Below, in pieces: positions 1-64,000 of a stretch of 64,000 nucleotides of DNA. The notes beneath the pieces were generated by a model. It saw only the letters and a list, made by a program, of their open reading frames with translations, was not told the DNA's origin and did no database searches. Each line of letters begins with the position of its first letter. Positions within the stretch are counted from its first letter, which is position 1. Source of the DNA: Limibacillus halophilus (GTDB taxonomy: Bacteria > Pseudomonadota > Alphaproteobacteria > Kiloniellales > CECT-8803); contig NZ_JACHXA010000006.1 in NCBI RefSeq assembly GCF_014191775.1, forward strand, positions 62,001 through 126,000, read 5' to 3'. Made by a program: the position numbers and the translations under genes.

Positions 1-58
1 ATCATTTCAATGAGAAAGTGTTACGACGAACTGTCACTTACTCTAGCTACGAGAGATC

Positions 59-1747
59 ATGTCACTAGCCACAAATTTAGTACGACGTGGGTCGGTCTAC
101 TATGTCCGGGTCACGGTGCCGGCAGACCTTCAGGAAATATTTGGGAAAAGGGAGATCGCACGATCTCTGCACACCAAGGACCCCATGGAGGCTCGCAAAC
201 GTTCGTTCTCGGTGTTGGATGAAATCTATCAGAATTTTGAAGCGGCGCGACAGCGTCGCTGCCCAAGCGATGAGGCCATAAAAAAGGCGGTCTGGTCTTT
301 CTTTAAAAGGGAACTGGTGATCGACGAGATTGAACGACAGCAAAACCGGGGAAGCGAGAGTCTGCTCGAGAGAAACAAATTGTTTCGAGACCCGGAAATG
401 GCAGCTTTGAGAAAGCACCTTGCAGAAGGAGAGACGGCATTAGTCGAATGGGCGGCGGACGAAATTATCAAAAGGAATAAGTTTCTAATCTCGAAAGAAA
501 GTCGAGGCTATGAGCAGCTCTGCCATCTGATTGCAAAAGCGAAAATTGAAGCACTTCGGTTAGCGAAAGAGCGAGATCAAGGTATTTTCGAAGGGTCGCC
601 GAACCCTGAGATGGTTGCGCAGCCATCAAAGGAAGAAACAGGCCAATCAGCGCCTCCGGGCCGATCGCTTGCAAACCTGTTTGAGCTTTATGCACGAGAG
701 AAGGCTGAAACGATCAAGGCCGACACTCTCGATCAAAACCGCAAAGCCGTTGCCCTATTTTTTGAATTCGTCGGCAGGAGCTCCGGAGCAGACACTCTAA
801 CGCGCAAGAACGTAGCCGCCTGGAAAGACGCTTTGAACGCCTGGCCAAGAAAGGCAGCAGAAATCACTGAACTGAAGGGTCTCGACTTTCGAGCAACGAT
901 CGAGGTCAATCGTGCCCTCGGGCGGCCGACGATCTCACAGAGGACGATCAACAAGTATCTCACGGCCTTGAGTGGTTTTTGCCGGTGGCTTCGGTATAGG
1001 GGTGACATCAACGATAACCCTGTAGAGGGAAACCTCACTTCACTCAGAAGAGATCGGCAGGAAATTGCGCCCTATTCATCCGAGCAACTGAAAACCATCT
1101 TCAATTCCCCTCTTTTCACCGGTTGTCTTTCGGATGCCAAAGAGCATGAAAGTGGCAACCATCTAGTGCTTGATCACCGCTTCTGGCTCCCGTTGCTATC
1201 ACTCTTTTCCGGTGCTCGTCTGGGCGAACTTTGCCAACTGCTCGTGGAGGATGTCCGGGAAGAAAGCGGAACCTGGATCATTCATATCACCACCGATGGA
1301 GACGAAGCGAAGCGGCTCAAGACGAAGAACGCCTATCGGGTCGTACCTCTCCATTCCGAACTTATCCGTTTAGGGTTCTTGCGGCATGTCTCCACTCAAA
1401 ATAAGCGAAGCGCGAGGCGGCTCTTCCCGGAGATTAAACCCGATGCCCGCGGCTTCCTCTCAGGCTTCCCCAGTCGATGGTATGGCCGTTATACGAAGCG
1501 AATAGGCGTAAAGGAGGACAAATCTCTCAATTTTCACTCCTACCGTCATTCGTTCATCGATGCACTTCGGAGAGCAGGCTACTTCAAGGAGGCCTACCAA
1601 CCGCTGATCGGCCATGCCGGAGCAACCGTAACCGACCGCTATGGACGCCTGCCCGACGGTACTCTTGCTAAACGCCTCGAGATGGTAGAAGCCGTCTCCT
1701 ATCCTGATCTTGACCTTTCACACCTTTATGATTCCGAAAATGTATAG
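59..1747 (+). CDS. Tyrosine-type site-specific integrase
   Basis: A 562-residue tyrosine recombinase that would cut and rejoin DNA at attachment sites. The N-terminal part (about 1-60) has the sequence style of the short domain that opens many proteobacterial phage-type integrases. A SAM-like core-binding domain follows around 205-330. The catalytic domain shows the first Arg in GARLGE (R387), the H-x-x-R box in HSYRH (H493, R496), the GH motif (H519) and the nucleophile Tyr in DRYG (Y528). All active-site positions that can be checked are present, so it is likely functional. The ATG at 59 follows a weak GAGAGATC leader. Its place at the edge of the accessory region suggests it mobilises the neighbouring island, although a distant tRNA is not the usual arrangement for such a gene. 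Confidence 0.93.
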   Translation: MSLATNLVRRGSVYYVRVTVPADLQEIFGKREIARSLHTKDPMEARKRSFSVLDEIYQNFEAARQRRCPSDEAIKKAVWSFFKRELVIDEIERQQNRGSESLLERNKLFRDPEMAALRKHLAEGETALVEWAADEIIKRNKFLISKESRGYEQLCHLIAKAKIEALRLAKERDQGIFEGSPNPEMVAQPSKEETGQSAPPGRSLANLFELYAREKAETIKADTLDQNRKAVALFFEFVGRSSGADTLTRKNVAAWKDALNAWPRKAAEITELKGLDFRATIEVNRALGRPTISQRTINKYLTALSGFCRWLRYRGDINDNPVEGNLTSLRRDRQEIAPYSSEQLKTIFNSPLFTGCLSDAKEHESGNHLVLDHRFWLPLLSLFSGARLGELCQLLVEDVREESGTWIIHITTDGDEAKRLKTKNAYRVVPLHSELIRLGFLRHVSTQNKRSARRLFPEIKPDARGFLSGFPSRWYGRYTKRIGVKEDKSLNFHSYRHSFIDALRRAGYFKEAYQPLIGHAGATVTDRYGRLPDGTLAKRLEMVEAVSYPDLDLSHLYDSENV

Positions 1748-1842
1748 ATGGGCACTGCTTGGCAAGTTGGCCTCGATCTCACGTACGGGCGGCAAATTGC
1801 TTGCACATCGGGCGCCCCATAAATCATCTGCGACGAGAGATC

Positions 1843-1968
1843 ATGAGTAAATTGAACCGAGGTCTTGGTCGGAAAATCGATCGCGTACTTTATCTTGAAT
1901 CCATCAAACGATCAGGCTTGCCCGCCGCACCTCATCTCCATGGAATGCTGGAGATAGCCCCTGAATAA
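1843..1968 (+). CDS. Possible small protein of 41 residues
   Basis: A short basic ORF starting at ATG 1843 with no recognisable domain. The only support is that the 13 bases ending in its start codon (1833-1845, ACGAGAGATCATG) are identical to those ending in the integrase start codon (49-61), so the two may share a translation-initiation segment, perhaps by duplication. It could equally be chance. Confidence 0.2.
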   Translation: MSKLNRGLGRKIDRVLYLESIKRSGLPAAPHLHGMLEIAPE

Positions 1969-2215
1969 TCATCAGCGGTACATAGTATATTGCTGCCTGG
2001 CGCTGGAAAGGACGCTTCTCTAAGAGCCGTCAAGTTAGGCAAGATCAAGGGTCCGTTTGGTTGGGCGCACTAAGCGATAAAACAGATTCGCAATTCAATT
2101 GTTTATTGCAAATTGAGGTAGGTATAGAGGGGCAGGTTGCGCGTATGCTGGCCGCCGCCAGTCTCGTTGAACTGCTTAAGCTGGTTCTGCACTCGGAAAC
2201 TGATAAATGACCAAA

Positions 2216-2243
2216 TGTCATCGTAATGTCATGGAAAGGTCAT
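2216..2243 (+). promoter_or_regulatory. Pho-box-like triple repeat
   Basis: TGTCAT occurs at 2216-2221 and 2227-2232 and GGTCAT at 2238-2243, each exactly 11 bases apart. Known PhoB boxes are 7-base TGTCA-type repeats at an 11-base period. The sequence thus looks like a PhoB site with three half-sites, but no intact gene follows on the plus strand. This may be the orphaned promoter of a lost gene. Confidence 0.4.
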
Positions 2244-2251
2244 GTGATTCG

Positions 2252-2269
2252 GGCGAATTTTCGCCTTTT
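2252..2269 (+). terminator. Short hairpin followed by a T run
   Basis: GGCGA (2252-2256) and TCGCC (2261-2265) pair around a four-base loop and are followed by TTTT. The stem is short, so activity as an intrinsic terminator is doubtful. Confidence 0.25.
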
Positions 2270-2488
2270 GCGTGATGGCTGCCAGGGATCGAAGCGATCT
2301 GGGCTCTAGCCTACGATGCACCCTTTGTGGGTGAATGCCATCTGGCTAGCTCGGTAAGGATGGAGAAGCTCCCGCAACTGAATTTAGCCTTCACACCTGC
2401 CTTCTCAAATACCGAGTGGGTCAGATAGCAGGCAAACAGCGGACCCGAAGAATTTTGGCCACCAGACACCCCCGAAGCATGGGCTCAT

Positions 2489-2569
2489 ATGAGAGAAGTC
2501 TTAGGTGGCCAACTATAAGAATGTAGGTCCAGCCTCTAGAAATCCGCTGAGAAATCCTAACCTTATAGA
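2489..2569 (+). repeat. 81-bp direct repeat, copy 1
   Basis: Nearly identical (about 3-4 mismatches by eye) to 13081-13161 in the same orientation. The first 30 bases encode the same C-terminal peptide in both copies, M-(R/K)-EVLGGQL then TAA, preceded by Pro-rich residues. The repeat therefore seems to be the end of a gene plus its downstream flank. The two copies bracket the catabolic/TRAP module. Confidence 0.8.
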
Positions 2570-2591
2570 GGCGCAGTTAAAGCGCTGATTT

Positions 2592-2803
2592 CCAACAACC
2601 TAGGCCAGGAGGGCGCGGTAAAGCGGTGGATGATCGCCTAAGCACTGCTGAATAGCCTCAAGACAAATGCCTCCGTTGATTGGCAATACTGCGATCCCGC
2701 TCACGCCCTCATGCACGTTCTGATGAAACGCATCTTACGAAAAATTGGCTACCCACCTGGTCTTCAGAACGCGGCCGTGCAAACTGTTCTCCAACAAGCA
2801 GAC
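2592..2803 (+). pseudogene. Remnant of the 3' end of a second hsdR
   Basis: Translated in the frame of the stretch around 2652, it matches the last part of the intact HsdR at 24800-25060. Shared pieces are [24 protein letters not shown] and [10 protein letters not shown]. From 2652 to about 2798 the alignment has no gaps. Many differences near the end fall at third codon positions, so this is a diverged homologue and not a fresh duplicate. An in-frame TAA replaces a Gln codon at about 2638-2640, and roughly six codons are missing just upstream. The last codons are replaced by unrelated sequence just before the end of the YeiH gene, marking an insertion or deletion junction near 2800. Confidence 0.85.
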
Positions 2804-2819
2804 GGGCCGTTCATCGACC

Positions 2820-3818
2820 CTACGGAAAAAGAAAACGCGCGGCAGCCAATGCCAAGACCAGCAAGAAAACCGTCTCGGCCACGACGATAAAGACGAACTT
2901 ACCATCGACCTTGGCAATCTCGCCTAAGTTTGTCTTGATACCGATAGCAGAGATCGCTATCGCCAGCAGCCAAGCCGACAGTGACTTGATAACCGCTACA
3001 ACCGCGTCCGGTATCACCCCAAGATTAACCAGAATTGCCGCCGCCACAAAACACACCAAAAACCAGGGCAAACCAAGGCGAGCCGTGCCGCTGTGGCGAA
3101 AGCCAATCATGACGATCAACATCACGATTGGTAACAGCGCCACACGAACCATTTTTACGAATGTCGCGACGACCCCAGCCTCTTCACTGACGGAATAACC
3201 CGCGCCAACGACCTGTGCGACATCATGAATGGTCGCCCCGATCAAAAACCCCGTTTCTAAGTCGGAGAAATCTAGGCACTTGAATAGAATTGGGTAGCAG
3301 ATCATGGCTACGGTCGATAACGCAGTAACAGCGATAACGACGAAAAGAACGTCGCGGTCCCTTCCCTCCTTTTGAGGCAACACCGACGCTATAGCCAAGG
3401 CGGCAGAGGCTCCGCAAATCGCCACCGAGCCTCCAGCCAGGAAGCCAAAGGCCGATTTTCTACCGACCATGCGAGACAGTGCGACACCAGCGCCAAGCGT
3501 AAGAATGACGAGAAGGAACACAGCGACAATCGGCCATACCCCCAAGAGCTGGATATCGCCCAAACTTAAGCGGAATCCAAGCAACGCAACGGCAAGCCGA
3601 AGCAGACTCTTTGATGAGAAAGCAATCCCAGGAGCGCACTTACTTTCGGTCGCCAGGAAATTGAACGCCATACCGATCAACAACGCAAACAACATGACAG
3701 GCGCGGCATAATGCTCGGCAAGAAAGGTCGCAGCGCCCGCGATGACTGCTGCAAGCGCGGTGCCGCCAAAATTCTCTTTCACGGAGACGATGGCACGGTC
3801 GGTCATGGATGCGGACAT
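2820..3818 (-). CDS. YeiH/UPF0324 family putative sulfate exporter
   Basis: A 332-residue integral membrane protein with about ten hydrophobic segments, the normal size for the family. Family-typical pieces are visible: SVAICGASAA in the middle and GATIHDVAQVVGAG about 50 residues later. Members are annotated as putative sulfate exporters, and some are linked genetically to sulfonate degradation, where sulfite or sulfate must leave the cell; transport has rarely been measured. Here it lies downstream of, and in the same direction as, the oxygenase/CoA genes. This suggests, without proving, that the pathway releases an inorganic sulfur anion. The start is ATG 3818; ATG 3806 is possible. Confidence 0.88.
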   Translation of the reverse strand: MSASMTDRAIVSVKENFGGTALAAVIAGAATFLAEHYAAPVMLFALLIGMAFNFLATESKCAPGIAFSSKSLLRLAVALLGFRLSLGDIQLLGVWPIVAVFLLVILTLGAGVALSRMVGRKSAFGFLAGGSVAICGASAALAIASVLPQKEGRDRDVLFVVIAVTALSTVAMICYPILFKCLDFSDLETGFLIGATIHDVAQVVGAGYSVSEEAGVVATFVKMVRVALLPIVMLIVMIGFRHSGTARLGLPWFLVCFVAAAILVNLGVIPDAVVAVIKSLSAWLLAIAISAIGIKTNLGEIAKVDGKFVFIVVAETVFLLVLALAAARFLFP

Positions 3819-3905
3819 ATGTCAAAGCTCATAGCTTTTAGAGGTTGGAAATTGCCATGCGTCGATGTGCTAGCGCATGGCCGCATGCATTGGAGGAGTA
3901 ACGGG

Positions 3906-4667
3906 TTACTGACTGGCGCTTTTGGAAACGTAAGCCTGTATGCGATCGGCCAGCCCCGGTGCTGCTGCCGAGCGAGTAAGCTCCGACAAATCTTGGTCTA
4001 AGTCCGCAGACCTGTCGCGCGTGTTCCGCAGCAAGCTACTCGCAGCCGCCAAAGTCAGGAAGCTGCTTTCCTTGGCGATGGTTTCAATCAACGATGACCA
4101 GTCTTCACTTTCAGTGATCTGCTGCACCACACCCAAGCCCAAGCCCTCTTCGGCCGTGAAGACGCGAGAGGTTCTCAACAACTCGCGTGCCACATCCCTT
4201 CCAACCAATTGGGCGAACCGACGCGTTCCCAGCACGATGCCAAATTGCAGACCAGGCATCTTGAACGTAGTACCCGCGGCCGCAACTCTACGGGCGCAGG
4301 AGCAAAATATGTCGGCCCCTGCACCAAAGCAACGGCCATGCCCAATCGCCATCGTGTTCATCGGCGCCGTATATATCTTCTGGAGAAGCATTTCTATTCG
4401 GACAAAACGATAAAGCAGGTCTGCGTCCGTTTGCTCTTCAAGGCCGGACAAATCAAACCCAGCCGAAAAGGCTCTGCCGCTACCCGAGAAGACGACGAGG
4501 CGCGATTCTCGCTGCACCGCTTCATCGAGGCCGCGAATCAATTGTTCAACCATCTCCGCATTGACGGCATTGAGTTTCTCCGGCCTATTCAGCATCAAAT
4601 GCGTGACAGAGCCCTCGTGCGAGATGCCTACGGCGGTTCGGTCCTGATGAGCGTGAGATTTTTGCAT
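3906..4667 (-). CDS. Enoyl-CoA hydratase/isomerase family protein
   Basis: A crotonase-fold protein of 253 residues when started at ATG 4667. A longer frame reaches 4820 but would overlap the CoA-transferase gene by more than 140 bases, and crotonase similarity begins only after M4667. Family features include LNRPEKLNAVN near the start, SGSGRAFSAGFDLSG (oxyanion-hole region) and a GHGRCFGAGADIF segment where the second oxyanion Gly is expected. The usual catalytic Glu positions are not obvious, so hydratase, isomerase or hydrolase chemistry cannot be assigned. It starts 10 bases after the CoA-transferase stop, so the two are probably co-transcribed and act on the same acyl-CoA. Confidence 0.85.
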   Translation of the reverse strand: MQKSHAHQDRTAVGISHEGSVTHLMLNRPEKLNAVNAEMVEQLIRGLDEAVQRESRLVVFSGSGRAFSAGFDLSGLEEQTDADLLYRFVRIEMLLQKIYTAPMNTMAIGHGRCFGAGADIFCSCARRVAAAGTTFKMPGLQFGIVLGTRRFAQLVGRDVARELLRTSRVFTAEEGLGLGVVQQITESEDWSSLIETIAKESSFLTLAAASSLLRNTRDRSADLDQDLSELTRSAAAPGLADRIQAYVSKSASQ

Positions 4668-4677
4668 TATCCGGTAA

Positions 4678-5886
4678 TCATTCCTTGCTGGGATCGGTCT
4701 TTGTCCATTCAGATAACACCTCTGCGTTATGTTCGCCCAGTTCGGGTGGGTTCCGATAAACGCCGAGATCATATCCGGAAATTCCAACCGGATACTTGAC
4801 AGTCTGAGTCTCGACGCCATTTGGCAGCCGAAGCGGACAGACTAATCCCATGTACTTTATCTGCGGATCGTTCAGTATCTGCTCAAAATTATTGATTGGC
4901 GCACAGGGTACGTTGCGACTGTCCATTTCAACGAGCCAGGCAGAGGCGCTCTTTTTAAGGAATTCCGGCGCCAGCAGTTTAACAAGTTCCACCTGATTCC
5001 TTGCCCGATCCGCTTGCGTCAAGAAACGAGGGTCTACAGCTATGTTGGGTAGGCCCACCGCATCACAAACCTCTTTCCAAAGACGGTCGTTACCCGCGGC
5101 AATCACAAAGTAGTCGTCGGCTGCCTTGAAGGCCTGATAGGGCGCGTTCCTGGGATGTGCGGAGCCAAGACGTTTCGGCACTTCTCCGCTTCCGAAAAAC
5201 TCGCTGCTCTGCAAGGCCGAGACGCCGAGCAGGCTTCCGACCATGGAACAGTCGATTCGCTTGCCTATCCCCGTTCGCTCTACCTCTCGCATAACGGAAA
5301 CAATGGAGAAAGCGGCATAGAGTCCGGCACAAAAATCCCCGACCGGTACGCCGCACTTTACCGGCGGCGCTCCGTCTTCCCCCGTCACGCTCATGATCCC
5401 GGCCATTGCCTGAACTGTGACATCGAAGGCACCCTTACTGGCATTCGGCCCTTGCTGTCCGTATCCGGATATCGAGCAGTAAATAATTCTCGGATTGATT
5501 GCAGAAAGCGCTTCGTATCCTAACTCAAGACGGTCGAGGACTCCCGGGCGATAATTCTCCAGCAGCACATCGGCGGATGAAACCAGTGTCTTCAACGCCT
5601 GCCGATCCCCTGGGTCCTTAAGGTCGAGTGCTATGCTCCGCTTGTTGCGGTTCAAAGACGCAAAATTTTCACTGTAAGCTTCACCCTCTGACGGTTTGCT
5701 TAATGGCGGCCAGTTTCGCATACCGTCACCACCGTCGGGGCGCTCGACCTTGACCACATCAGCACCTAAATCGGCCATCAATGATCCTGTGAACGGCCCA
5801 GCAGCGATCTGGCCAAGCTCAAGTACACGAATACCCGCGAGCGGCCCAATCGGGCCGCTCGCTTGGCTTTTTTGTCCTGTTGTCAT
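4678..5886 (-). CDS. CaiB/BaiF family CoA-transferase
   Basis: A 402-residue class III CoA-transferase, which moves CoA between carboxylic acids through an aspartyl-CoA thioester. The N-terminal GIRVLELGQIAAGPF and the MADLGADVVKVERPDGGD stretch are family hallmarks. NRNKRSIALDLK and YRPGVLDRLELG follow, and the catalytic Asp is expected in the GAFDVTVQAMAG segment. The length is standard. The stop overlaps nothing and the next gene starts 10 bases downstream; the 5' end overlaps the stop of the oxygenase gene by four bases, indicating translational coupling. In this setting it probably activates or hands on the acid made by the oxygenase, but the substrate is unknown. Confidence 0.92.
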   Translation of the reverse strand: MTTGQKSQASGPIGPLAGIRVLELGQIAAGPFTGSLMADLGADVVKVERPDGGDGMRNWPPLSKPSEGEAYSENFASLNRNKRSIALDLKDPGDRQALKTLVSSADVLLENYRPGVLDRLELGYEALSAINPRIIYCSISGYGQQGPNASKGAFDVTVQAMAGIMSVTGEDGAPPVKCGVPVGDFCAGLYAAFSIVSVMREVERTGIGKRIDCSMVGSLLGVSALQSSEFFGSGEVPKRLGSAHPRNAPYQAFKAADDYFVIAAGNDRLWKEVCDAVGLPNIAVDPRFLTQADRARNQVELVKLLAPEFLKKSASAWLVEMDSRNVPCAPINNFEQILNDPQIKYMGLVCPLRLPNGVETQTVKYPVGISGYDLGVYRNPPELGEHNAEVLSEWTKTDPSKE

Positions 5887-6989
5887 TCCGCTGCCCCACG
5901 GACCTCGCTTGGCACCATTTCCTCACGCAGCATCTGGGTGAAAATCTGCCGGGCACGACGTAGCGCTTTGTCCGGCTTCAGGAACAGTTCGGAATAACCC
6001 TCGTCTGGAACATCAAACATCGCTTGCTGCTTCTCTAGGGCCCAATGGTCTTGTGCGACGACATCGGGGAACATTGATGCAACCCGTTTAGCGGTGCTCA
6101 TCGTCGGATCGCCAGCGGACTTATGATCCGCCTTGCAATTCACGCACCACCACCAAATGTGGTTCTTTTCGTCGACGGGTGTATGGAAGTGATAGAGCAC
6201 ATAGCCCCGTTCTTTATCGGTGCCTAGTTCACCTGGCGGCGCATTGCGCATTTCAACACGCGTGAAAGCTGGGCTAACCATCTGATGGGTGTGGAAGCGA
6301 TCGACTACATCGTAAACAAACCAATCCTGCAGATAGGGCGGCTGGTTGTAGTTTCTAACCTCTCGGATGGTTTTTACATATCTGTTCCCATCGACCTCGT
6401 CTTCTTCGTACTTGATGGGAATCTTGCTGTTCTCGAAATCTCCGATGTTGCCGTCATGGAGCGGATAGAAATGCGTGATATCGAGTAGGTTTTCGATCAG
6501 CAAAAGATAGTTTGCCGGGATTCTCATTGGCCCGGAATCAATGTTTTCGAAATCTGGATCAGCCAACTCCGGTGTTCGGGGAGGTTTCCGATCATCCTTT
6601 CGCGCAGGATCGCCCGGCCAAACCCAAACCAAGCCATCCTGTTCGATGACCGGAAAGCTATTGACCTTGGCTTGCGCCGGGATTTCCTGATCCATCTGCG
6701 ATGGGATCAAGGTACAGCGTCCCTTATCGTTGTAGCAGAGACCGTGATAAGCACATTCCAAGGTGCCGTCTTCTTTGAGGCGGCCCTCCGACAAAGGAAA
6801 CCTTTTGTGTGCGCAACGGTTGTCCAGCGCAGCGATTCCTCCATCCTTTGTTCGCCAAATCACCATCACTTTACCGGCAACCTTATGCTCGGTAAGCTTT
6901 TCAGGCTCAAACTCCTTTGAAAAGCCGACCACATACCAGCAGTTCTTCACCGATTGATAGGGGCTGATTGAATTCGGTGGAGTCGTCAT
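5883..6989 (-). CDS. Rieske [2Fe-2S] oxygenase, VanA-like
   Basis: Oxygenase component of a two-component ring- or methyl-hydroxylating system (368 residues from ATG 6989). This start has AAGGAG seven bases upstream, and family similarity begins right after it; the reading frame extends to 7091 but that part overlaps the reductase gene. The Rieske cluster ligands are C59-x-H61 and C79-x2-H82. The mononuclear iron site is shown by D170-x2-H173-x4-H178. The protein resembles vanillate O-demethylase and toluenesulfonate methyl-monooxygenase subunits more than the multi-subunit dioxygenases. It sits directly downstream of a matching VanB-like reductase. The substrate cannot be read from sequence; demethylation or hydroxylation of an aromatic or sulfonated acid is plausible. 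Confidence 0.92.
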   Translation of the reverse strand: MTTPPNSISPYQSVKNCWYVVGFSKEFEPEKLTEHKVAGKVMVIWRTKDGGIAALDNRCAHKRFPLSEGRLKEDGTLECAYHGLCYNDKGRCTLIPSQMDQEIPAQAKVNSFPVIEQDGLVWVWPGDPARKDDRKPPRTPELADPDFENIDSGPMRIPANYLLLIENLLDITHFYPLHDGNIGDFENSKIPIKYEEDEVDGNRYVKTIREVRNYNQPPYLQDWFVYDVVDRFHTHQMVSPAFTRVEMRNAPPGELGTDKERGYVLYHFHTPVDEKNHIWWWCVNCKADHKSAGDPTMSTAKRVASMFPDVVAQDHWALEKQQAMFDVPDEGYSELFLKPDKALRRARQIFTQMLREEMVPSEVRGAAE

Positions 6990-7048
6990 CTTGTTTCTCC
7001 TTGTTTGATCATCTCGCAATTCCATTTTCTCGCCGGTTCCAACCAGCT

Positions 7049-8026
7049 TTAGTAATCCAAAACGAGGCATGGTGATTTGGCACGCGAACAACAGATCAGC
7101 ATGAACTGACTGCGGTCTTCTTCATCTAGCACCGAATCTCGGTGGTCCGGTTCACCGCTCAGATAACGCGTCATGCAAGACCCGCAGTATCCTTCCTCAC
7201 ATTGGGTATCGACCGGCAACCCATTGTCCCTGAGGACGTCCACAATCGAGCTGTCAGAAGGGATGTCAAAGACCTCTCCAGTACTAGCAATCTTAACCTT
7301 GAAGGCGCTATTCTCCGTCGCTACCAACACATTCTCATCGCTTGATGCGGCGAAGTATTCGAAATGAACGGATTTCCTGGGCCAATGCTCGGACGCTGAT
7401 TTTACGGCTTTCATGAAGCCGCTAGGACCGCAGTAGTAGAGATGGGTATCTTGGTCGTTGCTTTTCAGGAATGCGTCAATATCCAGACCGCGCGCTGGGT
7501 CCCCACCATCATGATAAATTCGCACTCGTCCGTTTTGGATTCTTGGGGTCAAGAACTCTAAAAATGCCGTCGTATCAATGGACCGAGTGCAGTAATGGAG
7601 TTCATACGACGCTTGTCGGCTCTCCAGTTCCTGCAGCATTGCAATCATTGGGGTTACGCCGATACCGCCAGCAAGCAGAATGTTGTGGTTGGCGTCCTGG
7701 TTCAGAGGAAACAGATTGCGGGGGCTAGATATGAATACTTCGCCGCCCTCGATGAAGGTGCGGTGAATTTCCTTCGACCCACCGCGCCCATCAACTTCAC
7801 AAAGGACAGCGATCTCGTACCGTGACCTGTCAGCAGGATCACCGCAAAGCGAGTACTGACGAACGACTTCGTTAGGCAAGAAAACGCTGATATTTGCCCC
7901 AGCGGTGAAGGGGGGTAGCGGCGTAGCGTCCAAGCTCTCGAATACATACCGTCGAATCTTGTCGGTTTCACAAATAACCCGAGCAATTCGGAGCTTTATT
8001 CTCTTATCAGTGCTTTCGGTTGCCAT
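7049..8026 (-). CDS. VanB-like oxygenase reductase (FMN, NAD(P)H, [2Fe-2S])
   Basis: Electron-transfer partner of the Rieske oxygenase, 325 residues. Domain order is an FMN-binding barrel with RQYSLCGDP (about 60-68), an NAD-binding domain with LLAGGIGVTPM (about 116-126) and YYCGPSGF, then a C-terminal plant-type ferredoxin domain with Cys ligands C276, C281, C284 and C312 or C313. This is the standard class IA phthalate-reductase layout, and all cofactor motifs are present. It is the first gene of the minus-strand block 8026-2820, so its 5' flank (8027-8296) is a likely promoter region. Confidence 0.93.
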   Translation of the reverse strand: MATESTDKRIKLRIARVICETDKIRRYVFESLDATPLPPFTAGANISVFLPNEVVRQYSLCGDPADRSRYEIAVLCEVDGRGGSKEIHRTFIEGGEVFISSPRNLFPLNQDANHNILLAGGIGVTPMIAMLQELESRQASYELHYCTRSIDTTAFLEFLTPRIQNGRVRIYHDGGDPARGLDIDAFLKSNDQDTHLYYCGPSGFMKAVKSASEHWPRKSVHFEYFAASSDENVLVATENSAFKVKIASTGEVFDIPSDSSIVDVLRDNGLPVDTQCEEGYCGSCMTRYLSGEPDHRDSVLDEEDRSQFMLICCSRAKSPCLVLDY

Positions 8027-8296
8027 TCTGATTACTTCACTTTATTCCCGGCATGAATTTTATCGTATTTCTGCTCTAAACCTGCTCCTAACGGCAATGC
8101 GAGGGGCTGTCCGCCAGTGCAATTGGTGAAGATTATGCTTCATTAAATAAGACATAAAAAACGATATATTCTATATTAATTAGTTCAAATTTATTGATCT
8201 ATAGGTTTGACTTCGGAACCGTCGGGTTCAGTTAGGCTCAGCGCTTTGCGCTTGAGCCTAACTGATTGAACACCCGTTTATTGAGAGATTGAGTAT
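8027..8296. other. AT-rich intergenic region between reductase and TRAP binding-protein genes
   Basis: No gene is seen. The part at 8130-8205 is very AT-rich, fitting a promoter for the minus-strand catabolic operon that starts at 8026. The distal part contains the hairpin at 8231-8262. Confidence 0.5.
8231..8262 (-). terminator. Strong hairpin downstream of the TRAP binding-protein gene
   Basis: GTTAGGCTCA (8231-8240) pairs fully with TGAGCCTAAC (8253-8262). The inner AGCGC/GCGCT also pairs with one bulge around a TTT loop. It begins 34 bases after the stop of the minus-strand dctP-like gene. There is no T run on either side, so it may be a processing or attenuation element instead of a simple terminator. 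Confidence 0.5.
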
Positions 8297-9412
8297 TTAG
8301 CTGGGAAAGGGGTACTCCAAGGCCCGAGCTTTGATGAAGGAGCCTTCGGCGACGTTCGTATAGCGGATTTGATGCCCCCGGAATTCTATCATGCTCTTGA
8401 ATATTTTCATGGCCATCGGATCACTGTTCGCCAGGTCCTGCATCGCCTCACCCGAAACCTTGCCGATCTCCCTCATGATATCATCGGATAGTTCCTTCAC
8501 AATCGTGCCATGGTCATTGACAAAACTATCAAGGACCGGTCCAGACCGTGCTTGAAACTCAGCGAGCATAACCTGATTTGTGGCATAGGCGCAGTTTTCG
8601 ACGATGGCCTTCAGTTCATCTTCCAAACTGTCCCACTTTTCAGCATTGACGAAGAGTTCCAGCACCGTACCAGGCTCATGCCAGCCGGGGGTGTAATAGT
8701 ACTTGGCGTAGCGGTAGAACCCCATCGATGCCTCGCCATAGGGATTGTTCCATTCCGCCCAATCAATTGCCCCAGAGGCCAGAGCGCCAGGCACCTCACT
8801 TCCAGGAAGATTGACCACTGTCGCGCCGAGACGAGACATGACTTCGCCACCCAAACCTGGCATGCGCATCTTCAGGCCTTTGATGTCGTCCAGGCTGTTA
8901 ACTTCCTTGCGGCTCCAACCAGGATGCTGGATGCCAGTGTTTCCACAGGGCAGGAATTTGCAGCCTAGAGCCGAACGATAAAGCTCATCGCAAAGGTCGC
9001 GGCCACCACCGAAATGGTACCAGGCATTGTATTCCTGAGCGGTCAAGCCCATCGGAAAGTTGCTAACGAGCTGCGTGGCGGGCGCTTTGCCCTTCCAGTA
9101 GTAGGGAGCGCCATGTCCCATTTCAATGTTGCCCGCTCCCACGGCATCGATCGATTCGAAAGCCGGAACGATTTCGCCAGATGCAAACAATTCAATCGTC
9201 AACCGACCACCGGTTGCACGCGTAACCTGATCGGCGAAATGCTGGGCTCCGGTTCCCAGCCCCGGGAGGTTCTTCGGCCAAGTGGTAACCATGCGCCACT
9301 TCCGGCGATTCTGGCTGATTGCCGGTGAAGCAAAAGTTGCGGCCGCCCCTGCCCCTACCAACCCGGCCGATGAGGCTATAAACGTCCTGCGCCCTAATTG
9401 TGACTTCTTCAT
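8297..9412 (-). CDS. TRAP transporter solute-binding protein, DctP/TakP type
   Basis: Periplasmic binding protein of a TRAP transporter (371 residues). The N terminus has a twin-arginine signal (RRTF, then a hydrophobic Ala/Gly stretch ending in ASPAISQ), so it is probably exported folded by Tat. The mature part resembles binding proteins for 2-oxo acids and related carboxylates, with the WAEWNNPYGE segment in the ligand-binding region. The matching DctM and DctQ permease genes lie at 10593-12634, separated by a LysR gene on the other strand. It is expected to deliver an organic acid that the neighbouring oxygenase/CoA enzymes use. Confidence 0.92.
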   Translation of the reverse strand: MKKSQLGRRTFIASSAGLVGAGAAATFASPAISQNRRKWRMVTTWPKNLPGLGTGAQHFADQVTRATGGRLTIELFASGEIVPAFESIDAVGAGNIEMGHGAPYYWKGKAPATQLVSNFPMGLTAQEYNAWYHFGGGRDLCDELYRSALGCKFLPCGNTGIQHPGWSRKEVNSLDDIKGLKMRMPGLGGEVMSRLGATVVNLPGSEVPGALASGAIDWAEWNNPYGEASMGFYRYAKYYYTPGWHEPGTVLELFVNAEKWDSLEDELKAIVENCAYATNQVMLAEFQARSGPVLDSFVNDHGTIVKELSDDIMREIGKVSGEAMQDLANSDPMAMKIFKSMIEFRGHQIRYTNVAEGSFIKARALEYPFPS

Positions 9413-9577
9413 ACTTGATCTCTCCCTAATGCTCTTTGTTTTTGTTGGCTCGGAAATTCCTGCCAGATCGGTGACATCGGTTCAGCCTTCGGACTGACCT
9501 GTAAAAACGAAAGCTTCAAACTTTCTCACCTGCCAACATTGTCCAAGTCAGCAGACTTCTCAACAAACGATATTTTC

Positions 9578-9594
9578 TTGGTTATAAACACCAA
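9578..9594. promoter_or_regulatory. Candidate LysR-type operator
   Basis: TTGGT (9578-9582) and ACCAA (9590-9594) form a perfect inverted repeat with a seven-base spacer, fitting the T-N11-A LysR box. It lies in the 250-base divergent region between the TRAP binding-protein gene (start 9412) and the lysR gene (start 9663), the usual place for such a site. Confidence 0.55.
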
Positions 9595-9662
9595 TTTTTT
9601 TGATATTTCTGTGGTAGAGTCTATTGACACTTTCCGCCTCAACGACAATGGACGAGGGGCTC

Positions 9663-10568
9663 ATGAACTTCCGACAACTAGAGACGCTGTATTGGGCTAC
9701 CCGCCTGGGCAGTCTTATTGCCGCTTCCGAAAGATTAAACGCGACGCAATCGACCGTCTCCATGCGTATCCAGGAACTTGAGAACGAGTTTGGAATTGAA
9801 CTGTTCGACCGTTCCCAAAGAACGGCGCGCGTGACGCCCAAAGGGCGCGAAATGGCACGCTATGCGGAAGAAATTCTAGCTCTAGCATCGTCAATGCGAG
9901 AAAATTTAGCGGCCCCGAGCAGCCTACCAGGATTGATGCGTATCGGTGTCGCCGAGGTGGTTTCAGCCACATGGCTACCAAATTTTGTGACAAACGTGCG
10001 TCGTCAATATCCGAAGATCAGCATAGAGTTCGATGAAGCTCTCACCCAAAACCTGATTGACGGACTCGAGAGCGGTGACCTGGACATTATTTTTATTGCT
10101 GGCAGGGCTCCAGGCCGAGAATTGACGACTATGTCACTTGGATTTGTGGATATGAACTGGGCTGCCAGTCCCGAGATTTCTCTTCCAAACCGCCGGCTCA
10201 AGGCGCGTGACCTCGAAAAGCACCCGACTATCACTTTGACCCGCGAATCGCACCACTATGAGCAGATAGAAAAATGGTTTGTAACCGGCGGCGCCCGGTT
10301 TAGAAGACCATTCACCTGCAAGAGCTTAAACGTCTGCATCCAGCTCGCCAGCGCCGGGCTTGGCGTCACTTTGGTACCTGCCGAGTTTTATCCGCAAGCC
10401 TTCGTAGAAAAGCGCCTTCACATCCTAGAAACCTCACCCGAAATGCCCCCGGTAGAATTCAACGCCGTCTACCGAGATAACCATCTACAATCTGCAGCGG
10501 TTGTCCTCTGTCAGTTGGCGCAAAAAGCGAGCAGTTTTCGCCAACTCGCGCTACGCGACAAGGCTTGA
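9663..10568 (+). CDS. LysR family transcriptional regulator
   Basis: A LysR-type regulator of about 301 residues. The N-terminal winged helix-turn-helix is clear: FRQLETLYWATRLGS, AASERLNATQSTVSMRIQELE, LFDRSQRTARVTPKG. A periplasmic-binding-protein-like effector domain follows from about residue 90. ATG 9663 is preferred because GAGGGG lies just upstream and it starts the conserved helix; ATG 9624 and 9648 in the same frame would only add residues outside the domain. It is transcribed divergently from the TRAP binding-protein gene and converges on dctM, so it most likely controls the uptake and catabolic genes in response to the transported compound. Confidence 0.92.
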   Translation: MNFRQLETLYWATRLGSLIAASERLNATQSTVSMRIQELENEFGIELFDRSQRTARVTPKGREMARYAEEILALASSMRENLAAPSSLPGLMRIGVAEVVSATWLPNFVTNVRRQYPKISIEFDEALTQNLIDGLESGDLDIIFIAGRAPGRELTTMSLGFVDMNWAASPEISLPNRRLKARDLEKHPTITLTRESHHYEQIEKWFVTGGARFRRPFTCKSLNVCIQLASAGLGVTLVPAEFYPQAFVEKRLHILETSPEMPPVEFNAVYRDNHLQSAAVVLCQLAQKASSFRQLALRDKA

Positions 10569-10592
10569 GCGGCAAACAGTTCCCGGATCAAA

Positions 10593-11975
10593 TCAGTTGA
10601 ACAAAACCCTGGGAAGCCAAGTCGAGATGTCAGGATAAAGCCACAAAACGCCCAATGCTATCAGTTGGATTGCGACAAAAGGCATAACCCCTCGGTAGAT
10701 TTCTGTTGTCCGAATTGAAGGCGGTGCCACGGCGCGAACGTAAAACAACGCCCATCCGAATGGCGGCGTCAGAAAGCTTGTTTGTAGATTGACGGCAATC
10801 ATCACACCCAACCACACAGGACTTATGTCGGCATGAAAGAGAGCCGGAGCTACAATTGGCACAACGATAAAAACAATCTCAATAAAATCGAGAATGAACC
10901 CAAGCAAGAAAATCACCACCATAACGATCAACATTGCTGTGGTGAAACCGCCGGGCAATCCGGTTAGAAAGTGATGGACCAATGCGTCACCACCGAATCC
11001 CCTAAACGTCAGCGAGAAGATCGACGCTCCTAACAGGATGCCGAAAACCATACAGGTAATTTTTACGGTGCTTTGCGATACTGAGCGCAACAAATCCCAA
11101 GAAAGTTGCCCTTTTGCAGCCGCCAGAATTGTCGCCCCGACACCACCAAATGATGCAGCTTCGGTGGGCGTTGCTAGCCCTCCGATTATGGACCCAAGAA
11201 CCGCCAGAACCAGCAGGCACGGTGGCAGCATTGCCGAACAGAGGTCAAGAAGCAGCGCCTTAAGCTTCACGTCCTGGTCATAAAATGCAGGGCTCACTTC
11301 TGGCTTCCTGATCGCTAGGAATACCAACCAAGCGACATAGAACCCTACAAGCATTAGCCCAGGCAACAAAGCCCCGGCAAAGAGATCAATCACACTAAAA
11401 GGCTCGAAAATGAAATTCCCTTTGGCAAGTTGAGACTCGGTGTAAACCCCTGCAAGCGCATCACCCAGAATTACCAGGGCTATGGAGGGAGGAATGATCT
11501 GACCAAGAGTTCCAGACGCACAGATGACGCCGACCGCGAGTTTCTTGTCATAGCCGGCGCGCAACATTGTGGGGAGACTAAGAAGGCCCATCGTCACAAC
11601 GGTCGCACCAACGATCCCTGTTGCTGCGGCGAGGAGCATACCGACGAGCGTCACCGAGATTCCAATCCCACCACGCACCGCCCCGAACGCTTGCCCCATC
11701 GTCGTGAGAAGCGCCTCGGCTATCTTGGAGCGCTCCAGCATAACCCCCATGAAGACAAATAGGGGTATGGCAACCAAAACTTCATTCGTCATGATGCCGA
11801 AGTAACGTGCCGAAATGGAGGAATAGAAGAAAAAATCGAAAACACCAAATAATGAACCTGCAAGGGCCATTAATATGGAAACACCAGCCAATGTGAATGC
11901 CACGGGAAATCCAAACATGATAAAAACACCCGTGAAAACTAATAATAAAATAGCGAATATTTCATTCACTGGCAT
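10593..11975 (-). CDS. dctM: TRAP transporter large permease, DctM
   Basis: The large membrane subunit of a TRAP transporter (460 residues, about 12 hydrophobic segments). This is longer than the usual 425-430 residues because of a loop around positions 165-250. It drives uptake with an ion gradient. Family features are the N-terminal GFPVAFTLAG, IPLFVFMGVMLERS and the glycine-rich ASGTLGQIIPPSI. The gene overlaps the dctQ stop by 10 bases, so the permease pair is translationally coupled. Its stop lies 24 bases from the convergent lysR stop. Confidence 0.94.
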   Translation of the reverse strand: MPVNEIFAILLLVFTGVFIMFGFPVAFTLAGVSILMALAGSLFGVFDFFFYSSISARYFGIMTNEVLVAIPLFVFMGVMLERSKIAEALLTTMGQAFGAVRGGIGISVTLVGMLLAAATGIVGATVVTMGLLSLPTMLRAGYDKKLAVGVICASGTLGQIIPPSIALVILGDALAGVYTESQLAKGNFIFEPFSVIDLFAGALLPGLMLVGFYVAWLVFLAIRKPEVSPAFYDQDVKLKALLLDLCSAMLPPCLLVLAVLGSIIGGLATPTEAASFGGVGATILAAAKGQLSWDLLRSVSQSTVKITCMVFGILLGASIFSLTFRGFGGDALVHHFLTGLPGGFTTAMLIVMVVIFLLGFILDFIEIVFIVVPIVAPALFHADISPVWLGVMIAVNLQTSFLTPPFGWALFYVRAVAPPSIRTTEIYRGVMPFVAIQLIALGVLWLYPDISTWLPRVLFN

Positions 11976-12634
11976 GGCACTTCCACTTCACCTCGTACGA
12001 TTTCTTCCTGGCTCTGACTAGTGCAGCCGGCATCGCCACCTGTCAGCACAATCAAGCTCCGACAAGCCATTGAGATGCCTTGCGCACCTAGACTGGCGCA
12101 AAACGGCAGCATTGTTGATTTCAAGAGAAACAATCCTGGCAGCCCACCAGCTTCCGGGGAGCCTTCGAGACGGTTTATCGAAAGGTTGACATAGGGGTAC
12201 GCAAACCAAAAAACTACGCCGACCATAGGGAGCAAGAAAAAAAGGACACCGAGTAGATCGGTCAACGCCTTCTTTCTCTCACTTAAACCCTCGTAAATAA
12301 TGTCTACACGGACGTGCGCTTTATGAAGAAGGGTGTGCCCCATGGCCATCATGATTATCGAGCCGTGAGTCCAAACGTACATTTCTTGGAGCCAGACCCA
12401 GCCTAAGTCGAAAACATACCGGAGTATGGCCACGACGCAGGTGTTCAACACCAGAATGGGAACCAGCCAGGATATGCACCGCCCCAACCAGTCGTTCACC
12501 GTGTCGATACCGTCGGCTAGATTGATGAGAAATCGTTGCCAGCCTCGGGCACGACTCCTGAGCTCATTGTTTCCTGAATGCATATCAGCCTCAAAACAAG
12601 GGTGCGGAAAGGCAGTCGAGATTGCCATTCCCAT
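11966..12634 (-). CDS. dctQ: TRAP transporter small permease, DctQ
   Basis: A small TRAP membrane subunit with four predicted membrane helices; 222 residues from ATG 12634. That start has AGAGGTGG just upstream. A second start at 12583 has GAGG and would give a more typical length of 205, so the N terminus is uncertain. The WLQEMYVWTHGSI segment is characteristic of DctQ. First gene of the dctQM pair; its upstream region (12635-13080) is free of genes. Confidence 0.88.
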   Translation of the reverse strand: MGMAISTAFPHPCFEADMHSGNNELRSRARGWQRFLINLADGIDTVNDWLGRCISWLVPILVLNTCVVAILRYVFDLGWVWLQEMYVWTHGSIIMMAMGHTLLHKAHVRVDIIYEGLSERKKALTDLLGVLFFLLPMVGVVFWFAYPYVNLSINRLEGSPEAGGLPGLFLLKSTMLPFCASLGAQGISMACRSLIVLTGGDAGCTSQSQEEIVRGEVEVPCQ

Positions 12635-13190
12635 ACCGCCACCTCTGGATCAGAACCCAATCAGGCATAGAGCCGCAGCAAATTTGTCGCTGCATACATA
12701 GCTTGATACAAGGAATCGAGTCACCGAAGGTTGTGACGAAATACGGTCAATCTACGTGGGGCGGATTGGAGGTTCTACGCTTAGCCCGGTCCTCAACACT
12801 CCCCCATTGAATCTGGGCCATCATGCTCTCGTATCGCTCATACACGATATCTACCTCCCGATCATCTTATTGATTCTTGCTATTGAACCTTCACTAACTG
12901 AGCGCTTCAACACAATGGAAAAAAATTGTGCAATTAACTTCAATTTTTTACATCTATTTGGATAAACGCAATCTAATGGGCGATATATAGGGCCCTACTT
13001 ATGAGGGTTTATGGTGCTCGCGTACCAATAGCATCGTTTCTAGCATCACGGACAACGCCAAACTGCCACCATTTCACCCCATGAAAGAAGTCTTAGGTGG
13101 CCAACTATAAGAATGTAGGTCCAGCCTCCAGAAATCCGCTGAGAATTCCTAACCTTATAGAAAGATCAAGACGGCATTTGGAGTCTGTGT
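12635..13190. other. Gene-free interval with the second 81-bp repeat
   Basis: About 550 bases without a convincing ORF. The part near dctQ probably carries its promoter; 12890-12990 is AT-rich. The right half holds copy 2 of the direct repeat (13081-13161). Nothing else was recognised. Confidence 0.5.
13081..13161 (+). repeat. 81-bp direct repeat, copy 2
   Basis: Second copy of the sequence at 2489-2569, same orientation, about 10.6 kb apart. The coding tail before the TAA is again EVLGGQL. Sequence on the outer side differs between the copies, so the shared block is short and well bounded. Confidence 0.8.
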
Positions 13191-13802
13191 TCAGTCCAAC
13201 ACGGACCGGTACAGATCAGAGTGGTCGCCTATCCAGTTGGACATCCCCTCTTTCGTGAGTAGGCCGCGCGGTTCTATGAAGCTTTCAATCCGCCGAAGGG
13301 GCTTCTCATGCCATTGGATGTTAAAGGCAGCCAGCTTCGGAAAGAACTGAAGCCGTGAGTAGGGAAGATTGTCGTGTATCCACCAGGCCATCGCCTGCCA
13401 GGTGCAACTCCCCTTCTCCATCCTGTCAACCAGATAGGGAATGACAATGCAAGCTGTAGCCCCCATGAAGCCTCCAGCATCTCTTCTATCCCAGATGTGG
13501 TTGGCATAGTTGGCTTCGTTACGCGCGCAGTTATGCCCTTTCCGATTGCCGAGTTCGTTCACCTCGCAAGACCGGTAAGCCGAACGGATTGCGATACGGC
13601 CAAACCGCATCTGCAGAGGTTCAAGAAGCTCCTGGCAGAGCTTGGCTCCTGCGGCGACAGCAAGCTCCGGGTCATCTGGAACGTTCGATAAGCCGTAGAA
13701 GCTGGCAATTTCGCTGTGCAGGAAGTCTCTCAGAAAGAAAGATTGGGACAGCCGCTGCCGGCCAAGCTCCTCCAGCGCTTTGACAGAGCCGAATTTCTTC
13801 AT
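13191..13802 (-). CDS. Orphan protein with a possible peptidase M15-like core
   Basis: A 203-residue protein from ATG 13802, chosen because TTGGAG sits seven bases upstream; the open frame reaches 13922 but would run into the divergent gene. The middle reads IRSAYRSCEVN, then NHIWDRRDAGGFMGA, which recalls the S-x-YRS-x-x-VN and H-x-x-x-D pattern of M15-type D-Ala-D-Ala carboxypeptidases. A later WHE could supply another ligand. The metal-binding set is not complete enough to assert activity. It is divergent from the GIY-YIG gene, with 97 bases between the starts. It has no signal peptide, which would be odd for a cell-wall enzyme. Confidence 0.6.
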   Translation of the reverse strand: MKKFGSVKALEELGRQRLSQSFFLRDFLHSEIASFYGLSNVPDDPELAVAAGAKLCQELLEPLQMRFGRIAIRSAYRSCEVNELGNRKGHNCARNEANYANHIWDRRDAGGFMGATACIVIPYLVDRMEKGSCTWQAMAWWIHDNLPYSRLQFFPKLAAFNIQWHEKPLRRIESFIEPRGLLTKEGMSNWIGDHSDLYRSVLD

Positions 13803-13899
13803 ACACTGCTCCAATATATACTTTCGGTTGTTATAGTTTATGTTAGCTCGCGATTGCAGGCAGGTGCGCCCTACTGAAGTCGCGTGATAGGAGGCCAGT

Positions 13900-14304
13900 A
13901 TGACTGATATGAAGGCTCTCACCGAAGCGGTTCATGAGTACGAGCAGACTTGCCGACATCCGGACCTTCCAGCATTCGAGATCAGCCCCGTCTATGACAC
14001 TCATACGAACTGGGACACCGGTTATCCGTTCGGAGATAGGGCCGGCTGCTATGCCTTCTTCGATGCTAACAAGAAGCTCGTCTATATAGGCAAGGCTTCC
14101 CTGAGCCACATTCTCGGCCGGAGGATTGATAGCTACTTCCTCCGCTCCGGCAGCTCACCAAGTGCCGTCCTAAAGCACCAGTGGGAGTCACCCCCTCGCT
14201 ATATCGTTTCGATCGCCGTTACCAAGCCTTACGAAGCCCCTTCCCTGGAAGAGTTCCTGATTGACAAACTCCAGCCATCGGAAAATTCGAGGGGACGACA
14301 CTAG
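13900..14304 (+). CDS. Small GIY-YIG domain protein
   Basis: A 134-residue protein that is almost entirely one GIY-YIG-like domain. GCY (49-51) and VYIG (61-64) form the signature, followed by GRRID with an Arg (R74/R75) in the catalytic position, Glu at 117/118 and Asn129 near the end. A strong AGGAGG lies five bases before ATG 13900. GIY-YIG domains make single-metal nucleases; stand-alone small versions occur in defence and mobile regions, but their targets are mostly unknown. It lies between the M15-like gene (divergent) and the XRE gene (convergent). Confidence 0.75.
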   Translation: MTDMKALTEAVHEYEQTCRHPDLPAFEISPVYDTHTNWDTGYPFGDRAGCYAFFDANKKLVYIGKASLSHILGRRIDSYFLRSGSSPSAVLKHQWESPPRYIVSIAVTKPYEAPSLEEFLIDKLQPSENSRGRH

Positions 14305-14492
14305 GCGCCTCGCAGTCACCTCCAAGCCCCTCGGTAAGAGCACAAATGACGTCGAAGCGCTTTGGGTGCTGAACGTCACACTTCGGCTTTACCGGGGGGC
14401 TTTTTCTGACGCTGCTTACTGCACGCTAGAAACTTGAGCCTTGGGCCATTGGAGAGGCGCCCACCACCTCACAACTGGAATCTTGGTTCGCA

Positions 14493-14885
14493 TCACCGGG
14501 ACTTGGGCTTACGAATTACTCTGGCAATATCGAACAGCGTCCTCCCATCGAAATGAGGGTCGGAGTTCCAGGTCGCTTCGCGGAGACAGGCGATCAAGAC
14601 CGCTTCATTGTCGGTGATGTGATAAGCCATCGATCCCTTCAGGGCTGCCCACAGCTCAGGGTGATATTCTTCCACCACTTTCCGTGCCAAATGCTGAGGA
14701 TCGAGCCCCAGCACCTTCGCCACCCGCGGAACGGCGGCAAGAGGAACTTTGGCTTCCCCGTGCTTGATCATCGACAGGAAGTTGGTACTTGAAAACCCTG
14801 CCAGAACTGCAATCTCTTTTTGCGGTTTCTCATGCGCATCGATCATCTTCTCCAGGAGTTCCGCAACGGTCGTGTATCGCTTCAT
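14493..14885 (-). CDS. XRE-family HTH regulator
   Basis: A 130-residue protein with a lambda-repressor-like helix-turn-helix at about 20-70 (QKEIAVLAGFSSTNFLSMIKHG, then VPRVAKVLGLDP) and a C-terminal stretch of unknown role. ATG 14885 is preferred: it has GAGGAAAA upstream, whereas the in-frame GTG at 14900 lies within that Shine-Dalgarno. It is divergent from the RM operon, whose hsdM starts at 15162, so the 276-base region between them would suit control of the RM genes, a known role for small C-proteins. Confidence 0.85.
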   Translation of the reverse strand: MKRYTTVAELLEKMIDAHEKPQKEIAVLAGFSSTNFLSMIKHGEAKVPLAAVPRVAKVLGLDPQHLARKVVEEYHPELWAALKGSMAYHITDNEAVLIACLREATWNSDPHFDGRTLFDIARVIRKPKSR

Positions 14886-15161
14886 TCGTCTTTTCCTCAC
14901 TCAAAGTTCTAAAGTACTGAGTGAATTATAGACGGGCCGACTTGGGCGTTTCGTCGCGGTGACGCTGATACGTGCAGCAAACTGCATTAAATCAACCGAT
15001 TATTGAAAACGCCCAAAACGGCAGGCAAGATACTGCCGCCCTCGGATCATCATTGTTCGTCGCCAGGACTCGGTAAATGCTGGCACAACCACGATGCGGG
15101 GAAGATCGCTCAACGACCCTGCGAAATTGAGGCTCGAACCAAAAAGGATAGATACGGCAGA

Positions 15162-16718
15162 ATGGCCAAGGGAAAAAATACTAAAACCAATGGGAATGGC
15201 GCCAATCTTGGCTTCGAGGCGCAGCTCTGGGCGACGGCGGACAAGCTGCGCGGCAACATGGAACCTTCGGACTACAAGCACGTAGCCCTGGGTCTCATCT
15301 TTCTCAAGTACATCTCCGATGCCTTCGAGGCGAAGCGTACCAAACTCCTTAAGGACGAGTTGGCTGATGCGGAGGACCCGGAGGAATACCTGGCCGAGAA
15401 TGTCTTCTGGGTGCCGAAGGAGGCACGCTGGTCGCACCTCCAGGCGAGAGCCAAGCAGCCAACGATCGGCCGCGATATCGACGATGCCATGCTGGCCATC
15501 GAGGCCAGGAACGAGAGCCTGAAGGGAGTCCTGCCGAAGGATTACGCCCGCCCGGCCCTCAACAAGATCATGCTCGGCGAATTGATCGATCTCATCAGCG
15601 GCATCGGCATGGCAGAGGAAGCCGACCGCTCAAGGGATATCCTGGGCCGTGTCTACGAGTACTTCCTTGGCGGCTTCGCTGGAGCCGAGGGCAAGCGCGG
15701 CGGGGAGTTCTACACCCCCCGCTCTGTGGTCAGGTTGCTGGTCGAGATGTTGGAGCCCTACAAGGGCCGAATCTATGACCCCTGCTGCGGCTCCGGCGGC
15801 ATGTTTGTCCAGTCCGAGAAGTTCGTGGAGGAGCACGGCGGCCGCATCGGCGATATCGCCATCTACGGCCAGGAAAGCAACTATACCACCTGGCGGCTTG
15901 CCAAGATGAACCTGGCGGTGCGCGGCTTCGACGCCGACCTCCGCTGGAACAACGAGGGCAGCTTCCACAAGGACGAACTGAAGGACCTGAAAGCCGACTA
16001 CATCCTCGCCAATCCGCCCTTTAACATTTCTGATTGGGGCGGCGACCGGCTGCGGGAAGACGCGCGCTGGAAGTTCGGCGTCCCTCCGGCCGGCAACGCG
16101 AACTACGGGTGGCTACAGCACATCCACCATCACCTTGCGCCGAACGGCACGGCGGGCGTGGTGCTCGCCAATGGTTCCATGTCCTCTGGCCAGTCCGGCG
16201 AGGGCGATATCCGCCGCGCCATGGTCGAAGGCGACGTGGTGGACTGCATGATCGCCCTGCCCGGCCAGCTCTTTTACTCGACCCAGATTCCGGCCTGCCT
16301 TTGGTTCCTGAGCCGCAACAAGAACCCCGGAAAAGGGTGGCGCGACCGGCGCGGTGAGGTCCTGTTTATCGACGCCCGCAAGCTCGGTCACATGGTCGAC
16401 CGCACGCGCAAGGAATTCTCCGGCAATGATATTGAGAAGATCGTCGGCACCTACCACGCCTGGCGCGGCGAACCGGACGCGGACGCCTACAAGGATGTGC
16501 CGGGCTTCTGCAAGGCTGCGACCCTCGAGGAGATTAGAGAGCACAACCACGTTCTCACACCGGGCCGCTATGTCGGCGCGGAGGCGGCAGAGGAAGACGA
16601 TGTGCCCTTCGAGGAGCGGTTCACGGAGTTGAAGGAGACGCTGGCCGAGCAGTTTGCCGAGGCCGAGACTCTTTCATCAACAATTGAAGCAAAACTAGCT
16701 CAGATTGAGGCCGTGTGA
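15162..16718 (+). CDS. hsdM: Type I RM DNA methyltransferase subunit HsdM
   Basis: N6-adenine methyltransferase subunit of a type I restriction-modification system, 518 residues from ATG 15162. The frame extends to a TTG at 15003, but HsdM similarity begins with [15 protein letters not shown] just after ATG 15162. The SAM-binding motif [10 protein letters not shown] is at about 206 and the catalytic NPPF at 284-287. With HsdS it would methylate host DNA, and with HsdR it forms the restriction complex. It is the first gene of a six-gene operon, and its stop overlaps the hsdS start by one base. Confidence 0.96.
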
Positions 16719-17983
16719 TGGCGTGGCCAATGCTCTCAGTAGCCGAATGCGTCGAAGCAATAATCGACTATCGCGGCAAGACGCCCCCGAAATCTCCAAT
16801 TGGCATCCCAACGCTCACCGCGGCGAATGTGAAGAACGGTCGCATCGACAAATCGAGCATTTCATTCGTTTCACACGAGACATACGAAGCCTGGACCACA
16901 CGCGGGCTCCCGGCGCCGAATGATGTTCTGATTACAACCGAAGCACCTGTTGGAGAGGTCGCGCCGTTCCCTGGTGACCAGACCTATCTAATCACCCGCC
17001 GCCTCATTGCTCTTCGCGCAAAAAGAAATCAGGTTGATCCAGCATTCCTTTTGTACACACTCCTCAACCCAGAAACCAAAGAACGGCTCTTAAGCGGCGC
17101 GCGTGGATCAACTGTTCCGCGCGTTCTCAAGACTGACATAACAGGCCTACAAATATCGGTGCCGGACATTGGTGTTCAGCGATCTATCGCCAGCCTTCTC
17201 CGCGCGATCGATGACAAGATCGAGCTGAACCGGCGGATGAACGAGACGCTGGAGGCGATGGCGCGGGCGATCTTCAAGGACTGGTTTGTCGATTTCGGCC
17301 CGACCCGCGCCAAGGCCGAAGGTCGCCCCCCTTACCTCGCCCCCGAAATCTGGGACCTCTTCCCCGACGCTGTCGACGAAGAGGGCATGCCGGTGGGGTC
17401 GAGGCAGGGGACCCTTGCGGATGTTGCGGACTCACCGAGACGCGGAGTCAGTCCGGCCGATGTCGCCGAAGACACGCCTTATATCGGCTTAGAGCATATG
17501 CCGCGCCGTTCGATTGCACTCTCAGAGTGGGAAGGCGCGGGGAAGGTCACGAGCAATAAGTCGGTATTCAAGAAGGGTGAGTTCCTGTTCGGGAAACTCC
17601 GGCCGTACTTCCACAAGGTCGGGTTCGCCCCGCTGAGCGGCATTTGTTCGACCGACATCGTTGTCGTGGTCCCGCGAGCCCCAGAGTGGGGAGCCTACAC
17701 TCTCGCCTGCCTATCTTCGGACGAGTTCGTGGACTACACGGATCAGACATCGACCGGGACGAAGATGCCGCGCACGAGCTGGAAGACAATGGGACAATAC
17801 AAGGTTTGCCTCCCATCAGCGCAGATCACTCGCGCCTTTCAGAACTTGGTGCAGCCGCTTCTTGATCGTATGCGTGCGAACATTCATGAAGCTCGCACGC
17901 TCGCCCAAACCCGCGACCTCCTCCTCCCGAAACTCATGTCCGGCGAGATTCGCCTCCGTGACGCGGAGAAGGCGGTCACATGA
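16718..17983 (+). CDS. hsdS: Type I RM specificity subunit HsdS
   Basis: DNA-recognition subunit of 421 residues, with two target-recognition domains separated by conserved helices. The first ends in SIASLLRAIDDKIELNRRMN, followed by a helical spacer (LEAMARAIFKDWFVDFGP). The second ends in LVQPLLDRMRANIHEARTL and LLLPKLMSGEI. Both half-site readers appear intact, so a bipartite target is expected. The ATG at 16718 overlaps the hsdM stop as TGATG; an in-frame GTG at 16715 is also possible. Its own stop overlaps the next gene by ATGA. Confidence 0.95.
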   Translation: MAWPMLSVAECVEAIIDYRGKTPPKSPIGIPTLTAANVKNGRIDKSSISFVSHETYEAWTTRGLPAPNDVLITTEAPVGEVAPFPGDQTYLITRRLIALRAKRNQVDPAFLLYTLLNPETKERLLSGARGSTVPRVLKTDITGLQISVPDIGVQRSIASLLRAIDDKIELNRRMNETLEAMARAIFKDWFVDFGPTRAKAEGRPPYLAPEIWDLFPDAVDEEGMPVGSRQGTLADVADSPRRGVSPADVAEDTPYIGLEHMPRRSIALSEWEGAGKVTSNKSVFKKGEFLFGKLRPYFHKVGFAPLSGICSTDIVVVVPRAPEWGAYTLACLSSDEFVDYTDQTSTGTKMPRTSWKTMGQYKVCLPSAQITRAFQNLVQPLLDRMRANIHEARTLAQTRDLLLPKLMSGEIRLRDAEKAVT

Positions 17984-18810
17984 ACCAGCCTTGGGCAAAT
18001 AGCGAGCCGCTCTCCTCCAGCGAAACCTTCGAGGAGGTTCATCAGGGCCTGACGGTCCGCCTCGTCATGACGCGGCGCGACAACTTCGAGATGTGTGATG
18101 CAGACGATCCGGTCTCGACAGTCGCGGCAAAAAACACGAACCGTTACGACTTCATTCCGGTGATGTCGGCATCGGCTAAGGGCGAACGCATCATCGGACT
18201 CTTCTACGCTGCCCCCTACTTCAAAACACCGCCGCCCAAGGGCTGCATCAAGGACCACCTCGTGCCGTTGGACGAGGAAAACCTGATCGGCGCCGACGCG
18301 AGCATTCTGGCCTTCATCCTGGAGGCAGACACGAAGCCCTGCCGCCTCGTTCTCTCCGGCGGTGGCATCTGCGGCCTCGTCACACTCTCAGACCTCCAGA
18401 AGCTTCCCGTCCGGGCAGCCCTTTTCGCTCTCATAACAGGCTTCGAGATCACCATGGCTGAGGCAATCCGGAATCGGCACCCAACGGACGAAACTTGGAT
18501 GGAGTTGTTGAGTGAGGAGCGCCTGACTGAAACTCGGAAGAAAATTGACGCCAGCAAAAAGAGCGAGAGTTTTGTTGACGCCCTCCTTTTCACCGAATTC
18601 GCTGACAAGAAGACAATCATCAAGAAGTCCATCGCCCTCAGCATAAGCAAAAATCAACTCGAAGTTAGGCTGACTGAGATTCAAAAATTTAGAGACATGG
18701 TTGCACACGCCAATGAGTACGCACCCTCCCCTGAAGAGGCGAAAATGGTTTGCGCAACCGTGCGTGACCTTATTGATCTACGAAAACTCATTGCGGAGAC
18801 ACCGGGATGA
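17980..18810 (+). CDS. CBS-like protein with a C-terminal HEPN-type motif
   Basis: A 276-residue protein coupled by ATGA overlaps to hsdS before it and the next HEPN-like gene after it. The N-terminal half has two segments with the shape of CBS repeats: DDPVSTVAAKNTNRYDFIPV at about 45-64 and a later CRLVLSGGGICGLVTLSDLQ. CBS pairs commonly bind adenine nucleotides. The helical C-terminal half ends with FRDMVAHAN; R238-D-x3-H243 fits the R-x4-6-H active site of HEPN ribonucleases. I infer a nucleotide-sensing domain joined to a possible RNase. No close described family is recognised, so the combination needs structural confirmation. Confidence 0.6.
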   Translation: MNQPWANSEPLSSSETFEEVHQGLTVRLVMTRRDNFEMCDADDPVSTVAAKNTNRYDFIPVMSASAKGERIIGLFYAAPYFKTPPPKGCIKDHLVPLDEENLIGADASILAFILEADTKPCRLVLSGGGICGLVTLSDLQKLPVRAALFALITGFEITMAEAIRNRHPTDETWMELLSEERLTETRKKIDASKKSESFVDALLFTEFADKKTIIKKSIALSISKNQLEVRLTEIQKFRDMVAHANEYAPSPEEAKMVCATVRDLIDLRKLIAETPG

Positions 18811-19640
18811 GCAGCCTCACGGATATCGAGAAACGATACCTGGAGAAGCTTCTCGGTATGGAGAGTGGCTATGTCCTGGACTTTAGCGATGCAACCTATG
18901 GCGAGTTTTTCGCCAGCCACGGAATCAACATCCATAGCAAAAAATACCAGACCCACGGTCCTTCAAAAGCCAAAAAAATGCGCGCCTTTTGGCAACAGGA
19001 ACCGGATGCTGTCGTCGGACGTGTTCTTGCTGAGATGGTCAAATCTTACGAGGCAAGCTGTGAGCTAGACGGCCGAACAATCGACAAACCGATCCTCGAG
19101 AGAACGAAGGCGATTGTCAAACGTCTGACCGGGAAGGTTGATGCGAATCGATCCTCTGACAGCGTAGATGACTTTCTCCATCAAGAGTTTGCGATCCCAA
19201 ACCTCCAGCGACTGCCAATTGAACCGGCGTTGGTGCCGATCATTGAGACCCGACTAGAGGAAGCGCGCAGAGCGCTTCGTGGAAAAGCCTTCCTATCTGT
19301 TGTCATCATGTGCGGTAGCGTACTGGAAGCCGTATTGCTGGCAAAAGCGCAAAGCGAACCGGCATTATTCAACAAGGCAATCTCAAGCCCCAAAGCCAAA
19401 GACGGAAAAGTGAGGCCGTTCCACGAATGGACGCTGGCACAATTCATTGACGTCGCCAGCGAGGTGGGCGTCCTAAAACTCGACGTGCAGAAGTTCAGTC
19501 ACGGACTGCGAGACTTTCGTAATTTCGTCCATCCTTATCAGCAGCTGGTCACAGGATTCGCGCCTGATGAGCACACTGCAAATGTGTGCTTTCAGGTGTT
19601 AAAGGCCGCACTGGCCAGCGTAGCGGGAGAGCGGAATTAG
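18807..19640 (+). CDS. Second HEPN-like protein, possible abortive-infection type
   Basis: A 277-residue soluble protein. The first 100 residues (DIEKRYLEKLLGMESGYVLDF, SKAKKMRAFW) look like an N-terminal module that recurs on varied defence or stress proteins, recalled from experience and not checked. The C-terminal half is helical and contains LRDFRNFVHP: R235 and R238 stand seven and four residues before H242, consistent with an HEPN-type R-x(n)-H pair, and the Asn after R238 is typical. It overlaps the preceding gene by ATGA and ends 53 bases before the DUF262 gene. Two consecutive HEPN-like proteins with different N-terminal domains suggest a paired sensor/effector unit. Confidence 0.6.
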   Translation: MSSLTDIEKRYLEKLLGMESGYVLDFSDATYGEFFASHGINIHSKKYQTHGPSKAKKMRAFWQQEPDAVVGRVLAEMVKSYEASCELDGRTIDKPILERTKAIVKRLTGKVDANRSSDSVDDFLHQEFAIPNLQRLPIEPALVPIIETRLEEARRALRGKAFLSVVIMCGSVLEAVLLAKAQSEPALFNKAISSPKAKDGKVRPFHEWTLAQFIDVASEVGVLKLDVQKFSHGLRDFRNFVHPYQQLVTGFAPDEHTANVCFQVLKAALASVAGERN

Positions 19641-19693
19641 ATGAACATAATTAATCGACGCAATACGGACAGCACAAGCCTCGGAGTGGCTTC

Positions 19694-21829
19694 ATGAAGA
19701 TATCAACAGCACTAGATAAAATTGATGAGTACCAGCTCTTTGTTCCTGCATTTCAGCGGGAGTATGTGTGGAAGCGCGACGATGCCAAACAGCTCGTGGA
19801 TTCCCTAATCAAGGAGTATCCCACGGGCACAATGCTGACCTGGGAAACCAATAATCCGCCTGAGCTGAAAGGCCCGTATAAATACGATGAAAAGCAAGGT
19901 GCGGTTCGTATCCTCCTGGATGGACAGCAGCGTCTCACAACACTTTACATGCTTATCCGTGGCCAAATTCCGCCCTACTACACAGCGCCTGAAATCTTGA
20001 ACGATACGCGTGGGCTTCATGTCAACGTTGAGACGCTAGAGCTGGAGTACTACTCCAAAACAAAAATGGCGAACGACCCCCGTTGGCAGAACATCACAGA
20101 CGTTTTTCAGCGTAAGGTTCGAGCGAAGGACATTGTCCGCGATCTGGAGAAAAAGGGAGATGAGGTTAGCCGGGAGCGTGATGATCTGCTCGATGACAAT
20201 ACGCGTGCAATCGAGAATATTCTTGATCGCGAGTTTCCCGAGCAAACTGTTCCGGTCAAGGCAACGGTGCGCGAGGCCATCGATATTTTCTACAAGGTCA
20301 ATGCGAGCGGCGTCTCTTTAACCGATGCAGAATTGGCTCTCGCTCAAATTTCGGGCTACTGGCCCGAAGCACGGGACATATTCAAGCGCAAACTGTCTGA
20401 GCTGCAGGGTAAGGGCTACGTATTTAAACTGGATTTCATCGTCTATGTACTGTTGGGATGCCTGTACCACCTCGGCTCGGACATGAAGAAGCTTCATGGT
20501 CCGGAAAACAACGAGACGATCCGTGACGCGTGGAAACTTCTTGATGAACAGGTGCTGGACTATGTTGCCAGCATTATGCGTTCACACGCGTTTGTGGACC
20601 ATACAGACGAGATCAACTCCGTTTATGCACTCGTGCCCATTATTGTTTACTGCTTCGATAAGGGTGGGCAGCACCTGAACGACTACGAAATTCGTAAGCT
20701 CGTCAAATGGTTCTACTACTCCCAGATCAGGTCGCGGTACGTAAACCAACTGCCACAAAAGCTTGATCGTGACCTTCGCACCATTAAGGAGGCAGAGAAT
20801 GCCTTCGACGAATTGCTCGCAGTCATAAAGGAAGAACGCAGGCTCGAGATAACGCCGGACGAGTTTGTGGGGCGCTCAATATCCCATCCATTGTTTGGCT
20901 TGGTTCGCTGGTATTTGAAAAGCAAAGGGGCCTTCTGTTTTACAACAGGAGTCAAATTGCGACAGGCAATGGGGGAAAAATATAAACTTGAGAACGATCA
21001 TATTTTCCCGTTCTCGAGACTCAAGGCGCTGGGATATGGACGCGAAAATCGTCTGAAGTACTCGTTGGCTCAAGAGCTGACGAACCGCGCTATCCTCACT
21101 CAATTTGCCAATCGCAGCAAAGGCGCAATGACCGCAAAAGACTATCTAGGTGCCGTTAAGGAACGGTTCCCGGACGTCTTGGCGTTGCAATGCATCCCAG
21201 AAGACCCTGAATTGTGGGAAATCGAAAATTACGAAGGGTTTCTCCAGGCTCGTCGTAAAAAGCTGTCTGAAGACTTGAATGCTTTTCTAGAAGGAATCAC
21301 TGAAACCAAACCCCCTGCGGTTCCTATCACGCTCGAAGAGATGATTGCCGAGGGCGAAGGCGAAGAACTGGAGTTCAAATCTTCGCTACGTTGGGATTTC
21401 GTGGAAGGTTCTGTGAATAAGAAGCTGGAAGACGTTGTCGTAAAGACCATCGCTGCGTTCGCCAACGGGCAAGGGGGAACCTTGCTGATCGGCGTACAAG
21501 ACGATGGTGAAGTGCTCGGACTCGAGGGTGACTATCACGCTCTTGGCGAAGCCGACCGTGACAAGTTTGAGTTGCACCTCCGAAATATTTTGAACAAATC
21601 CTTCGGCACCTCATTTGTGGCAAGCAGGGTAAGGGTTTCGTTCCCGTCGGTTGGCGATACCGAGATTTGCCAGTTGGACATCCAGTCATCGGCGAAGCCG
21701 CTGGTGATTACCGTGAAGGATAAGAACGGGCAGACCCAGGAGAAATTTTACGTAAGGAGCGGAAACTCATCACAGGAAATTTCTCTAAGCGAGATGCAGT
21801 CTTATTTGGCTGAGAGGTTTCGGGCGTGA
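19694..21829 (+). CDS. DUF262 - HNH - AlbA_2 fusion protein
   Basis: A 711-residue three-domain protein. Residues 1-230 are DUF262, a ParB/sulfiredoxin-like NTPase-type domain, with the signature DGQQR (76-80) and [12 protein letters not shown] (199-210). Residues about 330-530 are the DUF1524-like HNH nuclease region with [11 protein letters not shown] (433-443) and a later NRA. From about 554 there is an AlbA_2/Schlafen-type domain: EELEFKSS, then [18 protein letters not shown] (584-601) and a YVRSGNSS tail. DUF262 plus DUF1524 is the GmrSD layout, known for type IV restriction of modified phage DNA; an AlbA_2 tail is unusual. It lies inside the hsd operon, 31 bases before hsdR. Confidence 0.85.
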
Positions 21830-21860
21830 CTTGTTTGATTGTTTTTGGATGGGGGAATGC

Positions 21861-24800
21861 ATGAGTCGCTTCTCCGAAAGTCACGTCGAGGAAGCGGCGC
21901 TTGAGATACTGGCGGAGCTTGGCTACGAGCTGGCGCACGGCCCCGATATCTGCCCTGACGGCCCAAAACCTGAGCGTGAGGCTTACGCCGACATTTTGCT
22001 TGAAGGGCGGCTAAGGGCTGCCATCGACCGGCTCAATCCCACTATCCCTGGTGACGCACGCCGCGACGCGCTAAAGCAACTGCTTGCGGTGGCAAGCCCA
22101 TCCCTAATCGAGGAAAATCGCCGGCTGCACAAAGCCATTATCGAGGGCGTGGATGTCGAGTTCTACGACGATGATAACGCGATCCAATACGCAAAGGTGC
22201 AACTCGTCGATTATGATGATCCGGCCAGCAACGACTGGTTGGCTGTGAACCAGTTCACCGTGATCGAAAGCTCTTCCAACCGCCGCCCTGATATCGTTTT
22301 TTTCGTAAACGGCATTCCTCTTGGCGTTATCGAACTTAAGAACCCCGGCGATGAAAATGCCACGCTCACCAGCGCCTACAATCAGCTCCAGACCTACAAG
22401 GCAGAAATCCCATCACTCTTTCGGACCAATGCAGTTCTTGTGATTTCAGACGGCCTGAAAGCACGGATCGGCTCTTTGACGGCGGACCAGGAGCGCTTCA
22501 TGCCCTGGCGCACCACGGATGGGGCGGAGGTCGCGCCCAAAGGGCAGCCGGAGATGGCCATCTTGATCAAGGGCGTTTTCCAGCAACAGCGGTTCCTTGA
22601 ACTGATTCGCGACTTCACGGTGTTTGGCAGCAATGGGTCGGAGTTGATCAAAATCATCGCCGGCTATCATCAATTCCATGCCGTCAAGCGGGCGGTCGTA
22701 TCCACATTGCGCGCGCTGCCCTCTGCGCCAGGTGTTGTACCCGCCATCGGCGTGCGGGAAGACCCGCGAAAATTCGGTTTGCCAGACGTTAGTTCCCAGC
22801 ATGAAGGGGATAAGCGCATCGGCGTGATCTGGCATACTCAAGGCTCAGGGAAAAGCCTTCTGATGGCCTTTTATGCCGGGCAGCTTGTACGCCTGGAGGA
22901 ACTTGAAAACCCGACCATCGTTGTTATCACTGATCGCAATGACTTGGACGATCAGTTGTTTGGAACCTTTTCCATGTGCAGCGACCTGGTGAGGCAAACG
23001 CCCATTCGGGTGGAAGACCGGAACGATCTACGTACCGAACTGGCCCGAGCCTCCGGTGGTGTCATCTTCACCACTATCCAAAAGTTCAGCCCAGCCACCG
23101 ACGAGGCGCACTTCCCTCTGCTTAGCGACCGACGCAATGTGGTGGTGATTGCCGACGAAGCACACCGCAGCCAGTATGGCTTTCGAGCAAAAATGAAGCA
23201 GAAGACCGGGGAAATATCCTACGGCTTTGCAAAACACCTTCGTGATGCCCTACCCAATGCCTCCTTCATCGGCTTCACCGGCACACCCGTGGAGAAGGAG
23301 GACGTCAACACACCCGCGGTTTTTGGACACTACATTGACGTCTATGACATCACCCGCGCGGTCGAGGATGAGGTAACGGTTCCGATTTACTATGAAAGCC
23401 GCTTAGCCCGTATAGAGCTGGACGAAGATGAGCGGCCGAAGATCGATGCCGAGATCGCCGAACTGACGGAAGACGACGATCTTCCTGAAAGCGAGAAGCT
23501 CAAAAGGAAATGGTCAACAGTCGAAGCGCTGGTTGGGGCAGAAAACCGCCTTGCGCTTGTAGCCCAAGACCTGGTTGATCACTTTGAGAGCCGCGTAGCC
23601 GCTATGGACGGCAAGGCCATGATCGTTTGCATGAGCCGGAGGATTTGCATTGCCCTCTATGAAGAGATCATTCGGCTGCGACCCGATTGGCACAGCGATG
23701 ATGACGAGGATGGGAGCATAAAGATTGTGATGACTGGCGCCGCTTCGGACCCAGTGGAGTGGCAGAAGCATATCGGTGGGAAGAAGCGCCGGGAGCTTCT
23801 CGCGAAGCGCGCCAAAGACCCCGTGGATTTCCTCAAATTGGTGATCGTTCGCGATATGTGGCTTACCGGCTTCGACGCTCCCAGCATGCACACCATGTAC
23901 GTTGATAAGCCGATGCGAGGGCACGGACTCATGCAAGCCATTGCTCGCGTCAACCGGGTCTTTCGTGACAAACCTGCCGGATTGATCGTTGATTACATTG
24001 GCATCGCCCAGAACCTTAAGAATGCGCTCGGCCAGTATTCTGGCAGTGACCAAAAGCATGCTGGCATTGACGAAGCAGAAGCCGTAGCGGTGATGCTAGA
24101 GAAGTATGAAATCGTGGCGGGCATGTTCCATGGATTTGACTACCAGACAGGATTAGGGGGTGCGCCTCTACAGCGATTGGCTGCTCTCGCTGCCGCGATG
24201 GAGTGGGTTCTCGACATGCAGCAGCGAGAAGCGGCCAAGGAGGATACCGAGGAGGGTAAGAAACGCGCCCACCGACGCTTCAACGACGCCGTCCTGTCTC
24301 TTTCCAAAGCCTTTGCACTTGCTTCCGCCAGTGACGAGGCGCGCGAAATTCGAGATGAAGTCGGCTTCTTTCAAACTGTACGCGCCGCACTCGCTAAGAG
24401 CGCCCCGAATACAGGTAAGACAACAGCTGATCGCGACTTTGCCGTTCAGCAGATCATCAGTAGGGCAGTCATATCCACCGAGATCGTCGACATCCTAAAA
24501 GCAGCGGGACTGGAAACCCCTGATATATCTATTCTTTCTGATGAATTCTTAGCCGAGATTCAGGGCATGGAGAAAAAGAACCTTGCGATGGAGGCGCTAC
24601 GAAAGCTGATTAATGGCGAAATTCGCTCGCGGGATCGGATTAACGTCGTTGAGACCCGTGCGTTCTCAGAACGGCTAGAGGATGCCATTGCGCGATACCA
24701 TTCCAATGCACTGACGACTGCTGAGGTTGTTCAGGAACTGATCAAACTGGCAAAGGACATTCGAGCCGCGCATCAGCGCGGTGAGGAGGAAGGACTCAGT

Positions 24801-25079
24801 CGGGAGGAAATCTCCTTCTATGACGCTCTGGCCCAGAACGAGAGCGCGGTCGAGGTGATGGGGGATGAACAACTCCGGGTGATTGCCCAAGAATTGCTAA
24901 ATAGCCTCAAGACAAATGCCTCGGTTGATTGGCAACACCGGGAGGCAGCTCGCGCCCGCATGCGCGTTCTGGTGAAACGCATCTTACGAAAATATGGCTA
25001 CCCACCCGATCTTCAGGATGCCGCTGTCCAGACCGTTCTTCAACAGGCTGAGGCACTTTCTGCACGTTGGGCCGCTTAG
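21861..25079 (+). CDS. hsdR: Type I RM restriction/translocase subunit HsdR
   Basis: Motor and nuclease subunit, 1072 residues from ATG 21861, which has GGGGGA six bases upstream; the frame opens at a TTG at 21831. The N-terminal nuclease shows the PD-(D/E)xK core as VIELKNPGD (ELK at 158-160). The superfamily 2 helicase has Walker A GSGKS (328-332), DEAH (432-435), FTGTP, and the C-terminal helicase lobe with [19 protein letters not shown] helical C terminus binds HsdM. All motifs are intact. The last 60 residues have a damaged relative at 2592-2803. Last gene of the operon. Confidence 0.96.
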
Positions 25080-25312
25080 TCGAAGCGTTAGTTCCGAGTG
25101 CTGAGCTAACTATGATTGGGAGGTCAATGTGGTTAACGATCCCCGCCTCAAAGGGTAGTTACTCCTAGGCGCTGGCATGGGAGATGGCCGGATGGAAAAC
25201 CACTGATGTGGACATGGAGGAAGAGCGCGTAACGTTTGTGCGGGGATAGAGGCCAAAGGTGAGCGATCGCTATTCTGCGATTTTCATCAAAAATAAAAAA
25301 CTCCTCGGTCGT
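25080..25312. other. Intergenic region between convergent hsdR and an orphan membrane-protein gene
   Basis: 233 bases with no gene. The AT-rich end (25280-25312) is the 3' flank of the minus-strand gene. No clear hairpin with a T run was seen. Confidence 0.4.
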
Positions 25313-26332
25313 TTACATACCTTGACTCGCAAGTTCTTTATCCGTCACAGATAAAAGGAGAGCGTCCAAATCAACACCATCTCCCCCCAACTTGTTGTAC
25401 TTAGAGGCTGTTCGGCCTCGCCCAACTTCCTCTTGCGCTAGTGATAAAAATCTTCGACACGCGCGTTCCGAAATTACAGTCATACGGCTTCTAGTTTCTT
25501 GATCTGCATCACCCCAGCGCAGTGCTATCTCGTGCGCGATTATTAATTGATCGAGAATCTCTGGACGTAGGCCCTGATACGCTTTTTCCTTTTCACGACC
25601 ATGTTGATTACCGTCATTACTATTACGGAAGAATAATCGCCCTCTTTCGATCAAAATCGATGAAATGAAAAGGACATCAAGGAACTTCCTAGAAGGATTC
25701 TCATCAGTAAACTTAGAAACATCGACAGCACAGAGTAAGTGTAAAGTCCGAAGAACAGAGATAGCCTCGTCCGCCCACTTTAAAACTTCGTCACGTCTAA
25801 GTTCCTTTTCCCGCCACCAGTACCAAGTTGAAAGCAGCGCCGCTGTTGCTACCACCGCTGAGATTATTGAAGCCATTCCATCAAACATCTGTGGCATACT
25901 CCTATCTATCTCATGCCTCGCGACCATGGTGCCTATAGCGCCCACCAAGATCGCCGCTCCGCCACTCGCAAACGCCCATAATGACGCCCACAGTGCGCGC
26001 CGATTTCTGATACAAACTTCAGGCTCGCTTGCTGTACCGGCAGCGACCTGCGCGGCCAATGGCGGGCTTGATTTCTCTTCCGCGTCATAAGCAAGGTTGC
26101 ACTCTCGCCGCCAGCGCTGATGGAAGGCATTTAGCACGATGCCGGAGAGAAAGCAGGTCAGTGCTAACACCGCCGCTATATTCAGAACTGTTAGCGTCTC
26201 TTCCCTAATAGTATCGGTCAGAAGCGTCGCGATAGTTGCCGCCCCGCCGCCATTAATAAGCAGCAGCAGCTTTCCCAGTTGCGCGTCCATATCTGCGCGC
26301 AGCTTGTAACCAACTTGAGGGTCACCATCCAT
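25313..26332 (-). CDS. Orphan membrane protein with two pairs of helices
   Basis: A 339-residue protein from ATG 26332; a TTG five codons upstream is also in frame. I do not recognise the family. Hydrophobic segments lie near residues 20-42 and 50-72, then 115-138 and 155-170, giving two hairpins joined by a charged loop of about 40 residues. The C-terminal 160 residues are soluble, helical and rich in Arg/Glu. There is no signal peptide. It lies just after the RM operon, convergent with hsdR, and could be a membrane effector of a defence unit or a cargo gene; the sequence does not decide. Confidence 0.65.
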   Translation of the reverse strand: MDGDPQVGYKLRADMDAQLGKLLLLINGGGAATIATLLTDTIREETLTVLNIAAVLALTCFLSGIVLNAFHQRWRRECNLAYDAEEKSSPPLAAQVAAGTASEPEVCIRNRRALWASLWAFASGGAAILVGAIGTMVARHEIDRSMPQMFDGMASIISAVVATAALLSTWYWWREKELRRDEVLKWADEAISVLRTLHLLCAVDVSKFTDENPSRKFLDVLFISSILIERGRLFFRNSNDGNQHGREKEKAYQGLRPEILDQLIIAHEIALRWGDADQETRSRMTVISERACRRFLSLAQEEVGRGRTASKYNKLGGDGVDLDALLLSVTDKELASQGM

Positions 26333-26831
26333 TTTTCGACGTTCCAATTATCGACCGTAGTTTGGCAACCATGAGTTTAGGAGGCGCAAAGGAACCACGG
26401 CAAATAATTAATTTAGACTAAAGCTGAAAGTTCCCTGGTAGTGGGGCGTCCCTCGTCGCTATTAGCAGGCGCTTTCGTTGCGTTAAACCCTCATAGTATT
26501 TTGACAAGCACGGTGGATACGTTGATCGATACTGCCCCTATAGCTTGCAATTTTTTTTGCCTAGCTCGATTATCTGTCAGCAGATTCACAAGATGGGCGT
26601 TGCATGGGCCCACAAACGCCCAGCTTTCGGGATGAAGCAGTGAGAGACAGCTATCATAAGCGTTTTTCAGACGCAGTTGGAGGCATGTCAACCACAAACA
26701 CAAATGAGTAAACTACCTTTCCGGTTGATCACCTATACTGGAATCAAATCACAGTATCATTTGAACCCGTCGTAAGAGAATGGGTTACGAAATGCCCAGT
26801 TGCATAAATTGACATTTAGGTAGGTAGAGAA
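26333..26831. other. Gene-poor interval
   Basis: About 500 bases between divergent orphan genes, presumably holding both promoters. One 70-codon minus-strand frame (26491-26703) is present but has no supporting ribosome-binding site or recognised similarity. Confidence 0.4.
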
Positions 26832-27677
26832 ATGACCGCATACGATTTTCTAATAACCTTATTACTTATTCTCGTGTCTTTTCTTCTTTTTACAGCACGA
26901 TCCTGGATTTACTCCAGAATATCCAATGATATAAAGCATGAGTATGATGCCAAAATTGAGAAGATGCGGTCAGCACTAAATCGCATCGAGAAAGAATTTG
27001 AACATGATCTCGCCAAAAGGGAGCAAGAAGTTCGGGCGCTTCGTGATTCTGTGATAAGCGGGAGAGCAAGGCGACAAGCTCTAATCGATGAAAGAAAAAT
27101 CAAAGCAGTTGAAACTATGTGGACCTACGCTACTACTGACCTCGCCGCATTCAAATTTTTATCAGGCATGGTTGCCGTATTAAAAGTAAGAAATATCTCC
27201 GAAAAAATAGACGATGAAGATAATTTTCAAATAATTACAGAAATAAAAAAAATGAATAGAAAAATTAACTTCGAAAATCCCGAAATTAATTTAATAAGAA
27301 CAGATATAGAAATAGAGAGAGTATTTATATCTGACGTTTCATGGGCTTATTTAAATGCTTATCGGACAATTATTCTCTCGTCGTATATGATATTTATTGC
27401 ATTATTTAATCGTGTTAAAGAAATTTATAATATAATTGACATAGAATCAATTAGATCAATTGTGTTATTAGCCGCTCCAGAGGCGAAAAGCTTTGTGGAG
27501 TGCCATGAAGTAGAGAGCTACTATTATTTACTGCCGGTACTTGAGGAAAAATTATTAAATCAACTGAGAAATGACATGAGTGGAATAGAGGTTGATAAAG
27601 ATGAAATAGAGAAATCAAAAAAAATAATGGAAAATGTTAATGCGTTGTTTAGTAATTACAACAAAAATAAAAATTAA
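26832..27677 (+). CDS. AT-rich orphan with N-terminal membrane anchor and coiled coil
   Basis: A 281-residue protein of unknown family. One hydrophobic helix at about 5-24 is followed by a charged coiled-coil stretch (about 34-95, with repeating K/E/R and Leu/Ile), then a mostly helical soluble region. This is the shape of a membrane-tethered protein with a cytoplasmic domain. Its codon use is strikingly AT-rich (many AAA, ATA and TTA codons) compared with everything else here, especially after residue 110, so it was probably acquired recently from a low-GC source. GGTAGGTAGAG precedes ATG 26832. Flanked by two other orphan genes; no function is proposed. Confidence 0.7.
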   Translation: MTAYDFLITLLLILVSFLLFTARSWIYSRISNDIKHEYDAKIEKMRSALNRIEKEFEHDLAKREQEVRALRDSVISGRARRQALIDERKIKAVETMWTYATTDLAAFKFLSGMVAVLKVRNISEKIDDEDNFQIITEIKKMNRKINFENPEINLIRTDIEIERVFISDVSWAYLNAYRTIILSSYMIFIALFNRVKEIYNIIDIESIRSIVLLAAPEAKSFVECHEVESYYYLLPVLEEKLLNQLRNDMSGIEVDKDEIEKSKKIMENVNALFSNYNKNKN

Positions 27678-27735
27678 ATATTTGGTGATAACTATTTTTA
27701 TATATTGTTTCTCCGAACAAAATGTATCTTCTTTT

Positions 27736-28743
27736 TTATTTGCGTACCAATGCAGGCATAAGCGCTCTTGCCCCTGCGATCAGTTCATGACCTTTGATCT
27801 CACAAAATTTGCTGCCTCGTTCCTTGATGCGATCTAATGATTTGTCACTGCATCCCTGCCTAACCAGCACGCTCACAACCACACCAGCGATTACGCCAAC
27901 CCACACCGGCCCACCAATCATTAGGGACGTCGCAATGAGCGACCCGCTGGAAGCAGACCCGGATAAAAGCCCCTTCAGTGCACCCTTTCCCGCATCCTTC
28001 TGCTGCGAAAGCTGGTAGGTCCTTGCAGCACCTAGAACGACGACAACCGCAAGGATTGGGTTCAGCGAGACCATCGCTGTTACACCAAGAGCACCCACTA
28101 TCTCTGAGAACTCTTTCACTTGGGCCTGCCTCCACTTCAATACGAGCGCAAGCGCGCCAACCAGGGCACCAATCCCCTCTGTCGCCGTGAATGTAGCAAG
28201 GTCATAAAGCCATTCGTAGGACACGCCCAGGGTTTGTTGCAGACCTTCTGCGACTGCATCATACCTTCCCTTGTCAAATGAAATGACGGGCAACCCCATC
28301 GGTGTCACAACGTCTTTCCAGATAGCTGAGAGATAGCCAGACACCTCTTGCCCGAAGGTGTCGTCAGGCAATGCTTCCCTCACTCGTTTCCACGCTGAAG
28401 CTAAGTCGTGCCCACCATCAAAAAGCCGGTGATAGGCACCGCCGAGAGCCTTTGTGGAACCCACTCGCATCGCATCGAGATAAACGCCGTCCAGCGCCTT
28501 GTCGTAAACCGTAGCAGCGGATTGGGAAACCTCAGTCAGCCAGCGATCAAGCTGTATAGCGGCGTCGGTGGCCAACACCGGGTTGATCCAAAAAGCTGAT
28601 GATGCAGCTATATCGGAAACCGCCTTTGCCTTCATCTGTCCATGCATCAATGCCGCAGCAGAGGTACCAAGCATGAAGCGTCTGAATGACTTTCGAGCCT
28701 GATACAAAGATGCTGGAGAGGTGAATTTTCGCTTTCGCACCAT
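27736..28743 (-). CDS. Orphan protein with hydrophobic C-terminal segments
   Basis: A 335-residue protein from ATG 28743; the frame continues to a GTG at 28779 and neither start has a strong Shine-Dalgarno. No family is recognised. The first 170 residues are amphipathic and helical. The second half has Ala/Val/Gly-rich hydrophobic stretches: EGIGALVGALALVL, LGVTAMVSLNPILAVVVVLGAA, and GGPVWVGVIAGVVVSVLV. This suggests two to four membrane helices near the C terminus. It is convergent with the AT-rich orphan at 26832-27677, with only 58 bases between the stops. Confidence 0.6.
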   Translation of the reverse strand: MVRKRKFTSPASLYQARKSFRRFMLGTSAAALMHGQMKAKAVSDIAASSAFWINPVLATDAAIQLDRWLTEVSQSAATVYDKALDGVYLDAMRVGSTKALGGAYHRLFDGGHDLASAWKRVREALPDDTFGQEVSGYLSAIWKDVVTPMGLPVISFDKGRYDAVAEGLQQTLGVSYEWLYDLATFTATEGIGALVGALALVLKWRQAQVKEFSEIVGALGVTAMVSLNPILAVVVVLGAARTYQLSQQKDAGKGALKGLLSGSASSGSLIATSLMIGGPVWVGVIAGVVVSVLVRQGCSDKSLDRIKERGSKFCEIKGHELIAGARALMPALVRK

Positions 28744-29182
28744 GCGAGCCAGTGTATCAAGTTGTAAATCTCGACGCACGTGTTCGCGTGGGCAAGTATC
28801 ACAAATGAGTTATCAAATGACCCACTGCTCCTATTACATCTTTACTGGAATTTAGAGCCCTTCCCGGCATCATAGATTTGGTGCCCTGCAAACGGCGAAG
28901 AGGGTCGGCAAAAGGAGTTTTCCAGAAGAGGGCCTGTGCCTTCTCGAATGGGATATTGCTAATAGTCCTGAAGGATACGGTGGCGAGAAACCGCACATCC
29001 ATGTGCCGGGGCGTCTTGGCCCGCCCACCGAAGGCGATAGTTCCAAATGCTCAGTCAGCGCGAATTGTTTCCATCCATTGATATTGGGCTTGTTTTCGCA
29101 AAGCCACGAACCTCTATACTTACTGTAAAATACGAATATTTACTATGTGCGTTCATTTTTATAAATTATCATATAGATTTAC
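28744..29182. other. Gap with no confident gene
   Basis: About 440 bases. A 67-codon minus-strand frame (28799-29002) is open, with an unremarkable sequence and no good ribosome-binding site. The part at 29100-29190 is AT-rich. Possibly gene debris. Confidence 0.35.
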
Positions 29183-29557
29183 TTATTTTTTTAAAATTGG
29201 TGCTGGCATAAATTCATCCTCATATACGCCCTCTCTATTCGCCCACGCTATTCTATCAATCTCATAATACTTCTTGTTTCTGAAAATCCTTCCACCAGTT
29301 CGGGTGTCTATCTCATAGGACTCACCGGAAACCTGTTCTCCGTAAATTTCTGAAACAACCCGTTCATCCTTTAACGCCTGCACGCGGAGGTTAAGGTATT
29401 CTAACCTGGCCTTTTCAGGATCATCACGCGAAGCTACCTGCGCTTTAAGCCATAGACCTTTCACGATTGCCCCGGACTCCATTTCGTCGGCGGCAAGTTC
29501 ATACAAAGCTACTTCATCAAGTCGCTGCACAGCGTCCAGAATTTCCTTTTTCCGCAC
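29183..29557 (-). CDS. Small charged orphan protein
   Basis: A 124-residue soluble protein rich in Glu, Lys and Arg, with no recognised domain. The start is a GTG at 29557, supported by a strong GGAGGT five bases upstream, which makes it a likely real gene although no relatives come to mind. The sequence is helical for the first 75 residues, and the C-terminal third (YEIDTRTGGRIFRNKKYYEIDR) looks like beta strands. No neighbour shares its direction closely; the nearest minus-strand genes are 440 bases or more away. Confidence 0.6.
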   Translation of the reverse strand: MRKKEILDAVQRLDEVALYELAADEMESGAIVKGLWLKAQVASRDDPEKARLEYLNLRVQALKDERVVSEIYGEQVSGESYEIDTRTGGRIFRNKKYYEIDRIAWANREGVYEDEFMPAPILKK

Positions 29558-30181
29558 AATTCACCTCCAACTACTTGAAGCAGCAAAGACTACTCAGGTA
29601 GCACTTGGCTAGATAACTTCAAAGCAACAGTTCATTGCGTACATAATGATGCCGAAACATATTCATATTGGCAATTAGAGGCACGGCGATGATGCACACA
29701 GCAATTACATCTTGCTTCGATAACCGAGGCAGCGGTCCTACACATGGCGCGAGCCCCGTGAACTGCCGCTCGGCAACCGAACTTGCCTCTTTTGGCGGGC
29801 AACCTTCCACAGCAATGGCTCAGCGAACGCCGAGGTGGTTCAAACTCGAAGAAGATGCGTGATTGCAAGTGAGCCGCTCTGAGATGCGGTTGCGATTTCA
29901 CCGATTGTATCATCTGACATTTAGGGTTTTACCACTCACTTTTCTTTCTTCTTGAAAGCGGAGTGAGAACGCCCACCTGATGCCCCTCACAAGACGCGTT
30001 CGGTGATGAAAGCTCGCAGCCAATCAGTCAGAAAAGAATGACTTTTTTGGTAGTTTGGCACCGAGATTCGTGCAACGCCAAAATGGCCTATGCCAGCAAC
30101 GGCAAGGGATGAGGGCTTCATGGGTGGGCGCTCTCTAATAACTAAGAGGTTAAGTAGGGGATGAACCCTATGAGTTTTCCT
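29558..30181. other. Gene-poor interval before the three-gene operon
   Basis: About 620 bases without a supported gene; short overlapping frames on both strands (29619-29913) look like chance. Some AT-rich and some GC-rich patches alternate, consistent with decayed insertions. Confidence 0.4.
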
Positions 30182-31357
30182 CTACCAACGAAGATAACGA
30201 AGCGCTCCCCTCACTTTCTCATTCAACTCGCTATATTCAATCAAAGGACCATTGTTATGCGGTGGTGAGATAGTCCGATGCACACCAGAGGACGCCTTTC
30301 CCCTTTTCCGCCACTGCCTTGTTCTCCGTGTCGCTCCCCAACCCGTAGCGACCCCCATGACACCTTCATCGAGGAAGCGGCCAATCTCTAGTAATAGCCT
30401 CTTCCGGCTCGCATGATCACTGACCGAACTGCTATCGCTTCCCTCCTCCATTGCAAAGGTCGGCAGGTAGAAGGGGAAATAGGTTCGTCGGAGCGTTTCA
30501 AAGTCAAACCTTCTCAGGTCCGATATAGTATCTATGTCCAAACGATCAATCTCCTGCCGATACAATGTTACCTCTACTCGGGCACGGCACTGTTTCAGGG
30601 GGAGCGCCTCGAAATCAGTTGAGCTTCTGCGCTTGTCAGTTGTCTTATCCATGACACGCCACCCCACGCCTTTTTTTTGGGGTCCTATCTGATAAGTGCC
30701 GTCAACAAAGGGAGACCTTGAACTAGGAGCCGGGTCCTTCTCGGCTCTTGTCTGTCCTAAATCATCATTGATCCAGAAAGGGACTTCCCCGAGCCGCGCA
30801 GCACTCCGCGGGAGGCCCATTGGTTGCCAGGCTTCCGGATGCTTCAGAAACAAATGACGTTGCAGCAACCCAACCATCTTGAGACGTTCTTTTGTACGAG
30901 AGCTTTTCGGATAGAAGTCGATCGACACTTCCATAGCATTGACTGATGCCGGTCCTCTCAGTTTGAATTCACAGCTGAGCAAATGGATTGCATCCGCCAC
31001 CAAAATCCTCTCTGGGTTTTGAAATTTAATAATCCAGCTAGCAGACACATAGCGACTTTCTCGGCCCAGATTCTTCACCCAGATGTTCGTATTTCCCGCT
31101 TGCTCAACTATATGCCTCAGCTTCATTACATTCGTCTTGCGCTGTAGAACTACCTGCACCTCAAGCCAATCAATCGTCGCATTGGTTCGGAACCGCGATA
31201 GGTCGATCTCAGGAGCAAGTATCTTCAGTCCTTGAAAACGCCGCTGTTTCAGTTCGTGCGGGATAATCTTGTAATGCAGCCTGGTCTTGCTGGCAGACTT
31301 AAAGAACTCGAGCGCCACGTCTGCTTTTTTCGTTTCTAGATTGATGTTCCGACGCAT
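30182..31357 (-). CDS. Orphan protein A, paralogue of the gene upstream
   Basis: A 391-residue protein of unknown family, clearly paralogous to the product of 31566-32597. Both share a W-(L/V)-(E/Q)-(V/I) strand followed by RKT and KLR near the N terminus, a (V/M)S-(I/L)-(D/E)-F strand in the middle, the motif DLxRxxxExLRxxYxPFxL in the C-terminal half, and an ending with SELN and RxxxxLRxxxW. ATG 31357 gives the same N-terminal length as the paralogue; the open frame reaches a TTG at 31495. This copy has an extra, basic, low-complexity insert before the end. The alternating-strand layout loosely recalls replication-initiator-type proteins, but no catalytic motif is evident. Confidence 0.6.
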   Translation of the reverse strand: MRRNINLETKKADVALEFFKSASKTRLHYKIIPHELKQRRFQGLKILAPEIDLSRFRTNATIDWLEVQVVLQRKTNVMKLRHIVEQAGNTNIWVKNLGRESRYVSASWIIKFQNPERILVADAIHLLSCEFKLRGPASVNAMEVSIDFYPKSSRTKERLKMVGLLQRHLFLKHPEAWQPMGLPRSAARLGEVPFWINDDLGQTRAEKDPAPSSRSPFVDGTYQIGPQKKGVGWRVMDKTTDKRRSSTDFEALPLKQCRARVEVTLYRQEIDRLDIDTISDLRRFDFETLRRTYFPFYLPTFAMEEGSDSSSVSDHASRKRLLLEIGRFLDEGVMGVATGWGATRRTRQWRKRGKASSGVHRTISPPHNNGPLIEYSELNEKVRGALRYLRW

Positions 31358-31565
31358 TCTATTAATTCCATTCCTTATGTTGTTGTGCCCCTTCAGCATT
31401 CTCGGTAACGCTGGAGGGACATGCGGACATGCCCAAAGCGATACCCTGGCTCCAGAGAAGCGCCGAGGTGGTCTATGGACGTGCAGGTGGGTCAATGGGT
31501 TTCACTAAGAACCGAGGTCAAGCGCTTGTCTTGAAAGCACCCTCACGGAGCAAACGCCTCCGGCG

Positions 31566-32597
31566 CTACCATTGGACTGCTCTCAGAGAGGCAGCCACCC
31601 TTGCATTGAGCTCGCTGAACTCAACAAGATGCCGTGAATTCCACACAAGCTCTTCGGGACGTTGACCACCCATCCCGACCTCCACCACTCTTCCATAGGT
31701 CGAAAGGCGGAACGGGAGATAGACGGGCCTAAGCGCTTCAAGATGAAGCCGATTCAGATCGGATACTTGGTCGATCCCAAGTCGCTGCAACTCCTTCGGC
31801 CCAAACATGAGATCAAGCCTCACCTGTTGCCGGGCCTCAACCTGGGCGAACACTTCGCCACCTGGTTCCGCCCCCGGAGCGCTTACTTCAGCCAGCGACC
31901 ATCCAATGTCACGTTGGGCCGGAGTTGGCCTGAGCATTCCCGCTGCAAATGGTAACTCGGTAGAGCAGATCACCTTGCCCGCTGGCGCCGCAGCCTTCTT
32001 CATGTTTCGAGCGTGCCGAGGCACACCAAAGCCGTTTTGTGCTTGCTCGGATTTAGCGCCCATTGAACCATTCTCGATGAAGACGCAGAGATGACCTGCG
32101 ATCAAACTTGCCAGCCGGGGATCACCTAGCAACTCATTAGTGCCGGACTTGAACTCCAGCGAAACCTGCATCCCCTGGACGCAAGGTTGTGCCGCAAGCA
32201 AGTATTCCCCCCTGAGAGCCGCTACGGCGCGCTTGAGGAGGCTCCGATCTATATCATGGAAGCGCATGTGCCAGGAATCGTCAGGTCTGCGAGTGACACC
32301 GTCACCGCTAGCGAGTTCAAACCATCCCGGATGAGCGCTGGAGATCACATTCCTCAGTTTTTCCGCACTTGTTTTACGACCCAACGAGAGCCCAATCTGA
32401 ACCCAGGTTACTTTCGCGCTGATCTCGATCCGGGAAACCTCGATGCCCGGCACGATGACATGCAGGAACTGGTGTCGAGGATCACAACCGCCATAAGAAA
32501 TTGCAAAGTACCTCATGAGACCCGGAGCGTCTTCCATGGGGCAGCTGGAATCCAGGTCGCTGCGGGCTTCGGAAAGGCTGATGAATTGATGCTGCAT
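31566..32597 (-). CDS. Orphan protein B, paralogue of the gene downstream
   Basis: A 343-residue protein of unknown family, paralogous to orphan A at about 25-30% identity by eye, with the same block order: TWVQIGLSLGRKT, MQVSLEFKSG, LDLMFGPKELQRLGIDQVSDLNRL, LRPVYLPFRLSTYG, FSELNARVAASLR. The ATG at 32597 has GAGGA seven bases upstream. It begins 14 bases after the stop of the small upstream gene, and about 200 bases separate it from orphan A, so all three probably form one transcription unit. It has a higher GC content than orphan A, so the two copies did not arise by recent local duplication. Confidence 0.65.
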   Translation of the reverse strand: MQHQFISLSEARSDLDSSCPMEDAPGLMRYFAISYGGCDPRHQFLHVIVPGIEVSRIEISAKVTWVQIGLSLGRKTSAEKLRNVISSAHPGWFELASGDGVTRRPDDSWHMRFHDIDRSLLKRAVAALRGEYLLAAQPCVQGMQVSLEFKSGTNELLGDPRLASLIAGHLCVFIENGSMGAKSEQAQNGFGVPRHARNMKKAAAPAGKVICSTELPFAAGMLRPTPAQRDIGWSLAEVSAPGAEPGGEVFAQVEARQQVRLDLMFGPKELQRLGIDQVSDLNRLHLEALRPVYLPFRLSTYGRVVEVGMGGQRPEELVWNSRHLVEFSELNARVAASLRAVQW

Positions 32598-32611
32598 ACG
32601 ATGTTCCTCTT

Positions 32612-32986
32612 TCAGGCGTCCTGGGGGGTGAGTTCGACAAGCTCGGTACGGTCGAGCCGCTCACTGATGCGTTTTCCAAGCCGGCGCAGATAAGCGTCGA
32701 CACCGAGCCGCTCAATTTCGGCCCTGAAGACGAGAAAACGGTCCGGAAGAAGATCGAGCTTCAATTTTGCCCCGACGGTTAAAGGAATCTCGAGACGCTT
32801 GCACTTTTGGAGCAGAGTCGACTTCTGGACCATGACATAGCAGATGCCACGATAGCCGCTGTCCTTCCCCTTTTGCGGTCGCAAAATGTTCCGGCGTTCG
32901 ATCATCCACTGATGGGAGTCATAAGAAAGTCGGTAATAGCCGTCTACGGAAAGGGGGAATAGGGGCTGAATTCGGGAATCGCGCAC
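32612..32986 (-). CDS. Small orphan protein, first gene of the three-gene unit
   Basis: A 124-residue basic protein with no recognised domain. The GTG start at 32986 is decided by AGGAGGT five bases upstream, the strongest ribosome-binding site in the neighbourhood. The C-terminal half contains FLVFRAEIERLGVDAYLRRLGKR, which echoes the EIDRLDID and ELQRLGID segments of the two paralogues downstream; all three may share one small structural element or bind a common partner. The 5' flank has repeated CCTAGG palindromes (33049-33098), so regulation by a site-specific DNA-binding protein is plausible. Confidence 0.6.
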   Translation of the reverse strand: MRDSRIQPLFPLSVDGYYRLSYDSHQWMIERRNILRPQKGKDSGYRGICYVMVQKSTLLQKCKRLEIPLTVGAKLKLDLLPDRFLVFRAEIERLGVDAYLRRLGKRISERLDRTELVELTPQDA

Positions 32987-33048
32987 TGGGTACCTCCTTG
33001 TTTGTGTGCAACGGAGGTCAACCCATCTAACGACTGATTATTGGGACG

Positions 33049-33098
33049 TCCTAGGAATCTTTGCCAATCTTAGGCCTCCCTAGGGAACCCCTAGGGAA
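33049..33098. promoter_or_regulatory. Cluster of CCTAGG palindromes, possible operator
   Basis: TCCTAGGA is centred near 33052, and the 10-base unit CCCTAGGGAA occurs at 33078-33087 and 33089-33098, an 11-base (one helical turn) period. They lie 60-115 bases upstream of the GTG at 32986. Spaced palindromes on one DNA face fit a dimeric regulator or an iteron-like set. Confidence 0.45.
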
Positions 33099-33336
33099 AT
33101 CATCGATTTCACCCATCCAACCCATTGATATCAATAATATTTGCAAAAATGTCACAGTTTTGAATTTTAGATTCTTGGGAATTTGTCGCCAAGTCGGCAC
33201 AGATGAACGACATCCACCAAGCTTCTTCCAGCCGCATCGACGAGAAGGGACTCTGAACCTGATGAGTCCAAGCGCCTATTATCTGGCGGGGCCCCGAGAA
33301 TTCTTGTCCTACGCGGCCGTCATTTCTACCGTCTCA

Positions 33337-33356
33337 GTAACACAGGAAACTGTTAC
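33337..33356. repeat. Inverted repeat near the tRNA-Gln 3' end
   Basis: GTAACA and TGTTAC are perfect inverted hexamers separated by eight bases, about 65 bases outside the tRNA 3' end. Such arms occur at integrase or excisionase binding sites and at operators; no direct evidence links it to either. Confidence 0.35.
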
Positions 33357-33422
33357 GACCTGTCCCAATCCAATCCCGGAAGATTCGATCTAAACCATTG
33401 ATAATAAACATTTTTGAGAAAA

Positions 33423-33497
33423 TGGCTGGGGCGGCAGGATTCGAACCTGCGAATGCCGGTACCAAAAACCGGTGCCTTACCGCTTGGCCACGCCCCA
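33423..33497 (-). tRNA. tRNA-Gln (UUG)
   Basis: The 75-base minus-strand sequence folds as a complete cloverleaf. The acceptor stem is TGGGGCG/CGCCCCA, the D arm contains AAGCGGTAAGG, the anticodon stem CCGGT/ACCGG encloses the loop TTTTGGT with anticodon TTG, and the T arm contains GGTTCGAATCC. The discriminator is G and the CCA is encoded. It is intact and marks the change from accessory to core genes. Confidence 0.97.
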
Positions 33498-33530
33498 ACA
33501 GCCAGGGCCAACCGGCCCGAAGTGAGCCGG

Positions 33531-33559
33531 AAGATAGCGCCCCTTTCCGGGCACTGCAA
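33531..33559 (-). promoter_or_regulatory. Sigma-70-type promoter of tRNA-Gln
   Basis: On the minus strand TTGCAG (33559-33554) and TATCTT (33536-33531) are separated by exactly 17 bases, ending about 33 bases before the tRNA 5' end. This is a good match to the housekeeping consensus. Confidence 0.7.
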
Positions 33560-33589
33560 CGCCCTCTTTTCGATTAGCCGTCTCTTTCG

Positions 33590-34525
33590 TCATTGTCGGC
33601 GGCACGCTGCCGCGCGGACCCACCACTCTGGCCTTGCCACCTGAAGCGCCGCCTCGCCATGGCGCGCTTCTTGTAATGTCGCAAAGAGTCCGAAGCAACT
33701 CGCGCCGCTGCCCGACATGCGGGCCAAAACACAGTTGGGGAGAGCTTCCAGCCTATCCAGCACCTCTCGCACTGACGGTTGCAGGCTGATCGCTGCAGCT
33801 TCAAGATCGTTGGGTCGACCTTCCAGAGTCGCCACGAAGCTCTTAAGATCGGCAAAGGATTCCGGCCAATCGGTAACCTTCGAGAAGGCGCCCTGCCGTG
33901 CGCGAAAGACATTCGGCGTCGCCAAAGCCGCCCCCGGATTGACCAAGAGCAGCGAGAAATCTGGCAACTCTGGTGCCGGATCGATAACCTCCCCTACTCC
34001 ACGCATGATGGACGCCTGGCCATGCAGGCAGACTGGAACGTCCGCCCCCAGGGACCGGGCCAGTTCAAACAGTTTTTCAGGCTCGATGGGGAGCTTCCAT
34101 AAGGCAAGCAAGCCATCGATCGCCGCTGCCGCGTCAGCCGAGCCACCGCCCAGCCCGGCGGCAACAGGTAGACCCTTTTCAAGGCGAATTGCAGCCCCCG
34201 GTGGATTGCCTTCAAACGTCGCACCCGCCAACAGTCCTCCCGCAGCGCGCAGAACCAAATTTTCCTTAGTGTCCTTCAGCGCCGCGGCGAAGGGTCCCGC
34301 AACTTGGAGCGAAACCGTCGCGGATGGCCGGAATGAAAGCCGGTCACCAAAATCGGCAAAAACCACGAGGCTTTCCAGTTCATGATAACCGTCTGGGCGC
34401 TTTCCGATGATCTGCAGAGAGAGGTTAACTTTGGCGGCGGCCATGCGGACGATACCGGCTTCCTCTCCCGCTCTGCAGTCCTGCTTCCCGCCTGCGGGTA
34501 CTGACCCGGAAGGCAACGCGGTCAT
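33590..34525 (-). CDS. ispE: 4-diphosphocytidyl-2-C-methyl-D-erythritol kinase
   Basis: GHMP-family kinase (311 residues) that phosphorylates CDP-methylerythritol in the non-mevalonate isoprenoid pathway. AAAKVNLSLQIIGKRPDGYHEL near residue 29 is the N-terminal substrate motif, PVAAGLGGGSADAAA the phosphate-binding GHMP motif, and MSGSGASCFG the C-terminal third motif. The start at 34525 overlaps the stop of the upstream TPR gene as TGATG, so the two are translationally coupled. A second Met at residue 28 is also possible. First core gene beyond the tRNA. Confidence 0.95.
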   Translation of the reverse strand: MTALPSGSVPAGGKQDCRAGEEAGIVRMAAAKVNLSLQIIGKRPDGYHELESLVVFADFGDRLSFRPSATVSLQVAGPFAAALKDTKENLVLRAAGGLLAGATFEGNPPGAAIRLEKGLPVAAGLGGGSADAAAAIDGLLALWKLPIEPEKLFELARSLGADVPVCLHGQASIMRGVGEVIDPAPELPDFSLLLVNPGAALATPNVFRARQGAFSKVTDWPESFADLKSFVATLEGRPNDLEAAAISLQPSVREVLDRLEALPNCVLARMSGSGASCFGLFATLQEARHGEAALQVARPEWWVRAAACRRQ

Positions 34526-36225
34526 CAGATATCCTTCGGCGAATCCGTCAGACCAGTCTCAAGCTTCTGCTCGATGAGCAGCCGCTGTTCCTCGTCATCC
34601 TGCAACCCCAAAGCGCGGATCCATTGAAAGCGGGCCTCCCGTTTGCGCCCGACCTGCCAGTAGGCATCACCCAGGTGATCGTTGATGGTGGGATCTTGCG
34701 GACGCAATTCGACGGCCCGCTCCAATCGGTCCGCCGCTTCTTCGAAACGACCGAGACGGTAATAGATCCACCCCAGACTATCGACGATGTAACCATCCGA
34801 AGGACGGGCCGCCACGGCCTGCTTGAGCATCTCCTCGGCGCGCTCAAGGTTAATACGCAACTCGACCCAGGAATAGGCGAGATAATTAAGGACGTTCGGT
34901 TGTCCCGGCTCAAGCTCCAACGCTTTTAGGAAGTCGGCTTCGGCCATACTCCACTGATCAGACTGCTCGTAGGCAATGCCGCGGAAATAGTAGATCGACC
35001 AATGCCGACGTTCCGACACGCCGATACGCTCCAACGCCTTCGAGTAAGCATCAACGGCCTGCGTAAAGCGTTCCTCGGATCGAAGCAGGTTGCCAAGCCG
35101 CACCAGCGGCTCGAAGCGATCCTTGCGGTCGGCAGCTAGTGTCTTGAGCACCCATTCCGCTTCATCCACTTTTCCGACCTCGGCCAACTCTCCAGCAATC
35201 TGGAGCAAGGCGGTCCAGCCAAGCGGGGTCTTTTCGTCGATGCGTCGGAACGCCTTGATCGCCGACTGTGATCGACCTTCATTCTGGTGAATTTCGCCAG
35301 CGAGCATGTTGGCTACATCCAAGTCCGGCCGCAGGTGCAACGCTAGCTCGGTGAAGATCAAAGCGACGTCGTTCGCGCGCTGCTGGCGAAATATCGTCGC
35401 CAAATGAAAGAGCGATTCCGAAAGTCCATCAAGTGGCGAGGCGATCAAGGGCTTCGGGACCTGGCCAATATCGAGGCGCGCAAAGGCGGGTTCGAAAAGA
35501 TTACCATCCGATTGCTGCGACGCCTGATCCTGGTACAGCGCACGTGCCTGTGCCGCCTTTCCGCTGCGTTCGAAGAAATTCCCGATTACCAGCGCCGAAC
35601 GGTAGGAGATCCGTTCACGGTCGCTCAACAATGCCTGATAAGCCGTATCTGCCGCCACGACCTCGCCTGCCAAATCATTGATCATTCCAATGTGAAGGTC
35701 GCGTAAAGCCGAGGCACCCTGCAGTTTGTCCAAGGGCTGAAGCGCGAGCAGCGCACCCTCGCGATTGGAAGCGGCCATGGCAACCCAAGCCTTGAGCGGC
35801 GGGCCGACAAGTTGAGCCACACCACTATTGGGCAGACTGTCCAGAAAACTCTGGGCCAGCGAAACCTTGCCGCGCTTCAGATCATCCACCACCAAGACCG
35901 TTAGCGCCGTCGCATTAGCGGGGTCCTGGCTGTAAAGCTGCTGCGCCAATGGCACCGCTTTTACCAGCTGTCCCGCCGACGCCAAGAGCGAGAACGTGCG
36001 TCGCAACAACTCAACGTTCTCCGGGTCCCGGGTCAAAGCGCGTTCGTAATAATGCGCCGCTTGCACGATATCGTTTTGCAGGTCCGCGTGGCGGCCCGCC
36101 AGATAGTCGCCTGCGGCCTGCGCCATGGCGCTTCGCGGCAAAGGTGCCAGCGACAAACCAAGGATGAAGACACCGGCCGCCAGCCGGCGAAATACTTTCA
36201 AGTCTTTCATAGTGGTAACAGCCAC
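34525..36225 (-). CDS. Exported tetratricopeptide-repeat protein
   Basis: A 566-residue protein with an N-terminal signal peptide (hydrophobic AAGVFILGLSLAPL, cleavage after SAMAQA) and a long array of TPR helices. Clear units are DIVQAAHYYERALTRDPEN near the start and SMAEADFLKALELEPGQP, LERAEEMLKQAVAARPSDG and FEEAADRLERAVELRPQDP towards the end. TPR proteins of this kind sit in the periplasm or on the outer membrane side and hold protein partners. GTG 36225 has GAGG seven bases upstream; ATG 36210 in the same frame is an alternative. It is coupled to ispE, an arrangement seen in related genomes. Confidence 0.9.
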   Translation of the reverse strand: MAVTTMKDLKVFRRLAAGVFILGLSLAPLPRSAMAQAAGDYLAGRHADLQNDIVQAAHYYERALTRDPENVELLRRTFSLLASAGQLVKAVPLAQQLYSQDPANATALTVLVVDDLKRGKVSLAQSFLDSLPNSGVAQLVGPPLKAWVAMAASNREGALLALQPLDKLQGASALRDLHIGMINDLAGEVVAADTAYQALLSDRERISYRSALVIGNFFERSGKAAQARALYQDQASQQSDGNLFEPAFARLDIGQVPKPLIASPLDGLSESLFHLATIFRQQRANDVALIFTELALHLRPDLDVANMLAGEIHQNEGRSQSAIKAFRRIDEKTPLGWTALLQIAGELAEVGKVDEAEWVLKTLAADRKDRFEPLVRLGNLLRSEERFTQAVDAYSKALERIGVSERRHWSIYYFRGIAYEQSDQWSMAEADFLKALELEPGQPNVLNYLAYSWVELRINLERAEEMLKQAVAARPSDGYIVDSLGWIYYRLGRFEEAADRLERAVELRPQDPTINDHLGDAYWQVGRKREARFQWIRALGLQDDEEQRLLIEQKLETGLTDSPKDI

Positions 36226-36423
36226 AAGGAGGCCTCGCTTCCCGTTGATCGGGGGTATCCCGTTACGGACGCCTTTTGGATGTCTCCTGCGAGATACACC
36301 ACCAGCACGTCACCCGTCACGATAGTCTAGCGCTCAAGCACAAGCCGCCTCAATCGCCGAATGATGGAGTAAAGGGGAAGTGACCGGGTAACCAGCCACT
36401 GATCCTCCCCCTACGTCCAGCGG

Positions 36424-38079
36424 TTACATGTTCGGATAGTTCGGGCCGCCGCCGCCCTCGGGTGTTTTCCAAACGATGTTCTGTTTCGGATCCTTGATAT
36501 CACAGGTCTTACAGTGCACGCAGTTTTGCGCGTTGATCACGAACTGCGGGTTCTCGCCCTTATCGTCATACACGACCTCATAGACACCGGCCGGGCAGTA
36601 GCGCTGGGCCGGCTCGTCGAAAAGCGCCAGATTGTGCGAGATCGGCACTGAAGGATCCTTGAGGTGCAAGTGCACCGGTTGATCTTCTTCATGGTTGGTA
36701 TTGGATAGGAAAACGCTCGAAAGCCGGTCGAAAGTAATCACGCCATCAGGTTTCGGATAGGCGATCTTCGGCATTTCCGAGGCTGGCTTCAGGCTCTCGT
36801 GATCGGCGTGCTTGTGATGGAAGGTCCAGGGCGCCTTGCCGGCAAGCACCTTGAGATCAAAGCCACCGTACAGCGTGCCGCCGAGCAGTCCCCAGCGAGC
36901 AAAAGCCGGACGGAAATTCCTGGCTTCGTGCAGTTCCTTGTAAACCCAAGACGATTTGAAAGCCTCCGGGTAGGAATCCAGCGTCGGCGCCGGGCTGTCG
37001 TAATCGGACTCTAGCGCCTGAGCGATGGACTCCGCCGCGAGCATTCCGCTTTTCATCGCGTTGTGGCTACCCTTGATCTTGGGAACATTCAAGAATCCCG
37101 CCGTACAGCCGATCAAGGCGCCACCAGGGAAAATCAGCTTGGGGATGGACTGCAGTCCGCCTTCGTTTAGCGCACGCGCTCCGTAGGCAATCCGCTTACC
37201 GCCATCCAACAACGCGCGGATTGCCGGATGCGTTTTAAAGCGCTGCATCTCTTGGAACGGGCTTAGGTGCGGATTCTGATAATCCAGCCCAACCACGTAC
37301 CCGACGTAAACTTGATTGTCGGGCAGATGGTAAATAAAGGAGCCGCCGTAGGTCGCGCCATCCATCGGCCAACCCGCGGTATGGACAACCGTGCCTTCCT
37401 GATGCTTCGACGGATCGACTTCCCACAGTTCCTTGATGCCAAGTCCGTAGGTTTGCGGGTCCGCTCCGTCGCGTAGATTGAATCGCTGCTCCAAGGTTTT
37501 GGTCAATGAGCCACGGCACCCCTCGCCAAACAGCGTGTACTTGCCATGCAACTCCATGCCCGGCTGATAGGAGTCCTTGTTGTTGCCGTCCTTGCCGATG
37601 CCCAGATCACCCGTCGCCACGCCTTTGACCCGGCCGTCCTCGTGATAGAGCACTTCAGCGGCGGCAAAACCCGGATAGATCTCCGCGCCAAGCGCCTCGG
37701 CCTGCTCGGCCATCCAACGGCACAGGTTTCCAAGCGAGATGATGTAGTTGCCATCGTTGTGAAGCTGCTTGGGCAACAGAGCGATGGGAAAATTGAACGC
37801 TTTCTTCTCGGTCAGCATCATAAATTTCTCATGCCGTACCGGATTTGTGAGCGGTGCGCCTTTCTCCTTCCAATCCGGGATCAACTCGTCCAACGGCCTG
37901 GGTTCGAACACAGCGCCCGAGAGAATATGTGCGCCAACCTCGGATCCTTTTTCCAAGACACAAACCGTGATCTCTCGGCCGGTTTCCTGCGATAACTGGC
38001 GCAACTTTATGGCGGCGGCCAAACCGGCAGGTCCGGCGCCAACGATGACGACATCGTACTCCATATACTCGCGTTCCAT
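36424..38079 (-). CDS. Electron transfer flavoprotein-ubiquinone oxidoreductase
   Basis: Monomeric membrane-associated enzyme (551 residues) that passes electrons from reduced ETF, fed by fatty-acid and amino-acid dehydrogenases, to ubiquinone. FAD is bound by the N-terminal VVIVGAGPAGLAAA motif. The C-terminal 4Fe-4S domain shows C-P-A-G-V-Y-E and the CVHCKTC-x2-K segment. The length and C terminus are normal for the family. Two ATG codons open the gene, at 38079 and 38064. It is a single gene; the next gene is divergent with about 220 bases between. Confidence 0.96.
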   Translation of the reverse strand: MEREYMEYDVVIVGAGPAGLAAAIKLRQLSQETGREITVCVLEKGSEVGAHILSGAVFEPRPLDELIPDWKEKGAPLTNPVRHEKFMMLTEKKAFNFPIALLPKQLHNDGNYIISLGNLCRWMAEQAEALGAEIYPGFAAAEVLYHEDGRVKGVATGDLGIGKDGNNKDSYQPGMELHGKYTLFGEGCRGSLTKTLEQRFNLRDGADPQTYGLGIKELWEVDPSKHQEGTVVHTAGWPMDGATYGGSFIYHLPDNQVYVGYVVGLDYQNPHLSPFQEMQRFKTHPAIRALLDGGKRIAYGARALNEGGLQSIPKLIFPGGALIGCTAGFLNVPKIKGSHNAMKSGMLAAESIAQALESDYDSPAPTLDSYPEAFKSSWVYKELHEARNFRPAFARWGLLGGTLYGGFDLKVLAGKAPWTFHHKHADHESLKPASEMPKIAYPKPDGVITFDRLSSVFLSNTNHEEDQPVHLHLKDPSVPISHNLALFDEPAQRYCPAGVYEVVYDDKGENPQFVINAQNCVHCKTCDIKDPKQNIVWKTPEGGGGPNYPNM

Positions 38080-38299
38080 AGCTTTCCTCCGTCACCTTGG
38101 CGCGTTGCAATCACCCGACATACTAAGGGCAGATGCCAGCCCTGCAAGTCCTGCGGCAGCATAAATCATTCATTGCCCTGACTTAATTTGAGGCTCTATC
38201 GCCGATGCGACAGATTTCACCCTGACTGGCGTCTTTAGGCGCTCTCAAATCGCAAAAATTCCCTGCCATCGGGCGCCTCGGGTGCTAGCTTGTCTCATC

Positions 38300-39211
38300 A
38301 TGAGTGGTGACAACGACAAAACGGATGCCAAAGCGGCAGATCCTGGGCGAGCCGCGGCGCTCGAGGCCCTCCGCTGGCAGATCGAGTTAGGCGCGGACGA
38401 AGCAATCGCCGACCTGCCGCAGGATCGCTATGCGGAATCGAAACGCGAGCCTGCTGCGCTCCCCGCGACTCCCGGCAAGGCGATGCCGAAGCCAGACGAC
38501 AAGGCTGTTGCTTCCCACACGGCCAATAAGCGCGGGCCAGAGGAGAACTCCGGCCCAGCGACAGGAGTATTCGAACCCAGGGTTTCCGAATTGCGATCCC
38601 AGGATGCCGCCGTCGCAGAGGCCCGCGTACTGGCTGCGACCGCTTCGACACTGACCGAACTGCGTGCAGCGCTTGAAGGATTCGATGCCTGTCCTTTGAA
38701 GAAAACCGCGAGCAACACGGTCTTCGCCGACGGAAACCCCGAAGCCGACCTGATGATCATTGGAGAAGCGCCGGGGGCCAATGAAGACCGTAAGGGTCTG
38801 CCCTTCGTCGGCGACGCGGGCCAACTGCTCGACCGGATGCTGGCCGCCATCGATCTGGATCGGACGCGGGTCTACATTTCGAACGTCGTGTTCTGGCGTC
38901 CGCCCGGCAACCGCACGCCCACCCCGGCGGAAGTGGCGCTTTGTTTGCCCTTTGTTGAAAAACACATAGCGCTGGTTCGGCCCCGCCATCTGCTTTTTGT
39001 CGGCGCTAGCGCCGCTAAGACCCTGTTGGATACGACCGAGGGTGTCTTGCGGCTGCGCGGTCGCTGGTTCGACTACAGGAATGAATTCCTCGACCAACCC
39101 CTACCGACGCTGGTGACATTGCATCCTGCCTACCTGCTCCGCATGCCGCAGCAGAAAAGCTTGGTCTGGCGAGATCTGCTATCACTCAAGGCGCACAGAG
39201 AAGAAGCTTGA
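38300..39211 (+). CDS. Uracil-DNA glycosylase, 4Fe-4S family 4 type
   Basis: DNA repair enzyme that removes uracil from DNA; about 303 residues from ATG 38300 (a GTG at 38282 is in frame). The first 130 residues are a low-complexity, Ala/Glu/Lys-rich extension. The catalytic domain has a Cys of the iron-sulfur site (FDACPLK), the uracil-binding motif [30 protein letters not shown] and the C-terminal LHPAYLLR motif. Family 4 enzymes with long N-terminal extensions are common in alphaproteobacteria, where the ung type may be absent. Divergent from the ETF-QO gene. Confidence 0.93.
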
Positions 39212-39457
39212 TCTCTTGCATCCCGAAGGCCCGGCGAACACATCGTTTGATCGAAAAAGTACGGCAGCCGGCAGGCCGCTACGAAGCCGAAGCATGAGCC
39301 GCCCGGACGAGACGCTTGTCGCGCCGCCCCGCCCGCGTCTAGACTTCCCGCTTTCCATAAGGCGTCACCCCTGGTTTGAAGGGGGGGCCGAACAGGCTCA
39401 ACGATCAAGGAACCGCTATTGCCATCCCCTTGTAGGATTTCCACAGCAATTGTGAGG

Positions 39458-41245
39458 ATGGCAGCCTTTATCTGTCTGCTAGTGGTCAGCCTTGTGCTTT
39501 CCGGCGAACCGGCGATCGCCGCGGACAAGGTGGAGGCCACTGGGGTCCAGAGCCTGCCAAGGCCACTCAGTCAGGCCGACGCAGAGCGCTACCAAAAGAT
39601 CTTAGCTTTGCAACGCCGCGGCCAGTGGGATGCTGCAGACGGGATAATTTCCGAACTGGAAGATCCCCTTTTGCTGGGGCACGTTCTTTTCCAGCGCTAC
39701 ATGCACCCAACCGCCTATCGGTCGCGTTATGGCGAACTGGCGGCGTGGTTACGGGATTACCGCGACCATCCCGGCGCGGACCGCATCTACAAGCTTGCCC
39801 TTCAGCGGCAACCGGCATCGGCACCGGCGCTCGTCGAACCCAGAGCAAGCGGTGTCCTGCTGCCCCCCTTCTCCCTGGCGCTCGACCGGACGCCTGCTTA
39901 TGTCTCGCCCCGGGCTCGCAGTTCTTCCGAAAGGCAGCAGGCTACGGAGATCCTGACGCAGGTCCGGCGCAACGTAATGCGCGACCGACTGAGCGCGACC
40001 GAGGCTTGGCTTGCCAGCGCCGAAGTCCGGCAGGTTCTGGATCAGGTCGAACTCGATGTTGCCTACGGTGAGGTTGCGGCAGGCTGGTACTATTTAGGGC
40101 GCGACAACCGCGCCCTGGCCTTGGCCGCACCGGCGGCTAAGCGCTCCGGCGCCATGGCGCCCTATGCGACTTGGATCGCCGGGTTGGCAAGCTGGCGGCT
40201 GGAAAGGTTCGAGGACGCCGGCGCCTTCTTCGGAAAGCTCGCTGGAAAGGGGCGCGCGTCACCGGCAAGCCGTGCTGCCGGCGCATACTGGGCTGCGCGT
40301 GTCGCGTTGCGGTTGAAGCAGCCTCAGGCCATGAGCCACTGGCTTAGACTCGCCGCCGCCGAAGGCCATAGCTTCTACGGCCTCTTGGCCCGCGACGCCC
40401 TCGGCATTGCGGCAGTGCCGTCGATCCCACCGAGCAATCTGGCGGCGCTCGGTGGTTTGGAGGCCAATCCGGCTATCAAACGCAGCATGGCCTTGCTGCA
40501 GATTGACCGCCGCGATCTCGCGGAGGCGGAACTTCTCCAATCCGGTGGTTGGGAGGAAGAGGTCGGTGCGCGTCAGTTGCTCATTCTGGCTGATGCCGCC
40601 GGGCTGCCGCACCTGTCCTATCGCTTGGCCGGGCAGCTCCTTCGTCTGGGTGTCGCGCCCGATGACCCGCATGTCATTACCGGCCTTTATCCCCTGCCGC
40701 ACTGGAAGCCAGAGAGCGGGTTCCTCCTCGACCGGGCCTTGATTTTCGCGTTTGTGCGCCAGGAGTCCCGCTTCGATCCGCGGGCACAAAGCAGCTCAGG
40801 CGCACGCGGCTTGATGCAGATATTGCCGTCGACAGCCAGCTACATCTCCGGAGACTCCCGCTATAGCAACGGCCGTTTACGAAATCTTTACATTCCTGAA
40901 GTAAATCTTGATCTCGGCCAGAGCTACCTTAGCTATCTGCTGGACCAGTCGATGGTGGAAGGTGATCTGTTTCGGCTTGCGGCCGCCTATAACGGCGGCC
41001 CCGGTAACTTGTTGAAGTGGCAAAGGGAAACCGACCACCGCTATGACCCGCTACTCTTCATCGAATCGCTGCCATCGCGCCAGACTCGGTTTTTCATCGA
41101 ACGCGTGTTGGCAAACTTTTGGATGTACCGGGCCCGGCTTGGACAGGAATCACCTTCATTGAAAACACTGGCAGCCGGTGATTGGCCTCACTATCTATCC
41201 TTGGATGACCCCCTTCAGGAGGCCGCACGGCGCGGCACGGAATAG
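39458..41245 (+). CDS. Soluble lytic murein transglycosylase, Slt70-like
   Basis: Periplasmic enzyme that cleaves the glycan strands of peptidoglycan to 1,6-anhydro-muropeptides. From ATG 39458 it has 595 residues, starting directly with a signal peptide (MAAFICLLVVSLVLSG, cleavage near AIAADK); the open frame begins at a TTG at 39419. A helical superhelix domain (about 60-430) is followed by the SLT domain with the catalytic Glu in FVRQESRFDP, then ARGLMQILPSTA and LAAAYNGGPGN. Typical for the family. The next gene, moaB, follows after one base. Confidence 0.93.
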   Translation: MAAFICLLVVSLVLSGEPAIAADKVEATGVQSLPRPLSQADAERYQKILALQRRGQWDAADGIISELEDPLLLGHVLFQRYMHPTAYRSRYGELAAWLRDYRDHPGADRIYKLALQRQPASAPALVEPRASGVLLPPFSLALDRTPAYVSPRARSSSERQQATEILTQVRRNVMRDRLSATEAWLASAEVRQVLDQVELDVAYGEVAAGWYYLGRDNRALALAAPAAKRSGAMAPYATWIAGLASWRLERFEDAGAFFGKLAGKGRASPASRAAGAYWAARVALRLKQPQAMSHWLRLAAAEGHSFYGLLARDALGIAAVPSIPPSNLAALGGLEANPAIKRSMALLQIDRRDLAEAELLQSGGWEEEVGARQLLILADAAGLPHLSYRLAGQLLRLGVAPDDPHVITGLYPLPHWKPESGFLLDRALIFAFVRQESRFDPRAQSSSGARGLMQILPSTASYISGDSRYSNGRLRNLYIPEVNLDLGQSYLSYLLDQSMVEGDLFRLAAAYNGGPGNLLKWQRETDHRYDPLLFIESLPSRQTRFFIERVLANFWMYRARLGQESPSLKTLAAGDWPHYLSLDDPLQEAARRGTE

Positions 41246-41246
41246 C

Positions 41247-41795
41247 ATGGCGCGAATTGACGAGACACTTCCATTTCTTCCCGTAAACGTTGCAGTTCTG
41301 ACCGTGTCCGATACGCGCACGCCGGAAACCGACAAATCAGGCTCTCTTCTGGAACGCATGATCCAGGAGGACGGCCACAAGGTCGTGCAGCGCGAAATCG
41401 TGACCGACGACCAGACCGGTATCGCGCGCGTCCTGCATCGTTTGATCGAAGATCCCCTGATCGATGTCATCATCACCACGGGCGGCACCGGGGTAACGGG
41501 ACGCGACGTGACGCCGGAGGCCCTGCGCCAGGTGATGGACAAGGAAATCGAGGGCTTCGGCGAGCTGTTCCGCTGGCTGAGCTACGAAAAGATTGGGACC
41601 TCCACCATGCAGAGCCGGGCTGTCGGCGGCGTGGCGCGCGGCACCTACCTCTTCGCCCTGCCGGGTTCACCCAGCGCCTGCAAAGACGGTTGGGGGCAAA
41701 TCCTGCGCTATCAGCTCGACAGCCGCCACAAACCCTGCAACCTCGTCGAACTGATGCCCCGCCTTCAGGAACACATGAACAAAGCCGCCGGCTAA
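41247..41795 (+). CDS. moaB: Molybdenum cofactor biosynthesis protein MoaB
   Basis: MogA/MoaB-fold protein of 182 residues, associated with adenylation of molybdopterin during molybdenum cofactor synthesis. ATG 41247 is the start: the frame is open from 41178, but similarity begins at NVAVLTVSDTR. The GGTGVTGRDVTPEA motif binds the substrate, and LPGSPSACKDGW is the second conserved block. It is the second gene of a pair with the transglycosylase. Its stop overlaps the 3' end of the convergent transferase gene. Confidence 0.94.
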   Translation: MARIDETLPFLPVNVAVLTVSDTRTPETDKSGSLLERMIQEDGHKVVQREIVTDDQTGIARVLHRLIEDPLIDVIITTGGTGVTGRDVTPEALRQVMDKEIEGFGELFRWLSYEKIGTSTMQSRAVGGVARGTYLFALPGSPSACKDGWGQILRYQLDSRHKPCNLVELMPRLQEHMNKAAG

Positions 41796-42451
41796 GCGCT
41801 GCTGCGCCACCGCGCCAAATCATCGGCGGTGTCGATGTCGATGAGCGGGCGGAGGAGCGCGAGGTTTGCACCCTGTGCTGCCAGGTTGGCCGCGGTGTCT
41901 GCGCGCGAGGAACTGCCACCCCAGCGCACCTGGTCGAAGGGGGCGTGCCGCAAGGCGCCGTTCGCCAAGCCACGCCGCAGGCCGATCAACCAGTAGCCGC
42001 CATCCTCCGAGGGCCCCAACACCGCGTCGTGGCGCTGTAGGCTCTGGAAGGCAGAGGCTATATCGGCGCGCTCAATGCCCGGAATATCCGACCCAACGAT
42101 CACCAGCGGACCCGGCGGCAGAACTGTAAAAACCCGTGCCATGCGCCGGCCGAGATCGCCCTGCCCCTGACCCAGGAGACGCACCCCGCGCGGGAGAGGC
42201 CACAGGCCCCCACTGCCGCCCGCACCCCCGCCGTCAGGCCCGGAGGCGGTCTTCGGATCCGGCGTTACCGCAAGCCAAGCGGTCCAGCGCCGGTCGCAAC
42301 CCAAGCGGCGCAGCAGCGCCGCCGTGGTGTCGCGGTGAAAGCGCCAAGCGGCCACCGCCCCCAAATCGCGCGCCAGGCGCGTCTTGACCGTCCCCAGGCG
42401 CGGCGCCCGGGCAAAGATCACGAGATGGCGTTGCAGCGGTCCCAAGGTCAC
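41792..42451 (-). CDS. rSAM/selenodomain-associated transferase 1 (DUF2064)
   Basis: A nucleotide-sugar-transferase-like protein of 219 residues (family with TIGR04282). It has RHLVIFARAPRLGTVKTRLAR near the start, VGSDIPGIERADI (Asp metal site) and GPSEDGGYWLIGLRR. The start is taken as GTG 42451, overlapping the upstream gene stop as GTGA; the frame extends to 42538 but that part overlaps the neighbour. The biochemical role of the family is not settled. Pairing with the type-2 transferase upstream is the usual arrangement. Confidence 0.9.
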   Translation of the reverse strand: MTLGPLQRHLVIFARAPRLGTVKTRLARDLGAVAAWRFHRDTTAALLRRLGCDRRWTAWLAVTPDPKTASGPDGGGAGGSGGLWPLPRGVRLLGQGQGDLGRRMARVFTVLPPGPLVIVGSDIPGIERADIASAFQSLQRHDAVLGPSEDGGYWLIGLRRGLANGALRHAPFDQVRWGGSSSRADTAANLAAQGANLALLRPLIDIDTADDLARWRSSA

Positions 42452-43140
42452 CGGTAGCGCTCCGCCAGCCACGTCGGCGACGCACCCAGGAAGTAGAGCC
42501 CCAACAGCCAGAGGTTCTTGAACGGCCGCCGCCACCAACCGTCCTGACGGTAACGCGCGGCGGAGGTCACGGCGATCAGATTCAATGGACTCAAACGGCG
42601 GCGGCCAATCTTGCGGACCAGGGCCACATCCTCCATCAGGGGTTGGTCCGGATAACCGCCCAGATCCTGATAGAAAGCGCGGGCGATCAACAGACCCTGG
42701 TCACCGTAGGGAAGACCCAAAGCCCTTGCGCGCCAGTTCGCCAGGGCCGCCACGCGTGCCGCGGCGCTGCCCGGCTCGTCGAAGGCCAGTCTGCAATAAC
42801 CGGCGCGGCGGCGGTTGCCCGCATCGCCGATAAAATCGAGAACGACCCGCCGCCAACCGTCACCCAGGCGCGTATCATCGTGCAGGAAGAATAGCCATTC
42901 GCCGCGCGCTGCTTCGGCGCCCTGGCGAAGCTGCGGCCCCCGCCCCTTGGGTGCTGCGATGACACGGGCGCCGGCCGCGCCTGCTAGCGCGACGCTGGCA
43001 TCGCTCGACCCGCCATCGACGATCACCAACTCACATTCGAGCGCGCGCGCGCCGTTACCCGCAGTGAGGGCCGCCAGGCATCCAGGCAAGCGCTGAGCGC
43101 CATTGACCGTTGGAATAACGATGGAAAGCGATGTCTGCAT
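42448..43140 (-). CDS. rSAM/selenodomain-associated transferase 2, GT2 glycosyltransferase
   Basis: A 230-residue GT-A-fold glycosyltransferase (TIGR04283 type). The start is ATG 43140, where MQTSLSIVIPTVNGA begins the domain; a reading frame of 103 more codons upstream has no similarity. ELVIVDGGSSD, FLHDDTRLG (DxD-like site) and LMEDVALVRKIGRRRL fit the family. It overlaps the type-1 transferase by four bases, so the two are made together. Substrate and product are unknown; the family name reflects genomic association with radical SAM and selenoprotein-type domains. Confidence 0.9.
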   Translation of the reverse strand: MQTSLSIVIPTVNGAQRLPGCLAALTAGNGARALECELVIVDGGSSDASVALAGAAGARVIAAPKGRGPQLRQGAEAARGEWLFFLHDDTRLGDGWRRVVLDFIGDAGNRRRAGYCRLAFDEPGSAAARVAALANWRARALGLPYGDQGLLIARAFYQDLGGYPDQPLMEDVALVRKIGRRRLSPLNLIAVTSAARYRQDGWWRRPFKNLWLLGLYFLGASPTWLAERYR

Positions 43141-43284
43141 ATCCTGCCCGTGATAGCACGCCGGCGCGCGGCGTGATATGCCTTCCGATAGGTCCGGCGG
43201 CCACGTTTTTATGATCGCTGGACTTCTTGGCAAACGTCGGTAAAGCGCGTGGGGACGGGCTTTTAGGGGTACGCGGTCGGAAAC

Positions 43285-44391
43285 ATGGTGGAAACGCAGA
43301 TCATACGAGCCTTGCACGCGCGGCTGACCGCCGTTGCAGGCTTTTACCACCTGCCCATCGAGGCGCTTGAAGAGATGGATGCCAAAGGCTTGGCGCACGA
43401 TCACCTGCGGGTAAAGGGTACAGGCTGGTTGCTGCGTGTCCCCAAACAAAGCCAGTTCGGGTTTTCCGCAAGCGAAAACCTAACCTATCAAGCCGCTTGC
43501 TTCGGGCGGGTCGGGGCCAGCGGTCAGGCGCCGCGCCTGAGAAGTGTTTTCGAGCCGGGCCCCGATCTGCCCATGGGGGCGCTCCTGGTTGAGGAAATCA
43601 ATGGCATGGCGCCCATTCTGCCGCGCGATCTTCCTCTCCTGGCCGAAGCCATGGCGCGGGTTCATGCCCTGCCCCTGCCGCCACCTGCGGAACGGCCGCC
43701 GCTGGAGGATCACAGCGACCCGGTCGCCGGGATCCTCAAGGAGATCGAATCCCAGGCGCGCTATTTAAAGCCTGCCGGATTGGACCCGCGTGCCGAAGCC
43801 GCCATCGAAGGTGAACTTGATTGGGCCCGCTCCTTTGCCGCTGCGGTTCGACGCCGAACATCGCCGCAGCCGGTGACATTGGTTCTGACGGACACGCATC
43901 CCGGCAACTTCCTGATCACCAGCAGCAAAGCAGTCATCGTCGATCTTGAGAAGGCCCTTTACGGTGCGCCCGGTATCGACCTTGCCCATGCAACGGTCTA
44001 TTCCTCGACTACTTGGGACAGCGCCACCTATGCTGTTTTGACGTTGGCGGAGATCGCCGGTTTCTATCGAGCTTATCTGACTCAGGTCGCCGCGCTTAAA
44101 AGTATGGATTTCGCCGTGCAGCTGGAGCCCTGGCTGATTCCGATGCGGCGCCTTTTGCTGCTGCGTGCGCTGACATGGTGCGCACTCTGGCGCGTCGAGC
44201 ATAAGAAGGCCGCAACCAGCGACAAGACCTCCGCAGCCGAGACACGCGATTGGTCTGCCGATAACACCGATGCCACAGTGATCGACCATGTCCGTGACCG
44301 GGTCGATCATTACCTGAGCGGCGACACGGTCACCATGATGCAGTCCGAATGGTTGGAATCGCCGACGCTCGAAGGCCTTATCGATCTCTGA
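43285..44391 (+). CDS. Aminoglycoside phosphotransferase-fold kinase
   Basis: A 368-residue protein of the APH/choline-kinase superfamily. The catalytic loop is LTDTHPGNFL (the Asp plus Asn of the H-x-D-x4-N motif, with the first His replaced) and the metal-binding Asp follows in VIVDLEKALYG. The N lobe has KGTGWLLRVPK with a candidate ATP-binding Lys. Such proteins phosphorylate small alcohols or sugars; there is no sign of antibiotic resistance. Divergent from the transferase pair and upstream of the radical SAM gene, so a shared pathway is possible. Confidence 0.85.
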   Translation: MVETQIIRALHARLTAVAGFYHLPIEALEEMDAKGLAHDHLRVKGTGWLLRVPKQSQFGFSASENLTYQAACFGRVGASGQAPRLRSVFEPGPDLPMGALLVEEINGMAPILPRDLPLLAEAMARVHALPLPPPAERPPLEDHSDPVAGILKEIESQARYLKPAGLDPRAEAAIEGELDWARSFAAAVRRRTSPQPVTLVLTDTHPGNFLITSSKAVIVDLEKALYGAPGIDLAHATVYSSTTWDSATYAVLTLAEIAGFYRAYLTQVAALKSMDFAVQLEPWLIPMRRLLLLRALTWCALWRVEHKKAATSDKTSAAETRDWSADNTDATVIDHVRDRVDHYLSGDTVTMMQSEWLESPTLEGLIDL

Positions 44392-44461
44392 TTTCATCTT
44401 AAAGTTCTTGTTTTGTTCTGTTTCTCTGCTACCCTCTCGATAAGCAGAAAGGATAGCGGCG

Positions 44462-45544
44462 ATGACGAGGCAGGGTGTCCATAAAGGCAGAGGCGCGTTG
44501 TCCAACAGCGATGGTCGTTATGAGCGGTTCCAGCATGAAGCCGTCGACGATGGGTGGGGTTCTTTGGAAGCGGAAAGCGAGCATGAAAAACCGCAAACTC
44601 AAATCCAACCGGATCGCAGTCGCAGCATCCTGGCACACAACGATTCACCAGATGTGCCCTTTGATCGCTCGATCAATCCCTATCGCGGTTGCGAGCATGG
44701 TTGCGTCTACTGCTTCGCACGGCCGACGCATGCCTTTCTAGGGCTTTCTCCGGGTCTCGATTTCGAAACCAAACTCTTCGCCAAGTATGACGCCGCATCC
44801 TTGCTACGCCGGGAGATCAGCCGTCCTGGATACCAACCCTCGCCGATAGCTCTGGGTGCCAACACCGACCCCTATCAACCGTTGGAAAAGAAGCTGAGGC
44901 TCACGCGGCAGATTTTGGAGGTTTTGGCCGAAGCGAAGCACCCGGCCACCATCGTCACGAAATCCGCGCTGGTGCTGCGTGATCTGGATATTCTGACGGC
45001 AATGGCAAAGCAGCGCTTGGTGCGGGTTTGCGTCTCGCTCACCAGCCTTGACCCGCGGCTTTCCAGAATCATGGAGCCGCGTGCCGCCAGCCCGCAAAGG
45101 CGGTTGGACACGGTTGCGGCTCTCAGCCGGAGCGGGGTTCCGGTAACCGTTCTGACTGCCCCATTGATCCCGGCGATCAACGATCATGAACTGGAGGCAC
45201 TCCTTGAGGCAGCGGCAGAAGCCGGCGCGGGGCACGCGGGTTATGTTCTTTTGCGCCTGCCATTGGAGATCAAGGATCTCTTCGAAGAGTGGCTGGAAAC
45301 ACATTTCCCGGATCGAAAGAACAGGGTACTGGCACGCCTCAAAGCGATGCGCGGCGGTAAGCTGTACGATGCGCGCTTTGGCCGCAGGATGTCGGGCGAA
45401 GGACCCGAAGCACAACTGTTATCGCGGCGCTTCAAACTGGCCTGCAGGCGGCTGGGCTTGGAGCCTAACCGTGAAACCTGGTCTTTGGATGTGAGTCTTT
45501 TTCGCAGACCCATGGAAGACAAAGGTCAAATGAGCCTGCTATAA
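44462..45544 (+). CDS. PA0069-family radical SAM protein
   Basis: A 360-residue radical SAM enzyme. The 4Fe-4S/SAM motif is GCEHGCVYCFAR (C-x3-C-x2-C), preceded by SINPYRG, with GANTDPYQPLE and the late MSGEGPEAQLLSRRFK block that marks the PA0069-like group related to spore photoproduct lyase. The function of this group is unknown. AAAGGA sits seven to eight bases before ATG 44462. The gap from the kinase gene is 70 bases, so both may be on one transcript. Confidence 0.92.
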   Translation: MTRQGVHKGRGALSNSDGRYERFQHEAVDDGWGSLEAESEHEKPQTQIQPDRSRSILAHNDSPDVPFDRSINPYRGCEHGCVYCFARPTHAFLGLSPGLDFETKLFAKYDAASLLRREISRPGYQPSPIALGANTDPYQPLEKKLRLTRQILEVLAEAKHPATIVTKSALVLRDLDILTAMAKQRLVRVCVSLTSLDPRLSRIMEPRAASPQRRLDTVAALSRSGVPVTVLTAPLIPAINDHELEALLEAAAEAGAGHAGYVLLRLPLEIKDLFEEWLETHFPDRKNRVLARLKAMRGGKLYDARFGRRMSGEGPEAQLLSRRFKLACRRLGLEPNRETWSLDVSLFRRPMEDKGQMSLL

Positions 45545-45655
45545 GGCTCTCACGAAATGTGAACGGCCTTGAACCGGAAACGCTGGACAGTAAGCTGCGC
45601 CGCGCCCACCTTTTCTCGCAGGCAAGTCAGGTTCGAAGTCAGGAGATTGTATGCC

Positions 45656-46069
45656 ATGACCCAGCGAAAATTCAGCCAGGACGAATTGCGTCAGAGACTC
45701 TCGCTAGAGGCTTATCACGTGACCCAGGAGGAAGGCACCGAGCGGGCCTTCACGGGTAAACTTTGGGACAACAAAAAGGCTGGCACCTACCACTGCGTGG
45801 TCTGCGGCGAAGCGCTCTTTGCCGGTGATCATAAGTTCGATTCGAGAACGGGATGGCCCTCGTTCTGGCAACCGGTAAGCGAAGCGGCGGTAGAGACCAA
45901 GACCGACCGGAAACTGTGGATGAAGCGGACGGAGGTGCATTGCGCCACTTGCGGCGCGCACCAGGGGCATGTCTTCGAAGACGGCCCGCAACCGACCGGC
46001 TTGCGATACTGCATAAATTCAGCCTCACTCACCTTCAAGGCTAAAGAAGGCGAAGGCGAGGCTTCTTAG
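45656..46069 (+). CDS. msrB: Peptide-methionine (R)-S-oxide reductase
   Basis: Repairs R-methionine sulfoxide in proteins; 137 residues from ATG 45656 (AGGAG ten bases upstream; another ATG at 45651 is out of frame). The zinc site is C47/C50 and C96/C99. The catalytic Cys is C119 in RYCINSAS, and WPSFW forms the active-site wall. No second resolving Cys near position 64 is seen (FDSRTGWPS has Ser), so recycling may depend on thioredoxin directly or on another residue. Confidence 0.95.
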   Translation: MTQRKFSQDELRQRLSLEAYHVTQEEGTERAFTGKLWDNKKAGTYHCVVCGEALFAGDHKFDSRTGWPSFWQPVSEAAVETKTDRKLWMKRTEVHCATCGAHQGHVFEDGPQPTGLRYCINSASLTFKAKEGEGEAS

Positions 46070-46091
46070 GCAAGATGGAGAAAGAGACGGC

Positions 46092-46877
46092 ATGAGCCCC
46101 AGGGTGCATGACAAAGATTATCCTAAAGCGGCTTTGGTTACCGGCGGCGGTAAACGCATAGGGCGCGCCCTGGCGCTCAGGCTGGCCGAAGAAGGGTATG
46201 CCGTCGCGGTGCATCACAATCGTTCCTCGAGCGAGGCGCTTGCCGTTGTGCGCCAGATACGCGAGAGCGGCGGGAAAGCGGTCGCGCTGAAGGCAAACCT
46301 GGCAGACGAATCGCAGGTCGCCGAGCTGCTGCCGGAGGCGCAGCGAGCCCTGGGTCCACTCGGTGTCTTGGTCAACAACGCCTCCACCTTCGAATGGGAT
46401 ACTGTTGCAAGCGCTGACCGGAAGACGTGGGACATGGCCATGGAGCCCAACCTGCGGGCGCCTTTCGTCCTCGGCCAAGCCTTCGCAAGAGCTTTGCCGG
46501 ATTCCGCCTGTGGCGTCATCGTCAACATGCTGGATCAGCGGGTTTGGAACCTGACACCCTATTTCATGAGTTACACAGTCTCCAAGGCGGCGCTTTGGAC
46601 GCTCACACAGACCATGGCGCTGGCGCTGGCTCCGCGCATCAGGGTGAACGGCATAGGCCCCGGCCCGGCGCTTCCCAGCCCGCGCCAGAGCGACGAAGAG
46701 TTTCGTCGCATGGCGCGGTCCATGCCCCTGGGCCAGGGCACCAGCCCCGAAGAGATCGCTAGCGCACTGTCATTCATCCTTGCGGCGCGTTCCATGACCG
46801 GGCAGATGATAGCGCTGGACGGCGGCCAACATCTCGCCTGGAGCCTACCAAAAGACACCCGCCCCCCACAGGAATGA
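46092..46877 (+). CDS. Short-chain dehydrogenase, pteridine-reductase-like
   Basis: A 261-residue classical SDR. The NAD(P) motif is TGGGKRIG (17-24), VNNAS follows, and the active-site Y-x3-K is YTVSK. An Arg (KR) directly after the Gly-rich turn and the ending GQMIALDGGQHLAW are like pteridine reductase and FolM. The next gene, 16 bases on, is folB, which supports a role in reducing dihydrobiopterin or dihydrofolate. The assignment rests on context, so keep it as SDR until tested. Confidence 0.87.
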   Translation: MSPRVHDKDYPKAALVTGGGKRIGRALALRLAEEGYAVAVHHNRSSSEALAVVRQIRESGGKAVALKANLADESQVAELLPEAQRALGPLGVLVNNASTFEWDTVASADRKTWDMAMEPNLRAPFVLGQAFARALPDSACGVIVNMLDQRVWNLTPYFMSYTVSKAALWTLTQTMALALAPRIRVNGIGPGPALPSPRQSDEEFRRMARSMPLGQGTSPEEIASALSFILAARSMTGQMIALDGGQHLAWSLPKDTRPPQE

Positions 46878-46893
46878 ATGAGCACGAGGTATC

Positions 46894-47295
46894 ATGACTT
46901 TGGATATTCCCGACCCCAAAGCGCTCGGATGCGTTGTCAGCGGGCAGAAAATACGGGTGCACAATATGGTTGTGGAAAGCCATATCGGATATCCCGATTG
47001 GGAGCGTGAGGAACGACAACGCCTCAGGCTGGACCTGGAAATGACGACGCGGGTGATCCGACCCCTTGACGACACAATCCATCACGTCGTGGATTACGGC
47101 CCCATCCTGGATCGCATCCGCGAAATCTGTGCAAACAGCCGTGCCCGTCTGTTGGAAGTTTTGGCCGACCGGATCGCCGCGACCTGTCTTGAAGCTGAGT
47201 TTGTCGAATCCGTCACTGTATCGATTGGCAAGCTGGAACTTTGCAACGATGCGGAATCTGTGGGTATCGAAGTTACTTGGCAAAGAAACACTTAA
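46894..47295 (+). CDS. folB: Dihydroneopterin aldolase
   Basis: A 133-residue FolB-fold enzyme of folate synthesis that converts dihydroneopterin to hydroxymethyl-dihydropterin. The family sequence is visible as VVESHIGYPDWERE (with the substrate-binding Glu), DYGPILDRI and LEVLADRIA. GAGG lies upstream of ATG 46894. It follows the pteridine-reductase-like gene by 16 bases, giving a two-gene folate unit. Confidence 0.9.
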   Translation: MTLDIPDPKALGCVVSGQKIRVHNMVVESHIGYPDWEREERQRLRLDLEMTTRVIRPLDDTIHHVVDYGPILDRIREICANSRARLLEVLADRIAATCLEAEFVESVTVSIGKLELCNDAESVGIEVTWQRNT

Positions 47296-47720
47296 AGATT
47301 CGGATATTCGGCAAGCAATTTTGGACCCCACTTTGAGGCTTTCACCTCTCGGTTAATTTCAAGCAAGGTCGTTAAGTCTTTGGAATCAATGACGCTGGCC
47401 CATCGCATCAAAGGCGAAAGTTTTACACAGTCAATTTGAGGGTTTCTTGTAGCACAGTGAGTCAATGTAAAAAAGACGATCGTGACATTTTAATTGCAGT
47501 TGACAGGCCGTACTTATAATAAAATCAATTGGTTATAAACTTTGCCCAAAAATTAGGCAAAGCATAGAAAGGCTAGGAGGGCCTAGGAGGGGACCACCTC
47601 CCCGAGAAGTTAATCACAGCTTTGTCCACAGGAATGGTGGATGACTGCGGGAACGGTTTTCCGAAGGATCAACAACCCTTAGAATTTATTTGCAAATCCG
47701 CAATAAACCCCGAAGGCATC
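47296..47720. other. Intergenic region upstream of uvrC
   Basis: About 425 bases, more AT-rich than its surroundings, expected to hold the uvrC promoter. A tandem ten-base unit GGCTAGGAGG/GCCTAGGAGG lies at 47571-47590, 131 bases before the chosen start. No gene is supported. The uvrC frame is open back to 47622, so part could be coding if translation starts earlier. Confidence 0.45.
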
Positions 47721-49709
47721 ATGGCCCAACGAAAAGGAACCAGACGACCGAAGGACCTGAGCCAAGGCGGCAAGCGGGCACCTATGATGCTGGCCGAAGA
47801 GGCTGAGGCTTACCGGGCCGAAGCAAAGCCGGAAGCGGAATCCAAAAACAGTCCACGCGGCATTTCCCGCGGTGTCGAAGCCATTGCCGCAACAGTGCGA
47901 ACTCTGCCCCATCAACCGGGCGTCTACCGGATGCTCGACAGGCGTGGCGATGCGCTCTACGTGGGAAAAGCCCGCGACCTCAAGAAGCGTGTCGCAACCT
48001 ATACACAGATACAAAAATTGCCACGCCGCCTACAACGTATGGTCGCGTCAACGCAATCCATGGAGGTTGTCACAACCGCCAGCGAAGTCGAGGCCCTGCT
48101 GCTGGAAAGCAATCTGATAAAGCGATTGATGCCGCGCTACAACGTACTGCTGCGCGACGATAAATCCTTCCCTTACATCCTGATTACCGGGGATCACGCC
48201 TTCGCACAGATCACCAAGCATCGCGGCGCGCACAATCGGCCGGGCAAGTACTTCGGCCCCTTTGCCTCGGCCGGCGCGGTCAACCGCACGGTGACGGCTT
48301 TGGAGAAGGCCTTCCTGCTTCGGTCTTGTTCCGACCACGTGTTTTCCAGCCGTACACGCCCCTGCTTGCTGTTTCAGATCAAGCGGTGCTCAGCGCCCTG
48401 CGTCGAGCGCATCAGTCAGGAAAATTACGCCGCGTTGGTGGATCAGGCACAGGCCTTCCTCTCGGGGGCCAGCAACCAGATTCAGCGCGAACTGGCGAGC
48501 CGGATGGAGGCCGCCTCCGATGCTCTCGATTTTGAAACGGCGGCCATTTACCGCGACCGCGTGCGGGCGCTGAGCCACATTCAGTCGCACCAGGAAATCA
48601 ATATCGAAGGGTTGGAGGATGCCGATATCCTGGCCTTGGCCGAGGAGGGCGGGCAGACCTGCATTCAAGTTTTCTTTTTCCGCGGCGGGCGGAATTACGG
48701 CAACCGGGCCTATTTCCCAAGCCATGACAAAAGCGAAACCGCCGAGGCGGTCTTGGGTGCCTTTATCGCCCAGTTCTATGATAACAAGCCTCCGCCGCCA
48801 GATGTTGTGATGAGCCATCAAGTGCCGCAAGCAAGCCTGTTGGCTGAAGCGCTGAGCTTGAAGGCCGGTCGCAGGGTGCGCCTTGCCAGACCTCTTCGTG
48901 GCACCCGCCGCAAGGTGATGGAGCAAGCACTGAACAATGCGCGAGAGGCATTGGCGCGGCGGTTGGCGGAAAGTTCCGCGCAACGCAAGCTGCTGGCCGA
49001 GCTTGGCGATCTCATGGGATTGGACGGCACACCGGAACGGGTCGAGGTCTACGACAACTCTCATCTGCAAGGTACGTCCCCCTACGGCGCAATGATTGTC
49101 GCCGGGCCGGAAGGATTCCAGAAGAACGCCTATCGAAAATTCGGCATCCGCAGCCCGCAAACGGAAACCGGTGGTGACGACTACGGAATGATGCGCGAGG
49201 TCATGCAGCGGCGATTCAGCCGGGCCCAGAAGGAAGACCCCGACCGCGACAAGGGTCAATGGCCCGATCTTGTCCTGCTCGATGGTGGTAGGGGCCAGCT
49301 ATCGGTCGCCCTGGAGGTATTGGCGGAGCTTGGAATTGACCAGCAACCCATCGCCGCCATCGCCAAGGGTCCCGACCGCGATGCCGGTCGTGAACGAATT
49401 TTTCTGCCGGGCCGTGAACCGATCCTGTTGGCGCAGCGTGACCCCGTACTCTATTTCATTCAGCGTCTGCGCGACGAAGCCCACCGCTTTGCCATCGGCT
49501 CGCACCGTCTGGGCCGCGCCAAAAAGCTCACGGCATCACCACTGGACGAAATTTCAGGGATCGGCGCGCGGCGCAAAAAAGCTTTGCTGCTCCACTTTGG
49601 TTCCGCCAGAGCCGTCAGTCGCGCCGGTCTTGCCGATTTGACGGCTGTTGAGGGCATCAGCGAAACCGTGGCACAAAAAATCTACGATCACTTTCATCCG
49701 CAGCCATGA
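47721..49709 (+). CDS. uvrC: UvrABC system protein C
   Basis: Nuclease subunit of nucleotide excision repair that cuts on both sides of a lesion; 662 residues from ATG 47721, where GAAGG stands four bases upstream. Earlier starts in the same frame (47622, 47634) lack support. Domains in order: GIY-YIG nuclease (PGVYRM, ALYVGKA), Cys-rich region, UVR motif near 260, RNase H-like 3' nuclease with VYDNSHLQG and [11 protein letters not shown], and a C-terminal helix-hairpin-helix pair. The N-terminal 60-residue extension is common in alphaproteobacteria. Confidence 0.95.
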
Positions 49710-49737
49710 TGAGTGCCTGGCCTCCGGCCCGGATGGG

Positions 49738-51546
49738 TCAGCGCCGACCGAAGAGCTTCTCGATGTCGGCGAGCTTCAGTTCGACATAAGTCGGGCGCCC
49801 ATGGTTGCATTGCCCCGAGTGAGGCGTCGCCTCCATTTGCCGCAACAACGCATTCATCTCCTCCGCCGCGAGGCGGCGTCCGGCACGGACGGAGCCATGA
49901 CAGGCCATCGTACCGCAGACCTCACCCAAACGTTCGGTCAAGGCGAGCGCCTGATCCATTTCGGATAACTCATCGGCGAGATCACGTACCAGACCCTGCA
50001 CATCTAGTTTGCCGAGCAGCGCCGGCACCTCGCGCACCACCACCGCACCAGAACCGAAGGCCTCCAGCACCAACCCCAGCGCCGCCAATTCTTCGGCTCG
50101 ATCAGCTAGGCGGCGAGCATCTTCCTGTTCAAGTTCCACAACTTCGGGGATCAGGAGTATCTGTCGGGCGACGCCTGCACCCGCCATCTGCTCTTTCATG
50201 CGTTCATAGACCAGGCGCTCATGCGCGGCATGCTGGTCGACGATGACGATGCCATCTGCGGTCTGAGCGACGATGTAGGTCTCGTGTAGCTGTGCGCGAG
50301 CGGCGCCCAACGGGAAGTCGGTTGCCGGGCCGCTAGGCTCCTCCGGCGCGCCGTCAATACTCCGGGCACTGCCGTCGGGCGCAAGCGGCTCGCCTGCCAA
50401 GCCGGACAACGGCGCCTGATAGTCAAAGCCGCGATCCGAAAGACCGCGGGGCAAGGCACTCCCCCGGTAGCTGCCCGCGTAGTTTCCAGGTTGCTCCCGA
50501 CGGAATGCGCCCAACGCACCTTCCGCCACCGTCGTGCTGGCCCTATGCCTGGCTTCGGCGAGCGCATGGCGGCAGGCGCTGACGATCAAGCCGCGCACCA
50601 CGCCTTGATCGCGAAATCGGACCTCGGCTTTCATGGGGTGAACGTTGACGTCCACCTCATCGGGCGGAATATCGAGAAAGAGCGCCAGAAGCGGATGGCG
50701 GTCATGCGCCAAGAAATCACGATAGGCGCCACGAACAGCGCCGTAGAGCAGCTTATCGCGAACCGGTCGCCCATTGACGAAGAGGTACTGCAATTGACTC
50801 GTCGATCGGTTGAGCGTCGGCAGACCGATAAACCCCGACAGGCGAATGCCCTCGCGTTCAGCTTCGATAGGCAGGGCATTCTCGCCAAACTCCCGCCCCA
50901 TGATGGCGCTCAGGCGCTTGAGGCGTTGGTCGAAAAAGTCTCCCTGTCCGGCGGGCAGGCGGAGATGATCCCGGCCATCCTCTTCCAGCGAGAAGGCAAC
51001 CGAGGGGTTGGCCATCGCCAAACGCTTGACGATGTCGAGTGTGTAACCGGTCTCGGTTCGGCTTTGCTTGAGGAATTTGAGCCGCGCCGGGGTCGCAAAG
51101 AAAAGGTCACGAATTTCAACCCTCGTGCCGCGATCCAACGCCGCCGGCTTCGGCTTTTGTTGCTTGCCACCTTCCACCACCAGGGCCCAGGCTTCGTCGG
51201 CACCGCTCTGGCGGCTGGTCAGTGTCACCCGTGCCACGGCGGCGATTGACGGCAAGGCCTCCCCCCGGAATCCCAAATGACGGATATGCACCAGGTCGTC
51301 ATCGGGTAATTTGGAGGTGGCATGCCGTTCCACGGCCAATTCCAACTCTTCGCGTGTCATGCCGCAACCATCATCGGTGACGGCGATTAACGCCTTGCCG
51401 CCATCGCGCAGGCTGACATCAACCCGTCGAGCGCCAGCGTCCAGAGCGTTTTCGATCAGCTCTTTAACTGCCGATGCCGGACGCTCGACCACTTCGCCGG
51501 CGGCGATTTGGTTGACCAGGGTTTCCGGCAGTCTGCGGATTGGCAT
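49738..51546 (-). CDS. mutL: DNA mismatch repair protein MutL
   Basis: GHKL ATPase of 602 residues that links mismatch recognition to strand cutting. It starts at ATG 51546, with GGGAG six bases upstream; an extra in-frame Met at 51579 is unlikely. The motifs [17 protein letters not shown] and [13 protein letters not shown] are all present, and the C-terminal dimerisation domain contains ALGEVCGT-like and [10 protein letters not shown] elements. It is convergent with uvrC, with a 28-base gap between the stops. Confidence 0.95.
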
Positions 51547-51635
51547 AGCGAACTCTCCCAGTGCCGCGGCACGTACCACGGCCTCCTAGACCCCAACTGG
51601 CTCCTACCCCCGGAGGCCGCGTCCGTTGGCGGCTC

Positions 51636-52919
51636 TCAGACCTCCTTCAGGTAATCGCGTGCCAGACGTTTTCCGGTCTCGACCGCAGGCTGGCCGAAGG
51701 GATCGACACCGAACAAGTCCGCAGCCAGGATGGTTTCCAGCATGAAATGCATGAAAAGCGATCCTAACTCATGCTCGTCGAGTCGCTGCAGTGTCAGTCG
51801 GCGAACCGGCCGACCGGCCATAAGCAGACTGTCCGCCGTGGCTTGCGCCGACGCCCTCAAAAGATCCCCCATCTTGTGACCGCGCAGGTATCGCAAGTCA
51901 GGGTCGTGCGTCAAATCTTCGGCAAAGCGTGCACCGCCCCCATTTTCCTCCAACTCGATGAAGGTGAAGAGCTTGTCATCAGGCCCATCGAGATAGAGTT
52001 GCAACTGACTGTGCTGGTCTACCGTGCCCAGCGCGTTGATCGGTGTCGTACCCTGCTTTTCCTTGCCCAGACTTTCCGCCCAAATCTGTCGGTACCAGTA
52101 ACCGAAGGGCTGTAAACGGTCGCTGTAGGGCATCATGATCGACTGGCTGATACCCCGCGTTTGGCAAAGGCCAACAGAGATCGCGGCGCCTACCGCGGGC
52201 AAGTTTTCGTCGCTCTCACCCGATACCAGACAGCGGTTCAACGCCTCAGCGGCACCTGCGCGAAGGGCCGCACAGTCCAGCCCGGCCAGACGCGCCGGTA
52301 GCAACCCGACATTGGTCAAAACCGCAAACCGTCCGCCGATATCGGTCACATGATCGGTTCTCGGTAAGGAAAAGCGCGCTGCCAAACGACTGAGCGCGGA
52401 ATCGCGCTGCTCGGTCAGAACAAGAAAGTGCGCGGGCAAGGCAGCTTCATCCAAGGCGCTGCGAAAAAAATCCAAAACCAGCGCGGCTTGCGCCAAAGTC
52501 TCGGCGGTGCCGCCGGATTTGGAGATAACGATGACGCCGGCGCGCGCCGGGTCGCAGTCCGCCAGACGATCCGAGACGCTGACCGGATCGACGTTCTCCA
52601 AAAAGATAAGCCGCGGTTTGGATGAAAACCCCGCCAACCGGGTGATTGTCCTGGCGCCGAGCGAAGAACCGCCGGTTCCCAGAATAAAAATCTGATCGAA
52701 GGACTCCCGGAACCGGGTCGCCAAAGCCTCTATCTCGTCCAGATCCGATCGCCACTCCGGCACCTGCAGCAACGCCATCTGGCCACTTGTCCGCTGCCTG
52801 GCAAGGCCTTCGCAGGCCCGCACGGCGCGGCGCAGCATGCCGCGATAGGTTGCCTCCGCCAGTCCTTGTTCGCCGATAACGCTGGCCAAGCAACCGTTGC
52901 TGTCAATCCTGTAGCTCAT
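51636..52919 (-). CDS. pgi: Glucose-6-phosphate isomerase
   Basis: Interconverts glucose-6-phosphate and fructose-6-phosphate. At 427 residues it is much shorter than the 550-residue enterobacterial form and belongs to the shorter bacterial type. FILGTGGSSLGA and VISKSGGTAETL mark the phosphate-binding SIS domains, and the GKEKQGTTPI stretch lies near the active site. The ATG 52919 start is close to the conserved N terminus. It lies upstream of mutL on the same strand, 89 bases apart. Confidence 0.93.
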   Translation of the reverse strand: MSYRIDSNGCLASVIGEQGLAEATYRGMLRRAVRACEGLARQRTSGQMALLQVPEWRSDLDEIEALATRFRESFDQIFILGTGGSSLGARTITRLAGFSSKPRLIFLENVDPVSVSDRLADCDPARAGVIVISKSGGTAETLAQAALVLDFFRSALDEAALPAHFLVLTEQRDSALSRLAARFSLPRTDHVTDIGGRFAVLTNVGLLPARLAGLDCAALRAGAAEALNRCLVSGESDENLPAVGAAISVGLCQTRGISQSIMMPYSDRLQPFGYWYRQIWAESLGKEKQGTTPINALGTVDQHSQLQLYLDGPDDKLFTFIELEENGGGARFAEDLTHDPDLRYLRGHKMGDLLRASAQATADSLLMAGRPVRRLTLQRLDEHELGSLFMHFMLETILAADLFGVDPFGQPAVETGKRLARDYLKEV

Positions 52920-53028
52920 ATCTGTTCACTGCCCCCCATTTTTTCATAGAAGAACCGCGCCGGTTCCACAATGCAAGGGAAGAAAGCGAACAGGAAGACA
53001 TTGAGCCCCCGACCCTATCGCCCGGGCC

Positions 53029-54429
53029 CTACCCCTGGGTTTTTCCTTCGGTGTCGGCGGGCTGCCCAGCCGGCGGCTCCTCTGGCGCCGCGCGGGTTGG
53101 CACGACGTTCTGCGGCTGTCCGACAACGACTACCGTCAAGTTCTTCACATCAAACAGCTTACGGGCGACGCGGCGGGCATCCTCCAGCGTGACCGCGTCG
53201 ATATAGTCGTTTCGGCGCTCCAGGTAATCGATCCCAAGATTTTCGATCTGCATGCCCAACAACATGCCTGCGATCCGCCCGCTGTTGGAGAACCTAAGTG
53301 GGAATGAGCCGGTCAGATAGGTCTTGGCCGCTTCCAATTCCTCTGCCGTCGGCCCTTCTTCGGCCAAGCGTTCCCACTCCGCACGGATCAAATTCAAGGA
53401 ATCGCCCACTCGTTCACCCGCGGTTGCGACGCCGCCATAAACCAACGCCGTATGGTCGAGCGGCAGCAGATAAGAGTATACCGAATAGGCAAGTCCACGC
53501 TTCTCCCGCACCTCGGCAAACAGGCGGGAGGTGAAACCGCCGCCGCCAAGGATGTGGTTGACCACGTAGGCGACGTAGTAATCCGGGTCGTCACGCTTTA
53601 GACCCGGTTGGGCAAAGGCAACGATGGATTGCGGAATCGGCGCGTCGATCACGACCGTTTCACCCAGGTTGGCCGGCGCGACATCGGCAACCAGGGTCGT
53701 ATCGCCGGCCGCTGGCAGCGCGCCAAACGCTTCGTCCAGCAGGCTCGCAAGCTCGCTCGCCGTGATATCGCCTACGACACCAATTTTCAGGCGTTTCAGG
53801 TTCAAACGTTCGGCCACGAAGGCCCGCAGGTCCTCACTATCAATCGCTGCAATGCTGTCCACCGTTCCCGAGGTTTCGCGCCCATAGGCATGATCCGGAT
53901 AGAGCAGTTGCCAGAGCGTCCTTCCCGCCAGCGCGTCGGGGTCTTTTTCGCGCCGCGCTATACCGGTCAGTATCTGCGCCTTGATGCGCTCCAGCGGTTC
54001 GGCGTCGAAACGGGGCTCGGTGAGCGAAAGCCGCAAAAGTTCCACAGCCTTTTCCCGATTACGCGTCAAAGTCCGCAAGCTGCCGGAGAAGGTATCCTTG
54101 GTCGCACTGTAAGAAAGGCTGATCGAATTGTTTTCCAAGGCCGTTCTGAAGGCCGTTGAGTCATAAGAACCCGCCCCCTCGTCCAACAGGCCGGAAACCA
54201 TGTTGGCAAGCCCTTCCTTGCCGACCGGGTCTAAAGCCGCGCCGCCGGAAAACGCGAACTCGATCGCAAGAATCGGATTGCCGTGATCTTCGATCAACCA
54301 GGCTTCAATTCCGCCTGGGCTGAGGACTTTCTGTACCTCCGCGGCGCGCACCGAAGCCGCGAGCGAGAGGATTGTCAGGAGGGCGAGCCCAGCAACAGCC
54401 GAGAGCCGCAAAAATCTGAGATGCAGCAT
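53029..54429 (-). CDS. M16 peptidase-like subunit without zinc motif
   Basis: A 466-residue periplasmic M16-fold protein with a signal peptide (hydrophobic LSAVAGLALLTILSLAASV, cleavage near VRAAE). The position of the HxxEH motif reads GLANMVSGLLDEG and has neither His nor Glu, so it cannot bind zinc. It follows a zinc-containing partner by 16 bases. This is the alpha/beta layout of heterodimeric M16 enzymes, in which the inactive half binds substrate, helped by its C-terminal R/Y pair (AYSVYSYLLP here). Expected to degrade oligopeptides in the periplasm. Confidence 0.9.
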   Translation of the reverse strand: MLHLRFLRLSAVAGLALLTILSLAASVRAAEVQKVLSPGGIEAWLIEDHGNPILAIEFAFSGGAALDPVGKEGLANMVSGLLDEGAGSYDSTAFRTALENNSISLSYSATKDTFSGSLRTLTRNREKAVELLRLSLTEPRFDAEPLERIKAQILTGIARREKDPDALAGRTLWQLLYPDHAYGRETSGTVDSIAAIDSEDLRAFVAERLNLKRLKIGVVGDITASELASLLDEAFGALPAAGDTTLVADVAPANLGETVVIDAPIPQSIVAFAQPGLKRDDPDYYVAYVVNHILGGGGFTSRLFAEVREKRGLAYSVYSYLLPLDHTALVYGGVATAGERVGDSLNLIRAEWERLAEEGPTAEELEAAKTYLTGSFPLRFSNSGRIAGMLLGMQIENLGIDYLERRNDYIDAVTLEDARRVARKLFDVKNLTVVVVGQPQNVVPTRAAPEEPPAGQPADTEGKTQG

Positions 54430-54445
54430 GTTACGCTTTCCTCTC

Positions 54446-55810
54446 TTAGCTCGTAGGCTTTGGCAATAGCAGGCGCGTGACCGAGCTATTGTCCTTTAGA
54501 ATGGCGCGGGCCGCCGCTTCCACCTGCTCGGGGGTCACCGCCTCGATACGTTCCGGCCAAGATTCAATATCATCCAGAGTCTGGCCGGTTACCAACGCTT
54601 GTCCGATAGCACGGGGCGCCGTGGAAAGATCGTCACGCGCGAAAATCGCTGCGGCGGTAAGACGTTGCTTGGCATCGCTCACCTCCTGCGGCGTGACACC
54701 CCCTTCCAAAAGCGTGGCAATCTCGGCTCGCAGCGCTTCTTCTGCTATCTCCACGTCCACACCGGGCCTAGGCGAGATGTAGAGGCCGAAAGATGACAGA
54801 TCATAGTCGCTGGCGTCGTACCAGCTTCCGGCGCCTGCCGCCAACCCCTGGTCAACCACCAGGCGTTGGTATAGTCGGGAAGAACTAGCGCCACCAAGCA
54901 ATTCGGAAAGAATTTCCAACGCGTAGGGATCAGCCTGCGCGAATTCATCAGTGCTCCGATTGTAGCTTGGCGCGAGATACTCGATCGAGAGAGAGGGCTG
55001 GCGCACCTGCTCGCTTTCCAGGGAAACACGGCGCGGGGCCGTCTGTGGTGGTTCGCTTGGACGCACGCGGTCTGGAACATCGCGGCGGGGCACAAGTCCG
55101 TATGTCGACTCGGCAAGCGGCTTCACCTCTTGTGCCGTGACATCGCCGGAGATCACCAACACGGCATTGTTAGGGGCATACCATTGCCGATAGAAATCGA
55201 TAGCATCCTGGGTCGTCAGCGCAGAAACCTCCTGCGGCCAACCGATAATCGGCGTTCCGTAAGGGTGATGCAAAAACAGTGATGCACGAGCCATTTCCGA
55301 AAGCCGCCCACCCGGCTCATTGTCGGTCCTGCTGCGGCGCTCCTCCAGGACCACGTCCCGTTCCGGCAAAACAATGGCATCGACCAGTTTCAGATTGGCC
55401 ATGCGATCCGCCTCGTGGCGCATCATGATCTCAAGACGGTCCTTTGCAACGGTCTGATAGTACCCGGTGTAGTCCCAGGAGGTGAAGGCGTTCTCGCTGC
55501 CGCCATTGGCGGCGACGATCCTGCTGAACTCGCCCGGTGCAAGCTTATCGGTTCCCTTGAACATGAGGTGTTCGAGAAAGTGGGCGACACCCGATTTTCC
55601 GACGGGTTCGTCCGCGGCGCCGACCTTGTACCAAAGCATATGCGTGACGATGGGTGCGCGCGCATTGTTCACAACAACAACCTGCAGACCATTGTCCAAC
55701 GTGAAGGATTCGGGATCGAAGATGCGCGCAAAAGCCGGAACCGAGAGCGCCAGCAAAACCGGCAGAAACAGTAATGGTAAGGTGAATCGGCGCATGCTCT
55801 GCATTCCCAT
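54446..55810 (-). CDS. M16 zinc metallopeptidase, catalytic subunit
   Basis: A 454-residue secreted protease with a signal peptide ending near FARIF. The inverted zinc motif is HFLEH (H77, E80, H81), and the distal Glu is in the MRHEADRMANL region. Together with the zinc-less neighbour downstream it is expected to form a heterodimer, as in known bacterial M16 pairs. The order catalytic then non-catalytic, and the neighbourhood with DUF3035, lspA and ileS, are conserved in alphaproteobacteria. Start ATG 55810. Confidence 0.93.
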   Translation of the reverse strand: MGMQSMRRFTLPLLFLPVLLALSVPAFARIFDPESFTLDNGLQVVVVNNARAPIVTHMLWYKVGAADEPVGKSGVAHFLEHLMFKGTDKLAPGEFSRIVAANGGSENAFTSWDYTGYYQTVAKDRLEIMMRHEADRMANLKLVDAIVLPERDVVLEERRSRTDNEPGGRLSEMARASLFLHHPYGTPIIGWPQEVSALTTQDAIDFYRQWYAPNNAVLVISGDVTAQEVKPLAESTYGLVPRRDVPDRVRPSEPPQTAPRRVSLESEQVRQPSLSIEYLAPSYNRSTDEFAQADPYALEILSELLGGASSSRLYQRLVVDQGLAAGAGSWYDASDYDLSSFGLYISPRPGVDVEIAEEALRAEIATLLEGGVTPQEVSDAKQRLTAAAIFARDDLSTAPRAIGQALVTGQTLDDIESWPERIEAVTPEQVEAAARAILKDNSSVTRLLLPKPTS

Positions 55811-55973
55811 CTTGTTTCATCTACCCACACTTGCGACAGCCGCCACGAGGAGCAGCCTGCTCAGTAGATAGCGCGAAAGGAAGCTTACGCAACTGCAGGA
55901 TCGCGGATTTGGCAGGCGCGCACGATAGTTTGATGGCGCACTTTATCCGGTCTCAAGCTACCCAAGAAAGAAA

Positions 55974-56573
55974 CTAGAACAGGCTGCCGCCGTCCAGCAA
56001 ACCTTCAAAGATCGCTTTTTCCTTGCGCTGTATGCTCGGTGTGTCACCGGTTGTGACGGCTTGTCCCAATGCTTCGTTCTCGCGCAAGCGCTGCGATTCA
56101 GCAGTGGCGTCGATCACGGTGCCCGGCTCTTCCTGCTTGCGCCAGAAAATCAAGCTGTTGATAAAGCTGTCCTGCTCTTCGGCTAGAGCAGCCGCCTCGC
56201 GATTGACCTCCTGGCGAATCGCTGGGTTGGCATTGAGAGCGCCCGCTTGACGCAGCAACGCTACTTCGCCTTCGCTGCGTCCGTCGCTGACAGTCACCTG
56301 CTGGTCGAGCGGAACCACCTGCCCTTCACGCCTGAACACCGCATTGCGCGCTTGGTCTGTCGCAGAACCTTCCTGCGGACGCACAGCACCGGGCGCCGGC
56401 GGACGCAAAGCAAAATCAGGCGGCAGCGATAGCGGTGCGCGGGCAACCACGCGGAATTCATCAGGCGGCCGCTTGCGCTCCAACCCGAACTGTTCGCGTA
56501 CGCCGCCGCAACCAACCAGCAGCACCGCCATCAGGCAGAGAATCGCCCCATTCATCTTGCCTCGTGCGGTCAT
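55974..56573 (-). CDS. DUF3035 lipoprotein
   Basis: A 199-residue protein from ATG 56573, which has GAAGGGA upstream; ATG 56603 overlaps the lspA stop as ATGA and would add ten residues. The lipobox is LLVGCGG near residue 20, so it is expected to be a lipid-anchored envelope protein. PPDEFRVV and APLSLPPDFALRPP are family signatures. Function unknown. It is encoded directly after lspA, the peptidase that would process it. Confidence 0.88.
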   Translation of the reverse strand: MTARGKMNGAILCLMAVLLVGCGGVREQFGLERKRPPDEFRVVARAPLSLPPDFALRPPAPGAVRPQEGSATDQARNAVFRREGQVVPLDQQVTVSDGRSEGEVALLRQAGALNANPAIRQEVNREAAALAEEQDSFINSLIFWRKQEEPGTVIDATAESQRLRENEALGQAVTTGDTPSIQRKEKAIFEGLLDGGSLF

Positions 56574-56599
56574 ATTCTGTCCCTTCGTGGAAACGTCCC

Positions 56600-57097
56600 T
56601 CATTGGCCCTTCGTTTTACTCTTTGTCGCGCCGCCAAACAAGCCATCCAAAAGGACAAGTGCGACACCCAGGAAAAGCGCGCTGTCCGCGACGTTGAACG
56701 CTGGCCAGTGATAACCGGCGGCATGTAAATCAAGAAAATCCACCACGGCGCCGATCCGCACCCGGTCCAGCGCATTACCCAGCGCACCCCCCACGATCAG
56801 ACCGAAGGCAGCGGCAACTCTTGGGCCTGCACTGCGAAAAGCCCAAACCGTCAACCAAAGAGAAATGGCCACGGCTAACCCTGCCAGCAGATAAGGTTGC
56901 CATGCCAAGCCGAGTCCGCCGAGCATCCCAAAGCTGACCCCCCGGTTGAAAACCAGAACCAGGTTAAAAAACCCAGTAACCTGCACCTGCCATCCGATCC
57001 CCTCGGCCAGATCCAGAATCGCCAGCTTGCTTCCCTGGTCCAACAGAAAGGCGATCAGCGCCATCGATAGGAAGAGAAAGCGAGGACCGCGCACCAT
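56600..57097 (-). CDS. lspA: Lipoprotein signal peptidase II
   Basis: Aspartyl protease in the inner membrane that cleaves prolipoprotein signal peptides. 165 residues from ATG 57097, chosen because it lies after the ileS stop; an earlier Met at 57151 would overlap ileS. Four membrane helices are seen. The two catalytic Asp are in GNALDR and FNVADSA. RGVSFGML matches the N-R-G-x-(A/S)-F conserved block. Its stop overlaps the following gene as ATGA if that gene starts at 56603. Confidence 0.95.
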   Translation of the reverse strand: MVRGPRFLFLSMALIAFLLDQGSKLAILDLAEGIGWQVQVTGFFNLVLVFNRGVSFGMLGGLGLAWQPYLLAGLAVAISLWLTVWAFRSAGPRVAAAFGLIVGGALGNALDRVRIGAVVDFLDLHAAGYHWPAFNVADSALFLGVALVLLDGLFGGATKSKTKGQ

Positions 57098-57102
57098 CTC
57101 GG

Positions 57103-59943
57103 TCAGGCCACCCCGCCCAAGGCGCCGACGGCATCGGCGCAGCGACGGCAAGTCCGTGGTACTTCTTCGATCTCACCGACCTCGGGAAGGACCTTCCAGC
57201 AGCGCTCACATTTCTGCCCCTCGGCGGTTATCGGCACCACAGCGACGCCTGCGATATCCTCCAATCTGAAGGCTTCATCGGGCCCATTTCCTGCTTCAAC
57301 ACGAATCTGGGAGGTGATGCAGATAGCCGCCAGATCGACACTCCCGACGACGTCGCGAAGACCGGCATCTTCGATATGAACCAGAGGGCAGGCTTGGAGA
57401 GATGAGCCGATACGCTTCTCGGCCCGCTCCAACTCCAACGCGCCGGTCACAACACGGCGAACGCGTCGGACCTTCTCCCATTTGTCGGCAAGCGCATCGT
57501 TGCGCCAGTCCGCCGGGATCGTCGGATGGACCCTCAGGTGAACACTTTCCGGCGCCTTGCCGCGCGCCAGCCAGGCCTCCTCAGTGGTGAAGCAGAGAAT
57601 GGGCGCCAGCCAAGAGGTCAGGCAGTCGAAGAGAATATCGAGCACCGTTCGGCAGGCACGCCGGGTGAGATCGTCCGGGCGATCACAATAGAGCGCGTCC
57701 TTGCGAACGTCGAAATAAAAGGCGGAAAGATCGACGGCGCAGAAGTCGTGCAGCGCGCGATAAAGCGCATGGAACTCAAAGGAATTCGCCGCATCGCGCA
57801 CTTGCTTGTCCAATTCCTGGACCCGGTGCAAAACCCAACGCTCCAGTTCCGGCATCGCTGCGACCTCGACACGCTCTTTCTCCTCAAAGTCAGAAAGCGC
57901 GCCTAGCAGATAGCGCAGCGTATTGCGCAAACGCCGGTAGGCGTCGGCCTGATGCTTGATGATGTGCTCGCCGATTCTCAGATCCTCCGAGTAGTCCGAT
58001 CCGACCACCCAAAGGCGCAGGATGTCGGCGCCATATTTCTGCATGATGTCTTCAGGCGCCACCACGTTGCCCAGCGACTTGGACATCTTGCGAGCCTTTT
58101 CGTCCAGAACGAAACCGTGCGTTAGCACAGCGTCATAGGGCGCGCGGCCGCGCGTGCCGGAGGACTCCAGCAATGACGAATGGAACCAACCGCGGTGCTG
58201 ATCCGATCCTTCCAAATACAGGTCGGCCGGCCACTTCAACTCTGGACGCGCCTCAAGAACGAAAGCGTGAGTCGAGCCGGAATCGAACCAAACTTCAACC
58301 ACGTCGCTGATCTGCTCATACTCTGCGGGATCATAGTCGTTCCCGAGGAAACGGCTCGCGGGCGACGAGAACCAGGCGTCGCCGCCCTCCTCCTCGAAAA
58401 CTGCCGCGATGCGATCTACGACGGCTTGGTCCCTCAGGGGTTCGCCGGTCTGCTTGTTGACGAAAATCGGCAGCGGCACACCCCAAAGGCGCTGACGGGA
58501 AATGCACCAATCCGGCCGTTGGGAAATCATTGATCGCAGTCGCGCCTGTCCCCCTGCAGGCACAAAGCGCGTGTCATCGATGGCCTTGAGCGCCTTTTCC
58601 CGCAAACCGTTCGTTTCCATGGATATGAACCATTGCGGTGTGTTGCGGAAAATGAGCGGCGCCTTGGAACGCCAGGAATGCGGGTAGCTATGGCGCACAC
58701 TGCCTTTGTTCAGCAGTTTTCCTGCCGCCGCCAAAGCCCGAATCACGGCGACATTGGCATCACCTTCCTTGCCGTCGCTGGTGTAAACCACCGTACCGGC
58801 AAAGAGGGGAACGTGCGGCAGAAAGCGACCCTCGCCGTCGATGTTGTTGGTGATTTCCAACCCCTTGCGGCGACCTAGGTCCCAGTCATCGGCGCCATGT
58901 GAAGGCGCCACATGGACGAAGCCGGTGCCCTGGTCCATGGTCACGAAATCAGCCTCGTAAAGCGGCACCTCGTAGTCATAACCCTGGCCGCGCAGCGGAT
59001 GAGCGGCAACGCTGCCGGCAAGCGCGGACCCAGGGAACTCCGCTTCGACTTCATAACTTTCCAACTTGGCGTCGGACGCAACCTGTTCAATCAGTGCCTT
59101 GGCGATCACGATGCGCTCGCCTGGTTCGGCCTTGCTGTTCTCCAGCACCGACCCGACCTTCAGCACCACATAAGTTTCCTCCTCGGCGAAAGCCACGGCG
59201 CGGTTCGAGGGGATGGTCCAGGGCGTGGTCGTCCAGATAACGATGCTGGCTCCCTCCAATTCACGACGGCTCGCCGTGACAACCGGGAAACGCACCCAGA
59301 TGGTATGCGACTTATGCTCGGCGTACTCGACCTCGGCATCCGCCAGCGCCGTCTTCTCCACAACCGACCAAAGCACCGGCCTGGCACCGGCGTAAAGCCC
59401 GCCGTTCATCAGGAACTTGCCCACCTCGCGAACGATTTGCGCCTCGGCGGAGAACTTCATGGTGGTATAGGGGTTCTCCCAGTCGCCGATAACGCCTAAC
59501 CGCTTGAACTCGCCGATCTGGATATCGATCCACTTTTCGGCAAAGGCCCGGCATTCGCGTCGGAAAGTAACCTTGTCCACGGCGTCTTTATCCTGGCCAC
59601 GCTCGCGGTACCCTTCCTCGATCTTCCATTCGATCGGCAGGCCATGACAATCCCAACCCGGCACATAATGCGCGTTCTTACCGAGCATCTGCTGTGCCCG
59701 GTTGATGGTGTCCTTAAGAATCTTATTCAGGGCATGGCCCATGTGAAGATGGCCGTTCGCGTAGGGGGGCCCGTCATGCAAAACGAACAATTCGCGGTCT
59801 TTCGATTCCTCGCGCAGGCGATCGAACAGACCGAGCTTTTCCCAGTGTTCCAGGATTTCCGGCTCTTTTTGCGGCAGACCCGCGCGCATAGGAAATTCGG
59901 TCTTTGGCAAAAAGACGGTGGACTTGTAATCGACGGTCATCAC
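57103..59943 (-). CDS. ileS: Isoleucyl-tRNA synthetase
   Basis: Class I synthetase (946 residues) that charges tRNA-Ile. The HIGH motif is HMGH (67-70) and the KMSKS loop is at 619-623. The editing domain lies between them, and the C-terminal zinc finger has two Cys pairs (CERC and CRRC). This is the bacterial type 1 form, expected to be sensitive to mupirocin-like inhibitors; nothing unusual is seen. First gene after ribF in the same direction, with 88 bases between. Confidence 0.97.
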   Translation of the reverse strand: MMTVDYKSTVFLPKTEFPMRAGLPQKEPEILEHWEKLGLFDRLREESKDRELFVLHDGPPYANGHLHMGHALNKILKDTINRAQQMLGKNAHYVPGWDCHGLPIEWKIEEGYRERGQDKDAVDKVTFRRECRAFAEKWIDIQIGEFKRLGVIGDWENPYTTMKFSAEAQIVREVGKFLMNGGLYAGARPVLWSVVEKTALADAEVEYAEHKSHTIWVRFPVVTASRRELEGASIVIWTTTPWTIPSNRAVAFAEEETYVVLKVGSVLENSKAEPGERIVIAKALIEQVASDAKLESYEVEAEFPGSALAGSVAAHPLRGQGYDYEVPLYEADFVTMDQGTGFVHVAPSHGADDWDLGRRKGLEITNNIDGEGRFLPHVPLFAGTVVYTSDGKEGDANVAVIRALAAAGKLLNKGSVRHSYPHSWRSKAPLIFRNTPQWFISMETNGLREKALKAIDDTRFVPAGGQARLRSMISQRPDWCISRQRLWGVPLPIFVNKQTGEPLRDQAVVDRIAAVFEEEGGDAWFSSPASRFLGNDYDPAEYEQISDVVEVWFDSGSTHAFVLEARPELKWPADLYLEGSDQHRGWFHSSLLESSGTRGRAPYDAVLTHGFVLDEKARKMSKSLGNVVAPEDIMQKYGADILRLWVVGSDYSEDLRIGEHIIKHQADAYRRLRNTLRYLLGALSDFEEKERVEVAAMPELERWVLHRVQELDKQVRDAANSFEFHALYRALHDFCAVDLSAFYFDVRKDALYCDRPDDLTRRACRTVLDILFDCLTSWLAPILCFTTEEAWLARGKAPESVHLRVHPTIPADWRNDALADKWEKVRRVRRVVTGALELERAEKRIGSSLQACPLVHIEDAGLRDVVGSVDLAAICITSQIRVEAGNGPDEAFRLEDIAGVAVVPITAEGQKCERCWKVLPEVGEIEEVPRTCRRCADAVGALGGVA

Positions 59944-60031
59944 TCAACACCTCGGGAGAGCGCTAGATTCGCATGATGCGAATGCGCCTTAAAGAACTTC
60001 GCGCGCGATGTTAGTCATGCGCGGGGCCGGG

Positions 60032-60979
60032 TCAAGCATCCCCTTGCCCCAATCGCGCTCGGGCCAAGGCCGCATCGCGGTGCATCTGCTCCGTCATAGC
60101 CTCCAGGCTGTCGAAATTCTCTTCCGCGCGCAGGAAAGAAATCAATTGAACCCTTAGATGTTTGCCATAGAGGTCACCGGACCAATCAAAGAGATGAACC
60201 TCCAGCAGTGTGTCCTTTCCCGCGACGGTCGGACGGCGCCCCAGATTGGCCACCCCATCGATGAAGCGCGTCGCCCCGCCTGCGTCGATACCGGCACGCA
60301 CGGCGTAAATGCCATGCGCCGGTTCCAGATAATCGTCCAGCCTGACATTAGCGGTTGGAAAGCCCAAGGTGCGGCCAAGCTGCTTGCCTTTTTCGACGCG
60401 CCCTTCGATCTCGAAGGGGCGGCCCAATAGACGCGCAGCGAAATCCGGTCGCCCAGCTTGCAGTTCCTGACGAATCAGGCTGGAGGAATAGATCGCCGTC
60501 GAACCGTCGCGCACCGGCTCGACCACCGTCACGCCGAAACCCAATTCCGCTCCCTTGGCCCGCAGCAGCGCAGCGTTGCCCTGGCGCTTGTTACCAAAAC
60601 AGAAGTCCCAACCAATGACCACATGCCCAACCCCCATACCCTCGACCAGGATGTGCTGGATGAAGTCCTCGGCGCTGATGGAGGCAAAAGCCGTGTCAAA
60701 ATGCGCCACCACCATGTGATCAATACCCAACGCCTCGAGCGTGCGGGTCTTGATGCGGAATGGCGTCAACCGAAAGGGCGGCAGGTCGGGTTGAAAAATG
60801 GAACGCGGATGTGGCTCAAATGTCAGGACAAGGCTTGGAACGCCCAGAGCTGCAGCGCGTGTTCTTGCCTCGCCTAGCAATACCTGGTGCCCCAAATGCA
60901 AGCCGTCGAAGTTCCCGATCGCCACCACGCCCTTGCGTGCTTCTTGCGGCAAACGTTCGCTATGCCTGTAAATTGCCAT
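60032..60979 (-). CDS. ribF: Bifunctional riboflavin kinase/FMN adenylyltransferase
   Basis: Makes FMN from riboflavin and FAD from FMN. 315 residues. The N-terminal FAD-synthetase domain has VAIGNFDGLHLGHQ and the SSSLIRQ motif; the C-terminal kinase domain has KGKQLGRTLGFPTANV and VHLFDWSGDLYG. Start ATG 60979 has GGACTGG upstream. It heads the ribF-ileS-lspA run common in proteobacteria. Confidence 0.95.
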   Translation of the reverse strand: MAIYRHSERLPQEARKGVVAIGNFDGLHLGHQVLLGEARTRAAALGVPSLVLTFEPHPRSIFQPDLPPFRLTPFRIKTRTLEALGIDHMVVAHFDTAFASISAEDFIQHILVEGMGVGHVVIGWDFCFGNKRQGNAALLRAKGAELGFGVTVVEPVRDGSTAIYSSSLIRQELQAGRPDFAARLLGRPFEIEGRVEKGKQLGRTLGFPTANVRLDDYLEPAHGIYAVRAGIDAGGATRFIDGVANLGRRPTVAGKDTLLEVHLFDWSGDLYGKHLRVQLISFLRAEENFDSLEAMTEQMHRDAALARARLGQGDA

Positions 60980-61078
60980 CCAGTCCGATCACCAAATCCA
61001 TTGACTTGCCCGCCACCTCTGGCGCGCCGCACCATAGCCGCTGGCGCCACAGGTGAACAGACCCGACGCGCAAACTTT

Positions 61079-62527
61079 CTAGGGTGAGACGACGACCGGC
61101 TGAGCGAGTATCCACAGCGATGCCATGGTAAAGCCGATCATCATTATTGTGATCGGCGTTTGGCTGCGGATTGCCTTGTCATCATTCGGAAATTGGCGCA
61201 GCGCCTCGTAGTGGGCCAGCACGACTGAAATTACATGCCCGGATATGACGGAGGTGATGGCCAGGTACCAGACCGCCTTGGCGTTCATGACGCTAACGTC
61301 GATGACATAATCTCGGGTGCCAAAAACGTTCCAACCCAGGCCGAAGGGGTCGGAAATCAGGGGAATTGCGTACTGCCCGGCGAGCGCCAGATAGGAGAAG
61401 TAGTGCGCAAGGTGGTAGGCAATGGCGATCGGCAGCAGCGTATGGGCAAAGCCGCGGACCAACTGCATCGTGGTCAAACCGCCCGCCAGACGCGCTGATA
61501 TCCAGCAGGTCAGGACATAGAAGCCGGTGACAATCAGCGGCGCGGCCAACAAACCCAGCGTCTTGATCGCAGTCAAAGGCTCTATATCGGCCCGGACGGC
61601 AACAAGAAGCCAGGGCCTGACCTCCGCGCTTTCGGCAAACCACTGCAATAAGTCCACCCAAAGCGGTGTTTCGGAGAAGCCGTCGAAGGTGACCGTGGCG
61701 AGCACGGCCATGACGAACACAACGCCGGAGACCTCTCTTGGGGGGTCGCCGAGCAATCCCTGGGCGGGCAAACGGACGACCGCGAAGGCACCCGGGTCCT
61801 CTATGGATCGACCCATGAAGCCAAAACGCCCGAGCAGGTTAAAGAAGCGATGAAACGGATCGACCCGATCCAGCCAAACCTGCCGCCCGTAGAGCGCCAT
61901 GCCAAGCCAAGTCATGGCGCTGTAGGCTAGTATCAACCACCCCAAGCGACGCGGATCGTCACCGAAATCGCCGATCATCTCCGCCCAGGCAAACCCCAGG
62001 AACATTAGCACCGCCGGCCAAACCCCGAGCCAATCCGGCAAAGCGCGCGGCGCCACGAAATCCGCGATACGGCTCCAGGAGAAAAGCGCTGACCAAGGGT
62101 TAAGGGCATTCCAAATGTTGCCGACAAAGGCCGTGAACAGGGCAAAGCCAACCCACCAGATGACCCACACGATCAAGGTGGCAAAGTTTCGCGTTGGCGA
62201 TGGGTCGCCGAAAAAAGCAACCGACAGCGCGAATAGAAAAATGCCGACCCCCAGGATACGGACCGGCAGAACCAACCCCGCCAGCATCTCGCCAAAACCC
62301 CAATCCGACACCAGAGGATATTCCAAAGGTTCTGGCGAACTACGCGGCCGCCCGATGACAGTCAGTATCAGGAAGGTGATGGCAACCGCCGTGCCGGCGG
62401 CAAAGAGGTAGAAACCAATAGGCAGGGGCAGGTCATAACGGCCCCCAAATGCATGGGCGATTGCGTCCGTCGGACGCAACGACAGGACAAGAGCGGCCGC
62501 TATCCAAAGCCAAGTGCGGCGCATCAT
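61079..62527 (-). CDS. Polytopic membrane protein of unknown function
   Basis: A 482-residue protein with about 11-12 hydrophobic segments and a cleavable-looking N terminus (AAALVLSLRPTDAIAHAFGGRYD). I do not recognise an assigned family. Several His residues lie in or next to helices (GFAHTLLPIAIAYHLAHYFSYL, SGHVISVVLAHYEAL) and could bind heme, copper or ubiquinone. The start overlaps the stop of the cupredoxin-like gene as ATGA, so the two are made together and may form one complex. A copper-linked or electron-transfer role is an inference from the partner only. Confidence 0.75.
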   Translation of the reverse strand: MMRRTWLWIAAALVLSLRPTDAIAHAFGGRYDLPLPIGFYLFAAGTAVAITFLILTVIGRPRSSPEPLEYPLVSDWGFGEMLAGLVLPVRILGVGIFLFALSVAFFGDPSPTRNFATLIVWVIWWVGFALFTAFVGNIWNALNPWSALFSWSRIADFVAPRALPDWLGVWPAVLMFLGFAWAEMIGDFGDDPRRLGWLILAYSAMTWLGMALYGRQVWLDRVDPFHRFFNLLGRFGFMGRSIEDPGAFAVVRLPAQGLLGDPPREVSGVVFVMAVLATVTFDGFSETPLWVDLLQWFAESAEVRPWLLVAVRADIEPLTAIKTLGLLAAPLIVTGFYVLTCWISARLAGGLTTMQLVRGFAHTLLPIAIAYHLAHYFSYLALAGQYAIPLISDPFGLGWNVFGTRDYVIDVSVMNAKAVWYLAITSVISGHVISVVLAHYEALRQFPNDDKAIRSQTPITIMMIGFTMASLWILAQPVVVSP

Positions 62528-62880
62528 TTTGGATAGACTTCGTAATAAAAGAGGACGCCCTTGCCATGACCGCCGTCATAGTGATGGATCTCGGCCGGGA
62601 AACGTCCGGTGAGATGGCTCGGCAGGTCAATCTGCAGTGGCGTTCCGGCCTGCAGCGCATATTCCAGGTCGTAACCGTGCAGATGAACGATCAACGCTTT
62701 ATCGCTCACAAGCGATAGTGAGACGGAATCATCCTGATTGACGGTGATGGTATCGCCTCCTTCGCTCAAAGCGCCGCCGACAGCCTGCAGCGCAAAGCTG
62801 CGCGTGTCAGCCAGCGCCGTCGCCGCCACAACCAGCAGGGTGGAACTCAACAGAAAGCCTGAAATCAACTTTCGGTTCAA
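62524..62880 (-). CDS. Small exported cupredoxin-like protein
   Basis: A 118-residue protein with a signal peptide (ISGFLLSSTLLVVAATALADT). The mature part is beta-rich. It contains VHLHGYDLEYAL and a later FPAEIHHYDGGHGKG, a pattern that resembles cupredoxin-fold domains; the His residues could bind copper, but the usual Cys and Met ligands are missing. It is translationally coupled to the polytopic membrane protein gene. It might be a periplasmic accessory subunit or metal-binding sensor. Confidence 0.65.
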   Translation of the reverse strand: MNRKLISGFLLSSTLLVVAATALADTRSFALQAVGGALSEGGDTITVNQDDSVSLSLVSDKALIVHLHGYDLEYALQAGTPLQIDLPSHLTGRFPAEIHHYDGGHGKGVLFYYEVYPK

Positions 62881-63086
62881 ACCTTAACGTCCTTTCGATC
62901 GTAAATAGAGTCTGCTGTAACGGGCATTCTAATTGACGAAACCGGGTTGGTGGCAGAAGATTTGTCGAGCTGAGTAATTCAAAAAACTGCATGAGAGGCT
63001 CTCAGCCGAGCAGCCCCCGAAGGCTAAGCGGCGATCACATCAAGAACAACACTCGGGGCGTTTCACCTACTAGGGAGAGAGTTCCT
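62881..63086. other. Divergent promoter region
   Basis: 206 bases between the minus-strand cupredoxin-like gene and the plus-strand beta-propeller gene; expected to hold both promoters. No clear operator was recognised. Confidence 0.4.
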
Positions 63087-64000
63087 ATGAAAGTTCTTAC
63101 GATGACAACAGCGCTTGGCATTGCAGCAATGCTTCTGAGCGGAACATCCACGCAAGCTGAAATTCTCGCCATGATGAACTACGAGAGCAAGACAGCGGAC
63201 TCGCTGAAAGCGCTAAAGCTATCCGGACCGGGCGAGCGGCGAGAGGGAATAGCGATTATCGATGTCGATCCGGGGTCCGGTTCCTTCGGCAAGATCATCA
63301 TGGACATTCCCATGCCCGCCGATCAGGTGGTCCATCATATCTTCTACGACAGGACCATGACCAAAGCCTACGTAACCTCACTTGCACAGCCCTCGCTGAT
63401 GGTGATGGACATGCAGCGCTATCCTTATCGCTTGAAGCCCATCGCGCTGGAGGGTTGTCAGATGGCGGAGGATGTCATTTTTGACGAAACCAACGAGCGG
63501 TGGTTCACGACCTGCATGAACTCTGCCAACGTCTTCGTAGGTCGCGTCTCCAACGATGAAGTTTTGGCGGAGATCAAGCTGCCGGGCACCTATCCGCATG
63601 GTCTGGCAGTTAACAGCAAATCCAATCGGGTTCTGGTCACCAGCACGATCAGCGGCGACCTGAAGAGCCCTGATGAAGTTGTTTCTGTCGTCGATGCAAC
63701 GACCTATCAACCGCTGGGATCACACCGGCTTTCGATGAAGCCCGAGGGGTCCGGAGAAGCCCCTGTGGAGATTCTTTTTGTCCCAGGAGCAGAACCTCCA
63801 ATAGCCTACGTCACCAATATGTTCGGCGGAACGCTCTGGACCATGACCTGGGACGAGGGCTCACAGGACTTCAAGTCGGAGCAGGTCTTCGATTTCGCTT
63901 CGCTGGAGGCAGGCGTGCCCCTTGAGATGTACTTCAACGATGCAGGCGACCGGCTCTACGTAACGACTGCCAAGCCAGGGCATCTCCATGTCTTCGATGT
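63087..64000 (+). CDS. Exported beta-propeller (YVTN-type) protein, 3' end outside window
   Basis: An open frame from ATG 63087 with GGGAGAG upstream, running without a stop to the end of the window (304 codons seen). A signal peptide is present (ALGIAAMLLSGTSTQAE). The mature part has repeated blade-like segments: DVDPGSGSFGKIIMDI, KAYVTSLAQPSLMVMDM, GTYPHGLAVNSKSNRVLVTS, PPIAYVTNMFGGTLWTM, and DRLYVTTAKPGHLHVFDV. These resemble YVTN/YncE-like or amine-dehydrogenase-type propellers, probably six or seven blades. The role is unknown; it is divergent from the cupredoxin-like/membrane pair, which could be functionally linked. Confidence 0.8.
   Translation, partial: MKVLTMTTALGIAAMLLSGTSTQAEILAMMNYESKTADSLKALKLSGPGERREGIAIIDVDPGSGSFGKIIMDIPMPADQVVHHIFYDRTMTKAYVTSLAQPSLMVMDMQRYPYRLKPIALEGCQMAEDVIFDETNERWFTTCMNSANVFVGRVSNDEVLAEIKLPGTYPHGLAVNSKSNRVLVTSTISGDLKSPDEVVSVVDATTYQPLGSHRLSMKPEGSGEAPVEILFVPGAEPPIAYVTNMFGGTLWTMTWDEGSQDFKSEQVFDFASLEAGVPLEMYFNDAGDRLYVTTAKPGHLHVFD

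Follow-up and report, generated by a model that had tools for sequence, protein, structure and literature searches.

In this report, we found that a single 711-residue protein joins a GmrSD-type restriction core (DUF262 and HNH parts) to a C-terminal Schlafen-type AlbA_2 domain. It is encoded at positions 19694-21829 of the window, by which we mean the whole 64,000-nucleotide stretch of Limibacillus halophilus DNA under analysis (all features of the window given below lie on the + strand). With a probability that we put at about one half, the protein is a two-nuclease defence enzyme in one chain: a type IV-like nuclease that senses DNA and has a Schlafen-type RNase built in as its second effector. 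RNA cleavage we infer from the fold of the C-terminal domain, its acidic triad and the strict conservation of that triad, and the coupling of the two activities from the fusion itself; the substrate, the trigger and the abortive outcome proposed below are likewise conjectural.

The reading frame opens with an ATG at 19694, with a ribosome-binding-like CGGAG (found by eye) ending 7 bases upstream, and its stop codon ends at 21829. The architecture is drawn from Pfam, a family alignment, and an AlphaFold model with its structure matches. A preliminary description had given the coordinates, strand, length and motif positions (DGQQR at residues 76-80, GGTLLIGV at 594-601) exactly, ENDHIFPF lies at 433-440, and the domain calls of the description were right: GmrSD_N and SLFN_AlbA_2 exceed their Pfam cut-offs, and the HNH part is identified by conserved residues and structure matches. 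A frame error or a chimeric contig as the source of the fusion is ruled out by the single-frame, full-length occurrence of the protein in 50 of 62 related loci. Both isolates and metagenome bins are found among the full-length carriers, as judged from record titles. NCBIfam holds no match to the fusion at E <= 0.01. The best PADLOC match is HEC-05, a candidate defence protein (residues 2-533, E 6.2e-43, profile positions 27-594 of 600), whose profile ends with the GmrSD part and has no AlbA_2. The AlphaFold2 model was built from 45 family rows (alignment A1) and has a mean pLDDT of 86.2; the relative orientation of its domains is uncertain (pTM 0.66, rmsd to BrxU 16-17).

The N-terminal part is a GmrSD_N domain (DUF262, a ParB/Srx-fold NTPase) spanning residues 5-218 (19706-20347), with a Pfam PF03235 match at E 1.2e-29 and 104.3 bits against a cut-off of 33.2. 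Residues 1-207 match ParB folds (Z 4.7-6.6), and VIA-align superposes residues 1-533 on the type IV enzyme BrxU (7p9m, Z 21.9, 453 residues, rmsd 16.7), the high rmsd reflecting a rotation between the domains. Parts of the model also match SspE (7dri, Z 11.7) and one chain of the DndBCDE-DndI entry 9jfl (Z 10.4). The GmrD/DUF1524-like HNH region occupies about residues 399-514 (20888-21235). The Pfam DUF1524 model (GmrSD_C) has no match to the window protein at E <= 0.01 and matches two haloarchaeal fusions below its cut-off; the HNH assignment is made because of the conserved residues, the matches to BrxU and to the C-terminal part of SspE, and weak matches of about residues 385-519 to Cas9 HNH domains (Z 4.2-5.1).

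Conservation was counted over 51 full-length rows, comprising the window protein and 50 of the 62 loci; the remaining twelve (L016, L025, L039, L044, L049, L051, L055, L057, L059, L061, L062 and L063) are truncated where a contig ends, shortened, or broken across frames. Identical in 51/51 are DGQQR (19919-19933), D435 and H436 of the HNH region (20996-21001), E555, E560, K562 and D603. N464 and N473 are kept in at least 50 of the 51, and in A1 none of its 45 rows departs from D435, H436, N464 or N473. A broader comparison took in 12 fused or swapped proteins, the window protein among them; there, histidine replaces D435 in five distant fusions (L065, L066, L071, L072 and L118), and in L071 the positions of N464 and N473 are not aligned with asparagine. 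With a DUF262 part bearing DGQQR and an HNH part bearing the DH motif and the asparagines, the core shows two sequence hallmarks of the GmrSD family.

The Schlafen-type AlbA_2 domain covers residues 545-711 (21326-21826). Its Pfam match (SLFN_AlbA_2, PF04326) runs over residues 555-696 at E 1.4e-16 and 61.5 bits, the cut-off being 25.3. Residues 543-711 match the uncharacterised bacterial protein DIP2311 (3lmm, Z 13.2) and SAMD9 with DNA (7ksp, Z 12.0), and the C-terminal part also matches the tRNase domain of rabbit SAMD9 (9o0d, Z 11.8, 152 residues, rmsd 3.7). Schlafens match mostly over residues 544-703, with Z 6.9-9.8 across SLFN11 (up to 9.8), SLFN13 (8.9), SLFN14 (6.9-9.3), SLFN5 and SLFN12. 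The preliminary description had allowed that the C-terminal part might prove to have another fold; the full-chain structure prediction gives AlbA_2 (Z 11.8-12.0 to SAMD9), and that possibility falls away. A profile built from the C-terminal domain (A2; 40 rows, among them the haloarchaeal plasmid copies L065 and L066 at 34-35% identity) finds SLFN11 (1.5e-11), SLFN12, SLFN14 and 5yd0 (SLFN13). Because SAMD9 is absent among the 17 sequences matched by this profile at E <= 0.1, the link to SAMD9 is one of fold only.

The residues of greatest interest are the acids of a predicted RNase triad: E555 (21356-21358) and E560 (21371-21373), which fall on both glutamates of the Schlafen E-x4-E-F-K motif, and D603 (21500-21502), which falls on the second aspartate of GVDD. 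Counting along the 5yd0 chain, they are the equivalents of SLFN13 E205, E210 and D248. In profile A2, 17 of 172 positions are invariant and include all three; a hand calculation puts the chance of this at about 8e-4 if positions were random. In SLFN13, as reported in PMC5862951, mutation of any of the three lowers cleavage, and E205A and E210A are inactive. SAMD9 and SAMD9L share the triad (E184/E196/D241 and E186/E198/D243; PMC11221667, also PMC12331169), and the SAMD9L translation block and antiviral effect are described as dependent on it (PMC11221667). Thus, AlbA_2 sequence, AlbA_2 fold and E/E/D triad are all present in the C-terminal domain. In the 12-protein check the triad is complete in 11, while L125 has asparagine for D603; two stand-alone AlbA_2 proteins are unscored at E555/E560, the match stopping short of there. 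The substitution in L125 is one point against an RNase. Another is that the fusion has a single AlbA_2 stretch by Pfam and not the pseudo-dimeric, two-lobe N-domain of the Schlafens, of which SLFN13 uses both lobes (PMC5862951); the SLFN chains align over one lobe only, from about residue 167 on.

The C-terminal module is mobile. In L115 (P0002; 4013-6160 on the - strand, genome G108), a 715-residue protein, an AlbA_2 tail 60% identical to that of the window protein follows an N-terminus with no Pfam match at E <= 0.1. Related AlbA_2 domains stand after a short N-terminus, membrane-bound-looking by eye, in L116 (4084-4890, 268 residues) and L117 (3597-4400, 267 residues). In L125 (P0003; 1495-3153 on the - strand, 552 residues), the region ahead of AlbA_2 shows by eye a motif like that of methylases and matches Methylase_S at E 0.031, below cut-off; the protein has the appearance of a methylase/specificity remnant joined to AlbA_2. 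Conversely, other GmrSD proteins carry other tails after the HNH part: RAMA in L101 (28-2226 on the - strand), DUF5655 in L112 (67-2268 on the - strand), and unassigned tails in L067, L069, L075 and L076. A slot for exchangeable effectors accounts for this variety better than a fixed structural extension does, but a slot for exchangeable readers would account for it as well. That the module sits on an unrelated N-terminus in L115, at 60% identity, is as one would expect of a portable effector.

The chief rival to the RNase reading is a binding-only AlbA_2 domain, that is, a module for nucleic-acid binding or target recognition (or dimerisation) on an ordinary type IV enzyme that has no RNase. 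RAMA is a predicted reader of modified DNA, and its place after the HNH part of L101, like that of DUF5655 in L112, fits a binding role for the tail slot. Further, AlbA_2 was called a DNA-binding domain by the authors of a study of pAgo proteins (PMC6299218), the SAMD9 AlbA_2 domain was crystallised with DNA (7ksp), and human SLFN5 binds tRNA without cutting it despite having the triad (PMC8789055), although the title of PDB entry 7cux mentions ssRNA cleaving by SLFN5. Binding to a phosphate backbone does not need a whole acidic triad, however, and yet the triad is invariant in 51/51 rows and recurs on the unrelated N-termini of L115, L116 and L117. The comparison with SLFN5 is also imperfect, in that the triad is poorly conserved among SLFN5 orthologues, by the same paper, and strictly conserved in the fusion family. 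On balance, we consider a binding-only domain rather unlikely, but it is the alternative to be taken most seriously.

The setting of the gene suggests a second alternative. The fusion lies in an operon with the order hsdM, hsdS, CBS-HEPN candidate, Abi-type HEPN candidate, fusion, hsdR, in which gene ends overlap or lie close together and the largest gap, 53 bases, directly precedes the fusion. The hsdM frame (15003-16718; Pfam N6_Mtase E 1.4e-107, HsdM_N E 4e-26) probably starts further in than its first codon, since the HsdM_N match begins at residue 72. The hsdS gene (16715-17983; Methylase_S E 1.2e-14, PADLOC Specificity_I) has its stop overlapped by the frame of a 276-residue protein (17980-18810) with CBS and DS11_antiphage matches below cut-off and a predicted HEPN motif, R-x4-H (RDMVAH), that is kept in two relatives. 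One of its relatives, L128, has CBS over the cut-off and a sub-threshold HEPN match; the plasmid records hold no relative of this neighbour. The next frame (18807-19640) encodes a 277-residue Abi-type protein, so called from an N-terminal part common to "abortive infection family" proteins and the Mrr-type protein L138. Its predicted C-terminal HEPN domain has a DUF4145 match below cut-off and an RN-x2-H motif, the residues of which (R238, N239 and H242) do not vary among five rows, and its relative L131 comes after an hsdS gene. The model of this protein (pLDDT 78.5) has no structure match at E <= 0.001; AbiA (0.26) and Csm6 (0.49) come closest, so its HEPN assignment stands at the level of the motif. 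The hsdR frame (21831-25079, with a likelier ATG at 21861) has Pfam matches to HSDR_N, SWI2_SNF2 and T1RH-like_C. This one restriction-modification (RM) operon may therefore hold three RNA-cutting modules, the fusion and the two HEPN candidates; HEPN proteins are known in operons with RM systems (PMC3710099). The ends of the operon were not placed, because predicted promoters and terminators were in no clear excess over shuffled sequence (4 vs 5.3 and 14 vs 12.2). A small GIY-YIG domain protein is encoded just upstream (13900-14304; Pfam E 7.4e-06).

Linkage to RM genes recurs throughout the family. Of the 62 loci, 44 have flanks of 3 kb or more in both directions. In 30 of these 44, a same-strand gene resembling hsdM, hsdS or hsdR lies no more than 3 kb away, and in 23 an RM-like gene lies no more than 500 bp away; several such genes overlap the fusion or are 0-3 bp from it. 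The HsdM model behind these counts was built by iteration and also catches other methyltransferases; Pfam checks of neighbours cover 7 of the 62 loci and one neighbour in L004. With G for the fusion, complete gene orders are R-G-M-S (10 of 44), M-S-R-G (5), G-M-S-R (4) and M-S-G-R (3). Two of the 30 linked loci are not type I: L022 is MmeI-like and L033 is of Eco57I type. At 13 of the 44 loci no same-strand RM-like gene lies within 6 kb, so an RM system is not an obligate partner; of these 13, L016, L046 and L062 have one on the opposite strand, and L057 has a fragment below cut-off. At some loci without hsd genes the neighbours are DUF499/DUF1156 genes (L014), a HaeIII enzyme (L034), an AAA ATPase (L044) and a HEPN protein (L043).

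Such linkage is what one would expect if the type I RM complex silenced the fusion and phage inhibition of the RM enzyme released the RNase, by analogy with PrrC and EcoprrI. The four complete gene orders and the 23 of 44 loci with an RM-like gene within 500 bp are in keeping with this guard arrangement, as is the position between hsdS and hsdR, which is that of RloF (PMC4619093). It is nonetheless hard to reconcile with the 13 loci that have no same-strand RM-like gene within 6 kb (three with one on the other strand), with the MmeI-like and Eco57I-type partners of two linked loci, with the two haloarchaeal copies, which have no hsd gene annotated within about 12 kb, or with the Sinorhizobium copy, which precedes hsdM by 2.8 kb and is separated from it by three ORFs. 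Anticodon nucleases of the PrrC/RloC kind carry an ABC-type ATPase N-domain, and no PrrC-type ATPase domain is found in the fusion by Pfam at E <= 0.01. We thus regard a guard as distinctly unlikely. Least probable is that the triad cuts DNA as a second nuclease or nickase in the same chain: the metal site is generic and SAMD9 AlbA_2 was crystallised with DNA, but the tested members SLFN13 (PMC5862951) and SAMD9 (PMC12331169) cut tRNA and the SLFN5 core is without DNase activity (PMC8789055).

The fusion is widespread. A scan of genome contigs with six peptide patterns, a method biased to close relatives, gave the 62 loci, 43-82% identical, whose record titles name Pseudomonadota, Bacteroidota, Cyanobacteriota, Verrucomicrobiota, Chlorobiota, archaea and others; this spread across bacteria and archaea rules out confinement to one lineage. 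In a sample across phyla, 14 of 398 genomes have any match at 1e-15, and at least five of those 14 (G000, G305, G251, G281 and G156, in a check that leaves out G065 and G102) have GmrSD plus AlbA_2. DUF262 is present in 95 of 299 genomes, and profile A2 at 1e-10 matches 4 of 385 in the class sample. Three of 434 matching plasmid records hold the fusion over at least 80% of its length, those of a Sinorhizobium meliloti megaplasmid and two haloarchaeal plasmids, and all three name the full-length protein only a "DUF262" or "DUF2081" protein. Two patterns scanned against viral contigs gave no relatives from 52 pattern matches, and in each of the seven phage records that match, less than 80% of the query is covered. 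A viral structure library contains matching DUF262 proteins (best E 1.1e-08) and a Catovirus AlbA_2 match, probably a separate protein. The genome of the organism itself has a second DUF262 match outside the window (G000:C3:321335-321739) within a 362-residue open frame.

A quick tree of the core (42 rows, 26 of them fused, including 21 of the 51 full-length rows) requires three changes of the AlbA_2 label, and its starred branches force two. A single clade of fused cores is rejected by the AU test (p 0.0136), with the warning that long branches meet. A single origin of all GmrSD-AlbA_2 proteins is thus disfavored, and two or three joinings, or losses, of the two parts are the likelier reading of the tree.

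The fusion resembles BrxU and the GmrSD type IV enzymes through residue 533 and differs from them by the addition of 165 residues of AlbA_2 after the HNH part. The preliminary description had GmrSD enzymes normally ending after the HNH region, which is too strong: the extra domains listed for them include DUF4268, DUF4357 and DNA_binding_1 (Machnicka 2015, PMC4619093), a HEPN tail is also on record (PMC3710099), and RAMA and DUF5655 are added here. AlbA_2 is not among the extra domains named by Machnicka 2015, the main text of which, as available, contains neither "AlbA" nor "Schlafen". By the same paper, type I RM genes are the commonest neighbours of GmrSD genes, and RloF of Campylobacter jejuni is a DUF262 gene between hsdS and hsdR; the fusion has the corresponding place (M-S-x-x-fusion-R), the likeness being one of gene position alone. 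Position inside a type I RM operon is therefore already known, and the AlbA_2 extension is the part for which we found no description. Closest in plan is VNG7073, a DUF262-HNH(DUF2081)-HEPN fusion of 2013 (PMC3710099), which likewise has a GmrSD core and an RNase domain in one chain; the latter is HEPN there and Schlafen/AlbA_2, a predicted RNase, here. The SAMD9/SAMD9L tRNase domain and SLFN11, 12, 13 and 14 share with the fusion the AlbA_2 fold and the corresponding triad, whereas the fusion has a single lobe joined to a DNA-restriction core. Schlafen RNases beside BREX loci were proposed in 2026 as a backup effector in a methylation-based defence locus (PMC12839542); there the protein has minimal histidine-kinase and wHTH parts, and here the module is joined to a type IV nuclease. 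Published precedents exist both for GmrSD joined to a HEPN RNase and for Schlafen RNases next to BREX. The preliminary description had wondered whether the architecture was common and already characterised: common it is, at 62 loci, but no description was found in the literature searched, which consisted of partial texts and excluded preprints and most subscription papers. The accessible text of PMC10952713 contains no "AlbA" or "Schlafen", and no GmrSD-AlbA_2 fusion was met in that of PMC8713573. Such fusions may be covered in a 2025 preprint, cited in PMC12839542, that deals with phage defence by bacterial Schlafens.

How might a two-nuclease enzyme work? The GmrSD part, like BrxU, would bind and hydrolyse NTP through its DUF262 motifs and recognise incoming, probably modified DNA, which the HNH site, by homology, would cut. 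The AlbA_2 domain would be a Schlafen/SAMD9-type endoribonuclease, most likely against tRNA, with E555, E560 and D603 binding metal. It might be released once the GmrSD part engages DNA or NTP, and the resulting RNA cleavage would stop translation as a second, abortive layer. The preliminary description had proposed a coupling of DNA cutting to nucleic-acid sensing; we keep the coupling, but its direction is probably the reverse, DNA sensing being more likely to drive RNA cutting, with GmrSD as the likely sensor and DNA cutter, because the AlbA_2 domain keeps the acidic triad of an RNA-cutting site. In its hsdM-hsdS-hsdR setting, the enzyme would bring together type I restriction of unmodified DNA, type IV-like restriction of modified DNA and RNA-cutting effectors.

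In BrxU, an intertwined dimer comes apart on nucleotide binding, and modified DNA is cleaved along with hydrolysis and re-association (PMC8565348). We tentatively raise the more elaborate possibility, which we would not favor as a whole, of a DNA-to-RNA alarm in one chain, in which GmrSD senses and cuts modified DNA while an NTP-driven switch between dimer and monomer pairs or frees the AlbA_2 lobes into a tRNase. Restriction would come first and translation shutdown would follow if it failed, the fusion being the third RNA-cutting candidate in a layered restriction-plus-suicide operon, and the Schlafen module would be an interchangeable warhead, used on other N-termini too.

If the C-terminal RNase of the two-nuclease enzyme is active, the family would represent a conserved and widely distributed restriction enzyme whose single chain attacks DNA as well as RNA. 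It would also parallel, in microbes, the human antiviral Schlafen/SAMD9 tRNases, with a trigger, DNA engagement by the GmrSD core, that is directly testable. In that case, some proteins filed only as "DUF262 domain-containing" would be dual-effector enzymes, and Schlafen modules would have been swapped between different front ends.
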